Assembly: GCF_018141005.1 (NCBI RefSeq)
Contig: NZ_CP046582.1
Location: forward strand, 310,001 to 374,000
Length of the DNA stretch: 64,000 nucleotides
Reading direction: 5' to 3'
DNA from: Erwinia sp. E602
Lineage (GTDB): Bacteria > Pseudomonadota > Gammaproteobacteria > Enterobacterales > Enterobacteriaceae
Within the stretch, counting starts at the first letter, position 1, and every line of letters starts with the position of its first letter. A program made the translations under genes and the position numbers. The notes under the pieces were generated by a model. That model saw only the letters and a program-made list of their open reading frames with translations, made no database searches and was not told where the DNA came from. Of the stretch, positions 1 through 64,000 are shown one piece after another.

Positions 1-256
1 AATCTGCCAGGCAAATATTGCTTTATCCGTCCTGCGGCGCATCCTGCCTGACCTGTCTCACCCGTTCCCGCCCTGCATAAAAATCCTGAGCGTCTGACAT
101 CGTCCTGCACCCCACGCATGCTATGTTGGTTAACGACCTGTTTTGGTTTTTTTCTGCTCAAGGCATCACACGGTGAGCTTTTTCAGCTGTTGCCGTCTTA
201 ACTGTAAGTGTTCCGTTTTGTCCGCTTTGGCCTGCAACCATTTTGAGAGGGAAACG

Positions 257-2656
257 ATGTCGCAACAGAAATTCAGCAAGACCCGCTTTGAAGCGGCGCT
301 TACCCGCCAGTTTCAGCATCTGGGGTGCGCGTCCGCCGGGGAGATGACCCGCCATCAGTGGTGGCAGGCGGTCAGCGGCGCGCTGGCCGAACTGCTGGCC
401 GCGCTGCCGGCGGTCAGCCCGGCGAAGGTGCAGCGGCACGTTAACTATATCTCAATGGAATTCCTGGTCGGCCGCCTGACCGGCAACAACCTGCTTAACC
501 TCGGCTGGTACGACGGCGTGCGCGAGGCGCTGGCGGCGCACCATCTGGATCTCAGCGAGCTGCTGGAAGAGGAGGTTGACCCGGCGCTGGGCAACGGTGG
601 CCTGGGCCGCCTGGCCGCCTGCTACCTGGACTCGATGGCCACCGTCGGCCAGCCCGCCACCGGCTACGGTCTCAACTACCAGTACGGCCTGTTTCGCCAG
701 TCGTTTGCCGACGGTCAGCAGGTGGAAGCGCCGGATGACTGGCAGCGCGATCGCTACCCGTGGTTTCGCCACAACGCCGCGCTGGACGTAGAGGTCGCGC
801 TGGGCGGTAAGGTGGTGAAAACCGACGGCGGCTGGCGCTGGCAGCCGGCCTTTACCCTGCGTGGCGAAGCCTGGGACCTGCCGGTCACCGGTTACCGCAA
901 CGGCGTGGTGCAGCCGCTGCGACTGTGGCAGGCCAGCCACGCGCATCCCTTTGACCTCACTCGCTTTAACGACGGTAAATTCCTCAAGGCCGAACGGCAG
1001 GGGATTGATGCCGCAAAGCTGACTAAGGTGCTCTACCCGAACGACAACCACCAGGAAGGCAAGCGCCTGCGGCTGATGCAGCAGTATTTCCAGTGCGCCT
1101 GCTCGGTGGCCGATATCCTGCGCCGCCACCATCTGGCCGGGCGCAGCATTCACCAGCTGGCGGAGTACGAGGTGATCCAGCTCAACGATACCCACCCGAC
1201 CATCGCCATTCCGGAGCTGCTGCGGCTGCTGATCGATCGGCACCAGCTGGCGTGGGATGAGGCCTGGGCGATCGTCAGCAACACCTTCGCCTACACCAAC
1301 CACACGCTGATGCCGGAAGCGCTGGAACGCTGGGATGAACGGCTGGTGCGCAGCCTGCTGCCGCGCCACTTCCAGCTGATTAAAGAGATCAACCGCCGCT
1401 TTAAGAAACAGGTGCAGCAGCAGTGGCCGGGCGATGACAGGGTGTGGGCGAAGCTGGCGGTGCTGCACGATAAGCAGGTGCGGATGGCCAACCTGTGCGT
1501 GGTCAGCGGCTTTGCGGTCAACGGCGTGGCGGCGCTGCACTCGCGGTTGGTGGTCAGCGATCTGTTCCCGGAGTACCACCAGCTGTGGCCGGAGAAGTTC
1601 CATAACGTCACCAACGGCATTACCCCGCGCCGCTGGCTGAAGCAGTGCAACCCGGCGCTGTCGCGCCTGATCGACGAGACGCTGCAGGTGGAGTGGGTCA
1701 ATAATCTCGATGCGCTGAAGGGGCTGGAGGCGCACGCGGATGACCCGGTGTTCCGCGAACGCTACCGGCAGATCAAGCAGGACAACAAGCGGCGGCTGGC
1801 GGAGTACATACTGCAGCGTACCGGCATCGTGGTGAACCCGCAGGCGCTGTTTGACGTGCAGATCAAGCGGCTGCACGAGTACAAGCGTCAGCACCTTGGC
1901 CTGCTGCATATCCTGTCGCTGTATAAGCGGCTGCGCGATAACCCGGAGCTCGACGTGGTGCCGCGGGTCTGCGTGTTTGGTGCCAAGGCCGCGCCGGGTT
2001 ACTACCTGGCGAAAAATATTATCTTTGCCATCAACAAGGTGGCGGAGAAGATTAACAACGATCCGCTGGTGGGGGACAAGCTGAAGGTGGTGTTTATCCC
2101 CGATTACCGCATCAGCGCCGCCGAGCTGATTATCCCGGCCGCCGACCTGTCGGAGCAGATCTCCACCGCCGGCTATGAGGCCTCCGGCACCGGCAATATG
2201 AAGCTGGCGCTGAACGGTGCGCTGACCATCGGCACGCTGGACGGGGCCAACGTTGAGATCGCCGAACAGGTGGGCGATGACAATATCTTTATCTTTGGCA
2301 ACCGGGTGGAGGAGGTAAAGGCGCTGAAGGCCGGCGGTTATACCCCGCAGAAGCTGCGCAAAAAAGATAAGCATCTGGACGGGTTGCTGAAGGAGCTGGA
2401 GAAAGGCTTCTTCAGCAACGGTGATAAGCACGCCTTTGATCTGATGCTGCACAGCCTGGGCAAGGGTGGCGATCCGTGGCTGGTGCTGGCGGACTTTGCC
2501 AGCTACTGCGCGGCGCAGCAGCAGGTCGAGGCGCTGTATCGCGATGCGGAGGCGTGGACGCGGGCGGCAATCCTTAATACCACGCGCACCGGGCTATTCA
2601 GCTCTGACCGATCGGTGCGCGATTACCAGCAGCGCATCTGGCAGGCAAAACGCTAA
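257..2656 (+). CDS. malP: Maltodextrin phosphorylase
   Basis: Cytoplasmic glycogen-phosphorylase-family enzyme (GT35) that releases glucose-1-phosphate from linear maltodextrins with inorganic phosphate. The start at 257 gives 799 residues, close to E. coli MalP (797), and follows a GAGAGGGAAACG Shine-Dalgarno stretch; the reading frame is open further upstream, but that extension is Cys-rich and unlike the family. The PLP-binding motif GTGNMK is present with the lysine at residue 649, and the family block [14 protein letters not shown] is intact. malQ follows after 9 bases, so the two form the usual malPQ operon. In relatives MalT activates this operon. I could not find a clean MalT box by eye in the 256 upstream bases, and malT itself would lie outside the window. 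The call is firm. Confidence 0.97.
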
Positions 2657-2665
2657 GGAGCAGCA

Positions 2666-4741
2666 ATGGACGCGAAAAAATTGCAGAAAGCGGCGCTGGC
2701 GGCGGGTATCGCGCCAACGTTTACCAACTCCCGCGGTAAGCCGCAGGAGGTCAGCGTGGAAACGCTTCACATGCTGCTGGCGGCGATGGCCGTGCCGGTG
2801 CGCAGCCGTGCGCCGCTGCCGCCCTGTAAGGTGTTACTCAGGCGGCGCAGCCAGCAGCTGCAGATCGGCGGCAAGGGTGACTGGCTGTGGCAGCTGCAGA
2901 CCGAAAAGGGTAAAACCTTTCGCGGCAAGGTCAGCGGCGGTGAGGTACTGGACCTGCCGCAAAACCTGCCCACCGGCTATCACCAGCTGCTGCTCAGCCA
3001 GGACAAAAAACAGCATTCGTGCCGGCTGATTATTGCACCGAAGCGCTGTTACGAACCGGCGGCGCTGAAGCAGGGCCAGAAGTTGTGGGGAGCCTGCGTG
3101 CAGCTCTATACGCTGCGCTCCGAACAGAACTGGGGTATCGGCGATTTCAGCGATCTGCTGCTGCTGCTGGCCGGGATGGCGCAGCACGGCGGTGCCTTTG
3201 TCGGCCTTAACCCGATTCACTCGCTCTATCCGGCCCAGCCGGAGAACGCCAGCCCGTACAGCCCGTCGTCCCGCCGCTGGCTGAACGTGCTGTATATTGA
3301 TGTGGCGGCAGTAGAGGATTTTAAGAGCAGTCCGCGCGCGCAGCGCTGGTGGCAGCAGAAAAACACGCAGCAGGCGCTGAACAAAGCCCGTGAAAGCGAC
3401 CAGGTGGATTATGCGCGCGTCACCGCGCTGAAAATTCAGGGGTTGCGCCACGCCTGGCCGCAGTTTGGGCTGCGCGGCGCGGAAGATGCTCAGCGTGCGG
3501 ATTTTGAGCGCTTTATTGCCGACGGTGGCGACAGCCTGCAGGCTCAGGCCGCCTACGATGCGCTGCAGGCGGAGATGGCAAAGCAGAACGCGGCTGGCTG
3601 GGGCTGGCAGGGCTGGCCTGCGGAGTATCAGCAGGCAGACAGCGAGGCGGTGCAGCAGTTTTGCCGCGGGCAGCAGGATGAAGTGCGCTTCTGGCTGTGG
3701 CTGCAGTGGCTGGCGCAGCGTCAGTTAGACGCCTGCTGGCAGCGTTGTACGGAACTGCAGCTGCCGATCGGGTTGTACCGCGACCTGGCAGTGGGCGTGG
3801 CGGAAGGGGGATCGGAGACCTGGTGCGATCGTGAACTCTACCGGCTGCAGGCGTCGATCGGCGCACCGCCCGATCCGCTCGGGCCGCAGGGGCAGAACTG
3901 GGGCCTGCCGCCGATGGATCCGCAGGTGCTGGCGGCGCGGGCGTATCAGCCGTTTATCGATCTGCTGCGCGCCAGTATGGCCAGCTGCGGCGCGCTGCGC
4001 ATCGATCACGTGATGTCGCTGCTGAGGCTGTGGTGGATCCCCCACGGGGAAACGGCAGCATCCGGGGCTTACGTGCACTACCCGGTGGACGATCTGATGG
4101 CGATCCTCGCACTGGAGAGCGAGCGCCATCAGTGCATGGTGATCGGCGAAGATCTTGGTACCGTGCCGCCGGAGATCGTCGGCAAGCTGAAGCGCTTTGG
4201 CATTTACTCGTGGAAGGTGCTGTGGTTTGAACAGCAGGACGGCCAGCATTATCGTGCCCCGGGCGACTGGGCAGAGCAGGCAATGGCCACCCTGACCACC
4301 CACGATCTGCCGACCCTGAGGGGCTTCTGGAGCGCAGGTGACCTGGCGCTGGGCGAAAAGCTCGGTATCTACCCGGATAAAGCGGTGCTCAGCGAGCTGT
4401 ACGCCGATCGCGCGGTGAAGAAGCAGGCGCTGCTTGATGCACTGCACCAGTACGGCTGTGTGCCGCAGCGCTTCGTTAAGCGGGCCGATAAGCTGGAGGT
4501 CAGCGCCGCCCTCAGTCAGGGGCTGCACGCGTTTGTCGCCAACACCCGCAGCCTGCTGCTGGGCCTGCAGCCGGAGGACTGGCTGCTGATGGCCGAACCG
4601 GTCAACGTGCCCGGCACCAGCAACGAATATCCTAACTGGCGGCGTAAGATGAGCCACACGCTTGAGGAGACTTTCGCCGATGCGGAAGTCAGGCGGCTGT
4701 TGAAAAAGGTGGATAAGCAGCGGCGACAATCTGAATCCTGA
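2666..4741 (+). CDS. malQ: 4-alpha-glucanotransferase (amylomaltase)
   Basis: Cytoplasmic GH77 disproportionating enzyme that transfers dextrinyl groups between maltodextrins and releases glucose, producing chains long enough for MalP. The 691 residues match the usual length (E. coli 694). Catalytic residues are visible: the nucleophile Asp447 in ALRIDHVMSL, the acid/base Glu495 in VIGEDLGTVP, and Asp547 in TTHDLPTLRGFW. The N-terminal ~130 residues are the extra domain typical of enterobacterial MalQ. The start has a strong AAGGAG six bases upstream and lies 9 bases after malP, so translation is probably coupled. No rho-independent terminator with a T-run follows; two palindromic structures lie downstream instead. 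Confidence 0.97.
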   Translation: MDAKKLQKAALAAGIAPTFTNSRGKPQEVSVETLHMLLAAMAVPVRSRAPLPPCKVLLRRRSQQLQIGGKGDWLWQLQTEKGKTFRGKVSGGEVLDLPQNLPTGYHQLLLSQDKKQHSCRLIIAPKRCYEPAALKQGQKLWGACVQLYTLRSEQNWGIGDFSDLLLLLAGMAQHGGAFVGLNPIHSLYPAQPENASPYSPSSRRWLNVLYIDVAAVEDFKSSPRAQRWWQQKNTQQALNKARESDQVDYARVTALKIQGLRHAWPQFGLRGAEDAQRADFERFIADGGDSLQAQAAYDALQAEMAKQNAAGWGWQGWPAEYQQADSEAVQQFCRGQQDEVRFWLWLQWLAQRQLDACWQRCTELQLPIGLYRDLAVGVAEGGSETWCDRELYRLQASIGAPPDPLGPQGQNWGLPPMDPQVLAARAYQPFIDLLRASMASCGALRIDHVMSLLRLWWIPHGETAASGAYVHYPVDDLMAILALESERHQCMVIGEDLGTVPPEIVGKLKRFGIYSWKVLWFEQQDGQHYRAPGDWAEQAMATLTTHDLPTLRGFWSAGDLALGEKLGIYPDKAVLSELYADRAVKKQALLDALHQYGCVPQRFVKRADKLEVSAALSQGLHAFVANTRSLLLGLQPEDWLLMAEPVNVPGTSNEYPNWRRKMSHTLEETFADAEVRRLLKKVDKQRRQSES

Positions 4742-4792
4742 ACGCCCGGTGCAGATACCGGCATTCCCGCCACGGGGAGGTGTGAACCTGTC

Positions 4793-4814
4793 AGGCGACA
4801 GGATCCTGTCGCCT
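4793..4814. repeat. Perfect 22-bp palindrome downstream of malQ
   Basis: GGCGACAGGA and its exact reverse complement abut without a loop at 4794-4813, and one more A-T pair extends the dyad to 22 bp. No T-run follows, so this is not a standard intrinsic terminator. It may be a protein-binding site or an RNA end-protecting stem. Confidence 0.6.
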
Positions 4815-4901
4815 TGACCTGAGGCGGGGTGAAGCAGGTGGCAGACCCGCAGGCTGAGCGATCGGCCCGCGTATCGGGTGAGTACCTGCGCCGGCCGGCG
4901 T

Positions 4902-4966
4902 GGGATAACGGGCGTTCACCGGGCTGATCTCCGCAGCCACCAAGGCGTGAGCTGTCCCGTTATCCC
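4902..4966. repeat. Long stem-loop between convergent malQ and the ketoacyl synthase gene
   Basis: GGGATAACGGG (4902-4912) pairs exactly with CCCGTTATCCC (4956-4966). Inside, GTTCAC pairs with GTGAGC, and GGCTG with CAGCC at the tip. The result is one interrupted hairpin of about 65 bases between two convergent genes. No T-run flanks it. It could act as a bidirectional transcript end or be a dispersed repeat unit. Confidence 0.5.
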
Positions 4967-4980
4967 TTTCAGCCTGGCAC

Positions 4981-6261
4981 TCAGCCGTTAAACGCCTTCA
5001 GCACCAGCGAACCGTTCACCCCGCCAAAGCCAAAGCCGTTGACCAGCGCGCTGCGTATCGGCATCTGCCGTGCTTCGTTCTGCACAATATTCAGCCCCTG
5101 CGCCCGCTCGTCCAGCCGGTCAATATTCAGCGACGGCGGCGCAATGCCTTCGCGTATCGCCAGCACCGAGAAGATCGCCCCCAGCGCCCCGGCGGCACCC
5201 AGCAGATGGCCGGTGGCCGATTTGGTGGAGGAGATCGCGGCGCGTGCACCGTCACCCAGTACCTGACGCAGCGCGTTGAGTTCGGCCACGTCGCCCACCG
5301 GGGTGGAGGTGGAGTGCGCGTTGACGTAGTCCAGTTCGGCGGCGGCGAGGCCCGCCTGCTGCAGCGCAAGGGTCATCGACCGCGCCGCGCCTTCACCGTC
5401 TTCCGGCCCGGCGGTGATGTGGTAAGCGTCAGAGGTGGTGCCGTAGCCGGCCACTTCCGCGAGGATGGTCGCGCCGCGCTGCTGCGCATGTTCCAGCGAC
5501 TCCAGCACCAGCACGCCCGCGCCTTCGCTCATCACAAAGCCGTCGCGCCCGGCGTCAAACGGCCGCGAGGCCAGCGCCGGCCGATCGTTAAAGTCGGTGG
5601 AGAGCGCCCGTGCCGCCTGGAAGCCGCCGAGCGATACCGGGTTGACGCAGGATTCCGTACCGCCGGCCAGCGCCACGTCAGCTTCGCCGTAACGGATGAC
5701 ACGCATCGCGTCGCCGATGCTCTGAATGCTGGCGGCACAGGCGGATACCGGCGTGCCGAGCATTCCCTTCAGGCCGTATTTGATCGCCACCTGCGAAGCC
5801 GCCAGGTTGCCGATAAACGAGGGAATGGTAAACGGCGACAGCTTACGGCTGCCTTTCTCCGTTACTGTCTTCACCGCCTGGGTGATGGCGTGAAAGCCGC
5901 CGATGCCGGTGGCAATAATGGTGGCGGTACGCTGGCGCGCGGCTTCGGTCAGGTTGTGCAGCCCGGCCTGCTCCACCGCCTCGGCGGCGGCGGCCAGCGC
6001 CAGATGAATAAAGCGGTCGGACTTACGCTGCTCTTTCGGCGCAATTAACGCATCGAGATCCAGCCCGTGAACGTCTTCTGTGACCGACGGTACCAGGCCG
6101 CCCACGCGAATGGCGGTATCGCCGTGCACCGCTTCCGGCAACAGACGGATGCCGGATTTGCCGGCGATCAACCGCTGCCAGCTGGGGATAACGCCGTGAG
6201 CCAGCGGGCTGGTCAGCCCCATTCCGGTAATCACTACTCTTCTGCCAATAATCGTTGTCAT
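4981..6261 (-). CDS. Stand-alone beta-ketoacyl-ACP synthase II-like protein
   Basis: Thiolase-fold condensing enzyme of the FabF/KAS II type, 426 residues from ATG 6261 (AGG 8 bases upstream; an in-frame GTG at 6298-6300 would add 13 residues without family similarity). The Cys-His-His triad is intact: Cys175 in SACAASIQ, His316 in NAHSTSTP and His352 in SATGHLLGAAG. The gating region GFGFGGVN is present near the C-terminus. The NAHST variant differs from the NAHGT of housekeeping FabF, and no fabD, fabG or acpP lies nearby, so this is probably a second KAS II-like enzyme rather than the essential fabF. It occupies the place of gntT in E. coli. Its substrate cannot be told from sequence; it may adjust unsaturated or special acyl chains. 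Confidence 0.85.
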   Translation of the reverse strand: MTTIIGRRVVITGMGLTSPLAHGVIPSWQRLIAGKSGIRLLPEAVHGDTAIRVGGLVPSVTEDVHGLDLDALIAPKEQRKSDRFIHLALAAAAEAVEQAGLHNLTEAARQRTATIIATGIGGFHAITQAVKTVTEKGSRKLSPFTIPSFIGNLAASQVAIKYGLKGMLGTPVSACAASIQSIGDAMRVIRYGEADVALAGGTESCVNPVSLGGFQAARALSTDFNDRPALASRPFDAGRDGFVMSEGAGVLVLESLEHAQQRGATILAEVAGYGTTSDAYHITAGPEDGEGAARSMTLALQQAGLAAAELDYVNAHSTSTPVGDVAELNALRQVLGDGARAAISSTKSATGHLLGAAGALGAIFSVLAIREGIAPPSLNIDRLDERAQGLNIVQNEARQMPIRSALVNGFGFGGVNGSLVLKAFNG

Positions 6262-6348
6262 AAGGACCTGTAAAGTAACGAAAGGAGTTTCAGTGTACAC
6301 GTGTAAGCTGAAAGATCCAGTGACAATTCCAGGTCAGATCGCAGGCAA

Positions 6349-6376
6349 ATAAAAAGGGCCAGACAGTGCTGGCCCT
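6349..6376 (-). terminator. Intrinsic terminator of nfuA
   Basis: AGGGCCAG (6355-6362) pairs with CTGGCCCT (6369-6376). Read on the minus strand, the stem is followed by a TTTTT run. It lies 41 bases after the nfuA stop and separates nfuA from the downstream ketoacyl synthase gene. Confidence 0.85.
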
Positions 6377-6417
6377 CTCGGCGGTGGCGTTCAGGTGGGC
6401 AAAACTGCCCTTCAGGA

Positions 6418-6993
6418 TTAGTAGAACGAGTGCTCGCCGCGCTGGTGCTCGGTCAGATCGCGCACGCCCTTCAGCTCCGGGAAGGCCTGCAGCATCTCTT
6501 TTTCGATGCCTTCTTTCAGGGTCACGTCGACCATTGAACAGCCGTTACAGCCGCCGCCAAACTGCAGAATGGCCAGGCCTTCATCGGTGATCTCCATCAG
6601 CGAGACTTTACCGCCGTGGCTGGCCAGCTGCGGGTTGATCTGCGACTGCAGCAGGTATTCAACGCGCTCAACCAGCGGCGCATCTTCATTCACCTTGCGC
6701 ATTTTGGCGTTCGGCGCCTTCAGCGTCAGCTGTGAACCGAGGTTATCGGTAACGAAGTCGATTTCCGCATCTTCCAGATAGGGTTTGCTCAGCTCGTCGA
6801 TAAAGGCGGACAGGCGCTCGAACTTCAGCTCGGTGTCGGTGGCTTCTACCGCATCGGGTGGGCAGTAGGAGACGCCGCACTCGGCGGTTGGCGTACCCGG
6901 GTTAATCACGAATACGCGGATCTGGGTGCCATCTTCCTGCTTTGACAGCAATTTGGAGAAGTGCTCTTGTGCAGCATCGGTAATTACGATCAT
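6418..6993 (-). CDS. nfuA: Fe-S biogenesis protein NfuA
   Basis: Carrier that receives a [4Fe-4S] cluster and delivers it to apo-enzymes, important under oxidative stress or iron limitation. The 191 residues equal E. coli NfuA. The N-terminal half is a degenerate A-type carrier domain; the C-terminal Nfu domain carries the cluster ligands Cys149 and Cys152 in GGCNGCSM. It has its own candidate promoter at 7029-7057 and its own terminator at 6349-6376, so it is probably monocistronic, although gntX lies upstream on the same strand. Confidence 0.98.
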
Positions 6994-7028
6994 GGCGATT
7001 GCTCAATTGTTAAATAAATTCACTGGTT

Positions 7029-7057
7029 ATAATACGCCCATCCCCACCCTGCTACAA
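7029..7057 (-). promoter_or_regulatory. Candidate sigma-70 promoter of nfuA
   Basis: On the minus strand a TTGTAG -35 (7052-7057) is followed after exactly 17 bases by a TATTAT -10 (7029-7034), about 35 bases before the nfuA ATG. The -35 overlaps the gntX stop codon. In E. coli nfuA is under IscR control; no IscR site could be assigned by eye. Confidence 0.5.
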
Positions 7058-7735
7058 GGTGCGGCACAGGCAGCCAGCCTGGATGCTGGCCGCGCCGTGC
7101 GCCAGCAGAATACGACTGATTTCGGCCACGGTGCTGCCGGTGGTGATTACGTCATCGATTAACAGGATATGACGCCCCTGTACCGCACTTTCAACCCTGA
7201 ACGCGCCGCGCAGGTTACGCCTGCGTGCCAGCCGCCCGAGCCGGTGCTGAATGTTGCCGCCACGAACCCGGGTTACCCCGCGCGGATCGAAGCGGCACTG
7301 CAGCCAGTGGGCCAGCCTGGCCGCAATGTCATCTAACTGATTATAGCCGCGCTGCCAGGCGCGGTGATGGTAGAGCGGCACGCGGAGCAGCAGGTCCGGG
7401 CGCGGCAGGCCGTTTTCCCGCCGCCGCATCAGCCACTTTAGCAAAATTAACCGCGCCAGCATGTCCGCCTGTGCGGTGCCGCCGCTGAATTTTAGCCGGT
7501 TGACCAGCTGGCTGAGCGGCGGCTGCCAGGCCGTGACCGCGATCAGCTGCTGCCACGGCGGCGGTTTTTGCAGGCAGCGGCCGCACGGCTGCCGCGGGCG
7601 ATGGCTGGCCAGCCCGCACTGCGGGCAGCAGGACGGCTGGCGCTGCAGCTGGCGCAGACAGACCGAGCAGATGCCGTGTCGGGCAAAGGCGAGGGGCATC
7701 TGGCATAGCCAGCAGCCTGCCGGCATTGGTAGCAT
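7052..7735 (-). CDS. gntX: ComF-family protein GntX (phosphoribosyltransferase fold)
   Basis: Homologue of Gram-positive ComFC and Haemophilus Com101, linked in E. coli to using DNA as a nutrient. The chosen ATG at 7735 gives 227 residues, the E. coli length; the frame opens 4 codons earlier. The N-terminal zinc-binding part has paired cysteines (CWLC, CSVC, CPQC, CGRC). The C-terminal type I phosphoribosyltransferase domain shows the PRPP loop ILLIDDVITTGSTV. It is divergent from bioH with only 34 bases between the starts, so the two promoters must overlap. Its function is complementary to that of the hof genes further along the window. Confidence 0.93.
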   Translation of the reverse strand: MLPMPAGCWLCQMPLAFARHGICSVCLRQLQRQPSCCPQCGLASHRPRQPCGRCLQKPPPWQQLIAVTAWQPPLSQLVNRLKFSGGTAQADMLARLILLKWLMRRRENGLPRPDLLLRVPLYHHRAWQRGYNQLDDIAARLAHWLQCRFDPRGVTRVRGGNIQHRLGRLARRRNLRGAFRVESAVQGRHILLIDDVITTGSTVAEISRILLAHGAASIQAGCLCRTL

Positions 7736-7769
7736 AGCGATCTCCAAAGCAAAAACAGGACCCTAACCG

Positions 7770-8558
7770 ATGATGCCGCTTTACTGGAAGACCATAGGCC
7801 ATGGCGATCGCCATCTTGTGCTGCTGCACGGCTGGGGGCTGAACGCCGGCGTGTGGCATGACATCAGCGTGCGGCTCAGCGCACAGTTTACGCTGCACCT
7901 GGTGGACCTGCCCGGCTACGGCCGCAGCCAGGGTTTTGGCCCGTTAACGCTGCCGCAGATGGCGGACGCGCTGCTGGCACAGGCGCCCGCGCGGGCGGTG
8001 TGGCTCGGCTGGTCGCTGGGCGGGCTGGTGGCCAGCCAGCTGGCGCTGAGCCACCCGCATCGCGTGGCGGGGCTGATTACCGTGGCCTCATCGCCGTGCT
8101 TCAGCGCCGGCGACGGCTGGCCGGGGATCGGGCCCGCCACGCTCGGCCAGTTCCAGCAGCAGCTGAGCGAAGACTTCCAGCGCACCGTCGAGCGCTTTCT
8201 GGCGCTGCAAACCCTGGGGACCGAGAGCGCCCGTCAGGACGCTCGGCGGCTGAAAGAGGTGGTACTGGAACAGCCGGTGCCGTCGGTTGCCGTGCTCAAC
8301 GGCGGGCTGGAGATCCTGCGCAGCATCGATCTGCGCGCGGCGATGAGCGGGCTGACGCTGCCGCAGCTGCGGCTGTACGGCGCGCTGGACGGGCTGGTGC
8401 CGCGGGCGATAGCGCCGCTGCTCGACGCGCTGTGGCCCGCCAGCCGCAGCCATCTCTTCAGTAAGGCGGCCCACGCGCCCTTTATTTCTCACCCCGATGC
8501 GTTCTGCGAGCAGGTTAGTGGATTCTGTAATCAGATAGATGTAATGGGCGTCAACTGA
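7770..8558 (+). CDS. bioH: Pimeloyl-[ACP] methyl ester esterase
   Basis: Cytoplasmic alpha/beta hydrolase that cleaves the methyl ester from pimeloyl-ACP and so ends the disguised fatty-acid phase of biotin synthesis. Catalytic triad Ser82 (LGWSLGG), Asp207 (YGALDGLVP) and His235 (AAHAPFIS) are all present, and the oxyanion segment HGWGLNA follows strand 3. Length 262 against 256 in E. coli; the start could be the first or second of two adjacent ATGs. As in E. coli it lies away from the other bio genes, divergent from gntX. Confidence 0.97.
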
Positions 8559-8634
8559 GAAAAAGCCATCCCATAAATTACGATAATAACGGTGCTGGCT
8601 GGCGCTTACGATATGACGGCCGATAATAGACAGC

Positions 8635-8690
8635 GTTGATGCGTTGATGCGTTGATGCGTTGATGCGTTGATGCGTTGATGCGTTGATGC
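8635..8690. repeat. Tandem repeat, seven copies of GTTGATGC
   Basis: Seven exact, uninterrupted 8-bp units lie between the bioH stop and the next gene. The repeat ends 41 bases before the ATG of the small secreted protein at 8732, so it sits where that gene's promoter would be expected. The rest of the 173-base gap shows no clear promoter or terminator. Confidence 0.95.
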
Positions 8691-8731
8691 GTAAACCTGA
8701 TTCCGTTTGATTTCAGACCTAAGGAGAGGAC

Positions 8732-9001
8732 ATGATGAAACGTTTAATCGTTACCGCAGCACTGTTACTGAGCGGCGCAGCGGCCTTTAATGCCGTGGCG
8801 GCCGAAGAGATTTCCCGCGAGCAGGCGAAAGAGATGAACCTGCAGACGCTGGGCACCGTTGACACCACCAGCACCAGCTCGCCGATGGATGCCAAAGCCC
8901 GGCTGTCGAAAAAGGCCGACGAGAAGGGCGGGCGCTACTATGTGATTATCGCGGCCGACGAGCGTAACCGCACGCTGGCAATGGCGGAAGTGTACAAATA
9001 A
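8732..9001 (+). CDS. Small secreted YdgH/BhsA/McbA-like (DUF1471) protein
   Basis: 89 residues: a signal peptide with Lys-Arg start, hydrophobic core and AVAA cleavage region near residue 23, then one DUF1471-type domain ending in RYYVIIAADERNRTLAMAEVYK-like beta strands (seen in the last 22 residues). Members of this family (BhsA, McbA, YahO) are periplasmic or outer-membrane associated and respond to stress or affect biofilm. A strong AAGGAG lies 8 bases before the first of two adjacent ATG codons. The gene stands alone where the feo operon lies in E. coli. An octanucleotide tandem repeat lies just upstream. The specific role is unknown. Confidence 0.85.
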   Translation: MMKRLIVTAALLLSGAAAFNAVAAEEISREQAKEMNLQTLGTVDTTSTSSPMDAKARLSKKADEKGGRYYVIIAADERNRTLAMAEVYK

Positions 9002-9011
9002 CTCTCTGACA

Positions 9012-9031
9012 GAACGGGCGCTGGCCCGTTC
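9012..9031 (+). terminator. Hairpin after the DUF1471 gene
   Basis: GAACGGGC (9012-9019) pairs with GCCCGTTC (9024-9031) around a 4-base loop, 11 bases after the stop codon. Outer CTGAC/GTCAG bases could extend it. The following bases hold only scattered T, so it is at best a weak intrinsic terminator. Confidence 0.5.
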
Positions 9032-9114
9032 ACCTTGTCAGCATTATGGTTTTCATACCGCCTGACCGCTTGAGCACGTCACGTGCCCTGCCGGCATACG
9101 TTGCTCATTACGCT

Positions 9115-10803
9115 TTACGCCTTCAGCCAGTAATATTCCCAGGGCGCCAGCAGCATCGGTAGCGTGCCGTCAATGCGACTCCCGCCCGCCACGTCCTGCC
9201 AGTCACGCTCTTCCGGTAACGGGTAGCTCACCGTTTCCGCACTCAGATTAAACACGCACAGCAGCCGCCCGGCCGCAGCCGCGCCGCCGCGCCACAGCAC
9301 CAGCAGCCGTTCATCGGCCTCACACACCTGCAGCGGGCTGTCCGGGTGGAAGGCGGGCTGGCGCATCCGTGCCTGAATCAGGGCGCGCAGCGCGTGAAAG
9401 GTGCGATGGCGCAGCGAGCCATCGTCGGCCAGCGCCTGCTCAATCTCTGCGAGATCATACTTCTGGCGGTTAATCGCCCGCGCGTAGCCGGCGGCGGTCA
9501 CCCCTTCGCGGTCGTTGCGCGAGCCGAGCAGGCTCTGAATATAGACGGCCGGCACGCCGGGGAAGGCCAGCAGCAGCGCGTGCGACAGCATAAAGCGCCG
9601 CAGCCGCCGATCGTCATCGTCCGCCTGCTGATTCAGTGCGTCCATCCAGGTGACGTTGACCTCATACGGGCTGGTGCTGCCGTCCGGGTTATTTTTCCAC
9701 GACACCAGCGCGCCCTCGGCGGCCAGATCGCGCACCAGCGTGACGATCTCCTCTTCGGGCAGGATGCCGCGCAGCGGGTTGAGGCCGATGCCGTCGTGGG
9801 AGGCAAGAAAGTTAAAGAAGGTGGTCGGGCTGCTGCCGGGCGTCAGGGTGGCGGCCCACTTGCCCAGCACGGTCGATGAGCCGGTGTGGATGGCGTGCAG
9901 TACCAGCGGCGGCAGCGAGAACTGATAGACCATCTGTGCTTCGTCGTCGCCGTTGCCGAAGTAGCGGATATTGTCCTGATGCGGCACGTTGGTTTCGGTG
10001 ACGATCGCCGTGCCGGGGGCCACCTCATCGGCGATAGCGCGAAACAGCTTCACCAGCAGATGAGTTTTCTCCAGGTGGATGCAGGTGGTGCCGGGGGTTT
10101 TCCACATATAGCCGACGGCGTCCAGCCGCACGTAGTCGGCCCCTTTCTGCAGGTAGTCGAGCAGCACGCCGGCCATCTTCAGCAATACCGCGCCGCTGGC
10201 AAAGTTCAGGTCGACCTGATCGCTGCTGAAGGTGGTCCACAGCAGGCGGGTTTCGCCGCTCTGCAGGGTAAACTGAGTCAGCAGCGGCGAGGTGCGCGGA
10301 CGGATCACCGCGCTGAGATCGGCGTTCGGCGGCATGCTGATAAAGAAGTCGTCCCAGCCCGGCTCCTGGGCCAGGTAGTGCTTAAACCACGCGCCGTGCG
10401 CCGACATATGGTTGCAGACAAAATCGAACATCATCCGGGTATGGCGATGCAGTTCAGCAATATCCGCCCAGCCGCCGTAGGGCGGGTTAACCTGGTGGTA
10501 GTCGACAACTGAGAAGCCGTCGTCCGCCGACCAGGGATAGAACGGCAGCAGGTGCAGCAGCGTAAAGCTGTCCTGCAGGTGCTGCTGGCGGAAGCGGTTA
10601 AAGGTGCGCAGGGTTGGCACGCCCTCCTCGCGGAACTGATCGGCGTAGCTGATTAACACCACGTCCTGCTCGTCCCAGTGCGGCTTGCGCTGATGTTCGA
10701 TACCTTCGCGGGCATCATTAATGGCTTTCAGCAGCTGCTGCCGATGGCTGACGGAGAGGGTGGTGCCGTAGATCTGGTCGAGCAGGGCGGTAATGCGTTG
10801 CAT
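9115..10803 (-). CDS. Sucrose-phosphorylase-family glycoside phosphorylase (GH13_18)
   Basis: 562-residue cytoplasmic enzyme resembling E. coli YcjM (glucosylglycerate phosphorylase) and sucrose phosphorylases, which split a glucoside with phosphate to glucose-1-phosphate. The family signature PFYPWSADDGFSVVDY is at ~88-103. Expected catalytic residues are nucleophile Asp228 (YVRLDAVGYMW), acid/base Glu270 (IVTETNVPH) and Asp337 (LASHDGIG). There is no signal peptide. The ribosome-binding site before ATG 10803 is poor. The gene is alone, without a sugar transporter or regulator beside it, and sits where E. coli has feoABC. Glucosylglycerate or another compatible-solute glucoside is as plausible a substrate as sucrose; sequence alone does not decide. 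A pentanucleotide repeat lies 73 bases upstream. Confidence 0.88.
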   Translation of the reverse strand: MQRITALLDQIYGTTLSVSHRQQLLKAINDAREGIEHQRKPHWDEQDVVLISYADQFREEGVPTLRTFNRFRQQHLQDSFTLLHLLPFYPWSADDGFSVVDYHQVNPPYGGWADIAELHRHTRMMFDFVCNHMSAHGAWFKHYLAQEPGWDDFFISMPPNADLSAVIRPRTSPLLTQFTLQSGETRLLWTTFSSDQVDLNFASGAVLLKMAGVLLDYLQKGADYVRLDAVGYMWKTPGTTCIHLEKTHLLVKLFRAIADEVAPGTAIVTETNVPHQDNIRYFGNGDDEAQMVYQFSLPPLVLHAIHTGSSTVLGKWAATLTPGSSPTTFFNFLASHDGIGLNPLRGILPEEEIVTLVRDLAAEGALVSWKNNPDGSTSPYEVNVTWMDALNQQADDDDRRLRRFMLSHALLLAFPGVPAVYIQSLLGSRNDREGVTAAGYARAINRQKYDLAEIEQALADDGSLRHRTFHALRALIQARMRQPAFHPDSPLQVCEADERLLVLWRGGAAAAGRLLCVFNLSAETVSYPLPEERDWQDVAGGSRIDGTLPMLLAPWEYYWLKA

Positions 10804-10876
10804 AGTCTGTGAACCGGCCTGAAGAGTGCGTAGGTTGATTTCACTGTAGTCTCTGGGGGAAAAATCGCCAATCTGG

Positions 10877-10924
10877 CAGAACAGAACAGAACAGAACAGA
10901 ACAGAACAGAACAGAACAGAACAG
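10877..10924. repeat. Tandem repeat, nine copies of CAGAA plus a partial unit
   Basis: Nine exact 5-bp units (10877-10921) and a partial CAG lie in the 365-base gap between the GH13 gene and yhgF, upstream of the GH13 start codon on its coding strand. Pentamer tracts change length by slipped-strand mispairing. Apart from this tract and the stem-loop at 11101-11127 the gap shows no gene. Confidence 0.95.
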
Positions 10925-11100
10925 GGGCGATAACGACCGCTCTGACCTGAAGCGTTGAATCACAGCGGTAAACGCACATCATGGATATGACAGATATCAC
11001 TGTTCAGGCCGGCCATCGCGGCAAAGCAGCGGGGTAATTCAGCTGAGTGGCTGAGAAAAGTCAGCGGCAGCAGAGTGACAAGCGATAAGTGAGAAGTGAT

Positions 11101-11127
11101 AAGGGCGGATCCTGCGATCCGCCCTTT
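11101..11127 (-). terminator. Stem-loop terminator after yhgF
   Basis: AAGGGCGGATC (11101-11111) pairs with GATCCGCCCTT (11116-11126) over an 11-bp stem with a 4-base loop. It lies 42 bases downstream of the yhgF stop. On the minus strand only a short T-rich stretch follows, so efficiency is uncertain. Confidence 0.6.
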
Positions 11128-11168
11128 CTGGCAGCGATCAGATAAGCGGTGATCTTACCTGAACGGGC

Positions 11169-13499
<2,331 letters not shown>

Positions 13500-13613
13500 G
13501 ATGTTCTTTTATGGCTTAACAAACAGGGCATCAGTTATACGGATTACAGCGCGGTATTTCCAGCGGCGGGGGTGTTGGATGCGGCACGGCGCGCGTGCTT
13601 TAAGAATCTTTAA

Positions 13614-13659
13614 CCCGGCAGCGTGCATTGACGGGAAATTTCTTTCCTGTGCTGCCGGG
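13614..13659 (-). terminator. Hairpin between greB and yhgF
   Basis: CCCGGCAGC (13614-13622) pairs exactly with GCTGCCGGG (13651-13659) around a 28-base loop that itself contains a GGAAAT/ATTTCC-like dyad. It lies just after the greB stop on the minus strand. There is no T-run, so it may be an attenuating or RNA-stabilising structure rather than a strong terminator. Confidence 0.4.
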
Positions 13660-13684
13660 TCTCTGCAGTGTGTTTCAGCACGCT

Positions 13685-14164
13685 TTACGCAGGTTTGCTA
13701 TAGGTGATCTCATTGACATACCACAGCGCCTCACCCAGCGGCGTATGCACGGTAGCGGCATCGCCGACCTCTTTCTTCAGCAGCGCGCGCGCCATCGGTG
13801 AATCGATGGAGATATAGTCGTTGCGGCCGAAGATCTCGTCGTAGCCGACGATGCGGAAGCGCTTGATCTCGCCGTCGTCGTTCTCCACCTCTACCCAGGC
13901 ACCGAAGAACACCTTGCCGTCCTGCTGCGGCGAGTAGTCAACGATGCGCAGCTGCTCGAGGCATTTGGTCAGGTAGCGCACCCGGCGGTCGATTTCGCGC
14001 AGGCGCTTTTTGTTGTACTGGTAGTCGGCGTTTTCGCTGCGGTCGCCGAGGCTGGCGGCCCAGGTGACTTTTTTGGTCACGTCCGGGCGCTCCTCGCGCC
14101 ACAGAAAATCCAGCTCCTGCTTCAGCAGGTCGTAGCCTTCACGGGTGATCAGTTTGGTTTTCAT
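13685..14164 (-). CDS. greB: Transcript cleavage factor GreB
   Basis: 159 residues. GreB enters the RNA polymerase secondary channel and stimulates cleavage of backtracked transcripts. The N-terminal coiled coil (~1-75) ends in the acidic tip segment DRSENADYQY that coordinates the catalytic magnesium, and the C-terminal FKBP-like domain follows. Arg/Lys-rich residues on the coiled coil favour GreB over GreA. The gene is divergent from ompR, as in E. coli. Confidence 0.96.
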   Translation of the reverse strand: MKTKLITREGYDLLKQELDFLWREERPDVTKKVTWAASLGDRSENADYQYNKKRLREIDRRVRYLTKCLEQLRIVDYSPQQDGKVFFGAWVEVENDDGEIKRFRIVGYDEIFGRNDYISIDSPMARALLKKEVGDAATVHTPLGEALWYVNEITYSKPA

Positions 14165-14468
14165 GGTTAAGCCGGGGTTGCCTCGGGTAAGGCGCTATTC
14201 TGTGATGAAGGGGGGCGGGATGCAAATGACGTAATAGACCGTGCGGTAGGGCGCTGTCAGAAGTGTGCTTACTCTCTGTTTGTGATGGCGAATTCATCCT
14301 CTTTGCCCCTTGTCAGGGTGCGCTTGTGAGGGAGGATCGCAAGATAAACCCCTGTTTAATATGCTTTGTAACAATTTCGGCTACAATATAAACCATTATT
14401 GACTGTTACATTCAGGCATCTTTTTTAAAAATACCAGCACGGGCAATAGCGCCTTTGGGAGTAACGAA
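14165..14468. promoter_or_regulatory. greB-ompR divergent regulatory region
   Basis: This 304-base gap holds the promoters of greB and of ompR-envZ. The ompR side is AT-rich (14340-14440), with a TACAAT -10-like hexamer near 14382 and a TTGACT hexamer near 14399. A TGTGA half-site at 14281 resembles one half of a CRP site, but the other half does not match. A GGGAG lies 7 bases before the ompR ATG. No small gene was recognised. Confidence 0.4.
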
Positions 14469-16566
<2,098 letters not shown>

Positions 16567-16575
16567 CAAACGTCC

Positions 16576-18195
16576 TCAGAGTTTCGGGCCCGCCTTCACC
16601 AGCGCGGCACCCGCTGCGGTATCGGTAAATTTTTCAAAGTTGGCGATAAAGCGCTGCGCCAGATCCTGCGCCTTCGTTTGCCACTCCGACCCGTTAGCGT
16701 AGCTGTTACGCGGATCCAGCAGCTGACCGTCTACGCCGCTGACCTGCAGTGGCATCGCCAGGTTAAACACCGGCAGCGTTACCGTCTCCGCCTCGTTAAG
16801 TTCGCCGCTGAGAATGGCGTTGATGATGTTGCGGGTATCCTGCAGCGAAAACCGTTTACCGCTGCCGTTCCAGCCGGTATTCACCAGCCACGCCTGCGCG
16901 CCGGCGGCCTGCATACGTTTTACCAGCACCTCGGCGTACTGCGTCGGGTGCAGGGTGAGGAACGCCGCGCCAAAGCAGGCGGAGAAGGTTGGCGTCGGTT
17001 CGGTGACGCCGCGCTCGGTGCCGGCCAGCTTGGCGGTAAAGCCGGACAGAAAGTGGTACTGCGTTTGTGCCGGGGTCAGCCGTGACACCGGCGGCAGCAC
17101 GCCAAAGGCGTCAGCGGTGAGGAAGATCACGGTTTTCGCGTGACCCGCTTTCGAGACCGGCTTAACGATATTTTCAATATGATTAATCGGGTAAGAAACC
17201 CGGGTATTTTCGGTCCTGCTGCCGTCGGCGTAATCCACCGAGCCGTCCGCGCGCACCACTACGTTCTCCAGCAGCGCGTCGCGGCGTATGGCGTGATAAA
17301 TCTCCGGCTCGGCCTGTGCGGAGAGGTTAATGGTTTTAGCGTAGCAGCCGCCTTCAAAGTTAAACACGCCGTCGTTATCCCAGCCGTGCTCGTCATCGCC
17401 AATCAGCTGGCGCTGCGGATCGGTCGAGAGGGTGGTCTTGCCGGTCCCTGAAAGCCCGAAGAATATCGCCACGTCGCCCTGTTTCCCCACGTTGGCCGAG
17501 CAGTGCATGGATGCGATCCCCTTCAACGGCAGCAGGGTGTTCATGATCGAGAACAGGCCCTTCTTCATTTCGCCGCCGTACCAGCTGCCGCCGATCAGCT
17601 GCATACGCTCGGTCAGGTTAAACGCGACAAAATTTTCCGAGTTCAGCCCCTGCTCCTGCCAGTGCGGATTGGTACATTTTGCGCCGTTCATCACCACGAA
17701 GTCCGGGGTAAAACAGGAGAGCGACGCGTCGTCCGGCCGGATAAACATGTTCTTGACGAAGTGCGCCTGCCAGGCAACCTCGGTAATAAAACGCACGCAC
17801 AGGCGGGTATCCGGGTTAGCGCCGCACCAGGCGTCGACCACAAACAGCCGCTTGCCGGAGAGCTGGCGGCTAACCAGCTCCTTCAGCGCATGCCAGGTCT
17901 CCGGCGTCAGCGGCTGGTTATCATTTTTACCGGTGCCCTGGTCGCTCCACCACAGCATGTCGCGGGTGGTCTCGTCACGCACCAGATACTTATCTTTTGG
18001 CGAACGGCCGGTAAAGACGCCGGTATCGACGGCAACGGCCCCGGAGTCGGTCACCGTACCGCGCTCGTAACCGGTCAGCCCGGGGCGGGTCTCTTCCTTA
18101 AACAGCAGGTCGTAATCGGGGTTATGGATTACCTCAGTCGTGGCGGTAATACCATAAGTAGCAAGCTCCCCGGAAGTCAGGCTGTATACGCTCAT
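16576..18195 (-). CDS. pckA: Phosphoenolpyruvate carboxykinase (ATP)
   Basis: First step of gluconeogenesis: oxaloacetate + ATP to phosphoenolpyruvate + CO2 + ADP. The ATG at 18195 gives 539 residues (E. coli 540) and has AAAGGAG 7 bases upstream; the frame opens 11 codons earlier at an unsupported start. The P-loop [13 protein letters not shown], the kinase-2-type block GDDEHGWD and the family motif [17 protein letters not shown] are visible. It is convergent with envZ, as in E. coli. Upstream, yhgE of E. coli is missing and hslO follows after a long non-coding gap. Confidence 0.98.
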
Positions 18196-18643
18196 AACGG
18201 CTCCTTTGGTGGTGTGCTGCAACAACATAAATGGCGTGTTTCTGGATGAATAGCGATTAAATCCGCAGGTTTCGGTCAGGGCAGGATAAAAATCGGCTGG
18301 AGAGATCGCGCGCAGTGTACACCTGCTACGAGTAAGGGAAAGGGGTAAAAGGTAAAAGTGAGAGGCCGTACGTTATTCGTCCGTTCGGATTGCAGGATGC
18401 CGCAGGAGTCGTGTCAGAAGATGCGGTATTGCGGCGACTCAGGGGAATATGAGCCACTTCCCGGCGCGAGCGGGGCACCTGAACAGCACGACTGCGCAGG
18501 AGAAAACAGGGAAAGCCCGGTTGGTAAAATGATTCAGGCCATCGGGGAGTCTGGCAGGATAGAAATAGACCGCCGCTGAAGTCGCCACTACCGGGCCCTC
18601 AGTTGAGGGCCCGGTAGTGGCGCGGGCGCAATGCCGCTATAAA
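18196..18643. other. Non-coding gap between pckA and hslO
   Basis: 448 bases without a credible gene; a 73-codon frame at 18358-18579 has no family look or Shine-Dalgarno. The pckA promoter must lie at its left end. GAGTCG/CGACTC arms near 18406-18441 and the 40-bp palindrome at 18583-18622 are the only structure seen. In E. coli yhgE occupies this junction. Confidence 0.6.
18583..18622. repeat. Perfect 40-bp palindrome downstream of hslO
   Basis: Two exact 19-base arms flank a 2-base centre (GT). It starts 22 bases after the hslO stop on the minus strand. The RNA form would be a very stable GC-rich hairpin, but no T-run follows in either direction. It may end or protect the hslRO transcript. 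Confidence 0.85.
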
Positions 18644-19522
18644 TCAGTGAACCTGTTGGTCCGCTGCCGCCGACCCGCTGCGGATGGCCGCAATATCCAC
18701 CGCGTCGAAAACATAGTGGCTGCCGCAGTAGTCACAGTGCATATCAATATTGCCATCTTCCGCCAGGATCTCGTCGACTTCGTGCTGCGGCAGGGTGCTC
18801 AGTACATCGGCGCAGCGCTCGCGCGAGCAGGTGCACTTAAAGCAAACCGGCTGCGGATCGTACACCGTCACCTCTTCCTGATGGTAGAGACGCCACAGGA
18901 CTTCGGTGGCCGGCAGGCCGAGCAGCTCTTCGGTTTTCAGGGTTTCGGTCAGGGTGGCGAGGTGGCTGAAATCGTCCATCTGGCTGTCCTGGGCCGGCAG
19001 CACCTGCAGCAGTACGCCGCCCGCGCCCGGCTGGCCGTCGGCCTCACCGGTGTGGATAAACAGCCGGGTTGGCAGCTGCTCGGAGCGCATAAAGTAATCT
19101 TCCAGACAGGCGGCCAGCGTGTCGCCTTCCAGACCGACTACGCCCTGATAGCGCTCACCCTCTTTCGGCGAAATGGTGATGATCAGGTAGCCGTTGCCGA
19201 CCAGCTGTTTCAGGCTGCTGCCGTCGGCGATCTCGCCCTGCACGCGCGCCACGCCGCGCATCTCCTGCTGATTGTTACCGTTAATTACCGCCAGATTCAG
19301 CGGGCCGTCACCCTGCAGCTGTACGGTGATATCACCGTCAAACTTCAGCGTGGCGGTCAGCAGGCTGGTGGCCACCAGCAGCTCACCGAGGATCTGCTGC
19401 ACCGGTTGCGGGTAGTCGTGCCCGGCGGTGATTTCGCGCCAGGTCTGGGAAACGTTGACCAGTTCGCCGCGCACGGCGTGGTTTTCAAACAGGTAACGGT
19501 GCATCTGATCTTGCTGGGACAT
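18644..19522 (-). CDS. hslO: Redox-regulated chaperone Hsp33
   Basis: 292-residue cytoplasmic holdase that is activated when oxidants release its zinc and form disulfides. The C-terminal switch shows the four-cysteine zinc site as a CxC (in KCTCSRERC) and a CxxC (HCDYCGSH) about 30 residues later. The N-terminal ~230 residues form the substrate-binding domain. It lies 30 bases downstream of hslR on the same strand, forming the conserved hslRO unit. Confidence 0.97.
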
Positions 19523-19552
19523 AGCTTATTCTCTCGTTGTGGCGGGCCGGGG

Positions 19553-19960
19553 TTACTCAGCACCCTCGCCGGAATTTTTAAATTTCATCAGGTCGCGACG
19601 CTCTTTTTTATCCGGGCGGCGGTCGGGGTGCGGCATGCTCAGCGCATTCAGCTTACGCGCCAGCGCCACCTTTTCGCGCTTCTCAATGCTCTGCGCGGTT
19701 TCCAGGTAGAGCAGCTGGGCGTCGCCAGCCGGGCCGCGTTTGTCGCTGACGGCCTGGATCACTACCGTGCGCTCGTCGTTTCCCTGACGCAGCGTCAGTT
19801 CGGCACCGCTCTCTACCAGTTTGCTCGGCTTACCGCGCTGGCCGTTATAGTGAACCTTGCCGCCCTCGATCATTTCGCGGGCGATGGCGCGGGTTTTATA
19901 GAAGCGCGCCGCCCACAGCCATTTATCAAGACGGACCCCGTCAGTGGGTTTTTCTTTCAT
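19553..19960 (-). CDS. hslR: Ribosome-associated heat shock protein Hsp15
   Basis: 135 residues. Hsp15 binds 50S subunits that carry a stalled nascent chain and helps recycle them. The S4-type RNA-binding domain occupies ~8-70 (VRLDKWLWAARFYKTRAIA), and the tail is basic (RKLNALSMPHPDRRPDKKERR). It precedes hslO. The yrfG phosphatase gene that lies between igaA and hslR in E. coli is absent here. Confidence 0.95.
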   Translation of the reverse strand: MKEKPTDGVRLDKWLWAARFYKTRAIAREMIEGGKVHYNGQRGKPSKLVESGAELTLRQGNDERTVVIQAVSDKRGPAGDAQLLYLETAQSIEKREKVALARKLNALSMPHPDRRPDKKERRDLMKFKNSGEGAE

Positions 19961-20093
19961 CGTGGCTCCTTGGGAATACCCCTATATGTGGGCACCCTGG
20001 GTGCTTTCAAGTCAGCGAAGGGATCGCCGCAGGAGGTATCGGGTCGGTGAAGTCAGATTAGACTTAAAAATAGCACAAACTGTACAGGGCCTG

Positions 20094-22226
20094 TCACGGG
20101 CGGATGGCCTTGATATCGCCCAGCGAGTGGCTGAAGCACTTATCGTAGTACTGCTGGATAGCCAGCAGGCGTTGACGATTGCGCTGAATACGCAGCAGGG
20201 CCAGCAGCGTGTTGAGGATAAAACCTGTCAGCAGCACCAGCAACAGCAGGCTGGTGCCCAGATAACGCCACAGAGTCGTGACGTCGGGTTCGCTGTGCAG
20301 CACCACGTGTCGGGTGCCGTTGGCATCGGTGGTGATACCGGTGACGATGCCGGAAACGTTGAAAGGCGTATGCAGCATCATGCCGGCCAGCCGCTGCAGC
20401 GCCGGCCACTGGTCCGGCGCGTTGTAGTCAAACAGTGATACCGGCGGGGCTGGCTGGCTGACCAGCTGACGACCTTCGTCGCTGATCAGCAAAAAACCGC
20501 CCGGCGGCGGGCTGTTCAGCGCCTCGGCAGCCCGGCGCGTTTCGCGATAGAAGAAGGTGGCGGTGGCGGTGTTGACCAGATTTTCCAGTGCGTCGGCGCT
20601 GACCGGACGCAGAATCACGTTAGTGCCGTTCAGCGCCCCGGAGTCCGCGCGGCGTACCAGCGTCGGCCAGTCTTTGGCGCTGCCGAGGTTGACCAGCGCG
20701 TTTTTCAGCCGGACGCAATCCTGCTCCTGGCTGCACAGCGCCTGAGTTTTCTGCACAATATCCGAAAAGTCATCCAGCAGGATCATCCCGGCCTTCTGAA
20801 TGGCGCTGGCCAGCTGCGGGTTCAGCTTGGCATCGCCGCCGGTTTGCGGGTGCAGCTGCTGGCTGATGGCGTCCACCAGTGCGGTGGCCTTATCGATCAC
20901 TTCTGACTGCGGCAGCGGCAGCGGCACGGCGTTATTCCAGTACACCGCAGAACAGTCGAACGGCATAAACGCGTAGTTTCGGTTGCCCTGATAAATGGCC
21001 GGTACTGAACACATCCCGGTACCTTTTACCCGCAGGCTGTCGCCGACGCGCAGGTGGGCTTTTTCCAGCTCGCTGACCTGGCTGACCTGCAGGCTTTCGG
21101 TGCCCTTAATCCACGCCAGGCTGATTTTCCACGGCATGCTGAGGGGAACCCAGCTCATCAGCAGCGCCAGCACCAGCAGGCAACCGGCCGCCAGCACCAC
21201 GTTTTTGCGCCAGCGCTGCAGGGGAAAATTACGCACTTCATCCTGCAGCGACAGGAAGCGCCCCTGGCGCACTACGTGGCGGCTGAGGTAGAGATCGATT
21301 TCTGTGGTCTGGCCGAGATCCTGGGTGACGTAGTTCTGCCAGTGCGGCGGATAGATCAGATCGATGATGCCCAGCGAGATCGAACTGGCCTGGCCCTGGT
21401 TCGATTCACCAAACAGCCCCCAGCGTTTCGGCGTGCCGCGCAGGCAGTGGATATCACGCAGTGCCTTGCTGGCGGGCGGGCGATAGAGGAACCAGCAGCT
21501 GACCAGCACCATGCTGACGCCGGCCAGCACCAGCCACGGCATTAGCACCAGCGGTCCGGTCAGGGCAACGAAGAACAGCAGCAGGGCCACGCCGATCACC
21601 AGCGCCTCACGCGTGCCGTCCGGGCGGTTCAGCGCGTACTCTTCCGCACTCTCTTTACGCACGCGCAGCAGCTCAACGTTTTCCCTCTCTTCCTGGCGGA
21701 TTGAGGCGTTTTGTCCGCTGACGCGCAGGGCGCTGCTGAGCACCGGGGGCTCCCAGCGGTATTCGTCAAGCGTATGGCCGTTCAGGGAGATAACTAATGG
21801 CACGCTTTGCGTTTTAATCAGCTCGACGAAGTTCTCTTCGGCAATGAACTGCTCCCACTGCGCGGGCAGATGCACCTCAACTTCATCAAGGTAGTAGCGC
21901 CACTTATGCGGTTCGTCGGTCGACAGACCGTAGCGGGTGATGGCCCGAGTGACCGGGTAAACGTTGTTGCTTTGTGACGTTAGGGCGAGCTGCTGCGGCG
22001 AGCTGCTGGATCCTGACGGGATCGTACCGCTACGATGGCGCGCCAGCGCGGACAGATAGCGTTCAACCGCCGCACGCTCTGTGCTGTTCAGCTTGCGATT
22101 GGGGGGGCTGATAAACGGCAGGGGTTTAGCAAAAGGCGGGCGATGGCGCATGGCGAACCAGAACAGGCAGCCGGCCACGACGAAGCCGGCCAGCATTACA
22201 GCCAGGATGATGACCACTGTGCTCAT
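20094..22226 (-). CDS. igaA: Inner-membrane Rcs inhibitor IgaA
   Basis: 710 residues (E. coli/Salmonella ~711). IgaA holds the Rcs phosphorelay in check by contacting RcsD; its loss is usually lethal when Rcs is intact. Hydrophobic segments lie at ~5-27, ~205-250 (two helices), ~340-362 and ~655-680, with a large periplasmic part between the last two. It is divergent from nudE across a 400-base gap. Downstream yrfG is missing, so hslR follows after 133 bases. Confidence 0.95.
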   Translation of the reverse strand: MSTVVIILAVMLAGFVVAGCLFWFAMRHRPPFAKPLPFISPPNRKLNSTERAAVERYLSALARHRSGTIPSGSSSSPQQLALTSQSNNVYPVTRAITRYGLSTDEPHKWRYYLDEVEVHLPAQWEQFIAEENFVELIKTQSVPLVISLNGHTLDEYRWEPPVLSSALRVSGQNASIRQEERENVELLRVRKESAEEYALNRPDGTREALVIGVALLLFFVALTGPLVLMPWLVLAGVSMVLVSCWFLYRPPASKALRDIHCLRGTPKRWGLFGESNQGQASSISLGIIDLIYPPHWQNYVTQDLGQTTEIDLYLSRHVVRQGRFLSLQDEVRNFPLQRWRKNVVLAAGCLLVLALLMSWVPLSMPWKISLAWIKGTESLQVSQVSELEKAHLRVGDSLRVKGTGMCSVPAIYQGNRNYAFMPFDCSAVYWNNAVPLPLPQSEVIDKATALVDAISQQLHPQTGGDAKLNPQLASAIQKAGMILLDDFSDIVQKTQALCSQEQDCVRLKNALVNLGSAKDWPTLVRRADSGALNGTNVILRPVSADALENLVNTATATFFYRETRRAAEALNSPPPGGFLLISDEGRQLVSQPAPPVSLFDYNAPDQWPALQRLAGMMLHTPFNVSGIVTGITTDANGTRHVVLHSEPDVTTLWRYLGTSLLLLVLLTGFILNTLLALLRIQRNRQRLLAIQQYYDKCFSHSLGDIKAIRP

Positions 22227-22626
22227 GCTTCCCTCATTTCCGCCACGATTCCCCTGTCACCGTTCTCGCGTAAGACTCTCGTCATGCCCTGACCAATTGT
22301 GGCGAGTTTGCGCCGTGCTTGCAATCAGCAATAAATGGAAAAAGAGTAATAAAAATCATAGCGTTATAATGTTTGTATTCGATGCCCGTCCTGAATGGTA
22401 CCCGGAATTTCTCATGAAGAATATCGGCATAATCCTATTTATCTGTGGGTGGCTTGACTTGCATTAAAAGAATTTCCTTATGTTTACAATGATTTGTTAT
22501 AAATAGGTGAAATGATTCATGCGATGATTGGATTCCTGCGGTGGCTGCCGCACAATGAACGTTAATACGGTCAGTTCTCGCTGTCGACGCGGGTACCGGC
22601 GCTTACTTCGGTTATATCCTGGGGCC
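22227..22626. promoter_or_regulatory. igaA-nudE divergent intergenic region
   Basis: 400 bases without a credible gene. The stretch 22320-22510 is strongly AT-rich compared with its surroundings and holds several promoter-like hexamers: TATAAT near 22366 and TTGACT near 22455 on the plus strand. No terminator or known riboswitch shape was seen. It should contain the promoters for both genes. Confidence 0.4.
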
Positions 22627-23196
22627 ATGATGACCAGACAATTACAAAAACCTGACATCCTCAAGGTCGAGACGGTGGCGCAATCGCGGTTGTTTACCGT
22701 TGAAGCGGTGGATCTTGCCTTCAGCAACGGCGCACGCCGGGTCTATGAACGGATGCGCCCGTCCGATCGTGAAGCGGTGATGATTGTGCCGATCGTTGAC
22801 GATCACCTGATCCTGATTCAGGAGTACGCGGTGGGGCTGGAGTGCTACGAGCTGGGCTTCCCTAAAGGGTTGATCGACCCGGGTGAAACCCCGTTTGAAG
22901 CCGCGAACCGTGAGCTGAAAGAAGAGGCCGGTTTTGGGGCAGAGCAGCTGGAAAGTCTCGGCAGGCTGACCATGGCCCCCTCCTATTTCTCCAGCAAGAT
23001 GAATATCGTGGTGGCGGAAGGGTTATATCCGGAACAGCTTGAAGGAGATGAACCGGAGCCGCTGCCGCAGCTGCGCTGGCCGCTTAACAACCTGCTGGCG
23101 CTGCTTGATGAGCCGGATTTCCGCGAAGCGCGTAACGTCAGCGCGCTGTTTCTGGTGCGTGAATGGCTGGTGAAGCAGGGGCGTATAGCGTACTGA
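22627..23196 (+). CDS. nudE: ADP compounds hydrolase NudE (Nudix)
   Basis: 189 residues from ATG 22627 (E. coli NudE 186); the open frame extends upstream without similarity. NudE hydrolyses Ap3A, ADP-ribose and NADH. A complete Nudix box is present: G-x5-E-x7-RELKEEAGF in the segment starting GLIDPGE. The C-terminal SALFLVREWL region matches the family. It is convergent with mrcA and has no clear terminator of its own. Confidence 0.96.
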   Translation: MMTRQLQKPDILKVETVAQSRLFTVEAVDLAFSNGARRVYERMRPSDREAVMIVPIVDDHLILIQEYAVGLECYELGFPKGLIDPGETPFEAANRELKEEAGFGAEQLESLGRLTMAPSYFSSKMNIVVAEGLYPEQLEGDEPEPLPQLRWPLNNLLALLDEPDFREARNVSALFLVREWLVKQGRIAY

Positions 23197-23289
23197 TCCG
23201 CAGGTAAACGCGGTACGTGCAGTCATACAGCGGTGACCCCTTTAGGGTAAACGCGCAGTCACAACCTTAGTCAGGATCGGGCGCGGGGA

Positions 23290-23316
23290 TAAAAAAAGGC
23301 CGGGTTGCCCCGGCCT
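23290..23316 (-). terminator. Intrinsic terminator of mrcA
   Basis: AGGCCGGG (23297-23304) pairs with CCCGGCCT (23309-23316); on the minus strand the stem is followed by seven T (complement of 23290-23296 region). It lies 39 bases after the mrcA stop. Confidence 0.9.
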
Positions 23317-23354
23317 GTATCGCTGAACCGCCGGGCTGGCCCGGCATCACTCGA

Positions 23355-25910
23355 TCAGAACAGCTCGTGGCTTTCGCCGTTATCAATAAGCGTGGTACCG
23401 GTGTCGTGCACGGAGTATTCGGTGGGCTGGGTGCCCTCGATAAAGTACTCCTGGCGGGTGTTGCCGCCACCGTTGGCCAGCTTACCGGTGCCGCGGTCGA
23501 TATTCACCGTCACCACGCCCTGCGGCGGCGTCAGTGGCTCTAGCGGTACGCCATCCAGCGCGCTTTTCATATAATCATCCCACGCCGGCTGAGCACTCTT
23601 GGCCCCGCCTTCGTAGCCGGAGATCTGCTCCTTGATCGCCCCTGACGCAGTGGTGCGCCCCAGATCGCGGCGGTGGTCGTCAAAACCAATCCACACCGAG
23701 GTCACCACGCCAGGGCCGTAGCCGGAGAACCAGGCGTCCTTCGAGCTGTTGGTGGTGCCTGTTTTGCCGCCGATATCGTTGCGTTTCAGCTCCTTGCCGG
23801 CACGCCAGCCGGTGCCCATCCAGCCCGGCTCGCCGAAGATGTTCGAGTTCAGCGCGCTTTTGATCAGGAACGACAGCGGGGTGTTGATCACGTGTGGCGC
23901 ATACTGCTGCTCACCGTCCTGCTGCACCTGCTGCTGAGTGACTTCGCCCAGCTGCGGCTGCGGTACGGCAAAGTTGGTTTTCTCCTGCGATACCGCCACG
24001 TTTTCCACGCTGTCTTCACTCAGCGCCACCGCTTTTTGGGTCTCGCCGTAAATCACCGGCAGATTGCACTGCGGGCAGGCGATTTTCGGTTTGACCTCAA
24101 AGACCTTGTCACCCTGCTCGTTCTCAATGCGGGTAATAAAGTACGGATCGACCAGGAAACCGCCGTTGGCCATCACCGAATATCCGCGCACCATCTGCAG
24201 CGGGGTGAAGGAGGCCGAGCCCAGCGCCAGCGATTCGGTATGCACGATATTTTCCGCCGGGAAGCCGAAGCGTTGCAGATACTCAGCGGCATAGTCGACG
24301 CCCATGGCGCGCATGGCGCGCACCATCACCACGTTTTTCGACTCACCCAGCCCCTGGCGCAGGCGGATTGGCCCGGCGTAGGTGTTCGGTGAGTTTTTCG
24401 GCCGCCAGTCGGCACCGGCACCGGCATCCCAGCGCGAGATCGGCACGTCGTTGAGGATCGAGGCCAGCGTCAGGCCGCGATCCATCGCTGCGGTATACAG
24501 GAAGGGTTTGATGTTCGAACCGACCTGACGCAGCGCCTGGGTGGCGCGGTTAAATTTGCTGAGGTTGAAGTCGAAGCCGCCGACCAGCGCGCGCACGGCA
24601 CCGTCGTTGGGATCGAGCGACACCAGCGAGGAGTTGACGTCCGGCACCTGGGCGAGCTGCCAGGCGTTATCCACCTGGCGTAGCCAGATCTGCTGGCCGG
24701 GTTGCAGCACCTGGCTCACGGAGCGTGGTGTGGCGCCCTGCAGCGTATCCGACTTAAACGGACGCGCCCAGCGGACGGCCGCCAGATCGAGGCTGACGAT
24801 GCTGCCGTCACGCAGCGTGGCGCTGGCCTGCTCGCTGCTCGCCTGGGTGACCACCGCCGGATTAAGCGGGCCATAGACCGGCAGCGCTCTCAGGGTCTTC
24901 ACGATCTCCGTATGGCCCCAGGCCGGCTGGCTGGCCTGCCACAGCACGCTGGCCGGGCCGCGGTAGCCGTGGCGCATATCGTAGGCGATCACGTTGTTCT
25001 GTACCGCGTCCTGCGCGGCCAGCTGCAGCTTGCGGGTGACGGTGGTGTAAACCTTGTAGCCGTCGTTGTAGGCGTCTTCACCGTAACGCTTAACCATCTC
25101 CTGGCGCACCATTTCGGTCAGATACGCGGCGCCGAAGGCGATCTCCGGCGTGTGGTAGTTAGCGACCAGCGGCGTGTTACGCGCATCATCATACTGTGAC
25201 TGGGTGATGTACTGCTGGTCCAGCATGCGCGCCAGCACCGTATTACGGCGCTGCACCGCCCGGGTATGGGAGTAGAGCGGGTTAAAGGTCGACGGCGCTT
25301 TCGGCAGGCCGGCAATCATCGCCATTTCGCTCAGCGACAGCTCATCGACGTTTTTACCGAAGTAGACCTGCGCCGCCGCGCCCACGCCATAGGCGCGGTA
25401 GCCGAGGTAGATCTTGTTCAGGTACAGCTCAAGGATCTCATCTTTGCTCATCGTCTGTTCGATACGAATCGCCAGGAAGGCTTCCTTGATTTTGCGCGTC
25501 AGCGTTTTTTCGGGGCTGAGGAAGAAGTTCCTCGCCAGCTGCTGGGTGATGGTACTGGCACCCTGCGAGGCGTGCCCTGACATCAGCGCAATGCTGGCCG
25601 CACGGAAAATGCCGATCGGATCGACGCCGTGGTGCTCATAAAAGCGGCTGTCTTCGGTGGCAATAAAGGCCTTCACCAGCTGCGGCGGCATCTGCTGCAG
25701 CGTCAGGGGGATACGGCGTTTCTCACCGTACTGGGCGATCAGCTCGTTGTCTGCGCTGAACACCTGCATCGGCGTCTGCAGACGCACATCTTTCAGCGTG
25801 GCGACGTCGGGTAGCTGCGGCTCTATGTATTTGTATAAACCATAGATCGAGCCTGCTCCCAGCAAAATGCAACACACTGCAAGGATCAATAAATACTTTA
25901 CGAACTTCAC
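23355..25910 (-). CDS. mrcA: Penicillin-binding protein 1A
   Basis: 851-residue bifunctional class A PBP (E. coli 850) that polymerises and cross-links peptidoglycan in the periplasm. One N-terminal membrane anchor at ~5-27. The glycosyltransferase domain shows the catalytic Glu in ATEDSRFYEHHGVD and the block GASTITQQLARNFF. The transpeptidase domain has the active serine in GSNIKPF and the KTGTTN motif. An OB-like insert lies between. It is divergent from hofM with about 116 bases between the starts, as in E. coli. Confidence 0.98.
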   Translation of the reverse strand: MKFVKYLLILAVCCILLGAGSIYGLYKYIEPQLPDVATLKDVRLQTPMQVFSADNELIAQYGEKRRIPLTLQQMPPQLVKAFIATEDSRFYEHHGVDPIGIFRAASIALMSGHASQGASTITQQLARNFFLSPEKTLTRKIKEAFLAIRIEQTMSKDEILELYLNKIYLGYRAYGVGAAAQVYFGKNVDELSLSEMAMIAGLPKAPSTFNPLYSHTRAVQRRNTVLARMLDQQYITQSQYDDARNTPLVANYHTPEIAFGAAYLTEMVRQEMVKRYGEDAYNDGYKVYTTVTRKLQLAAQDAVQNNVIAYDMRHGYRGPASVLWQASQPAWGHTEIVKTLRALPVYGPLNPAVVTQASSEQASATLRDGSIVSLDLAAVRWARPFKSDTLQGATPRSVSQVLQPGQQIWLRQVDNAWQLAQVPDVNSSLVSLDPNDGAVRALVGGFDFNLSKFNRATQALRQVGSNIKPFLYTAAMDRGLTLASILNDVPISRWDAGAGADWRPKNSPNTYAGPIRLRQGLGESKNVVMVRAMRAMGVDYAAEYLQRFGFPAENIVHTESLALGSASFTPLQMVRGYSVMANGGFLVDPYFITRIENEQGDKVFEVKPKIACPQCNLPVIYGETQKAVALSEDSVENVAVSQEKTNFAVPQPQLGEVTQQQVQQDGEQQYAPHVINTPLSFLIKSALNSNIFGEPGWMGTGWRAGKELKRNDIGGKTGTTNSSKDAWFSGYGPGVVTSVWIGFDDHRRDLGRTTASGAIKEQISGYEGGAKSAQPAWDDYMKSALDGVPLEPLTPPQGVVTVNIDRGTGKLANGGGNTRQEYFIEGTQPTEYSVHDTGTTLIDNGESHELF

Positions 25911-26026
25911 CTGATATTTCCCATTTAAAGTCGATTGGGCAGTTTATAAACAATCGCGCGGTAGTATAAAGGCTAGCCAGTAGCTTGGATACGTCCTTTT
26001 AAAACTGACGATAAGGAGATCGCCGC

Positions 26027-26848
26027 ATGGCTCTTCAGATATGGCAGATCGGGCTGGATATTCAAAACGGGCAGCTGTGTGCCCTTGCCGTTCAGCAACG
26101 CCGCAACGGCTGGCAGCTCCGCCACTGGTGGCAACACGACCTGCCGCAAGATACGTTAAGAAATGGCCTCATGCAACGTCCGGACATCGTTAGCGCGCTG
26201 TTGCAGCGCTGGCGTCGGCTGTTGCCGGGCCGCTTTTCGCTACGGGTGGGGTTCCCGCCACATCCGGTAATGCAGCGCCCGCTGAGCCTGCCGGCGATGC
26301 GCCTGCACGAACCCGATCGCCACCGCTATATCACCGCGGCGGCGCGTCAGCTGTTCCCGATCGAGCCGGAGGCGCTGGCGCTGGATTACCGCTCTGCGGC
26401 CGCCGGGCAACTGATGCTGACCGCCACCCGCCAGGAAGCGTTACACAGCTGGGTCAGTTGTCTGCAGCAGGCCGGCCTGGTGCCGCAGGTGCTGGAACTG
26501 ACCCCCGGTGCACTCGGCGTGCTGGCCGCTACCCTGAACCTTGACCCTCACGCCACGCTGGTACACCGCACCAGCGATCACTGGCTGTGGTATGCACCGC
26601 AGCATGCAGAGCAGCCGTGGGGATGGTGTGCGCTGGAGGAGGCGGCAGACTTTGGCAGCCTGCGTCTGAGTAAGCTGCCGGCGGCGGGTGAGATCTGGTA
26701 CAGCTCGGCGCTGGCGGAGCCGCCGCCGCCGGGCACCCTGGCGCTGTCTCCGCTGCAGACGATGCGCTTCTGGCAGCCGCCGTTACCTGCCTGTGCCGGT
26801 GCTTTTTCGCTGGCGATCGGGCTGGCGCTGCGCCCGGAGGATCGCTGA
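26027..26848 (+). CDS. hofM: PilM-like DNA-uptake protein HofM
   Basis: 273 residues (E. coli HofM 259). HofM corresponds to PilM/ComA, the actin-like cytoplasmic part of the type IV pilus alignment complex; in E. coli the hof genes are needed to use DNA as a carbon source. The start has AAGGAG 9 bases upstream. The N-terminal sequence LQIWQIGLDIQNGQL matches the PilM start. Its stop overlaps the hofN start (TGATG). First gene of a five-gene operon. Confidence 0.85.
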   Translation: MALQIWQIGLDIQNGQLCALAVQQRRNGWQLRHWWQHDLPQDTLRNGLMQRPDIVSALLQRWRRLLPGRFSLRVGFPPHPVMQRPLSLPAMRLHEPDRHRYITAAARQLFPIEPEALALDYRSAAAGQLMLTATRQEALHSWVSCLQQAGLVPQVLELTPGALGVLAATLNLDPHATLVHRTSDHWLWYAPQHAEQPWGWCALEEAADFGSLRLSKLPAAGEIWYSSALAEPPPPGTLALSPLQTMRFWQPPLPACAGAFSLAIGLALRPEDR

Positions 26849-27390
26849 TGGTGCCGGTCAATTTGCTGCCGTGGCGCACGCAGCGCCTGCGGCGGCAGTG
26901 GCGGCGCTGGTGTCTGCTGCTGTTGGTGGCTCTGCCGTTGTTGAGTGCCCTGCCGGGTCTGTGGCTGCAGTGGCAGCATCAGCTTAACCGCCAGCAGAAG
27001 GCGCTGTTGGCAACCTGCGTCGAGGCGCAGCGGCTGGCCGCCGCACTGCAGGCGCGCACGCAGGCCGTTTTGCAGCCGCTGAACGCTCTGCAACTGCAGC
27101 GCCTGCAGCAGCAGCAGCGGCTGCAACGGCTTCTGCAGTGGCGGGATGTTGCAGAACGGATAGCGCAGGTCATTCCTGCCGGGGTGTGGCTGAGCGAGCT
27201 GAAAACAGGCACCGCTGGCGTGCAGCTGCAAGGTGCCAGCCGTGGCGTTGCGGGCGTGCACAGGTTCCGTGACCGTCTCGGGCAGCTGAGCTGGGTGCAG
27301 CAGGTCACGTCCGGCAGCGTGGTGCGTAACGCAGAGGACGAGGTGCATTTCAGCCTGCAGGTTCATTTGCGTCAACCGGTGCCCCCGTGA
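26848..27390 (+). CDS. hofN: PilN-like protein HofN
   Basis: 180 residues. Starts with the PilN signature VNLLPWR, followed by basic residues and a membrane helix at ~22-46, then a Gln/Leu-rich coiled coil (~47-110) and a small periplasmic domain. PilN links the cytoplasmic PilM to PilO in type IV pilus machines. One-base overlap with hofM. The gap to hofO is 127 bases, unusual for this operon. Confidence 0.85.
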   Translation: MVPVNLLPWRTQRLRRQWRRWCLLLLVALPLLSALPGLWLQWQHQLNRQQKALLATCVEAQRLAAALQARTQAVLQPLNALQLQRLQQQQRLQRLLQWRDVAERIAQVIPAGVWLSELKTGTAGVQLQGASRGVAGVHRFRDRLGQLSWVQQVTSGSVVRNAEDEVHFSLQVHLRQPVPP

Positions 27391-27410
27391 TTCAGGACTG
27401 CCGGCTGGGC

Positions 27411-27539
27411 GGGCTGCAGGAGAACCCTCATGACCCGGGCTTATCTGTCCGGCTGACGACAGAACGAGCGACAGTGACGTATTTTTTGCCGGTTTGCAGG
27501 CGACAGGGAGAACACGCATGACTCAACGTTATCTGCTCA
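27411..27539 (+). repeat. Duplicated hofO start region
   Basis: GGAGAAC followed shortly by CATGAC and TTATCTG occurs twice: around ATG 27430 and around ATG 27518, 88 bases apart. The first copy encodes only MTRAYLSG before a stop; the second opens hofO (MTQRYLLRW). The upstream copy looks like a broken former hofO start or a short upstream reading frame. Confidence 0.6.
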
Positions 27540-28027
27540 GGTGGCTGCAGGCCGCGTGGTGGCTGAAAACCGCCAGCGTGCTGGCGCTGGTGGCTGTGCT
27601 GGCGGCGCTGGGGTGGCTGTGGGGAGCCAGACCGGCGCTGCAGCAGGCTGACCAGCTGGCACACCAGCAGCGTCAGGCGCTGCTGCGTTACCGTTTGCAG
27701 TTGCAACAGCTGCAAAAAATACCGGCGCTGAGCACGCTTCGCGCCAGGCTAGAGCAACTGCAGGCGGCTGGCGAGGCACGGCGCGACTTCTCCCTGCCGG
27801 CACTGCTGAGTGAAAGCGGCGCGCGGCTGCAGCACTGGCAGCCCGGCCCACAGGGCGGGGAGCTGGCGCTGACGCTGCAGTGGCCGCAGTTTATCCGGCT
27901 GCTGGATTACCTGACCACGCTGCGGCCGACGGTGTCGATCGTACGGCTTTCGCTGCACGGTAACGCTGAGGCACTGCGTCTGCTGCTGACGCTGGTGACG
28001 GAGCCGGATGTCGGGGGCGCGCGATGA
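27518..28027 (+). CDS. hofO: PilO-like protein HofO
   Basis: 169 residues from ATG 27518, which has AGGGAG 7 bases upstream; an alternative start 8 codons earlier lacks support. One membrane helix (~18-38), then a Gln/Leu-rich coiled coil (~45-85) and a PilO-like domain. It would sit in the inner membrane with HofN. The final bases overlap hofP (GATGA). See the duplicated start region upstream. Confidence 0.8.
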   Translation: MTQRYLLRWLQAAWWLKTASVLALVAVLAALGWLWGARPALQQADQLAHQQRQALLRYRLQLQQLQKIPALSTLRARLEQLQAAGEARRDFSLPALLSESGARLQHWQPGPQGGELALTLQWPQFIRLLDYLTTLRPTVSIVRLSLHGNAEALRLLLTLVTEPDVGGAR

Positions 28028-28608
28028 TCACGCGTTACCGCCGGCTGAAGGTGCCGCTCAGAGCGGCTACCACGATCTGTCGGCTGCCTGATGGGCTTTG
28101 TGCAGCCATATGGCGCTGTCGGCTGCCTGATGGGCTTTGTGCAGCCATATCGCGCTGTAGGCTGCTTAACAGGCTTTGTGCGGCTGTACCACGCTGCCCA
28201 CTTCTTAAGGTGCGTGGAGCGACCTTCATACTCTCCCTGCTGCTGCCGGGGCCGTTACTGGCCGGGGAGGGGGTGACTCTGCGTGACCCTTTTGCCCCGC
28301 CGGCGCTGGCCCGCTGTGAGCTGCAGGCCGCCGAACGGCTGAGCTGGCAACTGCAGGGGGTGATTGGCCAGCCGGGCGAGTTTCATGCCTGGCTGGTGGC
28401 CCCGCCGGCCACCCGGCTGCGGCTGCGGGCCGGTGAAACTCTGCCGGGGACCCGCTGGCAGGTAGTGGAGATTGCCCGGTTCAGCATCACGCTGGGCGCA
28501 GACAACGGCTGCCCGCCGCCGCTGAGGCTGGCACTCAAGGAGAGAAACCGTGGACAGACTACCAATCCCACTGCTGCTGCTGGCGCTCAGCGGTCCGGCG
28601 CTGGCTGA
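28024..28608 (+). CDS. hofP: HofP-like protein with N-terminal 13-residue repeats
   Basis: 194 residues, longer than E. coli HofP. Identity rests on position and on the core segment RDPFAPP...C...GVIG...G near residues 90-125, typical of PilP-like/HofP proteins. What would normally be an N-terminal signal or anchor (VRGATFILSLLLPGPLLAGEG, seen as the hydrophobic stretch at ~63-80) is preceded here by three near-identical 13-residue units (19-57), each beginning CRLxxxLCAA. If translation starts at 28024 the export signal is internal; a GTG just before the hydrophobic stretch is a possible alternative start but has a poor ribosome-binding site. The last 59 bases overlap hofQ. Confidence 0.65.
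   Translation: MITRYRRLKVPLRAATTICRLPDGLCAAIWRCRLPDGLCAAISRCRLLNRLCAAVPRCPLLKVRGATFILSLLLPGPLLAGEGVTLRDPFAPPALARCELQAAERLSWQLQGVIGQPGEFHAWLVAPPATRLRLRAGETLPGTRWQVVEIARFSITLGADNGCPPPLRLALKERNRGQTTNPTAAAGAQRSGAG
28078..28194 (+). repeat. Three 39-bp tandem units inside hofP
   Basis: Units start at 28078, 28117 and 28156. Units 1 and 2 differ at one base of 39; unit 3 is more diverged. Each of the first two carries GGCTGC...GCAGCC inverted arms. Since 39 is a multiple of 3, gain or loss of units keeps the hofP frame. Residues 6-18 (RRLKVPLRAATTI) look like a further, decayed unit. Confidence 0.95.
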
Positions 28609-29896
28609 ACCTGAACGTACGCCGTTGGCTGAGCCTGTGCTGCTGGCTGACCGCCCTCCGGTAGCTGAGCGGACGCTGCCAGCTGAACGCAGGCCGCAGG
28701 CCGGGCGCGTGCCGCTGTCGCTTAACTTTGATGATGCGCCGGTGGGCCAGGTGCTGCAGGCGCTGGCCGACTACCAGCAGCTTAACCTGATGCTGGCACC
28801 CGGCGTGGAGGGGCGCATCAGCCTGCGCCTGGAGGGGGTGCCCTGGCGTCAGGCGTTGCAACTGGTACTGAAGCTGGGGCGGCTGAGCCTGGAACAGCAG
28901 GGCAACGTGATGCTGATCTATCCCCCCGGCCGGCAGCAGGAGAAGCAGCGTGAGGCCGAGCAGCAACGGGAAGATCGCGAGCGCCGTATGCCGCTGCAGA
29001 CGCTGAACCTGACGCTGCAGCATGCCGATGCCAGCGTGGTCAATGCCAGCCTGCAGAGTGAACGTGCGCAGTTGATGACGCCACGCGGGTCGGTAACGCT
29101 GGATACCCGTACCAACACGCTGCTGCTGCGCGACACGGCGCAGGCGTTAGAGCAGACCGGCCGCTGGTTGCGCTCGCTTGACGTGCCGCTACAGCAGATC
29201 GAGCTGGCCGCGCAGATTGTTACCCTGAGTGAAGAGAGCCTGCGTGAGCTTGGCGTTAACTGGGGGCTGGGCGGCGAGCCGCCGGTCGCTGACGCCCTGC
29301 GTGCCAGCCAGCTGCGCGTTGACCTCGGTGTGGCGCGGCCCGCGGCGGCGGCCGGTTTTACCCTCGCACGGCTGAACGGCCGCCTGCTGGAGCTGGAGCT
29401 CAGCGCGCTGGAGCGTGAGCATCAGGCGGATATCATCGCCAGCCCGCGCCTGTTTACTTCGCACCAGCAGACGGCCAGCATTAAGCAGGGCACTGAGATC
29501 CCGTATGAAGTGGCGACCGGTAACAGCGGCTCGACCACCATGGAGTTTAAAGAGGCGGTGCTGGGCATGGAGGTGACCCCGGCGGTGCAGGCCAACGGAC
29601 GTATTTTGCTGAAGCTGCACATCACGCAGAACGTGCCCGGGCGCACGATGCGCAGCGGTGACAGCGAGGTGCTGACCATCGATAAACAGGAGATCACCAC
29701 CCAGGTGACGCTGAAGGATGGCCAGACGCTGGCGCTGGGCGGTATTTTCCAGCAGGAGAGCGCTGCCGGCCGGAGAGCGGTACCGTTGCTCGGGGATATT
29801 CCACTGCTGGGCGCCCTGTTCCGGCACGGTGTTCGTGAGCAGAAAAGGCGAGAATTGGTGATCTTCATCACACCAAGGCTGATCCGCAGCGATTAA
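28550..29896 (+). CDS. hofQ: Secretin-type outer-membrane protein HofQ
   Basis: 448 residues from GTG 28550, which has a strong AAGGAG 9 bases upstream although it overlaps hofP. HofQ is the PilQ/ComE-like outer-membrane ring for DNA entry in the hof system. Signal peptide (1-~19), then an Ala/Glu/Pro hexapeptide-repeat linker (~20-50) not present in E. coli HofQ (412 residues), an STN/secretin N region (~53-125), a charged Gln/Arg/Glu stretch (~128-148), an N1 domain and the secretin domain (~200-445), with EIPYEV, VGMEVTP-type VLGMEVTP, PLLGDIPLLG and the terminal ELVIFITPRLI. Last gene of the operon. Confidence 0.93.
   Translation: MDRLPIPLLLLALSGPALAEPERTPLAEPVLLADRPPVAERTLPAERRPQAGRVPLSLNFDDAPVGQVLQALADYQQLNLMLAPGVEGRISLRLEGVPWRQALQLVLKLGRLSLEQQGNVMLIYPPGRQQEKQREAEQQREDRERRMPLQTLNLTLQHADASVVNASLQSERAQLMTPRGSVTLDTRTNTLLLRDTAQALEQTGRWLRSLDVPLQQIELAAQIVTLSEESLRELGVNWGLGGEPPVADALRASQLRVDLGVARPAAAAGFTLARLNGRLLELELSALEREHQADIIASPRLFTSHQQTASIKQGTEIPYEVATGNSGSTTMEFKEAVLGMEVTPAVQANGRILLKLHITQNVPGRTMRSGDSEVLTIDKQEITTQVTLKDGQTLALGGIFQQESAAGRRAVPLLGDIPLLGALFRHGVREQKRRELVIFITPRLIRSD
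28606..28713 (+). repeat. 18-bp periodic repeats in the hofQ linker
   Basis: GCTGAx starts recur at 18-base spacing (after one 24-base unit), encoding AEPERTPL, AEPVLL, ADRPPV, AERTLP, AERRPQ and AGRVPL. This hexapeptide repeat lies between the signal peptide and the secretin N-terminal domain. Confidence 0.75.
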
Positions 29897-30287
29897 TGCG
29901 AATTTTGAACCAAACTGAAGCACCAGCATGTTTTTTCCGGAATTGGTAACGGTTACGTTTGACGCAAGGGCGGAATTAGCTTACAAGGTTTAGCGATTTT
30001 GAATTACGGGCCAGCGGCCCATTAGCGTATGCATTTTAACCGTTTTTTATCGTGCGCAACCGGCGTAGCCGCTGCAACCACATCCGGCTGATAAATGAAG
30101 CGGACTGAAACGCGCGACAGTTCTGTGTGCAATGGGCAAGGTAAATTTAATCGGTTGCCAAAACACCTTCAGTGTTGAGATAATTTTTAGTCTGACTCTC
30201 GCACTATCGCTCATGAGGTTTCAGTTCATGTCCTGCCTGGTTTAGGGTGGGGTATCATCAACGAATTGTCTTAGTTATATCGAAAAA
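29897..30287. promoter_or_regulatory. hofQ-aroK intergenic region
   Basis: 391 bases, no gene recognised. A short GGGCC-AGC-GGCCC hairpin (30008-30020) may end the hof operon. The right part is AT-rich and should hold the promoters of the long aroK-aroB-damX-dam-rpe-gph-trpS operon, but no textbook -35/-10 pair stood out. Confidence 0.4.
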
Positions 30288-30809
30288 ATGGCAGAGAAAC
30301 GCAATATCTTTCTGGTTGGGCCTATGGGTGCCGGCAAAAGCACTATTGGGCGTCAATTAGCTCAGCAACTCAATATGGAATTTTTCGATTCCGATCAAGA
30401 AATTGAGCGACGTACCGGAGCGGATGTGGGCTGGGTTTTCGACGTTGAAGGCGAAGACGGCTTCCGCGACCGCGAAGAAAAAATCATTAACGAACTCACT
30501 GAAAAACAGGGCATTGTGCTGGCGACAGGTGGCGGTTCCGTCAAGTCTCGCGAAACGCGCAACCGTCTTTCCGCTCGTGGCGTGGTGGTCTATCTTGAAA
30601 CGACCATCGAAAAGCAGCTGGCACGTACTCAGCGCGATAAAAAGCGTCCGTTGCTGCAGGTGGCCTCTCCGCCACGTGAAGTGCTGGAAGCCTTAGCTGA
30701 CGAACGCAACCCGCTGTATGAAGAGATTGCTGACGTTACCATCCGCACCGACGATCAGAGTGCGAAAGTGGTCGCTAATCAGATTATCAATATGCTGGAG
30801 AAGAGCTGA
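30288..30809 (+). CDS. aroK: Shikimate kinase I
   Basis: 173 residues, identical in length to E. coli AroK. Phosphorylates shikimate at the 3-hydroxyl in aromatic amino acid synthesis. The P-loop is GPMGAGKST, the [11 protein letters not shown] segment binds shikimate and magnesium, and LATGGGSV carries the substrate-binding glycines; the lid RDKKRPLL is intact. First gene of the conserved aroK to trpS operon. Confidence 0.98.
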
Positions 30810-30860
30810 TAACGCTCTGATGCCCTGTCCTGGGCAGCGCACAAAAGGTGATATGGCGTC

Positions 30861-31949
30861 ATGGAGAGGATTACAGTAACGCTGGGGGAGCGCAGTTACC
30901 CCATTACTATCGCCGCCGGATTGTTTAACGACCCGGCTTCATTCTGGCCACTGAAGGCAGGCGATCAGGTTATGCTGGTGACCAACCAGACCCTGGCTCC
31001 TCTCTATCTGGACGTTGTGCGCGCACGCCTTGAAGGTGCCGGCGTGCTGGTCGACAGCGTGATCCTGCCCGACGGTGAACAGCATAAGACGCTGGCCGTG
31101 ATGGACCAGGTGTTTACCGCGCTGCTGTCTAAACCCCACGGCCGTGATACCACGCTGGTCGCGCTGGGTGGTGGAGTGATCGGTGATTTAACCGGTTTTG
31201 CTGCCGCCAGCTATCAGCGCGGCGTGCGCTTTATTCAGGTCCCCACCACGCTGTTATCACAGGTGGATTCCTCCGTTGGCGGTAAAACCGGCGTGAACCA
31301 TGCGCTGGGTAAAAACATGATCGGGGCGTTTTATCAACCGGCCTCGGTTATTATCGATCTCGACTGCCTGAAAACGCTGCCGAAGCGCGAGCTGGCCTCT
31401 GGCCTGGCGGAAGTGATTAAGTACGGCATCATCCTCGACGGCGAGTTTTTCAGCTGGCTGGAACAGCATATCGACGATCTGCTGGCGCTGGATGCTGGCG
31501 CAATGGCTTACTGCATCCGCCGCTGCTGCGAACTGAAAGCGGAAGTGGTGGCGGCCGATGAGCATGAGCGTGGGCAACGCGCGCTGCTTAATCTGGGCCA
31601 TACTTACGGTCATGCGATCGAAACCTTTATGGGTTACGGCAACTGGCTGCACGGTGAAGCCGTGGCGGCCGGTATGGTGATGGCCGCGCGTAACGCACAG
31701 CGCCTGGGTCAGTTCACTGCCGAAGACGTGGCAAGGGTTATTGCGCTGCTGCAGCGTGCCGGATTACCGGTACATGGCCCGGAAAGCATGGCTCCCGCCG
31801 ACTATTTACCACTGATGATGCGTGATAAAAAAGTGATCGGCGGTAAACTGCGTCTGGTCCTGCCGTTAAAGGTAGGCCAGGCCGAAGTGCGTAGTGATGT
31901 GCCACATGATATGGTGCTGGCTTCTGTTCAGGATTGTCTGAAGCCGTGA
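30861..31949 (+). CDS. aroB: 3-dehydroquinate synthase
   Basis: 362 residues, the E. coli length. NAD- and metal-dependent conversion of DAHP to dehydroquinate in the shikimate pathway. Visible motifs: [15 protein letters not shown] and [17 protein letters not shown], with zinc ligands Glu (LAEVIKYG), His ([11 protein letters not shown]) and His ([11 protein letters not shown]). 51 bases after aroK. Confidence 0.98.
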
Positions 31950-32041
31950 TATCCACCCGCGCTCTGCCGCGGGTTCATCTTCAGATGTTACGGCCGTTCA
32001 CAGGGTTTGAACGGCTTTGCTGCTCTATGGGAGGAGATTAA

Positions 32042-33091
32042 ATGGACGAGTTTAAACCGGAAGACGAGTTAAAACCTGACACCAGCGATCGCCGACCTAC
32101 GCGGCCCCGTAAAACGCCTTCCGCTGCGCCAAAGGTACCGGTATCACGTCAGCATATGATGATGGCGATCGGTATCCTGGTGCTGATCCTGCTGGTGGTG
32201 GGGATTGGATCGGCGCTGAAGTCGCCCGACAGCAGCACGGCACAGAGTGGCGGCAACACACCGGCCAGCGGCAGCGCAGAGAAAAATATCGACCTTTCTG
32301 GCTCCTCGTCGATGAGTGGTTCATCCCCCTCTGCGGCAGCGGCTGAAGGGCAGCCGGTGACCAGCGGCCAGGGCAGCTCGCCACAGGAGCTGAGCGCGCC
32401 GCAGATTGCGTCCAGCCCAACCGAAGCGCAGGCACTGCCAACACCGCAAAATCAGCAGCGGGTCGAGCTGCCGGGCGATCTGAATAACGCCCTGAGCAAT
32501 CAGCAGGGGCAGGTGGATGCGGCAGCCCAGAGCGGCATCGGCGACTCCACCCTGCCGGTGGCTCCGGCTACCGTAGCCGCAGGTGCGGGCAGCCGTGCCC
32601 TGGCCGGTAAACCGCTGGCCGGTTCGTCCGTTGGCGCGCAGCAGAGCAGCAAACCTGCGGCGGCGCATAAGCCCAACAGCAAAGCGGCTCACGCTGAAAG
32701 CAAACCCCAGTCCACGGCGCGCAGTACGGTTAATCATGCCGCCAGCAGCGCTCCTGCCAGCCGCAGCACCGGCACCAGTGCAGGCAGCAACACCGCCAGC
32801 AGAAGCCCGGTGGCCTCAGGCGGTTCAACGCCTGGCGGGAATTTCACCCTGCAGCTGAGCAGCGCATCCCGTTCAGATACGCTGAACGCCTGGGCAAGAA
32901 AGCAGAATCTCAACGGCTACCATGTCTATCAGACCACGCGTAACGGTCAGCCGTGGTACGTGCTGGTCAGTGGTTCTTATGCCACCTCTGCCGATGCCAA
33001 ACGCGCTGTCGCGACATTACCTGCTGAAGTCCGGGCGCAGAACCCCTGGGTGAAGCCGGTCAGCCAGGTGAAAAAAGAAGCCGGAAAATAA
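32042..33091 (+). CDS. damX: Cell-division SPOR-domain protein DamX
   Basis: 349 residues. Bitopic inner-membrane protein that joins the septal ring by binding denuded glycan. A short acidic cytoplasmic N-terminus (DEFKPEDELKPD), a membrane helix at ~38-59, a long low-complexity Ser/Ala/Gln/Pro periplasmic linker (~60-270) and a C-terminal SPOR domain (~272-345, beginning NFTLQLSSASRSDTL). E. coli DamX is longer (~428), the difference being in the linker. Follows aroB after 92 bases, which contain a short CCGCG/CGCGG hairpin. Confidence 0.93.
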   Translation: MDEFKPEDELKPDTSDRRPTRPRKTPSAAPKVPVSRQHMMMAIGILVLILLVVGIGSALKSPDSSTAQSGGNTPASGSAEKNIDLSGSSSMSGSSPSAAAAEGQPVTSGQGSSPQELSAPQIASSPTEAQALPTPQNQQRVELPGDLNNALSNQQGQVDAAAQSGIGDSTLPVAPATVAAGAGSRALAGKPLAGSSVGAQQSSKPAAAHKPNSKAAHAESKPQSTARSTVNHAASSAPASRSTGTSAGSNTASRSPVASGGSTPGGNFTLQLSSASRSDTLNAWARKQNLNGYHVYQTTRNGQPWYVLVSGSYATSADAKRAVATLPAEVRAQNPWVKPVSQVKKEAGK

Positions 33092-33096
33092 TTCTC

Positions 33097-33114
33097 CGCC
33101 GGGGCAACCCGGCG
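33097..33114 (+). terminator. Hairpin between damX and dam
   Basis: CGCCGGG pairs with CCCGGCG around GCAA, starting 6 bases after the damX stop. No T-run follows, so it more likely modulates or processes the operon transcript than ends it. Confidence 0.35.
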
Positions 33115-33218
33115 ATTACTGAAGTGTGTGAGCGTGCCGCAGGCACGTGGACAGTTCTGAGCGCAGATATGCTGTCGGTGTAACCACAGCCTGATGAGTA
33201 AAAATAATTAACGACGGC

Positions 33219-34046
33219 ATGAAAAAAAATCGCGCTTTTTTGAAGTGGGCAGGAGGGAAGTATCCCCTACTGGACGACATCCGTCGCCATCTGCCGGAAG
33301 GGGACTGTCTGATCGAGCCGTTTGTCGGTGCCGGGTCGGTCTTTCTCAATACGCAGTATCCGCGCTATCTTCTGGCTGATATCAACAGCGACCTGATTAA
33401 CCTCTATAACATCGTTAAAGACCGCACCGACGAGTTTGTCGGCGACGCACGTGCACTGTTTACCCCGGAAGTGAATGATTCGGAGGTGTACTATGCCCTG
33501 CGGCGGGAGTTCAACCTCAGCCGTGATTCATACCGGCGTGCGTTGCTGTTCCTGTACCTGAATCGCCACTGCTACAACGGCCTGTGCCGTTATAACCTGA
33601 GCGGCGAGTTCAACGTGCCTTTCGGTCGTTATCGTAAGCCTTATTTCCCGGAAGAGGAGCTTTACGGCTTTGCTGAACGGGCGCAGAAGGCGATCTTTGT
33701 CTGTGAATCCTACGATGCTACCCTGACCAAGGCGCTGCCGGGCACGGTGGTCTACTGCGATCCGCCGTACGCGCCGCTGTCCGCCACCGCCAATTTTACG
33801 GCCTACCACACCAACAGTTTCAGCCTGCGCGAGCAGCAGCATCTGGCCGAGCTGGCGATGACGCTGGCGAGTGAGAGCGTTACGGTGCTGATCTCCAACC
33901 ATGACACGCCGCTGACGCGTGAGTGGTATCATCAGGCGAAACTGCACGAAATTAAGGTGCGACGCTCGATCAGCCGCAGCGGCACCACGCGTAGTAAGGT
34001 GAGTGAGCTTCTGGCGCTGTACAGCGGCGTCGGTAAAAAACCATGA
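33219..34046 (+). CDS. dam: DNA adenine methylase Dam
   Basis: 275 residues (E. coli 278). Methylates adenine in GATC, guiding mismatch repair and replication timing. Motif [12 protein letters not shown] near the N-terminus, the DNA-contacting segment [11 protein letters not shown], and the catalytic DPPY in [11 protein letters not shown] are present. 127 bases after damX, 19 bases before rpe. Confidence 0.98.
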
Positions 34047-34065
34047 AGTGATTTGGGAGAAACGA

Positions 34066-34752
34066 ATGAAAAAGTTTTTAATTGCCCCATCGATTCTGGC
34101 CGCAGATTTTGCCCGCCTGGGTGAAGACACGGCGAAGGCGCTTGCCGCTGGCGGTGACGTGGTGCATTTCGACGTAATGGATAACCACTACGTGCCCAAC
34201 CTCACTATGGGGCCAATGGTGCTGAAAGCGCTGCGCGATTATGGCATTACCGCGCCGATCGACGTGCACCTGATGGTCAAACCCGTTGACCGTCTGGTGC
34301 CGGACTTCGCTAAAGCTGGTGCCAGCTATATCACCTTCCACCCTGAAGCCTCTGAACACGTTGACCGTACGCTGCAGCTGATTAAAGAGCACGGCTGTAA
34401 AGCGGGCCTGGTGCTGAACCCGGCGACGCCGCTGAGCATTCTCGACTATGTGATGGACAAGCTGGATGTGATCCTGCTGATGTCGGTCAACCCGGGCTTT
34501 GGCGGCCAGTCGTTTATCCCCGGCACCCTCGACAAACTGCGCCAGGTGCGCAAGCTGATCGACCAGAGCGGCTTTGATATTCGCCTGGAAGTGGATGGCG
34601 GCGTGAAGGTCGATAATATCGCTGAGATCGCAGCGGCGGGTGCCGATATGTTTGTCGCCGGTTCGGCCATTTTTGGTCATCCTGACTACAAGAAAGTGAT
34701 CGACGAAATGCGTACCGAACTGGAGAAATCTCATCATGGCGCGTTTCACTAA
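34066..34752 (+). CDS. rpe: Ribulose-phosphate 3-epimerase
   Basis: 228 residues from ATG 34066 (GGGAG 9 bases upstream); the frame opens earlier inside the dam end. Interconverts ribulose-5-phosphate and xylulose-5-phosphate in the pentose phosphate pathway. TIM-barrel motifs: [38 protein letters not shown] and LEVDGGV. Its last 17 bases overlap gph. Confidence 0.98.
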
Positions 34753-35425
34753 ACCTCGCGCGCTGGCGTTTGATCTTGACGGTACGCTGACCGACAGCGC
34801 GCCGGGCCTGGCGGCCGCGGTGGACGCGGCTTTAACCGAGCTGGATTTGCCGGTGGCCGGCCTCGAACGGGTGGCCACCTGGATTGGTAACGGCGCCGAC
34901 GTGCTGATTGAACGTGCGCTGACCTGGGCGCAGGGCCATGCACCGCAGCCTGAATACCTGCGCGAGGCGCGCCTGCTGCTGGACCAGCACTACGCACAGA
35001 GCATAAACAGCGGCAGCCTGCTCTATCCGCAGGTGCGCGAGACGCTGGCCGTGCTGGCGGCACACAACCTGCCGATGGCGCTGGTCACCAACAAACCCAC
35101 GCCGTTTGTCGCGCCGCTGCTGGCGTCCCTCGGCATCGCCGGCTACTTCTCGCTGATCATCGGCGGTGATGATGTGCCGGTGAAAAAGCCGCACCCGGCG
35201 CCGCTGTTTATGGTGCTGGGTCATTTTGGCCTGCTGCCCGCGGAATTGCTGTTTGTCGGCGACTCGCGCAATGATATTCTGGCGGCGCAGGCGGCGGGAT
35301 GTCCCTGCATCGGTATGACCTACGGCTACAACCACGGTGAGCCGATCGCCACCAGCCAGCCGGACCTCACGCTCGATCACTTTAACGATTTATTGCCCGC
35401 ACTCGGGCTGCCATTATCAGGATGA
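34736..35425 (+). CDS. gph: Phosphoglycolate phosphatase
   Basis: 229 residues, shorter than E. coli Gph (252). HAD-family enzyme that removes 2-phosphoglycolate formed during DNA repair. Motif I is [13 protein letters not shown], motif II LVTNKP, motif III KKPHPAP, and motif [12 protein letters not shown]. The start lies within the end of rpe; the stop region overlaps the trpS ribosome-binding area. Confidence 0.95.
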
Positions 35426-35430
35426 CTATC

Positions 35431-36435
35431 ATGAGCAAACCCATCGTATTCAGCGGCGCACAGCCTTCAGGTGAACTGACCATCGGCAACTATATGGGTG
35501 CGCTGCGTCAGTGGGTTCAGATGCAGGACGACTATCACTGCGTTTACTGCATCGTGGATATGCATGCTATTACCGTCCGTCAGGATCCGGTGGCCCTGCG
35601 TAAAGCCTCACTGGATACGCTGGCGCTCTACCTGGCCTGCGGTATCGATCCGGCAAAAAGCACCATCTTCGTTCAGTCCCACGTGCCCGAGCACGCGCAG
35701 CTCGGCTGGGTGCTGAACTGCTACACCTATTTTGGTGAGCTGAGCCGCATGACCCAGTTCAAGGATAAGTCCGCACGCTACGAAGAGAACATCAACGCCG
35801 GGCTGTTTGACTATCCGGTGCTGATGGCGGCGGATATCCTGCTGTACCAGACCAACCAGGTGCCGGTGGGCGACGATCAGAAGCAGCACCTCGAGCTGAG
35901 TCGCGATATCGCTTCACGTTTCAACGCGCTGTACGGCGAGATCTTTAAGGTGCCGGAGCCGTTTATTCCTAAATCCGGCGCGCGCGTAATGTCGCTGCTG
36001 GAGCCGACCAAAAAGATGTCCAAATCTGACGACAACCGCAACAACGTGATTGGCCTGCTGGAAGATCCGAAGTCGGTGGTCAAGAAGATCAAACGTGCGA
36101 TGACCGACGGCGACGAGCCGCCGGTGGTGCGTTACGACGTGAAAGAGAAACCGGGCGTTTCTAACCTGCTGGATATCCTCTCCGGCGTGACCGGCACTCC
36201 GGTAGCCGAGCTGGAAAAACAGTTTGAAGGCCAGATGTACGGCCACCTGAAGGGCGCGGTAGCGGACGCCGTTTCCGCGATGCTCAGCGAGCTGCAGGAG
36301 CGCTACCATCGTTACCGCAACGATGAAGCCTTCCTTGAGCAGGTGATGCGTGACGGAGCGGCCAAAGCCCGCGCCCGCGCGCAGGAGACGCTGAAGAAGG
36401 TATACGAAGCGATTGGCTTCGTTGCCCAGCCGTAA
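35431..36435 (+). CDS. trpS: Tryptophanyl-tRNA synthetase
   Basis: 334 residues from ATG 35431, the E. coli length; an in-frame ATG three codons earlier is less likely. Class Ic synthetase with the HIGH-equivalent TIGNYMGAL and the KMSKS loop in [11 protein letters not shown]. Last gene of the aroK operon; an intrinsic-type hairpin follows at once. Confidence 0.98.
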
Positions 36436-36444
36436 GCCTTACCC

Positions 36445-36478
36445 GCGGGCCGTCAGGCGGCCCGCTACTTCCTTCCAC
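36445..36478 (+). terminator. Terminator of the aroK-trpS operon
   Basis: GCGGGCCG (36445-36452) pairs with CGGCCCGC (36458-36465), followed by a pyrimidine-rich, T-containing stretch. It begins 10 bases after the trpS stop. Confidence 0.65.
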
Positions 36479-36637
36479 TTCTACCTCCACCTCCTCTGAA
36501 CGTCCCTTGTACCCATAATCCGGACTTACGGCCCTTTGGCTATGTATGCAAAGCCTCTTTGTGCTGTTTCTGGCGCGGGAGATTGAATGTCCTTATTCTG
36601 ATGTTATGATCCGCCCATAAGGATATGGGGTGACAGA

Positions 36638-36982
36638 ATGGATCAGGAAGATTATGGCTTACGAACGTTGCTTGATATGCATGGCTACCAGTTCACGCTG
36701 GATAACGGCTACTGGTGGAAAATCGAGGCCTATGGCGTTGAGAAATCACGGTTCAGACCGCATGGTATCCGCTACAACCATCGCGTTTTCGGGATGGATA
36801 ATGCACATGCGATCGATCCTCCCAAAAAAGGGGGGTTCCCTGCGCGTCTGGTGGTGTATGACCATCTGCACCGAAACTCAATCGATCCGGGTTATCCCTA
36901 TTTCTTTCACTCTGCCGCTCAGCTTTTAGATGATTTTTTTGCCGCAGTAGATCGCGTTGTCAGTGAGGATAGAGGTAAATGA
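36638..36982 (+). CDS. TumE/DUF6516-like putative toxin
   Basis: 114 residues with no signal or membrane segment. The pattern of a short aromatic-rich start, KIEAY, GIRYNHRVFGMDNAHA and a C-terminal helix ending in VVSEDRGK resembles the DUF6516/TumE family, whose members are encoded next to HTH proteins and annotated as toxins. It overlaps the next gene by four bases (ATGA), so the two are coupled. The pair is visibly richer in A+T than neighbouring genes and sits where E. coli has nirBDC-cysG, which suggests acquisition. Family assignment is by recognition only; the biochemical activity is unknown. Confidence 0.6.
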   Translation: MDQEDYGLRTLLDMHGYQFTLDNGYWWKIEAYGVEKSRFRPHGIRYNHRVFGMDNAHAIDPPKKGGFPARLVVYDHLHRNSIDPGYPYFFHSAAQLLDDFFAAVDRVVSEDRGK

Positions 36983-37359
36983 TGAAAGCATTAATCGGTG
37001 TGATCCCTGAACAGATTCTGAGAAAGCGGATGCTGGCGATTGCCTCAGGCAAATATCAGCCGCTGCCGGATGAACCGAAAGTCTGGTTTGCTTCGGTGAA
37101 CGCCATCGGGCAGATCCTCAGCAATGAAAATATCGCGCTGTTACGGCTGATGGCAGAGCGGCAGCCGCAAACGATCAGCGCGCTGGCCCGGCTGTCTGGC
37201 AGGCAGGTGAGCAATTTATCCGTCACGCTGAAAACGCTGAGCGGCTATGGTTTTGTACATCTGGAAAAGCGGGGAAATTCGATAAAACCGCGTGCGCTGT
37301 ATACCGATTTTGAAATCCGCATCGACAGCGTCTGGATGAGCGATAACAGCGCCGCATAA
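36979..37359 (+). CDS. HVO_A0114-like winged-helix protein, putative antitoxin
   Basis: 126 residues. The middle part (ENIALLRLMAERQPQTISALA...RQVSNLSVTLKTLSGYG...) is a MarR/ArsR-like winged helix, matching the HVO_A0114 DNA-binding family usually found beside DUF6516 genes. It would repress its own operon and neutralise the upstream protein; both are inferences from family context. Two adjacent ATGs; the first overlaps the upstream stop. A strong bidirectional terminator follows. Confidence 0.6.
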   Translation: MMKALIGVIPEQILRKRMLAIASGKYQPLPDEPKVWFASVNAIGQILSNENIALLRLMAERQPQTISALARLSGRQVSNLSVTLKTLSGYGFVHLEKRGNSIKPRALYTDFEIRIDSVWMSDNSAA

Positions 37360-37389
37360 AAAAGGCCGGAATCGCTTCCGGCCTTTTTT
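37358..37389. terminator. Bidirectional intrinsic terminator
   Basis: GGCCGGAA (37364-37371) pairs with TTCCGGCC (37376-37383) around TCGC, flanked by an A-run on the left and a T-run on the right. It serves both the toxin-antitoxin-like pair (+) and tsgA (-), which converge here. Confidence 0.95.
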
Positions 37390-37392
37390 GTT

Positions 37393-38577
37393 TTAGTGGG
37401 AACCCATATGCCCGTGCTGCTTGTGCTTGCTGACGAAGCCGAGCAGCAGACACATGATGAACACCACGGCATACAGCCCGTTGGCGGTCGCCAGCGCCGC
37501 GTGTGCGCCGCCTTTCTCGACGATCGGGCCGGTGACCACGAAGGTCAGCATGGTACCGACGGTGCCGCAGGTCAGGATAAAGTTCACCAGCTTCGGCGAA
37601 GAGACCTTAGTCTGCAGCGAGCCGAGAGTGATGATGGTGGTGTAGATCGCGCTGGAGAAGAAGCCCAGGCAGATCATAATCCACTTCAGCATCGAGGCAT
37701 CGCTGCTGGAGATAAACCAGTACATCAACCCAGTGGCCACCAGCGCCAGTACGGTGAGGATGCGCTGCGGATCGAAGAAGCGCAGAATGGCGCTGAACGC
37801 CCACATGCCGACCATATAGGCGGTCCAGAAGTTGCCCACCAGCGTACCGGCCTGGGTGATATCCATGCCCATCTCTTTGGTGGCATACTGCGGCACCCAG
37901 CCGATAAAGCCGAGCTGGCCAAGGATGTAGCACAGCGCCGCAATCGACAGGAAGCCAACGCCGATGCCCCACTTCTCTTTTTCCACCGGTTGTCCGCTGT
38001 GGCTCTTTTTACCCAGTACCGGGAATTCGAAGCACAGCGCGAGAATAAAGATCGCCACGTAGATTACGCCTATGCAGGCATATACCCAGTACCACGGCAG
38101 CGCACGCGCCAGCAGGGCGGCGGCGATAATCGGGAAGATGGTACCGGCCATGCTGAAGAACGAGTCGGTAAACAGCAGGCGGGACCCGCGCTGACGGCCC
38201 TGGTACATGTGGGTGATCAGGAAGGTACCGATCGACATGGTGATACCGCTGACGACGCCGAGCACAAACATGCACAGTGAGAACACGCTGAGGCTGTGGG
38301 TGGTCATCAGGCCGGCGATCGCCAGGATCATCAGCACGAAGCCAAACATCAGCTGGCGCTTCAGCGGTACGATCTCCATCAGCCAGGCGTTCAGGAACAC
38401 GGCAAGCAGGATACCGGCGTTCAGGAAAGTAAAGGTGTTGCTCATCTGCGCTACCGGCAGATGGAACCAGGCAGCAATATTCTCCAGTACCATGCCGGTG
38501 ACGATGACCACAGCACCCGTCAACGCGTAGGAGAAAAAGCTGATCCAGGTAAGCCCAATTCGATCGCGATTAGTCAT
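37393..38577 (-). CDS. tsgA: MFS transporter TsgA
   Basis: 394 residues (E. coli 393) with about 12 hydrophobic helices. In E. coli and Salmonella it is a conserved major facilitator protein near the nir/cysG locus, whose expression has been tied to selenite or tellurite resistance; the substrate is not firmly known. Sequence features: [25 protein letters not shown] start (first ~20 residues), the central charged loop [15 protein letters not shown], and a His-rich C-terminus ([11 protein letters not shown]). Divergent from ppiA. Confidence 0.95.
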
Positions 38578-38701
38578 AGTGGAAACCTGTTAGAAGGAAG
38601 TCAACGGGCAGGGCGCCCGGGGAGTTGCCGGGGAAGTTTAACGATATTCGTGATCTGCATAAATCTTTACTGAAACATTAATTTTCATATTTCATTCATA
38701 A

Positions 38702-38717
38702 TGTGATCAGGATCACC
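38702..38717. promoter_or_regulatory. Likely CRP-binding site between tsgA and ppiA
   Basis: TGTGA-TCAGGA-TCACC matches the CRP consensus TGTGA-N6-TCACA at 9 of 10 positions. Its centre is about 143 bases before the ppiA ATG and about 132 before the tsgA ATG. In E. coli ppiA is known to be under CRP control, so ppiA is the likely target. Confidence 0.75.
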
Positions 38718-38852
38718 GTTTGGTGCAATGCGATAACGTTTGCGCCGGCGGCCCGGCTGAGTAAATAAAGGTAAAACACTGGCGCGGCACCGGGTGCCTC
38801 TTTACAATCAGCTGTGCTTTTATGGCTTATCGCCCCCCGTAAGGAATCTTTC

Positions 38853-39425
38853 ATGTTGAAACGTACTTTGACCGCCATGGCGGCCGTTCTCGCGCTCTCT
38901 ACCCTCTCTGCTTCTGCGCTGGCCGCAAAAGGGGATGCGCACGTGCTGCTGACCACCTCAGCCGGCAACATTGAGCTGGAGCTGAACAACCAGAAAGCCC
39001 CGATTTCAGCAAAAAACTTTGTCGATTATGTGAACAGTGGATTTTATAACAACACCACTTTCCACCGCGTGATCCCGGGCTTTATGCTGCAGGGCGGTGG
39101 CTTTACCACGGATCTGCAGCAGAAGTCGACCAACGCGCCGATCAAGAATGAAGCGGATAACGGCCTGCTGAACAAGCGCGGCACCATTTCCATGGCGCGC
39201 ACCGCAGAGAAGGACAGCGCCACCAGCCAGTTCTTCATTAACGTGGCGGATAACGCCTTCCTTGACCACGGCCAGCGCGATTTTGGTTACGCGGTGTTCG
39301 GCAAGGTGGTGAAAGGGATGGACGTTGCTGACAAGATTGCGCAGGTTCCGACTCAGAACGTCGGCCCGTACCAGAATGTACCGGTGACGCCGGTGGTGAT
39401 CCTCTCCGCCAAAGTCCTGCCGTAA
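38853..39425 (+). CDS. ppiA: Periplasmic peptidyl-prolyl cis-trans isomerase A
   Basis: 190 residues from ATG 38853 (AAGGA 9 bases upstream), the E. coli length. Cyclophilin that assists folding of exported proteins. Signal peptide cleaved after ALA near residue 24. Cyclophilin motifs [13 protein letters not shown] and SQFFINV are intact. CRP site upstream. In E. coli fic and yhfG follow; here pabA does. Confidence 0.97.
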
Positions 39426-39561
39426 CGCTCCCCGCGCGGCCCGTGTGGCAGGCCACGCCTGCTGCACCGGCCTCACTGTTCTGCCCGCCTCGGTGGAAAC
39501 AGATCTGCAGCCCGGCCTAAAATCCGTAGAATAAGCGGCAACCCGTCGATCAGGATTTTTC

Positions 39562-40137
39562 ATGCTGCTGCTTATTGATAACTACGACTCCTTTACCTGG
39601 AACCTTTACCAGTATTTCTGCGAGCTGGGCGCGGAGGTCTGCGTGCGCCGCAACGATGCGATCACTCTGGATGAAATCAGCCAGCTGGCACCGCGTCAGC
39701 TGGTGATCTCCCCCGGCCCCTGTACCCCGAACGAAGCCGGTATTTCGCTGGAGGCGATCCGCCACTTTGCCGGCCGGCTGCCGATCCTCGGCGTCTGCCT
39801 CGGGCATCAGGCGATTGCCCAGGCGTTTGGCGCACGGGTGGTGCGCGCGCGCCAGGTGATGCACGGCAAGACGTCGGCCATCGAACATAATGACGGCGGC
39901 GTGTTTGCCGGGCTGAATCATCCGCTTAACGTTACCCGTTACCATTCGCTGATCGTGGAAAACGGTACGCTGCCCGCTGAGTTTGAACTGACGGCCTGGA
40001 CGCTGCGCGACGGTCAGCCCGATGAGATCATGGGTTTTCGCCACCGCACGCTGCCGCTGCAGGGGGTGCAGTTTCACCCGGAAAGTATTCTCAGCGAGCA
40101 GGGCCATCAGCTGCTGGAAAATTTTCTCAGAACCTGA
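39562..40137 (+). CDS. pabA: Aminodeoxychorismate synthase glutamine amidotransferase subunit
   Basis: 191 residues. Provides ammonia to PabB for 4-amino-4-deoxychorismate, the p-aminobenzoate branch of folate synthesis. Class I glutaminase: nucleophile Cys79 in [11 protein letters not shown], with His and Glu in QFHPESIL and the start NYDSFTWNL. TrpG-like proteins share the fold, but position between ppiA and argD fits PabA. Confidence 0.95.
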
Positions 40138-40220
40138 TTAACGGTTGCCTTTGTGTGATTTTTTATGCATATTTTATGACTATATTTTCATGTTAATTTA
40201 ACGTTCAACGGGTGAGGTAG

Positions 40221-41441
<1,221 letters not shown>

Positions 41442-41459
41442 GCCTCACCGACTTTACAC

Positions 41460-41528
41460 GCTGACTGGCTGACTGGCTGACTGGCTGACTGGCTGACTGG
41501 CTGACTGGCTGACTGGCTGACTGGCTGA
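41460..41528. repeat. Tandem repeat, eight copies of CTGACTGG
   Basis: Eight exact 8-bp units at 41461-41524 with partial units either side, starting 19 bases after the argD stop and ending before the terminator at 41618. On the minus strand the tract encodes a spurious Ser/Gln/Pro/Val repeat frame. Confidence 0.97.
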
Positions 41529-41617
41529 ACGATCGTGTGGCGTGCTGGCGGGCGGGCACTTAGCATGGCGCCAACGGCAGCGGCGACAGCGACGGATGCC
41601 GGTGGGTAACGGTGATG

Positions 41618-41653
41618 CTGAGGGCGGGAGCGATCCCGCCCTCAGTTTTTTTT
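41618..41653 (+). terminator. Intrinsic terminator of argD
   Basis: A perfect 12-bp stem, CTGAGGGCGGGA (41618-41629) with TCCCGCCCTCAG (41634-41645), is followed by eight T. The yhfK stop codon on the other strand lies inside the right arm and T-run. Confidence 0.97.
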
Positions 41654-43720
41654 GCCCAGACGGCGGCGCAGCCAGCCGCCGTGGTGCGGGCGCTGGCTCC
41701 ATGTCAGCGACGAGATAGTGTGCATTATGCTGAGGTGGCTGAGGATGCGCTTAACGTGGCGTTCGACCACGGTGGTTGGCCCGCCGTGGAGCGCCTCAGG
41801 CGCTTCCAGCACGTTGCTCTCCGATCCCGGTCCGTCATACTCCAGCCGCTGCTGACAGCGCTGCAGGGCAATCTCACAGGACTGCAGATAGCGCTCCGCA
41901 AGCGATCGGGTCAGCATGGTATGTTCGCGCGCCAGGATGGTAATGGCGTTGATATGTTCGACGATAAACTGGCTGTGGGTCACCCACAGCTTCATGTCGG
42001 AGAGATAGCGTGAGTTAAAGCCCGGCTCCTGCATCGCCTGGTTCAGCGAGTTAAACAGCGCGTTGTGCGCCTGGTTGACGCGCATGCGCTGATACGCCAG
42101 CTTGCCGGCATCCTGCTCGTCGCCCAGTAACAGCCGCAAAGCCTCCTGGTCCGCCTCCAGCGCGTCGTGCGCGTTCTGCCGCAGCAGGCCGTTCTGCCAC
42201 TGTGGCCACAGCCAGATCATGCCGCCAAAGGCGATCAGGCAGCCCATCAGCGTATCCATCAGCCGCGGCAGCAGAAAATCGGCACCGTTCAGCGACAGCA
42301 GTTGCAGCGTCCATACCGTGGTCACCGTAAAGCCGACCGTGGCCCAGCCGTAGAACGGGCGGATAATCAGGTAGCTCACCAGCGTAATCGCCAGCATCAG
42401 CAGCAGCACCACCGACTCCGGCGCGTGCAGGCGCAGGGTGAGTGCCGCCACCGCCAGCCCGGCCAGCGTGCCCAGCGCACGGTGTTGAATGCGTACCCGG
42501 GTAGCGCTGTAACCGTTGAGGCTAACGAACATCACCGTCATCAGCACCCAGTAAGGTTTGGGCAGGTTAAAGAACAGCGCCAGCGTACTGGCAAAGGTCA
42601 GCATCACCGCATAACGGGCGGCGGTGCGCAGCGCGGTGGACTTCAGCGACAGGTAGCTTTTCAGCGCCGGGATCAGCGGCAGGCGGCGCTGGCGGTCGGC
42701 CATCAGGTCGCGGCGGTAGAGCGGCTGCTGGGTGCGCAGCAGGCGGGCGATACGGCTGAAGTGGTAATAACAGAAGTTGCCGACCGGATTGTCAGGATGC
42801 TGGCGGGCGATCTTCTCCAGCGCCTGTAGCTGTTTTTCCATGCCAAAGCGCGCCGACAAACGATGGTAGAGGATATCATCCGCCAGCGTGCGCAGCCGCG
42901 CGGCAATAATCCGGGCGTTCCAGCGGATCACCGCCTCTGCATGGCTCTGTTCGACCAGCTTTTGCACCTCCTGCGGCTGATGCAGGCTGACGGCGATATG
43001 CTCCTGCAGATCCAGCGCCACCTGAAAGGCGCGCGTCAGCCGCCGGTAGTGCTGATCGCGGCCGGCGGAGAGCATATGCATCTGCTGATAGCAGGTATTA
43101 ATCAGGTCGACCGCCTTCTGCTGACGAATCAGCAGCGGCGGCAGCGCGGTATCGGGGTCGGTCAGGCGGGTCAGCAGGGTATATTTGGCTTCGCAGTAAC
43201 CCGCCAGTTCACGGTAAAGCAGGCTCAGGGTTTCCCGCAGCGGCTGCTCTTTCCACAGCCAGAACCAGAAGCCGTTAAACAGTCCGTACCACAGGGTGCC
43301 GCAGATAAACAGCAGCGGCGGCTGCCAGACAGGCACCCGGCCTGCCAGGCTTAAGGTAAAGATGGCGGCGATCAGCGACGCGGGCAGCAGGCGGCCGTGC
43401 AGCGGGCTGATTTCACCCAGCACGCCAAGCACCATCGTCATCAGCAGCAGGATCAGCGGCAGCGGCACGCCCTGTGCCCCGGCATACTGGATCAGAAAAC
43501 TGCAGCCGGCAAACAGCGAGCCGCCGACGATCAGGCGTTTAAAGAAGCGTTTATGCAGGGTATCAAGGCCGGCGTTGTTGCAGCAGGCGGGGACTAAAGA
43601 GAACAGCAGACCCTGTTGCAGGGCTCCGAACAGCCAGCCAGTCGCCACCGGCAAACAGAGCACCAGCGTTTGCCGCAGGGCGTAGTTGACCTCAGGGTGA
43701 TAGATGAGTCTACGCCACAT
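41642..43720 (-). CDS. yhfK: YccS/YhfK-type inner-membrane protein
   Basis: 692 residues (E. coli YhfK ~696-700). Two clusters of hydrophobic helices (~15-145 and ~375-500) separated by a large soluble region, then a soluble C-terminal domain: the FUSC-like (fusaric acid resistance/aromatic acid exporter) layout. Function unproven; possibly efflux. It lies downstream of crp on the same strand, beyond the crp terminator, and its 3' end overlaps the argD terminator. Confidence 0.9.
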   Translation of the reverse strand: MWRRLIYHPEVNYALRQTLVLCLPVATGWLFGALQQGLLFSLVPACCNNAGLDTLHKRFFKRLIVGGSLFAGCSFLIQYAGAQGVPLPLILLLMTMVLGVLGEISPLHGRLLPASLIAAIFTLSLAGRVPVWQPPLLFICGTLWYGLFNGFWFWLWKEQPLRETLSLLYRELAGYCEAKYTLLTRLTDPDTALPPLLIRQQKAVDLINTCYQQMHMLSAGRDQHYRRLTRAFQVALDLQEHIAVSLHQPQEVQKLVEQSHAEAVIRWNARIIAARLRTLADDILYHRLSARFGMEKQLQALEKIARQHPDNPVGNFCYYHFSRIARLLRTQQPLYRRDLMADRQRRLPLIPALKSYLSLKSTALRTAARYAVMLTFASTLALFFNLPKPYWVLMTVMFVSLNGYSATRVRIQHRALGTLAGLAVAALTLRLHAPESVVLLLMLAITLVSYLIIRPFYGWATVGFTVTTVWTLQLLSLNGADFLLPRLMDTLMGCLIAFGGMIWLWPQWQNGLLRQNAHDALEADQEALRLLLGDEQDAGKLAYQRMRVNQAHNALFNSLNQAMQEPGFNSRYLSDMKLWVTHSQFIVEHINAITILAREHTMLTRSLAERYLQSCEIALQRCQQRLEYDGPGSESNVLEAPEALHGGPTTVVERHVKRILSHLSIMHTISSLTWSQRPHHGGWLRRRLGKKN

Positions 43721-43733
43721 GCACCGTACCCAT

Positions 43734-43763
43734 AAAAAAGGCGCGACAGAAGCCTGTCGCGCC
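43734..43763 (-). terminator. Intrinsic terminator of crp
   Basis: GGCGCGACAG (43740-43749) pairs with CTGTCGCGCC (43754-43763) around AAGC; on the minus strand six T follow. It starts 17 bases after the crp stop and lies just before yhfK. Confidence 0.95.
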
Positions 43764-43779
43764 GCAGGATTAAGATCGG

Positions 43780-44412
43780 TTAACGGGTGCCGTAAACGAC
43801 AATGGTTTTGCCGTGTGCGGAGATCAGATTCTGATCTTCCAGCATTTTCAGGATACGGCCCACGGTTTCACGGGAACAGCCGACGATCTGGCCGATCTCC
43901 TGACGGGTGATTTTGATCTGCATGCCATCCGGGTGGGTCATGGCATCGGGCTGTTTGGCCAGATTGAGCAGGGTCTGGGCAATACGGCCGGTGACGTCGA
44001 GGAAGGCGAGGTTGCCGACCTTTTCAGACGTCACCTGCAGACGACGCGCCATCTGCGAGGAGAGACGCATCAGAATATCCGGGTTAACCTGAATCAGCTG
44101 ACGGAATTTTTTGTAGGAAATTTCAGCCACTTCACAGGCCGCTTTCGCGCGCACCCAGGCGCTGCGCTCCTGCCCCTCTTCAAACAGGCCCAGTTCGCCA
44201 ATAAAGTCGCCCTGGTTCAGGTAGGAGAGGATCATCTCTTTGCCTTCTTCATCCTTGATCAGCACCGCTACCGCGCCTTTGACGATGTAGTAGAGGGTTT
44301 CTGCCTTTTCACCCTGATGGATCAGCGTGCTTTTGGATGGATATTTGTGAATATGGCAATGTGACAGGAACCATTCGAGAGTCGGGTCTGTTTGCGGTTT
44401 GCCGAGAACCAT
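43780..44412 (-). CDS. crp: cAMP receptor protein (catabolite activator)
   Basis: 210 residues, same length and almost the same sequence as E. coli CRP. N-terminal cyclic-nucleotide-binding domain with [21 protein letters not shown]-terminal helix-turn-helix with recognition helix in [15 protein letters not shown]. Global regulator of carbon use; two good CRP-site matches occur in this window (38702 and 45703). The 222-base upstream region carries its promoter; autoregulatory sites were not resolved by eye. Confidence 0.99.
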
Positions 44413-44634
44413 TCGCTGTTATCCTCTGTTTTGTCATCGAGCCCAAAAACAGGGGCTGCTCTCCCTGCCAGGCGTTGAAATAGTCAAGCGTTTCCCTGAG
44501 GGAAAATGATACGGGTCTCTGTTCAGAGCATGGCTCGCGTAGGGGGCCCGTTTTTACCGTGCATGATGGTGACAGTAAATATTACAGCTTTGTTTGTAGC
44601 ACAGCTTTACATAACTGTCTTGTGTTGTATCGCT

Positions 44635-45585
44635 TCAGCATAGCGGGAAAAGGGAGGGCGTGCTGTTTTTGCCGGTAGAACAGCGCCACGCGTCACGCCC
44701 GCTGGCTTTCTCAAGTATTTTCAACAGCTGCTGCGCGCTGGCGGTCAGCGGCGAGTGGCTGGAGCAGACCGCGCCATACCGCAGCGCGGGCAGCGTGCCG
44801 ATCGGCAGCTGCACCAGGCTGTGCGACCAGCGGCTCACCACCGGTTCCGGTAACAGCATCAGGTATCCCGCACGCTCGACCAGTTCGATGGCGGACAGTA
44901 ACGAACTGGTGCGCAATGCCGGCTGCGGCAGCGCCTGAAAAAAGCGTTTCAGCTCATCATTTAACGATGACAGCGTGGCGCTCTCATCTTCTGCCAGCAG
45001 CCATTTTTGCTCGCTCAGCTGGGTTAACGCCCGCGCCCGCCGCGCCGGATGATTTTTGCTGGCGACCACGCACAGCGGCACCTGAAAGAGCGGGGTGATC
45101 ACCAGCCGCTCCTGCTTAAGATCGGCGGGAACCGGCCCGGCGGCAAAGTCGATCTCGCCGCTGTTCAGCAGCGGCAGCAGGCTGCGCATCAGGCCCTCTT
45201 TGACGCTTAGCCGGGCCTGCGGGTGGCGCAGGCGAAATTTTTCGACCACCTCCGCCAGCATCGTTGAGCCCACCAGGCTGCAAACTCCCACCGCCACCTG
45301 CCCCTGCTGAGGATGCTGGGCGGAGTAGATTTCATCCCCCGCCCGCTGCAGCTCCTGCAGGATAAAGCGGTTGCGTACCGCGAACAGCTGGCCGCTGGGC
45401 GTCAGGGTGATCCCGCCAGGGCCGCGCAGAAACAGCGCCGTTTGCAGCGTATTTTCCAGTTCCTTCAGCGCCCGGCTGATGGCCGGCTGTGACTGTGCCA
45501 GCGTGCGGGCCGCCGAGCGGATACTGCCCTGACGCACGACTTCTTCAAACACCCGCAGCTGCTGCATTTTAGGTAGATAGCGCAT
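44635..45585 (-). CDS. LysR-family transcriptional regulator
   Basis: 316 residues from ATG 45585 (GAAGGAG 6 bases upstream); an in-frame GTG 5 codons earlier is less likely. N-terminal LysR helix-turn-helix (~5-65: MQQLRVFEEVVRQGSIRSAA...QPAISRALKELE) and a periplasmic-binding-protein-like effector domain (~90-300). It resembles AbgR-type regulators that neighbour M20 peptidase genes. Divergent from the MFS-M20 operon, its likely target. An imperfect ATTTCATC/GATGTAAAT dyad at 45631-45657 is a candidate operator. This cluster occupies the place of yhfA in E. coli. Confidence 0.85.
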   Translation of the reverse strand: MRYLPKMQQLRVFEEVVRQGSIRSAARTLAQSQPAISRALKELENTLQTALFLRGPGGITLTPSGQLFAVRNRFILQELQRAGDEIYSAQHPQQGQVAVGVCSLVGSTMLAEVVEKFRLRHPQARLSVKEGLMRSLLPLLNSGEIDFAAGPVPADLKQERLVITPLFQVPLCVVASKNHPARRARALTQLSEQKWLLAEDESATLSSLNDELKRFFQALPQPALRTSSLLSAIELVERAGYLMLLPEPVVSRWSHSLVQLPIGTLPALRYGAVCSSHSPLTASAQQLLKILEKASGRDAWRCSTGKNSTPSLFPLC

Positions 45586-45630
45586 CCCGTTCTCCTTCAC
45601 TGATGCCAGAAACGTATCAGGGCAACGAAA

Positions 45631-45657
45631 ATTTCATCTTACCTGACTGATGTAAAT
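45631..45657. promoter_or_regulatory. Candidate LysR-type operator
   Basis: Imperfect inverted repeat with arms ATTTCATC and GATGTAAAT separated by 10 bases, located between the divergent LysR and MFS genes. It fits the T-N11-A style of LysR sites in general shape only. Confidence 0.3.
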
Positions 45658-45702
45658 CCCTGATGGTGTTGTGGACATGTTAAATCATTGTGCTTGTTTC
45701 GT

Positions 45703-45718
45703 TGTGATGTTGCTCACA
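45703..45718. promoter_or_regulatory. Consensus CRP-binding site upstream of the MFS-M20 operon
   Basis: TGTGA-TGTTGC-TCACA is a 10/10 match to the CRP core consensus. Its centre is 73 bases before the MFS start codon, a suitable place for activation of that promoter. The crp gene itself lies about 1.3 kb away. Confidence 0.85.
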
Positions 45719-45783
45719 GCGCGGGACAGAGACTGACGGACGTAATTGATTGATTCCTTTTCAGTTAATTAGGAGAAACAGCA

Positions 45784-46995
45784 ATGGATAGACGCGCACG
45801 CCTGGGAATGATCCTGATGTTATTTGCCGGCTATACCCTGATTTATATCGATAAAACCGTGATGGGCTTTGCGCTTCTGCCGATACGCGCAGAGTTTAAC
45901 TTCACCCCGCAGCAGGTCGGCCTGATCCCGGGCTTATTTTTTTTCTCCTACACCCTGTTTCAGATCCCCGCCGGCTGGTTAAACGACCGGCTGGGCTACC
46001 GGGCGATGCTGGTGATGTCGCTGGCGCTGGTGGGCGTATGTGCCCTGCTGTTTGGCTGGTGGGGGCTGGGCCTTGGCTGGCTGATCCTGTTTCGCATGCT
46101 GGCCGGCATCGGTCACTCCGGTTATCCCAGCGCCAGCGCGAAAACGGTGACCATGACCTTCGATCTGCAGCATCGTACCTTTGTACAGTCGCTACTGCTC
46201 TCCTCCTCAGGAATGGCGATGGTAATCGGGCCGCTGCTGGCAATCTGGGCGCTGCGGGTGATGCGCTGGCAGCAGATGTATATGGTGTTTGCCGCGCTTT
46301 TTCTGCTGGTGGCGCTGCTGATGCTGGTGCTACTGCCAAAACACGGACAGCAGCAACAGGAGGTGGCCGCCCCGTCGCAGGGTAGCTGGCGGCTGATGTT
46401 CCGTCATCCGCTCATCTGGCAGCTGATTATCGCTAACGTCTGCGTCAATCTTCCCGCCTACAGCCTGATGGCCTGGCTACCCAGTTTTCTGGTCAAAGAG
46501 CATGGCCTGTCGATGGCCGTTACCGGTGAGATCATCTCTATCGGCGGTATTGGTGCCTGGGCGTCGTCGATTATCGGCGGCTGGCTGGTGGGGCGCTATG
46601 GCTCCGGTCGCGAGCCGCTGGTGATCCTTTGCACCGCGCTGGTTGCGGCCTGTGGCCTGCTCGGCATCTATTTTTCCACCTCGCTGCTGGCGACGATTGT
46701 CATTCTGATGATCACCAATGGTGCCACCTTCTGCACCTTTGTCTTTACCTTTACGCTGCCGTTGAAACGTTTCGAACCGCGCATTATGGGCACCACGGTG
46801 GGCTTTCTTAACGCCTGCGGTGTGGCCGGTGGGTTTATTGGCCCGATCGTCATCGGGTATCTGGTCGCGGCCAGCGGAGGGGACTACTTCACCAGCTTCC
46901 TGTTTATGATGGTCGCGATCGTGATTGCCGGGCTGGCGCTGCTGCCCGGCAGCCGGCGGCCGCTTATCTCACCGCAACATCAGGAGTCACTATGA
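45784..46995 (+). CDS. MFS transporter of the anion:cation symporter type
   Basis: 403 residues, about 12 membrane helices. The loop 2-3 signature is [10 protein letters not shown], and [14 protein letters not shown] in helix 4-5 and [11 protein letters not shown] later fit the ACS/organic-anion group of major facilitators. RBS AGGAG 8 bases upstream. Four-base overlap (ATGA) with the M20 hydrolase, so it probably imports that enzyme's substrate, such as an N-acyl amino acid or other amide conjugate. Specificity cannot be read from sequence. Confidence 0.85.
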
Positions 46996-48179
46996 ACGCT
47001 GCAGTTGCTTCACTGATTGAGGATATCACACCGCAGGTGGTCGCCTGGCGGCGGCATATTCATGCTAACCCCCATCTCTCCTTTTACGAGCAGGAGACGG
47101 CCGACTACGTGGCCGCGGAGCTGGCGAAGATGGGGCCATTGGCCCTGACGCGGTTGACGCCGAACAGCGTGCTGGCGGAGCTGACCGGCGCGCGCAGCGG
47201 CCCGTGTATTGCGCTGCGCGCGGATATGGACGCCCTGCCGATCCATGAGCTGAACGATGAGCCGTTTACCTCACGCCATCCGGGGGTGATGCACGCCTGC
47301 GGACACGACGCGCACACCGCGATGCTGTTGGGCGCGGCCAAAGTGCTGTGCCAGCTGCGCTCGCAGATTGCCGGACGCGTGCGCTTCGTTTTCCAGCATG
47401 CCGAGGAGGTACCGCCCGGCGGAGCGCAGGAGCTGGTGGAACTGGGGGCGATGCGGGACGTACAGACGATCTTCGGCCTGCACGTGATGCCCGGTTTTCC
47501 CACCGGCACCGTCGGTTTTACCGAAGGGGTGTTCAGCGCCGCCAGCGACAACTTTGATCTGATCCTGCAGGGCACCGGCGCGCACGCGGCGATGCCGGAT
47601 AAAAGCTGCGATCCGATCGTGATGGGGGCGGGGGTGGTGCACGCGCTGCAGCAGGTGGTGTCGCGGCGGCTGAACCCGAACGACCGCGCGGTGCTGACCG
47701 TGGCCAGCTTTCTTGCCGACGGTGGCTACAACGTGATCCCGGACAGCGCGCACCTCAGGGGTACGCTGCGCACGCTCAGCCGCGAGGCGCGCGAAGAGAT
47801 CCCTAAGATGATGGAGCAGATGCTGGAGGGCCTGACCCGGGCCTCTGGCGGCAGCTACCAGCTGAACTGGACGCGCGGCTACGTCACCGGCGTTAACCAC
47901 CGCGACGCCTGCCAGATCGCCGCAGAGAATGTCCGAGCCCAGCTGGGCGAGCAGGCGTTGAAAATTCTGCCGCACCCGATGTTCGGCTGTGAAGACTTTT
48001 CGGCCTACCAGCAGGTGGTGCCCGGCTGCTTCCTGTTTGTCGGTTCGGGTAACGAGGCAATCGGGGCCTGCTGGAATCTGCATAACCCCCACTTCCGCCT
48101 TGATGAGGCGGTGCTGCCGCTGGGCGTGAAGCTGCATATCGGGTTTATCCAGCGGCTGCTGATGGACGGGCGCAGCTGA
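46992..48179 (+). CDS. M20D-family amidohydrolase (N-acyl/conjugate amino acid hydrolase)
   Basis: 395 residues, cytoplasmic. Metal-binding features of the HipO/IAA-amino-acid hydrolase group are intact: ADMDALP at ~77-83, Cys103 and His105 in [10 protein letters not shown], Glu138-Glu139 in [10 protein letters not shown], His164 in GLHV, and the lid-domain histidine in [10 protein letters not shown]-terminal metal ligand in [14 protein letters not shown] region. Partners are the coupled MFS transporter and the divergent LysR protein. Hippurate, N-acetyl amino acids, p-aminobenzoyl-glutamate-like compounds or indole-acetyl amino acids are all possible substrates. Confidence 0.88.
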
Positions 48180-48202
48180 CGGCCACCGTCCGACCGGCGG
48201 GC

Positions 48203-49072
48203 TCAGACGATTTTTTTACCTTCGATCAGCCGTTGCACCAGCGGTGCCATGATCAGCTCCATCGCCAGGCCCATCTTACCGCCGGGCACGACCAGGGTTT
48301 TCATATGCGAGATAAAGGAGCCCTGCAGCATGGCGAGCAGATACGGGAAGTCGATATCCTCCAGACCCTGGAAATGGATCACCACAAAACTCTCGTCGAG
48401 CGAGGGAATGCCGCGGGCGGCGAAGGGGTTGGAGGTATCCACCGTCGGCACCCGCTGGAAGTTGAGGTGGGTGCGCGAGAACTGTGGCGTAATAAAGTTG
48501 ATGTAGTCCTCCATCGAGCGCACCACCGAATCCATCACCGCCTCGCGCGAGTGGCCGCGCTCGCTGGTGTCACGTACCAGCTTCTGGATCCATTCGAGGT
48601 TGACGATCGGCACCACGCCCACCAGCAAGTCAACGTGGTCTGCCACGCTGTGCTGTGGCGTTACCACGCCGCCGTGCAGCCCCTCATAGAACAGCACGTC
48701 GGTCGGTTCCGGCAGCGGCTGCCACGGGGTGAAGGTGCCCGGCACCTGGTTCCACGGCACCGCTTCATCATAGGTGTGCAGATACTTGCGTGACTGGCCC
48801 TTACCGCTGCGGCCATACCCGGCGAAGGTCTGCTCCAGCAGGCCGAAATCGTTAGCCTCCGGCCCGAAATAGCTGACGTGTTTCCCCATGTCACGTGCCT
48901 TACGGATGGCCATATCCATCTCCGGGCGGGTAAAACGGTGAAAACTGTCGCCTTCCACCTCGGCCGCGCGCAGATTAAGCTGCTGGAATATTTTCCTGAA
49001 CGCCAGGCTGGTGGTGGTGGTTCCTGCCCCGCTGGAGCCGGTGACGGCGATAACCGGATGTTTGGCTGACAT
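48203..49072 (-). CDS. prkB: Phosphoribulokinase-like protein PrkB
   Basis: 289 residues from ATG 49072 (GGGAG 9 bases upstream), exactly the E. coli length. P-loop GSSGAGTTTTS at ~10-20 and the phosphoribulokinase/uridine kinase fold. No Calvin cycle exists in these bacteria and the true substrate is unknown. It is followed by yheU and yheT upstream on the same strand (yheT-yheU-prkB order in transcription), as in E. coli. Confidence 0.95.
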   Translation of the reverse strand: MSAKHPVIAVTGSSGAGTTTTSLAFRKIFQQLNLRAAEVEGDSFHRFTRPEMDMAIRKARDMGKHVSYFGPEANDFGLLEQTFAGYGRSGKGQSRKYLHTYDEAVPWNQVPGTFTPWQPLPEPTDVLFYEGLHGGVVTPQHSVADHVDLLVGVVPIVNLEWIQKLVRDTSERGHSREAVMDSVVRSMEDYINFITPQFSRTHLNFQRVPTVDTSNPFAARGIPSLDESFVVIHFQGLEDIDFPYLLAMLQGSFISHMKTLVVPGGKMGLAMELIMAPLVQRLIEGKKIV

Positions 49073-49180
49073 GACGGACAACTCCCTTAAACTTCGAACC
49101 GAGGCTGCATTGGTATCACGTTTGGCGCGGTAAAGTCACCAGGGCTGCGTGCGCCGCCGGGCCCGGCCAGCGCGTTATCG

Positions 49181-49399
49181 TCACTCCCTGAACTGGCCGC
49201 GCGGCATGATATTGACGGTTTCATGCAGTTCAGACCACATCAGCACTACCTCGCCGCTGACCAGCTGGCGCCGCACGTCGTCCACCTTCTCGGCCAGCGT
49301 GCGCTCCTGCTCGCCATAGTCGGTACCTTCGCGCAGCACAAAGGCTTCCAGCAGGCTATCAAGGGTTTCAGGGTTAAGATCGCGCCAGGGAATAATCAT
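49181..49399 (-). CDS. yheU: Conserved small protein YheU
   Basis: 72 residues from ATG 49399, the E. coli length; the open frame extends 17 codons earlier inside yheT. Highly conserved start MIIPWRDL and C-terminus [21 protein letters not shown]0270 family, function unknown. ATG overlaps the yheT stop (ATGA), indicating translational coupling. Confidence 0.95.
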
Positions 49400-50415
49400 C
49401 GTTGCTCCAGCCAGGGGGTAAGCCACTGTGGAATGCGCTGCTCCAGCCACATCTGTGGCTGACGCAGGGTTCCACCTACAAATCCGACATGCCCGCCGTG
49501 CTGCGTCAGCTGATATTCAACGCAGGCCGGCAGCAGTGCGGGGTCGGGGATCACTTCAGGGGTCATAAAAGGGTCGTCGCTGGCGTGCACGATCAGCAGC
49601 GGTTTACGCACGCCGGGCAGCAGCGGCAGGGCGCTGCAGCGGCGATAGTAGTCGGTGGCATCGGCAAAGCCGTGAGCGCGGGCGGTGATCGCATCATCAA
49701 AGTCGCGCAGCTGGCGCAGGGCCGCCAGCTGTTGCAGATCGACCGGCAGCGTACCGGGCCACGCCAGCAGCTTGCGGCGGGCGTTCTGCTTCAGCAGGTT
49801 CAGCAGATAGCGCTGGTAGACGCGGGAAAATCCCTGCTCCAGCCGCCGGCTGCAGGGCTCCAGCATCAGCGGCGCAGAGACCACCACCCCGGCGTCCAGC
49901 AGGCACGCGTCCCCCTGTTTTCCCATCAGGCAGGCCAGCATATTGCCGCCGAGGGAGATGCCGACCGCGGCGGTCGGTACGTCGCCCCACGTCTCACGCA
50001 GCCACCGCAGGAAGAAGCTGGCATCTTCCGTTTCGCCGGAATGATAGATGCGGTTCAGGCGATTCGGCGTACCGCTGCAGCCGCGAAAATGCATCACCAC
50101 ACCCAGCCAGCCGCGCGCCTGCCATGCCTGCATCAGGCCGTGGGCATAGGGGCTGTTGAAACTACCCTCCAGGCCGTGGAACAGCACCACGCGCGGTTTG
50201 TGGCGCGCCTGCGCCGGGTCTTCGCTCCAGGCCAGATCGACAAAATCGCCGTCCGGCAGGGTCAGGCGCTGCCAGTGGGGGCGCAGGGCAATGCGGCGGC
50301 GCAGCAGGCGCGGCAGAATCGTCTGCAGGTGCGGATTGGCCGCGCCCGGCAACGGGTGAAAAGCCTCGCCGGGGCGGGGGGCGAAATTTATAACGTCCGG
50401 GCTTGTTGAATCCAT
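49396..50415 (-). CDS. yheT: Alpha/beta hydrolase YheT
   Basis: 339 residues, AB-hydrolase 4 (YheT/ABHD1) family of putative esterases. Motifs: [14 protein letters not shown], the nucleophile elbow GISLGGN (Ser), and the C-terminal His in [12 protein letters not shown]; Asp in VHASDDPF. In E. coli yheS lies directly upstream; here about 8 kb of accessory genes intervene. Confidence 0.95.
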
Positions 50416-50473
50416 GGCTCGCTGTTAGCTTCATCGGGTTAACGATCGGTAGTGGGTGAGAGGCGCCCGTTGT

Positions 50474-51076
50474 ATGGAACTGAGTCTGTTTTTATCTATG
50501 TTAGGCTTTCTTTGGGTCGCTGCCATCACGCCGGGCCCTAATAATATGTTACTCACCGCTTCCGGTGCCAGGTTTGGTTTGCTGCGTTCGCTGATGCTGC
50601 TGGTGGGCATCATGATCGGTATGCAGCTGATGCTGCTGATGGTGGCCTTTGGCGTTGGTGGCCTGATCCTGCTCTATCCCGCGCTGCATCTGCTGCTGAA
50701 AATTGCCGGTAGCCTCTACCTGCTGTGGCTGGCGTGGAAAATTGGCAGCGCCGGGTATGAAGAGCTGAACACCGATGCCGCCCCGGCCACGCCGATGCCG
50801 TTCTGGCAGGGCGGGCTGCTGCAGCTGATCAACCCGAAAGCCTGGCTGATGGCGCTGGGCGCGGTAGCCAGCTTCAGCCTGGCGGGGGAGGCCTATCTGC
50901 ACTCGGTGCTGGCGATCAGTTTCGGCATGGCGCTGGTGAATCTGGTCTCAGGGATTATCTGGATCGGCTTCGGGGCGCTGATCGGCCGCATTCTGCGCAG
51001 CCGTCGGGCGTGGCGCCTGTTCAACGTGGCGATGGGGCTGCTCACCGCCGCCTGTGTGCTGCTGATCTGGCGCTGA
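50474..51076 (+). CDS. LysE/RhtB-type amino acid exporter
   Basis: 200 residues from ATG 50474; a GTG 6 codons earlier is an alternative and neither has a strong ribosome-binding site. Six hydrophobic segments and the family signature ITPGPNNMLL near the N-terminus identify a LysE superfamily exporter. Substrate unknown. Divergent from yheT with under 60 bases between starts; first gene of the accessory block. A palindromic repeat follows 41 bases after its stop. Confidence 0.85.
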   Translation: MELSLFLSMLGFLWVAAITPGPNNMLLTASGARFGLLRSLMLLVGIMIGMQLMLLMVAFGVGGLILLYPALHLLLKIAGSLYLLWLAWKIGSAGYEELNTDAAPATPMPFWQGGLLQLINPKAWLMALGAVASFSLAGEAYLHSVLAISFGMALVNLVSGIIWIGFGALIGRILRSRRAWRLFNVAMGLLTAACVLLIWR

Positions 51077-51117
51077 GGGCTGGGGGCTGGTCACCTGTCA
51101 CTCCGGCTACTGGCTCA

Positions 51118-51218
51118 GGGAGCCTGTCCACTCCGTCAAGACGCAAAAAGCGTCATCCGTGACAGCCCGGCACGGCAACTCCCTGTGCCGTGACGCTTTA
51201 CTCCCTGTACAGGCTCCC
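51118..51218. repeat. 101-bp palindromic intergenic repeat, copy A
   Basis: Begins GGGAGCCTGT (51118-51127) and ends with its exact reverse complement ACAGGCTCCC (51209-51218). Inside are two hairpins: GACGC-AAAAA-GCGTC, and CGGCAC/GTGCCG. The first 79 bases align without gaps to 63922-64000, with 65 identical positions. Confidence 0.9.
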
Positions 51219-51506
51219 ATCGCCTCAGATTCGGTGTCGTCTGCCGGGTGCGGACTGAAACAGCGACATCAGCACTTTCGGACAGACCCGATACGCCGGG
51301 CACCTGAATCCACAGCGACCAGCCTGAACGTAATGAGGCCGTACACGGTTTATAACACCGGCTAATCCCGCTTTTTTGCATTGAATTGCTGTCTTTTTTC
51401 TAAGCAGATTTCGGTATAACAGAGAATTTTTAATTACTTTATTACGATAGTGCCGCCCGGTTACAAAGGAGGGGTTCACCCATAACAATAATTTTCGGAG
51501 CGGGCT
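51219..51506 (+). promoter_or_regulatory. tauA upstream region
   Basis: No gene seen. The right part (51360-51460) is AT-rich with a TATAAC -10-like hexamer at 51415-51420 and no good -35, which suits an activator-dependent promoter. tau operons in E. coli are activated by Cbl/CysB during sulfur limitation; a binding site could not be assigned by eye. A weak GGAG lies 9 bases before the tauA ATG. Confidence 0.4.
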
Positions 51507-52484
51507 ATGGCGGGTAAATTTTCACTTTCAATTTTAGCAGCGGCACTATCGCTGACGGCACTCAGCGTTCAGGCGGTGGATGTCACCATCGCTTATCAGA
51601 CCTCAGCAGAACCGGCCAAAGTGGCGCAGGCCGACGGCACGTTTGCCAAAGAGAGCGGGGCAAAGGTCGACTGGCGTAAGTTTGACAGCGGCGCCAGCGT
51701 GGTGCGCGCGCTGGCCTCCGGCGACGTGCAGATCGGCAATATCGGCTCCAGCCCGCTGGCGGTAGCCGCCAGCCAGGGCGTGCCGATCGAGGTGTTCCTG
51801 CTGGCGTCCCAGCTCGGCAACTCCGAGGCGCTGGTGGTCAAAAAGAGCATTAAGGACCCGAAAGATCTTATCGGTAAGCGCATCGCGGTGCCGTTTATCT
51901 CCACCACCCATTACAGCCTGCTGGCCTCGCTGAAACACTGGGGCATCAAGCCGGGCCAGGTGCAGATCGTGAATCTGCAGCCGCCGGCGATTATTGCGGC
52001 CTGGCAGCGCGGCGATATCGACGGTGCTTACGTCTGGTCACCGGCGGTGAATCAGCTGGAGAAGGATGGCAACGTGCTAACCGACTCGGCGCAGGTGGGC
52101 AAATGGGGTTCCCCAACGCTCGACGTCTGGGTAGTGCGCAAGGACTTCGCCGAGAAGCATCCTGAGGTGGTCACCGCCTTCGCCCGCAGCGCGCTGGCCC
52201 CGCAGAAAGCCTATATCGATAACCCGGATGCGTGGCTGAAGCAGGACGACAACCTTGAGAAGCTGGCGCGCCTGAGCGGCGTGCCGAAAGAGGACGTGCC
52301 GGTGCTGGTGAAGGGTAATACCTACCTGACCGCGCAGCAGCAGATCGAACAGCTCAACGGCCCGGTGAACAAAGCGATTGTCGATACCGCCGGCTTCCTG
52401 AAAGAGCAGGGCAAGGTGCCACAGGCGGGCAGCGATTACAGCAGCTTCGTTACCGACCGCTTTATCCAGCCGCTGACTAAATAA
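51507..52484 (+). CDS. tauA: Taurine ABC transporter substrate-binding protein
   Basis: 325 residues. Periplasmic binding protein for taurine and related sulfonates. Signal peptide to ~residue 23 ([13 protein letters not shown]). SsuA/TauA fold with [14 protein letters not shown] and [27 protein letters not shown] segments. First gene of a complete tauABCD operon that supplies sulfite from sulfonates under sulfate starvation. Confidence 0.96.
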
Positions 52485-52497
52485 CCGGAGGTTGCCG

Positions 52498-53265
52498 ATG
52501 CTTGCCGTTTCTCATCTTCACGCCAGCTATCAGGGCAAGCCTGCGCTGCAGGATATAAATCTGTCGATCGGCAACGGCGAGCTGGTGGTGGTGCTGGGGC
52601 CTTCCGGCTGTGGCAAAACCACGCTGCTCAACCTGATTGCCGGGTTCCTGCCGGCCGACAGCGGCAGCATCACGCTGGACGGCCAGCCGGTACGCGGGCC
52701 GGGTGCCGACCGCGGCGTGGTGTTCCAGAATGAAGGGCTTCTGCCGTGGCGCAACGTGCTGGACAACGTCGCCTTCGGCTTACAGCTGGCGGGCGTGGAG
52801 AAGACGGAACGCCATGCGGTGGCGCGACGTGTGCTGAAAAAGGTCGGGCTGGAGGGCGCGGAGAAGCGCTGGATCTGGCAGCTTTCCGGCGGCATGCGTC
52901 AGCGGGTGGGCATCGCCCGCGCGCTGGCGGCCGATCCGCGGCTGTTGCTGCTGGATGAACCCTTTGGCGCGCTGGATGCGTTTACCCGTGAACAGATGCA
53001 GGAGCTGCTGCTGACCCTGTGGCGCGACAGCGGCAAGCAGATCCTGTTAATTACCCACGATATTGAAGAAGCGGTATTTCTGGCCAGTGAGCTGGTGCTG
53101 TTGTCGCCAGGCCCCGGCCGGGTGGCGGAGCGGCTGGCGCTGGATTTCGGCCGCCGCTACGCTGCCGGTGAAAGCTGCCGGGCGATCAAATCCGATCCGG
53201 CGTTTATCGAACGCCGTGAATATGTGCTCAGCCGGGTGTTCCATCAGCGCGAGGTGTTTATATGA
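52498..53265 (+). CDS. tauB: Taurine ABC transporter ATP-binding protein
   Basis: 255 residues from ATG 52498 (CCGGAGG 7 bases upstream), the E. coli length. Walker [13 protein letters not shown] signature [15 protein letters not shown], Walker [16 protein letters not shown], and the H-loop [10 protein letters not shown]. Overlaps tauC by four bases. Confidence 0.97.
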
Positions 53266-54092
53266 GTTCCCTGACCAGTGAAAAAGTGGCACCGCGCCGT
53301 CGTTTGCGCCTGCGCTGGCCGCTGAATCGCCAGCTGACGCTGAGCCTCTCTACCCTGACGGTGCTGGTGGCAGTGTGGTGGGCGATTACCGCCCTGCAGC
53401 TGATTGGCCCGCTGTTCTTACCGCCGCCGCAGCAGGTGCTGCAGAAGCTGTTAACCATTGCCAGCCCGGCAGGCTTTATGGACGCCACGCTGTGGCAGCA
53501 TCTGGGGGCCAGCCTGACGCGTATTCTGATTGCCCTGCTGGCCGCAGTGGCAATTGGCGTGCCGGTGGGCATTTTTATGGGCCTGAACGAGACCGTGCGC
53601 GGTATTCTCGACCCGCTGATTGAGCTGTACCGTCCGGTGCCGCCGCTGGCCTATCTGCCGCTGATGGTGATCTGGTTCGGTATTGGCGAAACCTCGAAAA
53701 TATTACTGATCTATCTGGCGATCTTCGCGCCGGTGGCGATGTCCGCCGTGGCCGGGGTGAAAAGCGCCCAGCAGGTGCGGCTGCGCGCCGCACGTTCCCT
53801 GGGTGCCAGCCGCTGGCAGGTGCTGTGGTATGTGGTGCTGCCCGGCGCGCTGCCGGAAATTCTTACCGGTTTACGCATCGGGCTGGGCGTCGGCTGGTCA
53901 ACGCTGGTGGCCGCCGAGCTGATCGCCGCCACCCGTGGTCTTGGTTTTATGGTGCAGTCGGCGGGGGAGTTCCTGGCCACTGATGTGGTGCTGGCCGGTA
54001 TTACGGTAATCGCCTTAATTGCTTTTGCGCTGGAGCTGGGGCTGCGCGCCCTGCAGCGTCGTTTAACCCCCTGGCATGGAGTACAGCAATGA
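53262..54092 (+). CDS. tauC: Taurine ABC transporter permease
   Basis: 276 residues with six membrane helices after an N-terminal basic region. The permease loop that contacts TauB is visible as [30 protein letters not shown] sequence near residues 175-200 (EAA motif). Four-base overlaps with tauB and tauD show tight coupling. Confidence 0.96.
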
Positions 54093-54928
54093 ACGAACGT
54101 ATTAAAATTGAAGCGCTGGGGCCTTATATCGGCGCGCTGGTGAGCAATGTCGATCTGACCCGCCCGCTGAGCGACGGCCAGTTTGAGCAGCTCTATCACG
54201 CGCTGATCCGCCATCAGGTGCTGTTCCTGCGCGACCAGCATGTGACGCCGCAGCAGCAGCGCCAGCTGGCGCTGCGCTTCGGTGATTTGCATATCCACCC
54301 GGTCTACCCGCATGCGCCGGGCGTGGAAGAGATTATCGTGCTGGATACCCACGACAATAATCCGCCGGACAACGACAACTGGCATACCGACGTGACCTTT
54401 ATTGAAACGCCGCCGGCCGGGGCGATCCTTGCCGCCAAACAGCTGCCGGAAACCGGCGGCGATACGCTGTGGGCCAGCGGTATCGCGGCGTTTGATGCGC
54501 TGTCTGAGCCGCTGCAAACCCTGCTCAGCGGCCTGCTGGCCGAGCACGATTTCCGTAAGGCGTTTCAGGAGTATAAATATCGCGGCAGCGAAGAGGAGCA
54601 TCAGCGCTGGCAGCAGGCGGTGGCGAAGAACCCGCCGGTGGTGCATCCGGCGATCCGTACCCACCCGGTGAGCGGCAGAAAGGCGCTGTTCGTCAACGAA
54701 GGTTTTACCACGCGGCTGGTGGGCGTGAAGGAGAAGGAGAGTGACGCGCTGCTGAACTTCCTGTTCGCACACATCACCAAACCGGACTTCCAGGTGCGCT
54801 GGCGCTGGCAGGTGGGCGACGTGGCGATCTGGGATAACCGGGTGACGCAGCACTATGCCAATGCGGACTATCTGCCGGCGCGCAGGATCATGCACCGGGC
54901 CACCATCCTCGGCGACAAACCCTTCTAA
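54089..54928 (+). CDS. tauD: Taurine dioxygenase
   Basis: 279 residues (E. coli 283). Fe(II)/2-oxoglutarate-dependent oxygenase that converts taurine to aminoacetaldehyde and sulfite. The iron-binding triad falls at the same numbers as in E. coli: His99 and Asp101 (WHTDVTF) and His255 (TQHYAN). The 2-oxoglutarate arginine lies in RRIMHRAT. The stop codon merges with the left arm of a 122-bp palindrome. Confidence 0.97.
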   Translation: MNERIKIEALGPYIGALVSNVDLTRPLSDGQFEQLYHALIRHQVLFLRDQHVTPQQQRQLALRFGDLHIHPVYPHAPGVEEIIVLDTHDNNPPDNDNWHTDVTFIETPPAGAILAAKQLPETGGDTLWASGIAAFDALSEPLQTLLSGLLAEHDFRKAFQEYKYRGSEEEHQRWQQAVAKNPPVVHPAIRTHPVSGRKALFVNEGFTTRLVGVKEKESDALLNFLFAHITKPDFQVRWRWQVGDVAIWDNRVTQHYANADYLPARRIMHRATILGDKPF

Positions 54929-55048
54929 AACCGTCCGTACCGGGCTGCGACCGCGTTGCTGCGGCCCTTCGCGATGCTCACATACTGATGTATGCTCCGC
55001 TCGCTCAGCGCCTTGCGCCTTGTCTCGCTCCGGTACGATCGGTTTTTT
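54927..55048. repeat. 122-bp imperfect palindrome after tauD, possible terminator
   Basis: Arms 54927-54943 (AAAACCG-TC-CGTACCGG) and 55030-55046 (CCGGTACG-AT-CGGTTTT) pair at 15 of 17 positions. The right arm runs into TTTTTT on the plus strand, so it can end tauABCD transcripts. A smaller CATAC-TGAT-GTATG hairpin lies inside. Confidence 0.8.
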
Positions 55049-55054
55049 CACTTG

Positions 55055-55088
55055 CCGTCCGTACCGGGCTGCGACGGCGTCGCTGCGG
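55055..55088. repeat. Second copy of the left-arm sequence
   Basis: 34 bases starting CCGTCCGTACCGGGC match 54931-54964 at 32 positions in the same orientation. It lies directly before the 3' end of the nrtR gene, so a truncated second element adjoins the 122-bp palindrome. Confidence 0.85.
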
Positions 55089-55093
55089 TGCGA

Positions 55094-55819
55094 TCACTCC
55101 TCACTCATCAGGTTGCGCGAGAAATGATGAATGTCGGCGCCAGGCTTAAGGCGGTAAAGCTTCGCCTTACGGGCACCGGTAGCGACGCTCTCGCCGGTTT
55201 CTTCAAACATCTCTGAGGCGTCAAAGCGACGGATCAGGCTTTTACGCTGCACCGGGCGGGCGAGGATCGTCTCAGTGACCTCCTGTAACTGGGTCAGGGT
55301 AAAGGCGGCGGGCAGGCAGTACACCGGCAGCAGGGAGTAGAGCGTTTTCTGCCGCAGCCGCTGCAGCGCGTCGGCAACGATCTGCTGGTGGTCAAAGGCG
55401 ATGTCGCTGCGCTGTGCCAGCCCGGCCACCGGCTGCCACCGTGCATCGCTGACGTCGTTACTGCCGGCAGAACAGGCTTCGGCGGCGATCAGCGCGTACC
55501 ACGCCGTGGTCAGGCTCCAGCCGCGCGGGTCTCGGTCGGGCCCCGAGTAGGTGGCCAGCTGCTCGAGCCACGGCGGATTGACGCCGGTCTTTTCCCGCAG
55601 CTTGCGCAGCGCGGTGTCGCGCGTGGATCCATCCTGCAGCAGGTCGATAAATCCCCCCGGTAACCCCCAGAGGCCGCGCTGCGGATGCCTGGCGCGCTGT
55701 ACCAGCAGCACGCACAGCTGCTGCTGCCAGAGGCTGAACAGCACGCTGTCGACGGTGACGATTGGGGACGGATAGCGTGAAGCGTCGTACTGCGCCAGAT
55801 ACTCGTGTTCTGATGACAT
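55094..55819 (-). CDS. nrtR: NrtR-type Nudix transcriptional regulator of NAD metabolism
   Basis: 241 residues. N-terminal Nudix-like domain (~15-145; WGLPGGFID then ALRKLREKTGV) followed by a C-terminal winged helix (~155-235; LTQLQEV...RKSLIRRFDASEMF). The Nudix box is degenerate: the catalytic RE-x-x-EE pattern reads RK-x-x-EK and the upstream Glu is not in register, so it probably senses ADP-ribose or a related ligand rather than hydrolysing it, as known for NrtR. It is divergent from the prs-like/nadV operon with three TGTC-N5-GACA dyads between. One dyad lies 19-31 bases upstream of its own ATG, pointing to autorepression. Confidence 0.88.
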   Translation of the reverse strand: MSSEHEYLAQYDASRYPSPIVTVDSVLFSLWQQQLCVLLVQRARHPQRGLWGLPGGFIDLLQDGSTRDTALRKLREKTGVNPPWLEQLATYSGPDRDPRGWSLTTAWYALIAAEACSAGSNDVSDARWQPVAGLAQRSDIAFDHQQIVADALQRLRQKTLYSLLPVYCLPAAFTLTQLQEVTETILARPVQRKSLIRRFDASEMFEETGESVATGARKAKLYRLKPGADIHHFSRNLMSEE

Positions 55820-55837
55820 AGCATTACCTGCAGGAAG

Positions 55838-55850
55838 TGTCGCTCGGACA
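55838..55850. promoter_or_regulatory. Candidate NrtR operator 1 (nrtR side)
   Basis: TGTC-GCTCG-GACA, extended by one base pair on each side to GTGTC...GACAC. Located just upstream of the nrtR start codon. Confidence 0.65.
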
Positions 55851-55970
55851 CATTACCAGCGGCGGAGTTATCATTCAATCTTTCCACCCGCGCTGAAAAC
55901 TTTATCACTTTTAAAATCAATTAGTTAAACATAATTTTTGTGCCGGTGTGATATTTCGCTTGTCAATTAA

Positions 55971-55983
55971 TGTCTCTTGGACA
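55971..55983. promoter_or_regulatory. Candidate NrtR operator 2 (prs/nadV side)
   Basis: TGTC-TCTTG-GACA, flanked by AA on the left and ATT on the right. It also forms the left part of a perfect outer inverted repeat: 55963-55974 with 56003-56014, arms of 12 bases. Confidence 0.7.
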
Positions 55984-55993
55984 ATTATATAAA

Positions 55994-56006
55994 TGTCCCT
56001 GTGACA
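55994..56006. promoter_or_regulatory. Candidate NrtR operator 3 (prs/nadV side)
   Basis: TGTC-CCTGT-GACA, 23 bases centre-to-centre from operator 2 (about two helical turns), 25 bases before the prs-like start codon. The AT-rich TATATAAA between the two dyads may be part of the promoter, so binding would block RNA polymerase. Confidence 0.7.
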
Positions 56007-56030
56007 TTAATTGAGTTGAAGGAGTCGGTG

Positions 56031-56906
56031 ATGATGAAACTGCAGTTAACGCTTGATGGTCAGGATGTGGCGCTGGAAAGCGGACGTTTTCCAGACGGTG
56101 CGGTCTGGGAGCGCGTCAGCGGGCCGCTGGATCCACAGGCGGAAAGCCTGACGCTGCGTGCCAGCGCGATGCAGACCCTCGATGACCTGATGCGGGTCGC
56201 CCAGGTGCTCGACGCGGTACGTCAGCGCTGCCTGCTGCGTCAGACCCGGCTTGAGCTGCCGTGGCTGCCCTACGCCCGACAGGACCGCACAATGCGTGAC
56301 GGCGACAGTTTCGCCCTCAGGGTGTTTGCCGGTTTTCTCAATCAGCTGCGCTTTGATCGGGTGGTGGTGCTGGATCCGCACAGCGACGTGGCTGCCGCCG
56401 TGGTTGACCGTATGGTCACCATTCCCCAGCACCGCTGCCTGATCCACAGCCGTTCGCTGCTGGCCGCCCTTGAGCAGGGCATGATGCTGATTGCCCCGGA
56501 CGCCGGCGCGCTGAAAAAGGTGCATGCGCTGGCGCAACAGGTGAAGGCAGCTGAGTACGGCATTCTCGGCAAGCATCGTGATATCGCCAGCGGTGCGCTG
56601 AGCGGTTTTGAACTGCTGAAAGGTGACGTGGCGGGCAGGGACGTGCTGATTGCCGACGACCTGTGCGATGCCGGTGGCACCTTTATCGGATCGGCGGCGG
56701 TATTGCGGGCCGCCGGCGCGCGCTCGGTCAGCCTGTACGTTACCCACGGTCTGTTCAGTAAAGGCGTTGAGCACCTGCTGAGCCAGGGCATTGACCGCAT
56801 CTGGACCACCACCTCGCTGGGCGGCGCTGAACCGGCGCAGGAAGGCGTTGAACGCATTGATATCGCGACCATTTACCGCAGTGAAGGAGCAAACCATGCA
56901 AATTAA
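56031..56906 (+). CDS. Ribose-phosphate pyrophosphokinase-like protein of the NadV operon
   Basis: 291 residues from ATG 56031 (GAAGGAG 8 bases upstream); the frame opens earlier across the operators. Diverged paralogue of PRPP synthetase: PWLPYARQDR at ~77-86, DRVVVLDPHSD at ~109-119 in place of the usual DLHA-Q-GFF block, a flexible-loop Lys/Arg pair in GKHRD (181-184), and the PRPP-loop-like VLIADDLCDAGGTF (205-218). It overlaps nadV by 11 bases. The simple reading is a dedicated PRPP supply for NadV; a role in making ADP-ribose pyrophosphate, known for related phage NAD-reconstitution enzymes, is an alternative. Confidence 0.75.
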   Translation: MMKLQLTLDGQDVALESGRFPDGAVWERVSGPLDPQAESLTLRASAMQTLDDLMRVAQVLDAVRQRCLLRQTRLELPWLPYARQDRTMRDGDSFALRVFAGFLNQLRFDRVVVLDPHSDVAAAVVDRMVTIPQHRCLIHSRSLLAALEQGMMLIAPDAGALKKVHALAQQVKAAEYGILGKHRDIASGALSGFELLKGDVAGRDVLIADDLCDAGGTFIGSAAVLRAAGARSVSLYVTHGLFSKGVEHLLSQGIDRIWTTTSLGGAEPAQEGVERIDIATIYRSEGANHAN

Positions 56907-58398
56907 TCCGATTCTGGCTATCGATGGTTACAAAACCTCGCACCGTGAGCAGTACCCGCAGGGGACAAACCGGGTTTATTCCAACTTTACGCCGCGCGGT
57001 AAGCGCTATTTTCAGTCGCCGCTGGCGGATGAGTCGCTGGTGTTCTTTGGTCTGCAGGGATTTTTGCAGTGGTTTATGGTCGACCTGTTTAACCAGCAGT
57101 TCTTCGCCCAGCCGGAAGAGCAGGTGGTGGGGGAGTATCAGCAACTGATGGACAGCTACCTCGGGGAGAACAGCGTCAGCGTTGAGCACATCCGTGCGCT
57201 GCACCGCCTTGGCTATCTGCCGCTGGAGATCAAAAGCCTGGACGAAGGCAGCAAAGTGCCGATGAAGGTGCCGGTGCTGACCCTTACCAATACCCTGGGC
57301 GAGTTCTTCTGGCTGGTGAATTACCTCGAGAGCGTGATGTCGGCCGAGCTGTGGAAATCCTCCACCACCGCCACCGTCGCGCACCACTATCGCCAGATCT
57401 GCCAGCGCTGGGCCGAACGCACCTGTGACGACGTGGCGCACCTTGATTTTCAGTGCCATGACTTTTCGTTCCGCGGCATGTCCGGGGTGCACGATGCGGC
57501 ACAGTCCGGCGTCGGCCATCTGCTGAGCTTTACCGGCACCGACAGCCTGCCGTCGATTCTCTATGCCCAGCGCTACTACCGTCCGGCGGCAGGCACCTTT
57601 ATCGGCGGCAGCATCCCTGCCACCGAGCACAGCGTAATGTGCATGGGCGAGGAGCAGGGCGAGATCGCCACTTTCCGTCGCCTGCTGACCGAGCTCTATC
57701 CGCGCGGGCTGGTTTCGATCGTGTCCGATACCTGGGACTACTGGAAGGTGCTGACCGGGTACAGCCGTGAGCTTAAACCGGAAATCATGGCGCGTGAGGG
57801 GCGGCTGGTGTTCCGCCCGGACAGCGGTGACCCGGTCGAAATACTGTGCGGCAGCGGCGACGACCAGGATCGCGACCCTGCGCGCAGCGCGCAGCAGAAA
57901 GGCTCGGTGGAGGTGCTGTGGGAGATCTTTGGCGGCACGGTCAATGCCAGAGGCTATAAGGTGCTCGACCCGCACGTCGGCCTGATTTACGGCGATTCGA
58001 TTACGCTGGAACGGGCGAACGAGATCCTCAGCCGGCTGGAGGCAAAAGGCTTCGCCAGCAGCAACGTGGTGTTCGGCGTCGGCTCATATACCTACCAGTA
58101 CCACACGCGTGATACCTTCGGCTTCGCGATGAAAGCAACCTATGGGGAAGTGAACGGCGTGGGGCGGGAGATCTTTAAACAGCCGAAAACCGATAATGGC
58201 CTGAAAAACTCCGCGCGTGGCCTGCTGCGGGTAGAGAAAGACCGGCAAGGGAACTATCGTCTGCTGGATGGCCAGAGCTGGCAGCAGGAACAGGGGGGAG
58301 AGCTGAAAACCCGCTTCCTGAACGGTAAACTGCTCAACGTTGAGGATCTGACCACGCTGCGCCAGCGGCTGGCGGCGGAATTAAGGCGGGAACGCTGA
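56896..58398 (+). CDS. nadV: Nicotinamide phosphoribosyltransferase
   Basis: 500 residues from ATG 56896 (AAGGAG 7 bases upstream). NAMPT family: joins nicotinamide to PRPP giving NMN, a one-step NAD salvage route absent from E. coli K-12. Key residues align with human NAMPT: His245 in SIPATEHSVM, Asp278 in SIVSDTWDYWKV and Arg307 in FRPDSGDPVE; SGVHDAAQSG and TGTDSLPS are also conserved. Coupled to the prs-like gene and controlled, by inference, by the NrtR dyads upstream. Confidence 0.92.
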   Translation: MQINPILAIDGYKTSHREQYPQGTNRVYSNFTPRGKRYFQSPLADESLVFFGLQGFLQWFMVDLFNQQFFAQPEEQVVGEYQQLMDSYLGENSVSVEHIRALHRLGYLPLEIKSLDEGSKVPMKVPVLTLTNTLGEFFWLVNYLESVMSAELWKSSTTATVAHHYRQICQRWAERTCDDVAHLDFQCHDFSFRGMSGVHDAAQSGVGHLLSFTGTDSLPSILYAQRYYRPAAGTFIGGSIPATEHSVMCMGEEQGEIATFRRLLTELYPRGLVSIVSDTWDYWKVLTGYSRELKPEIMAREGRLVFRPDSGDPVEILCGSGDDQDRDPARSAQQKGSVEVLWEIFGGTVNARGYKVLDPHVGLIYGDSITLERANEILSRLEAKGFASSNVVFGVGSYTYQYHTRDTFGFAMKATYGEVNGVGREIFKQPKTDNGLKNSARGLLRVEKDRQGNYRLLDGQSWQQEQGGELKTRFLNGKLLNVEDLTTLRQRLAAELRRER

Positions 58399-58467
58399 GC
58401 GGGGCGGCACAACGATGCGCCCCGGCGATCGGAGCGGGGGGACGACGGGCTGTCATCCCCCGTTATC

Positions 58468-60369
58468 TCAGCCGTTCATGATTGATTCAAGCTGTTCCTG
58501 CGCCTCCAGCCATTCCATCTCACACTCTTCCAGCGCCGATTTGGCGCTGGCCTGCTGCTGCAGGGCGGAGGTCAGGTCTGTTTTGCGGCTCTGCTCGTAA
58601 ATCGCGGTATCGCCCAGCTTGTTTTCAGCGTCGGCCAGCTGCGCGTTGTGCTTCTCCATCTGCTTTTCCAGCTTTTCAATCTGCCTGCGCAGCGGCTGGG
58701 TCTGGGTGCGCAGTTCGGCATCGCGGCGTTTCTGATCCTTACGCGCCTGGGCGCTGTTGGCACCCTCGGCTTTCGGTGACGCGTCGGCCAGAACCTGCTT
58801 CTGCAGGTCGCTCAGCCACTGCTGGTAATCTTCCAGATCGCCGTCGAAGGGTTCGACCTTGCCATCGTGCACCAGGTAAAGGTCGTCGGTGGTGGAACGC
58901 AGCAGGTGGCGATCGTGCGATACCACCACCAGCGCGCCTTCGTAGTCGATCAGCGCTTCGGTCAGCGCCTGGCGCATATCCAGATCCAGGTGGTTGGTCG
59001 GTTCATCGAGCAGCAGCAGGTTAGGACGCTGCCAGACGATCAGCGCCAGCACCAGCCGCGCTTTCTCGCCGCCTGAGAAGCGCTGGGTCTGCTCCGTCAC
59101 TTTGTCGCCCTGGAAACCAAAGCCGCCGAGGTAGTCGCGTAGCTGCTGTTCCAGAATTTTAGGCGCCAGCCGGGCCAGGTGCTGCAGCGGTGATTCGTCG
59201 GCGCGCAGGAACTCCAGCTGATGCTGGGCAAAGTAACCGAGCTTAATACCCTTCGCCAGGCCGATCTCACCGGCCTGCGGGGCCAGTTCACCGGCCAGCA
59301 GCTTGATCAGCGTCGACTTACCGGCGCCGTTACGCCCGAGCAGCCCGATGCGCGAACCCGGCACCAGGTTCAGCTTGATCGAGTTAAGGATCTTTTTATC
59401 GCCGTAGCCGGCGCTGACCTTCTCCATCTTCAGCAGCGGGTTAGGCAGGCTCTCCGGCTCGCGGAAGCTGAAGGTAAACGGGTTATCGACGTGCGCCGGC
59501 GCAATCAGCTCCATGCGTTCGAGCATTTTGATGCGGCTCTGCGCCTGCTTGGCCTTGGTGGCCTTGGCCTTGAAGCGGTCGATAAAACTCTGCAGATGCG
59601 CCACCTTCTGCTGCTGGTGTTCAAACATCGACTGCTGCTGCGCCAGTTTGGTGGCGCGCTGGATCTCAAACGAGCTGTAGTTGCCGGTGTATTCGAAGAT
59701 GCTCTGCTGTTCAATATGCAGGATCTTATCGACCACCGGGTCGAGGAAGTCGCGGTCGTGTGAGATCAGGATCAGCGTGCCGCTGTAGCTTTTCAGCCAG
59801 CGTTCCAGCCAGATCACCGCGTCAAGGTCGAGGTGGTTGGTCGGTTCATCGAGCAGCAGCAGATCGGAGCGGCAGATCAGCGCCTGGGCCAGGTTGAGGC
59901 GCATGCGCCAGCCGCCGGAGAAATCGCTGACCGGGCGCTGCAGTTGTTCCTGGCTAAAGCCCAATCCGCTTAGCAGGCTGGCGGCGCGGGACTGTATGGT
60001 CCATGCCTGAATGGCATCCAGCTTGCCGTGCAGCGTGGCGATAGCGTGGCCGTCGTTAATTTCATTCGCGCGATCTAATTCAGACTGCAGCTGACGAAAT
60101 TCGCGGTCGCCGTCGATAACATACTCAACGGCGGGCATATCCAGCGCCGGCGTTTCCTGGTTGACCCAGGCCAGCGACCAGCTGCCGGGATAGCTGAAGC
60201 TGCCGGCATCGGCGCTTATCTCGTTTTTCAGCAGGGACAGCAGGGTGGATTTGCCGCAGCCGTTTTTGCCCACCAGGCCCACTTTCTGGCCGGGGTTGAT
60301 GGTCGCGGTGGCGTTATCCAGCAGGACGCGCACGCCGCGACGTATTTGTAACGAGGAGAAGACAATCAT
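58468..60369 (-). CDS. yheS: ABC-F ATPase YheS
   Basis: 633 residues (E. coli 637). Soluble ABC-F protein with two ATPase domains that acts on ribosomes. Domain 1: Walker A GLVGKNGCGKSTLL, signature FSGGWRMRLNLAQAL. Domain 2: GLLGRNGAGKSTLI, signature FSGGEKARLVLAL. An Arg/Lys-rich arm lies between, and the C-terminus (~530-630) is a coiled coil. Divergent from kefG, as in E. coli, but separated from yheT by the accessory block. Confidence 0.96.
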   Translation of the reverse strand: MIVFSSLQIRRGVRVLLDNATATINPGQKVGLVGKNGCGKSTLLSLLKNEISADAGSFSYPGSWSLAWVNQETPALDMPAVEYVIDGDREFRQLQSELDRANEINDGHAIATLHGKLDAIQAWTIQSRAASLLSGLGFSQEQLQRPVSDFSGGWRMRLNLAQALICRSDLLLLDEPTNHLDLDAVIWLERWLKSYSGTLILISHDRDFLDPVVDKILHIEQQSIFEYTGNYSSFEIQRATKLAQQQSMFEHQQQKVAHLQSFIDRFKAKATKAKQAQSRIKMLERMELIAPAHVDNPFTFSFREPESLPNPLLKMEKVSAGYGDKKILNSIKLNLVPGSRIGLLGRNGAGKSTLIKLLAGELAPQAGEIGLAKGIKLGYFAQHQLEFLRADESPLQHLARLAPKILEQQLRDYLGGFGFQGDKVTEQTQRFSGGEKARLVLALIVWQRPNLLLLDEPTNHLDLDMRQALTEALIDYEGALVVVSHDRHLLRSTTDDLYLVHDGKVEPFDGDLEDYQQWLSDLQKQVLADASPKAEGANSAQARKDQKRRDAELRTQTQPLRRQIEKLEKQMEKHNAQLADAENKLGDTAIYEQSRKTDLTSALQQQASAKSALEECEMEWLEAQEQLESIMNG

Positions 60370-60491
60370 AAGCGCCGTTAGTCCATAATATGTTAAATTA
60401 ATCCATCATAAATAAGTTTCCGGAATCACTGATTCCGTTGCGTCGAGCATGGTAGCGGATTTCGCCTGCCGTGACGACGATTTGGAGGGGA

Positions 60492-61046
60492 ATGATGTCG
60501 CAGCCGCCTAAGGTCCTGCTGTTGTATGCCCATCCGGAGTCACAGGACTCGATTGCCAATCGCGTTTTGCTACAACCGGCCCGGCGCCTGGAACATGTGA
60601 CGGTCCATGACCTGTACGCAGAGTATCCGGATTTTTTTATTGATATTCACCGCGAGCAACAGCTGCTGCGCGAACATCAGATTATCGTTTTTCAACATCC
60701 GCTTTATACCTACAGCTGCCCTGCTCTGCTGAAAGAGTGGCTGGACCGCGTGCTGTCGCGCGGCTTTGCCAGCGGCCCCGGTGGCAACGTGCTGGAGGGT
60801 AAATACTGGCGCAGCGTGATCACCACCGGAGAGCCGGAGGCCGCCTACCACCAGGAAGGGCTGAACCGTTACCCGATGTCAGACATTATGCGGCCCTTTG
60901 AACTGACCGCGCAGATGTGCCGCATGCACTGGATGACGCCGATGATTATTTACTGGGCGCGTCGCCAGACGGCTGACGTGATGCAAAATTATGCCCGCGC
61001 CTACGGCGACTGGCTGGGCAATCCGCTGCCCTATGGAGGAGTGTAA
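60492..61046 (+). CDS. kefG: KefB ancillary oxidoreductase KefG
   Basis: 184 residues from ATG 60492 (GGAGGGG 5 bases upstream), the E. coli length. Flavodoxin-like NAD(P)H:quinone oxidoreductase-family protein required for full KefB activity. Motifs [33 protein letters not shown] and SGPGGN. The kefB start follows the stop codon with no gap. Confidence 0.97.
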
Positions 61047-62852
61047 ATGGAAGGTCAAAGCCTCCTGACCGCGGGAGTGGTTTATCTGTTTGCCGCGGTG
61101 ATTGCGGTACCGATCGCCGCCCGGCTCGGTATCGGCGCGGTGCTCGGCTATCTGCTGGCGGGGATCGCCATCGGCCCGTGGGGACTCGGTTTTATCAGTG
61201 ACGTGGATGAGATCCTGCACTTCTCCGAGCTGGGCGTGGTGTTTCTGATGTTTATCATCGGGCTGGAGCTGAACCCGTCTAAGCTGTGGCAACTGCGGCG
61301 CTCGATCTTCGGCGTCGGTGCCGCGCAGGTGATTCTGAGCGCCGCAATCCTTGGCGGCCTGCTCTACCTGACCGACTTCTCCTGGCAGGCGGCGCTGATT
61401 GGCGGTATCGGCCTGGCGATGTCCTCCACCGCCATGGCGCTGCAGCTGATGCGTGACAAAGGCATGAACCGCAGCGAATCCGGTCAGCTCGGCTTCTCGG
61501 TGCTGCTGTTCCAGGACCTGGCGGTGATCCCGGCGCTGGCGCTGGTGCCGCTGCTGGCCGGCGGCGACAGCGGTCATACCGACTGGATGAAGGTGGGCAT
61601 GAAGGTGCTGGCGTTTGCCGGCATGCTGGTCGGCGGGCGCTATCTGCTGCGGCCGATCTTCCGCTTTATCGCTGCCTCCGGCGTGCGGGAAGTGTTTACC
61701 GCCGCGTCGCTGCTGCTGGTGCTGGGCTCGGCGCTGTTTATGGACGCGCTGGGGCTGTCGATGGCGCTGGGCACCTTTATCGCCGGGATCCTGCTGGCGG
61801 AGAGTGAGTACCGCCACGAGCTGGAGACGGCGATCGACCCGTTTAAAGGGCTGCTGCTGGGGCTGTTCTTCATCTCGGTCGGGATGGCGCTGAACCTGGG
61901 CGTGCTCTATACCCATATCATTGAGATCCTGATCGGCGTGGTCGGCCTGGTGGCGGTAAAAACCGGCGTGCTTTACCTGCTGGCGCGGATCTACGGCCTG
62001 CGCAGTTCTGAACGTCTGCAGTTCTCCGGCGTGCTGAGCCAGGGCGGGGAGTTTGCCTTTGTGCTGTTCTCCGCGGCGTCGTCGGCGAAGCTGTTTAGCG
62101 GCGATCAGATGCCGCTGCTGCTGGTGACGGTCACGCTGTCGATGATGACGACGCCGTTGCTGATGCAGGGCGTGGATAAAATTCTTGAACGGCGTTTCAA
62201 CGAGCCCGATGAGAGCGCGGAGAAACACTTTGTCGAGGACGATAAGCCGCAGGTGATCGTGGTCGGCTTCGGCCGCTTTGGTCAGGTGGTGGGGCGTCTG
62301 CTGATGGCGAATGACAAGCGGGTCACCGTGCTGGAGCGCGACATCAGCGCGGTCAGCCTGATGCGTAAATATGGCTACAAGGTCTATTACGGCGATGCCA
62401 CCGAGCTGGAGCTGTTACGCGCCGCCGGGGCAGAAACCGCGCAGTCGATCGTGATAACCTGCAACGATCCGGAAGACTCGATGCATATCGTGCACCTGTG
62501 CCAGCAGCACTTCCCGCATCTGGCGATCCTCGCCCGCGCCCGCGGCCGCGTGGAGGCACACGAACTGTTGCAGGCCGGCGTGACCCAGTTCTCGCGTGAA
62601 ACCTTCAGCAGCGCGCTGGAGCTGGGCCGCAAGTCGCTGATCTCCGTCGGCATGCACCCGCACCAGGCGCACCGTGCGCAACAGCACTTTCGCCGGCTGG
62701 ATATGCGCATGCTGCGTGAGCTGATGCCGAGCCACGACGACAGCGTGCAGATCTCCCGCGTGAAAGAAGCGCGGCGCGAGCTGGAAGATATCTTCCGCAC
62801 CGAGATGAAATACGAAAAAAGTCAGTATGACGGCTGGGATGAGCAGCATTAA
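61047..62852 (+). CDS. kefB: Glutathione-gated potassium/proton antiporter KefB
   Basis: 601 residues, the E. coli length. About 12-13 membrane helices (~5-380) of the CPA2 type, then a KTN/RCK domain with the Rossmann motif [17 protein letters not shown] near residue 400 and a C-terminal tail. It opens when glutathione adducts of electrophiles bind, acidifying the cytoplasm to protect the cell. Operon with kefG and yheV. Confidence 0.98.
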
Positions 62853-62868
62853 CCACGAACTCAACGAG

Positions 62869-63069
62869 ATGATTATGCGTAAACGTTTTATCGCTGGCGC
62901 CACCTGTCCGAAGTGCCAGCAGAAAGATACCCTGGCGCTGTGGCGCGAGAATAATGTCGATGTGGTTGAGTGCGTTAAGTGCGGGCATCAGATGCGCGAG
63001 GCGGACAAACAGGTGCGTAAAGAGGTGCGTGAAAACGAACAGGTCATCGGCATTTTTCACCCGGAGTAG
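62869..63069 (+). CDS. yheV: Small zinc-ribbon-like protein YheV
   Basis: 66 residues from ATG 62869, the E. coli length; the frame is open further upstream across the kefB end. Two CxxC pairs (CPKC and CVKC) about 20 residues apart form a likely zinc site. Conserved end EQVIGIFHPE. DUF2387 family, function unknown. 16 bases after kefB. Confidence 0.93.
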   Translation: MIMRKRFIAGATCPKCQQKDTLALWRENNVDVVECVKCGHQMREADKQVRKEVRENEQVIGIFHPE

Positions 63070-63148
63070 CGCGATCGCCCCGCTTTTTTTATGCTTAAGG
63101 GTACAGCCGCGGTTGAAATTCGATACAATTGCCGCCACTTAGAGTCCT

Positions 63149-63173
63149 CCCGCTGAAGGTTAAAACCAGCGGG
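63149..63173 (+). promoter_or_regulatory. Hairpin in the slyD leader
   Basis: CCCGCTG (63149-63155) pairs exactly with CAGCGGG (63167-63173) around an 11-base A-rich loop. It lies between a TACAAT -10-like hexamer (~63123) and the slyD ribosome-binding site, so it would be in the 5' untranslated RNA. Confidence 0.5.
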
Positions 63174-63211
63174 AATACGAATTCACGCTCTCAACGGTTT
63201 TAGGAGTCATC

Positions 63212-63751
63212 ATGAAAGTAGCAAAAGACCTCGTGGTCAGCCTGGCATACCAGGTACGTACAGAAGACGGTGTGTTGGTTGATGAATCCCCGGTGAGTGC
63301 ACCGCTGGATTACCTGCACGGTCACGGTTCCCTGATCTCCGGCCTGGAAAAAGCGCTGGAAAATCGCGAGCCGGGCGACAAGTTTGACGTTAAGATCGAA
63401 GCTAACGACGCTTACGGCCAGTTCGATGACAACCTGGTGCAGCGCGTACCGAAAGACGTCTTTATGGGCGTGGACGAACTGCAGGTTGGCATGCGCTTTA
63501 TGGCGGAAACCGATCAGGGCCCGGTGCCGGTTGAAATTACCGAAGTGGAAGACGAGCACGTGGTGGTTGACGGTAACCACATGCTGGCCGGTCAGAACCT
63601 GAGCTTCAACGTGGAAGTCGTTGCGGTGCGTGAAGCGACCGAGGAAGAGCTGGCCCACGGCCACGTTCACGGCGAGCACGGTCATCACCACGATCACGAC
63701 CATGACCACGAAGGTGGTTGTGGTACCGGCGGCTGCGGCTGCAGCCACTGA
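63212..63751 (+). CDS. slyD: FKBP-type peptidyl-prolyl isomerase and metallochaperone SlyD
   Basis: 179 residues. FKBP domain (1-~70 and ~130-145) interrupted by the insert-in-flap chaperone domain (~75-125), then a His/Cys/Gly-rich metal-binding tail (HGEHGHHHDHDHDHEGG followed by CGTGGCGCSH). SlyD aids folding, supplies nickel to hydrogenase maturation, and is needed for phi-X174 lysis. Strong AGGAG upstream; intrinsic terminator at 63829. Confidence 0.98.
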   Translation: MKVAKDLVVSLAYQVRTEDGVLVDESPVSAPLDYLHGHGSLISGLEKALENREPGDKFDVKIEANDAYGQFDDNLVQRVPKDVFMGVDELQVGMRFMAETDQGPVPVEITEVEDEHVVVDGNHMLAGQNLSFNVEVVAVREATEEELAHGHVHGEHGHHHDHDHDHEGGCGTGGCGCSH

Positions 63752-63828
63752 TCTTCCGTCGTCTTTCGCGCTGCGGGTGCGTTTACCGCCTTCCTGCAGC
63801 ACGAAATACTCGGAATATCTGTCAAAGA

Positions 63829-63856
63829 GGTCACGCAAATGCGTGGCCTTTTTTTT
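63829..63856 (+). terminator. Intrinsic terminator of slyD
   Basis: GGTCACGC (63829-63836) pairs with GCGTGGCC (63841-63848, one G-U pair), loop AAAT, followed by eight T. It lies 77 bases after the slyD stop. Confidence 0.92.
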
Positions 63857-63921
63857 GGTTACTGCGCTGGCTGGAACAGGGGGTCTGTGCGTGTGTCGGC
63901 TGTGCGAGCGTGCCCGGCTCA

Positions 63922-64000
63922 GGGAGCCTGTCCACTCCGTAAAGACGCAAAAAACGTCATCCATGACAGCTCAGCGCGGGCCGTCCGTGGCCCGTGATGC
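63922..64000. repeat. Palindromic intergenic repeat, copy B (cut by window end)
   Basis: 79 bases align gap-free to 51118-51196. The bases GGCTCAGGGAGCCTGT around its left end are shared with copy A, and the GACGC/A-run/CGTC hairpin is kept. The second internal hairpin differs in sequence but keeps its shape (GGGCC-GTCCGT-GGCCC), a sign of compensatory change. Confidence 0.9.

What the first reader, a model, noticed from the sequence alone, without database searches (positions are those of the whole stretch)
55820..58398. NrtR-controlled NAD salvage module with three matching dyads
The sequence shows a NrtR-type Nudix regulator divergent from a prs-like/nadV operon. Three copies of TGTC-N5-GACA lie in the 211-base gap: one in front of nrtR (55838-55850) and two 23 bases apart in front of the operon (55971-55983, 55994-56006), the latter embedded in a perfect 12-base outer inverted repeat. 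NrtR regulation of NAD genes is established; the exact operator and its cooperative double site here are my inference. It sits in a block inserted between yheT and yheS.
Basis: partly seen in the sequence, partly recalled or inferred. Interest (0 to 1): 0.72.

Follow-up and report, generated by a model that had tools for sequence, protein, structure and literature searches.

The report
ADP-ribose-sensing switch for NAD rebuilding
This plant-associated bacterium carries a small gene set that appears to rebuild the vital coenzyme NAD from its breakdown products, controlled by a repressor of a family known to let go of DNA when one of those products, ADP-ribose, builds up.

Summary
In detail: nrtR, the divergent two-gene operon and three TGTC-N5-GACA dyads are at the stated places. 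In 12 aligned regions (own included) the 23-bp operon-side pair is kept in 12 and the exact nrtR-side dyad in 10. In 23 further nrtR-adps-namat loci, GTC-N5-GAC is about 43-fold enriched upstream of the operon; it occurs upstream of 1 of 31 nadV/Nampt genes that lack nrtR beside them. These are very probably NrtR operators.
The enzyme naming needs correcting. The 'nadV' carries the adenine clamp of phage Namat (GSYTYQYHTRD plus the loop Arg); its best PDB matches are Namat. The 'prs' has the Adps letter at all 11 positions that separate Adps from Prs. The operon looks like chromosomal NARP1 (ADP-ribose -> ADPR-PP -> NAD+), not PRPP/NMN salvage. Of 25 bacterial clamp-bearing loci, 25 have adps and 24 nrtR; of 31 clamp-less loci read, none has either. 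A 501-bit homologue of Shewanella NrtR, whose DNA binding ADP-ribose suppresses, heads such an operon. Proposed logic: the repressor senses the pathway's substrate. No bench test was made. TIR/SIR2 domains show no association in the genus, and one jumbo phage pairs a NrtR-like protein with a Nampt-type enzyme.

The parts
55094..55819 (-). nrtR: Nudix-related repressor of the ADP-ribose-responsive type, 241 aa; degenerate Nudix box; C-terminal winged helix
   Evidence: Pfam NUDIX + NrtR_WHD; best PDB hit 3gz5/3gz6 (Shewanella NrtR), 223 bits; alignment
55838..55850 (.). operator O1 (TGTC-N5-GACA), at the inferred start of the nrtR promoter (autoregulation)
   Evidence: exact in 10 of 12 aligned regions, GGTC-N5-GACA in 2 Serratia; does not reach the 21-bp AT-flanked pattern at 3 mismatches
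55850..55878 (-). inferred nrtR promoter, by eye: -35 TTGAAT (55873-55878), 17 bp, extended -10 TGGTAATGT (hexamer 55850-55855)
   Evidence: partly kept columns in alignment; not listed by the promoter scan
55915..55927 (+). IHF-like element AATCAATTAGTTA midway between O1 and O2 (hypothesis; consensus recalled)
   Evidence: best match with 0-1 mismatch in 12 of 12 regions, 4 perfect; 99-102 nt from the nrtR start in 10 Erwinia, 82 and 109 in the 2 Serratia
55960..55988 (+). inferred operon promoter TTGTCA-17-AATTAT
   Evidence: one of 2 found; shuffles give mean 0.9; TTG and the -10 region kept in alignment
55971..55983 (.). operator O2, inside the -35/-10 spacer
55994..56006 (.). operator O3, over the inferred transcription start
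55963..56014 (.). 52-bp palindrome holding O2 and O3 (26-nt arms, 85%)
56031..56906 (+). adps (prs-like by general models), putative ADP-ribose pyrophosphate synthetase, 291 aa
56896..58398 (+). namat (nadV by general models), putative nicotinamide ADP-ribose transferase, 500 aa; starts 11 nt inside adps
57004..57006 (+). Arg37 of namat, aligned with SPbetaL1 Namat Arg40 of the selectivity-clamp loop
58081..58113 (+). selectivity-clamp helix signature GSYTYQYHTRD (residues 396-406)

Best explanation
This is a chromosomal NAD+ reconstitution pathway (NARP1 type: adps-namat) under an ADP-ribose-responsive NrtR repressor. At rest, NrtR dimers sit on O2 and O3 (in the promoter spacer and over the start of adps-namat) and on O1 (start of nrtR), silencing the operon and limiting nrtR. 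When NAD+ is split by a glycohydrolase or by ADP-ribosyl-transfer turnover, ADP-ribose and nicotinamide rise. ADP-ribose binds the Nudix domain and NrtR lets go. Adps then turns ADP-ribose + ATP into ADPR-PP, and Namat joins ADPR-PP to nicotinamide to give NAD+ directly. Consumption of ADP-ribose lets NrtR rebind, so the repressor reads the substrate of the pathway it controls. Shown here: gene identities by sequence marks, operator conservation, and co-occurrence. Inferred: enzyme activities, ADP-ribose as effector of this NrtR, promoter positions, repression.
Against: No bench data. Namat also makes NMN from PRPP in vitro (PMC12774641), so PRPP use is not excluded. Adps identity to SPbetaL1 Adps is low (29%, against 25% to own Prs), and SPbetaL1 has a very long branch in the tree. 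At one of the 11 positions the own genome's Prs also carries the Adps letter. Acinetobacter L032 has nrtR but no GTC-N5-GAC site upstream of adps. Outside Gammaproteobacteria the link is weak: of 10 plasmid loci read (of 52 records hit), 9 have adps and 2 a NrtR, one of those again Acinetobacter. A jumbo-phage locus (L238) has a NrtR-like protein about 2.4 kb before a Nampt-type enzyme, with no adps, so NrtR-like proteins are not tied to Namat everywhere. Effectors vary in the family: NAD for Corynebacterium NdnR, arabinose for Bacteroides AraR.
Confidence: 0.74

Rival explanations
1. Classical salvage: a Prs-like enzyme supplies PRPP and a NadV (Nampt) makes NMN from nicotinamide, under NrtR.
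For: NCBIfam names (TIGR01251 140.5 bits over cut-off 113; PRK09198 600 bits over 405); Namat keeps PRPP-dependent NMN synthesis in vitro; the own genome lacks a PncA hit over cut-off, so another use of nicotinamide would help.
Against: The own genome has a separate Prs. Nampt-type and Haemophilus-type NadV lack the clamp and stand without adps in 31 of 31 loci read, while every one of 25 clamp-bearing bacterial loci has adps. Discriminating letters favour Adps.
Confidence: 0.15
2. A stable genomic trace of a phage or mobile counter-defence gene pair that happens to have acquired NrtR, serving to survive NAD-depleting defence or toxins rather than homeostasis.
For: Two phage loci read carry the same gene pair without nrtR (L030, L031); cassette present in 9 of 36 genus genomes at one site.
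Against: Same place between tauD and yheS in 9 further Erwinia loci (L080-L087, L025) and 2 Serratia. No association with TIR_2 or SIR2_2 in the genus: either domain in 6 of 9 nrtR+ and 16 of 27 nrtR- genomes, and neither in the own genome. Other NADase families were not searched.
Confidence: 0.15
3. The dyads are operators of another regulator (for example NadR or a nucleoside regulator), and NrtR acts elsewhere.
For: Seven of the 11 other dyads in the genome lie between the long ORFs, one of them 54 bp before a cytidine deaminase gene.
Against: The motif follows nrtR: present in 22 of 23 nrtR+ loci, 1 of 31 loci without it, and 0 at the one nrtR-less adps-namat locus.
Confidence: 0.04

Closest known systems
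NARP1 (Adps + Namat), phage SPbetaL1 and Paenibacillus foliorum, PMC12774641
   Same: Gene pair and order, Namat catalytic and clamp letters, Adps diagnostic letters
   Different: Here with a divergent nrtR and three operators; the SPbetaL1 and GAP52 loci have no NrtR hit. No regulator is described in the sections I read of that paper; 'nudix' occurs 0 times in its main text
NrtR of Shewanella oneidensis (PDB 3gz5/3gz6/3gz8)
   Same: Nudix + winged helix, impaired Nudix box, full-length match; family with ADP-ribose-responsive members
   Different: Own protein is 47% identical to L091's NrtR, a near-copy of the Shewanella one; its regulon is given in print as nicotinamide utilization (PMC3223726, passage), not as an ADP-ribose pathway
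HdNadV of Haemophilus ducreyi pNAD1 (9ke8/9keo) and Nampt
   Same: Fold and NMN-side catalytic residues
   Different: Clamp aromatics missing (GAQTYQRNTRD on pNAD1), no adps, no nrtR (L226)
Ribose-phosphate pyrophosphokinase (Prs)
   Same: Fold family by sequence models, ARQDR and DD...GT motifs
   Different: 0 of 11 Prs consensus letters at discriminating positions; separate branch

Membership tests
NARP1 / Namat | Clamp-helix motif GSX1-Phi1-X2-Phi2-X3-Phi3-TRD with aromatic X | tested here: met
   GSYTYQYHTRD; Phi3 is His instead of the usual Asn/Val
NARP1 / Namat | Stacking Arg/Lys/Tyr in the clamp loop | tested here: met
   R37 aligns with SPbetaL1 R40
NARP1 / Namat | NAM/ribose residues D13 Y15 F189 R192 D215 R306 D308 of SPbetaL1 Namat | tested here: met
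   all identical; they are shared with Nampt too, so they do not discriminate
NARP1 / Namat | Adps gene upstream | tested here: met
   11-nt overlap; diagnostic letters
NARP1 / Namat | NAD+ from ADP-ribose, ATP and nicotinamide | not testable with these tools
   needs enzyme assay
NrtR | Nudix-like domain plus NrtR winged helix | tested here: met
   both over gathering score; NCBIfam NF050029 scores 222 bits, under its cut-off of 400
NrtR | Impaired Nudix signature | tested here: met
   RKLREKTGV where active enzymes have REUXEEXGU (rule)
NrtR | Conserved palindromic operator at NAD genes | tested here: met
NrtR | Release from DNA by ADP-ribose | not testable with these tools
   only inferred from S. 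oneidensis NrtR
Nampt/NadV (PRPP type) | GMGG/AxLLQ-type helix as in the Nampt-type rows, no adps partner | tested here: not met
Prs | Prs letters at positions that separate Prs from Adps | tested here: not met
   0 of 11 consensus letters; the broad model TIGR01251 is matched over cut-off

The most novel reading that the evidence does not exclude
ADP-ribose is a dedicated intracellular signal in these bacteria: the NrtR class first characterised in Shewanella serves as the substrate-sensing switch of host-owned NARP1, so that NAD+ loss by glycohydrolysis triggers its own repair. The nicotinamide-utilization regulon of Shewanella NrtR is then really an ADP-ribose-to-NAD+ repair circuit, and many phage copies are regulator-free versions of it. 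A conserved IHF-like bend between O1 and O2/O3 may let NrtR loop the two promoters.
Probability: 0.5. Interest if true: 0.8.

Novelty: new variant of a known kind. Interest (0 to 1): 0.68.

Why it matters
PMC12774641 leaves open what bacterial NARP1 is for. A repressor whose family has ADP-ribose-responsive members, beside 24 of the 25 clamp-bearing bacterial copies found here, suggests a testable answer: NAD+ repair induced by its own breakdown product. It would also explain why NrtR senses ADP-ribose rather than an NAD precursor, and it warns that 'prs-nadV' annotations can hide a different pathway.

Tried and rejected
Regulon elsewhere: 11 further TGTC-N5-GACA sites in the genome. Four lie inside long ORFs and 7 between them. 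Of 8 neighbouring ORFs scanned, 7 had a family hit and none is a clear NAD gene (one weak NAD+ synthase-model hit, 58.7 bits against cut-off 479). None of the 11 reaches the AT-flanked 21-bp operator at 3 mismatches; neither does O1.

Nicotinamidase loss as the reason for the cassette: the own genome and G027 lack PncA over cut-off, but the 8 other nrtR+ genus members have it and G027 has no nrtR, so there is no link.

TIR/SIR2 co-occurrence: no association.

Looping with constant phase: the O1-O2 start distance is 132-134 bp in 10 Erwinia regions but 115 and 143 bp in the two Serratia, so phasing is not kept.

Weak 'NrtR' hits beside four Nampt-type genes (L117, L124, L125, L128) are CTP_transf_like + NUDIX proteins of NadM type and were not counted as NrtR.

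NrtR in phages: 60 records have a match, 10 over at least 80% of the query. I read five that are not Acinetobacter (L237-L241): none has clamp-bearing Namat or adps within the stretch. L237 (phage G) has a 'nicotinate phosphoribosyltransferase' that is not a Namat hit; L238 has a Nampt-type hit (216 bits) and a weak second Nudix hit, which speaks against an exclusive NrtR-Namat tie.

NrtR_WHD family in the class sample: 60 of 369 genomes, of which 3 (G000, G041, G097) have clamp-bearing Namat beside it, so the family is much wider than this role.

Rows dropped: of 28 Nampt-type places found, 23 were fetched with flanks; 5 (G358, G424, G350, G108, G246) were not. L023, L024, L026, L027 and L089 duplicate other loci and were left out. 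L025's start was called too far upstream, so it counts 1 instead of 3 sites.

Full report
OBSERVATION. The gap between nrtR (55094-55819, minus) and the next gene (56031, plus) is 211 bp and holds the only three TGTC-N5-GACA sites of the window. The operon-side pair sits in a 52-bp palindrome with 26-nt arms, 85% complementary, whose outer 12 bases are perfect by reading. The whole-window expectation is 0.80 sites.

CONSERVATION. The protein search found nrtR in 9 of 36 genus genomes, own included, and in named records of Erwinia persicina (two), E. aphidicola, E. rhapontici, Erwinia sp. 198 and two Serratia. In the 12 distinct intergenic regions aligned (own, eight unnamed Erwinia, E. aphidicola, two Serratia), the 23-bp pair is present in 12. 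The nrtR-side dyad is exact in 10, and the two Serratia have GGTC-N5-GACA. The stretch GACAATTATATAA(A/G)TGTC between the pair is the same in all 12, in a gap that is otherwise diverged.

PROMOTERS. The scan finds TTGTCA-17-AATTAT at 55960-55988, one of two promoter-like hits in 3 kb where shuffles give 0.9. O2 then lies in the spacer and O3 over the start. For nrtR I propose by eye TTGAAT-17-extended -10 TGGTAATGT on the minus strand, with O1 at the start; the scan does not list it. An IHF-like AATCAATTAGTTA (consensus recalled) lies at 55915-55927 (2 in the window, 0.57 expected). The best match between O1 and O2 has 0 or 1 mismatch in 12 of 12 regions, 4 of them perfect. It lies 99-102 nt from the nrtR start in the 10 Erwinia and at 82 and 109 in the Serratia. 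Single-sequence shuffles reach a 1-mismatch match in 21 to 70 of 500, so only the steady place in Erwinia and the perfect copies speak for it.

MOTIF ACROSS FAMILIES. In 23 further nrtR-adps-namat loci, GTC-N5-GAC occurs 61 times in 8,280 bp upstream of adps, in 22 of 23 loci, against 46 times in 267,107 bp of the rest of the same loci. Nine of the 23 are congeners; by the same per-locus counts the 14 others hold 36 sites, in 13 of 14 (L032, Acinetobacter, has none). Control: 31 clamp-less nadV/Nampt loci hold 1 site in 11,145 bp. Site number and spacing vary: 23 bp in Erwinia, Serratia and L090, 32-36 bp in L076 and L103-L105, 54-55 bp in L101/L102, 86 bp in L091/L092, 58 and 87 bp in L075. 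In the own genome the AT-flanked 21-bp operator at up to 2 mismatches is found only at O3 and O2, so the regulon is probably local.

ADPS. The first enzyme is 29% identical to SPbetaL1 Adps, 38% to the GAP52 phage protein and 25% to the own genome's Prs. Eleven positions are conserved in at least 18 of 20 Adps-type rows, with a different letter conserved in at least 18 of 19 Prs. The window protein and SPbetaL1 both have the Adps letter at all 11; at one of them the own genome's Prs also has it. The tree separates the two groups with 100/100, but SPbetaL1 has a very long branch.

COUPLING. Of 25 distinct bacterial loci with the clamp (X1 and X3 aromatic or His; L078 has GA for GS), 25 have adps beside it and 24 have nrtR. 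The exception L100 lacks nrtR in the 9.9 kb fetched (the contig ends about 1.3 kb beyond adps) and also lacks operator sites. Eleven of the 25 came from NrtR queries or the phage collection; among the 14 found by the Namat query in 369 class and 394 order genomes, 13 have nrtR. Three gene orders occur: divergent, nrtR-adps-namat, and adps-namat-nrtR. The 31 clamp-less loci comprise 8 of family f9 with GxG(A/S)(Q/R)TYQ helices and 23 Nampt-type; none has adps or a true NrtR beside it. Phage loci L030 and L031 have adps and no NrtR hit. Of 10 plasmid loci read out of 52 records hit, 9 have adps (L224 only at 34 bits) and 2 have NrtR (Acinetobacter, Persicobacter); L221 and L222 have weak Nudix hits (24 and 31 bits). 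H. ducreyi pNAD1 has neither gene and lacks the clamp aromatics. NrtR-like proteins in phages are not tied to Namat: 5 of 60 records read, none with Namat or adps, and one (L238) with a Nampt-type enzyme.

EFFECTOR. PMC4666351 (passages) states that ADP-ribose suppresses DNA binding of NrtR from S. oneidensis and Synechocystis, while the Corynebacterium member answers to NAD and the Bacteroides AraR to arabinose; effector choice therefore varies in the family. PMC6800001 (passages) reports release of the Mycobacterium smegmatis NrtR by ADP-ribose, at 50 mM. The NrtR of L091, directly upstream of adps-namat, matches the S. oneidensis protein at 501 bits over its whole length with an almost identical winged helix. 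So a near-copy of the ADP-ribose-responsive NrtR heads a Namat-type operon. That S. oneidensis itself has this arrangement I did not test; that Rodionov 2008 described prs and nadV as its targets is recalled.

PRIOR PRINT. No paper in the held open-access library contains both NARP1 and NrtR, and none holds NrtR with nadV and prs. Six hold NrtR and 'nicotinamide phosphoribosyltransferase'; I saw these in the listing only, except passages of PMC9503650, which note Nudix-type regulators sensing ADP-ribose in other conflict systems. Osterman 2024, Rodionov 2008 and Huang 2009 are not held, so the link may exist in print outside the library.

LOCATION. The cassette lies between tauD and yheS in the window, in 9 further Erwinia loci (L080-L087, L025) and in both Serratia. 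In 17 of 30 Erwinia yheS loci read, tauD is the nearest queried gene to yheS, within 203 bp in 15. It behaves as a discrete unit gained or lost at one site. L090 has the cassette with neither tauD nor yheS in the stretch.

PHYSIOLOGY. The own genome lacks PncA over cut-off, but the other 8 nrtR+ members have it. TIR_2 or SIR2_2 occurs in 6 of 9 nrtR+ and 16 of 27 nrtR- genus genomes, and neither in the own genome. A defence-recovery role therefore has no support here; steady NAD+/ADP-ribose repair or protection from NADase toxins remain open.

VERDICT. The enzyme part should be re-read as an ADP-ribose-driven NAD+ reconstitution operon. Confidence in the combined mechanism is 0.74.

Noticed in passing
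own genome G000 and G027: No nicotinamidase PncA over the model cut-off, while 34 of 36 genus genomes have it.
   Followed up: partly
L100 (G427): adps-namat with clamp but no nrtR seen and no GTC-N5-GAC sites: a natural control.
   Followed up: partly
L079, L093-L099, L226: Haemophilus-type NadV lacks the clamp aromatics and any adps; it looks like a Namat-branch enzyme that lost or never had ADPR-PP use.
   Followed up: partly
L238 (uncultured jumbo phage LR756504.1): NrtR-like protein, a weak second Nudix hit and a Nampt-type enzyme within 5 kb: a possible phage NAD pathway with its own regulator.
   Followed up: no
L032 / CAKLQF020000015.1, filed as Acinetobacter phage MD-2021a: The annotated neighbourhood (AraC regulator, TauE/SafE, methyltransferase) looks like a bacterial chromosome contig, not a phage.
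   Followed up: no
L221 Curtobacterium plasmid: adps, TerD, namat, NADAR, and further on a NUDIX gene: an ADP-ribose-handling cluster without clear NrtR.
   Followed up: no
window 54929-55090: Two near-copies of a CCGTCCGTACCGGGCTGCGAC repeat downstream of tauD (read).
   Followed up: no
L077 (G052): NrtR at 209 bits with no adps or namat hit in the 8.3-kb contig.
   Followed up: no
L230 (G000:C2:1636082): TGTC-N5-GACA 54 bp upstream of a cytidine deaminase gene; probably unrelated.
   Followed up: no
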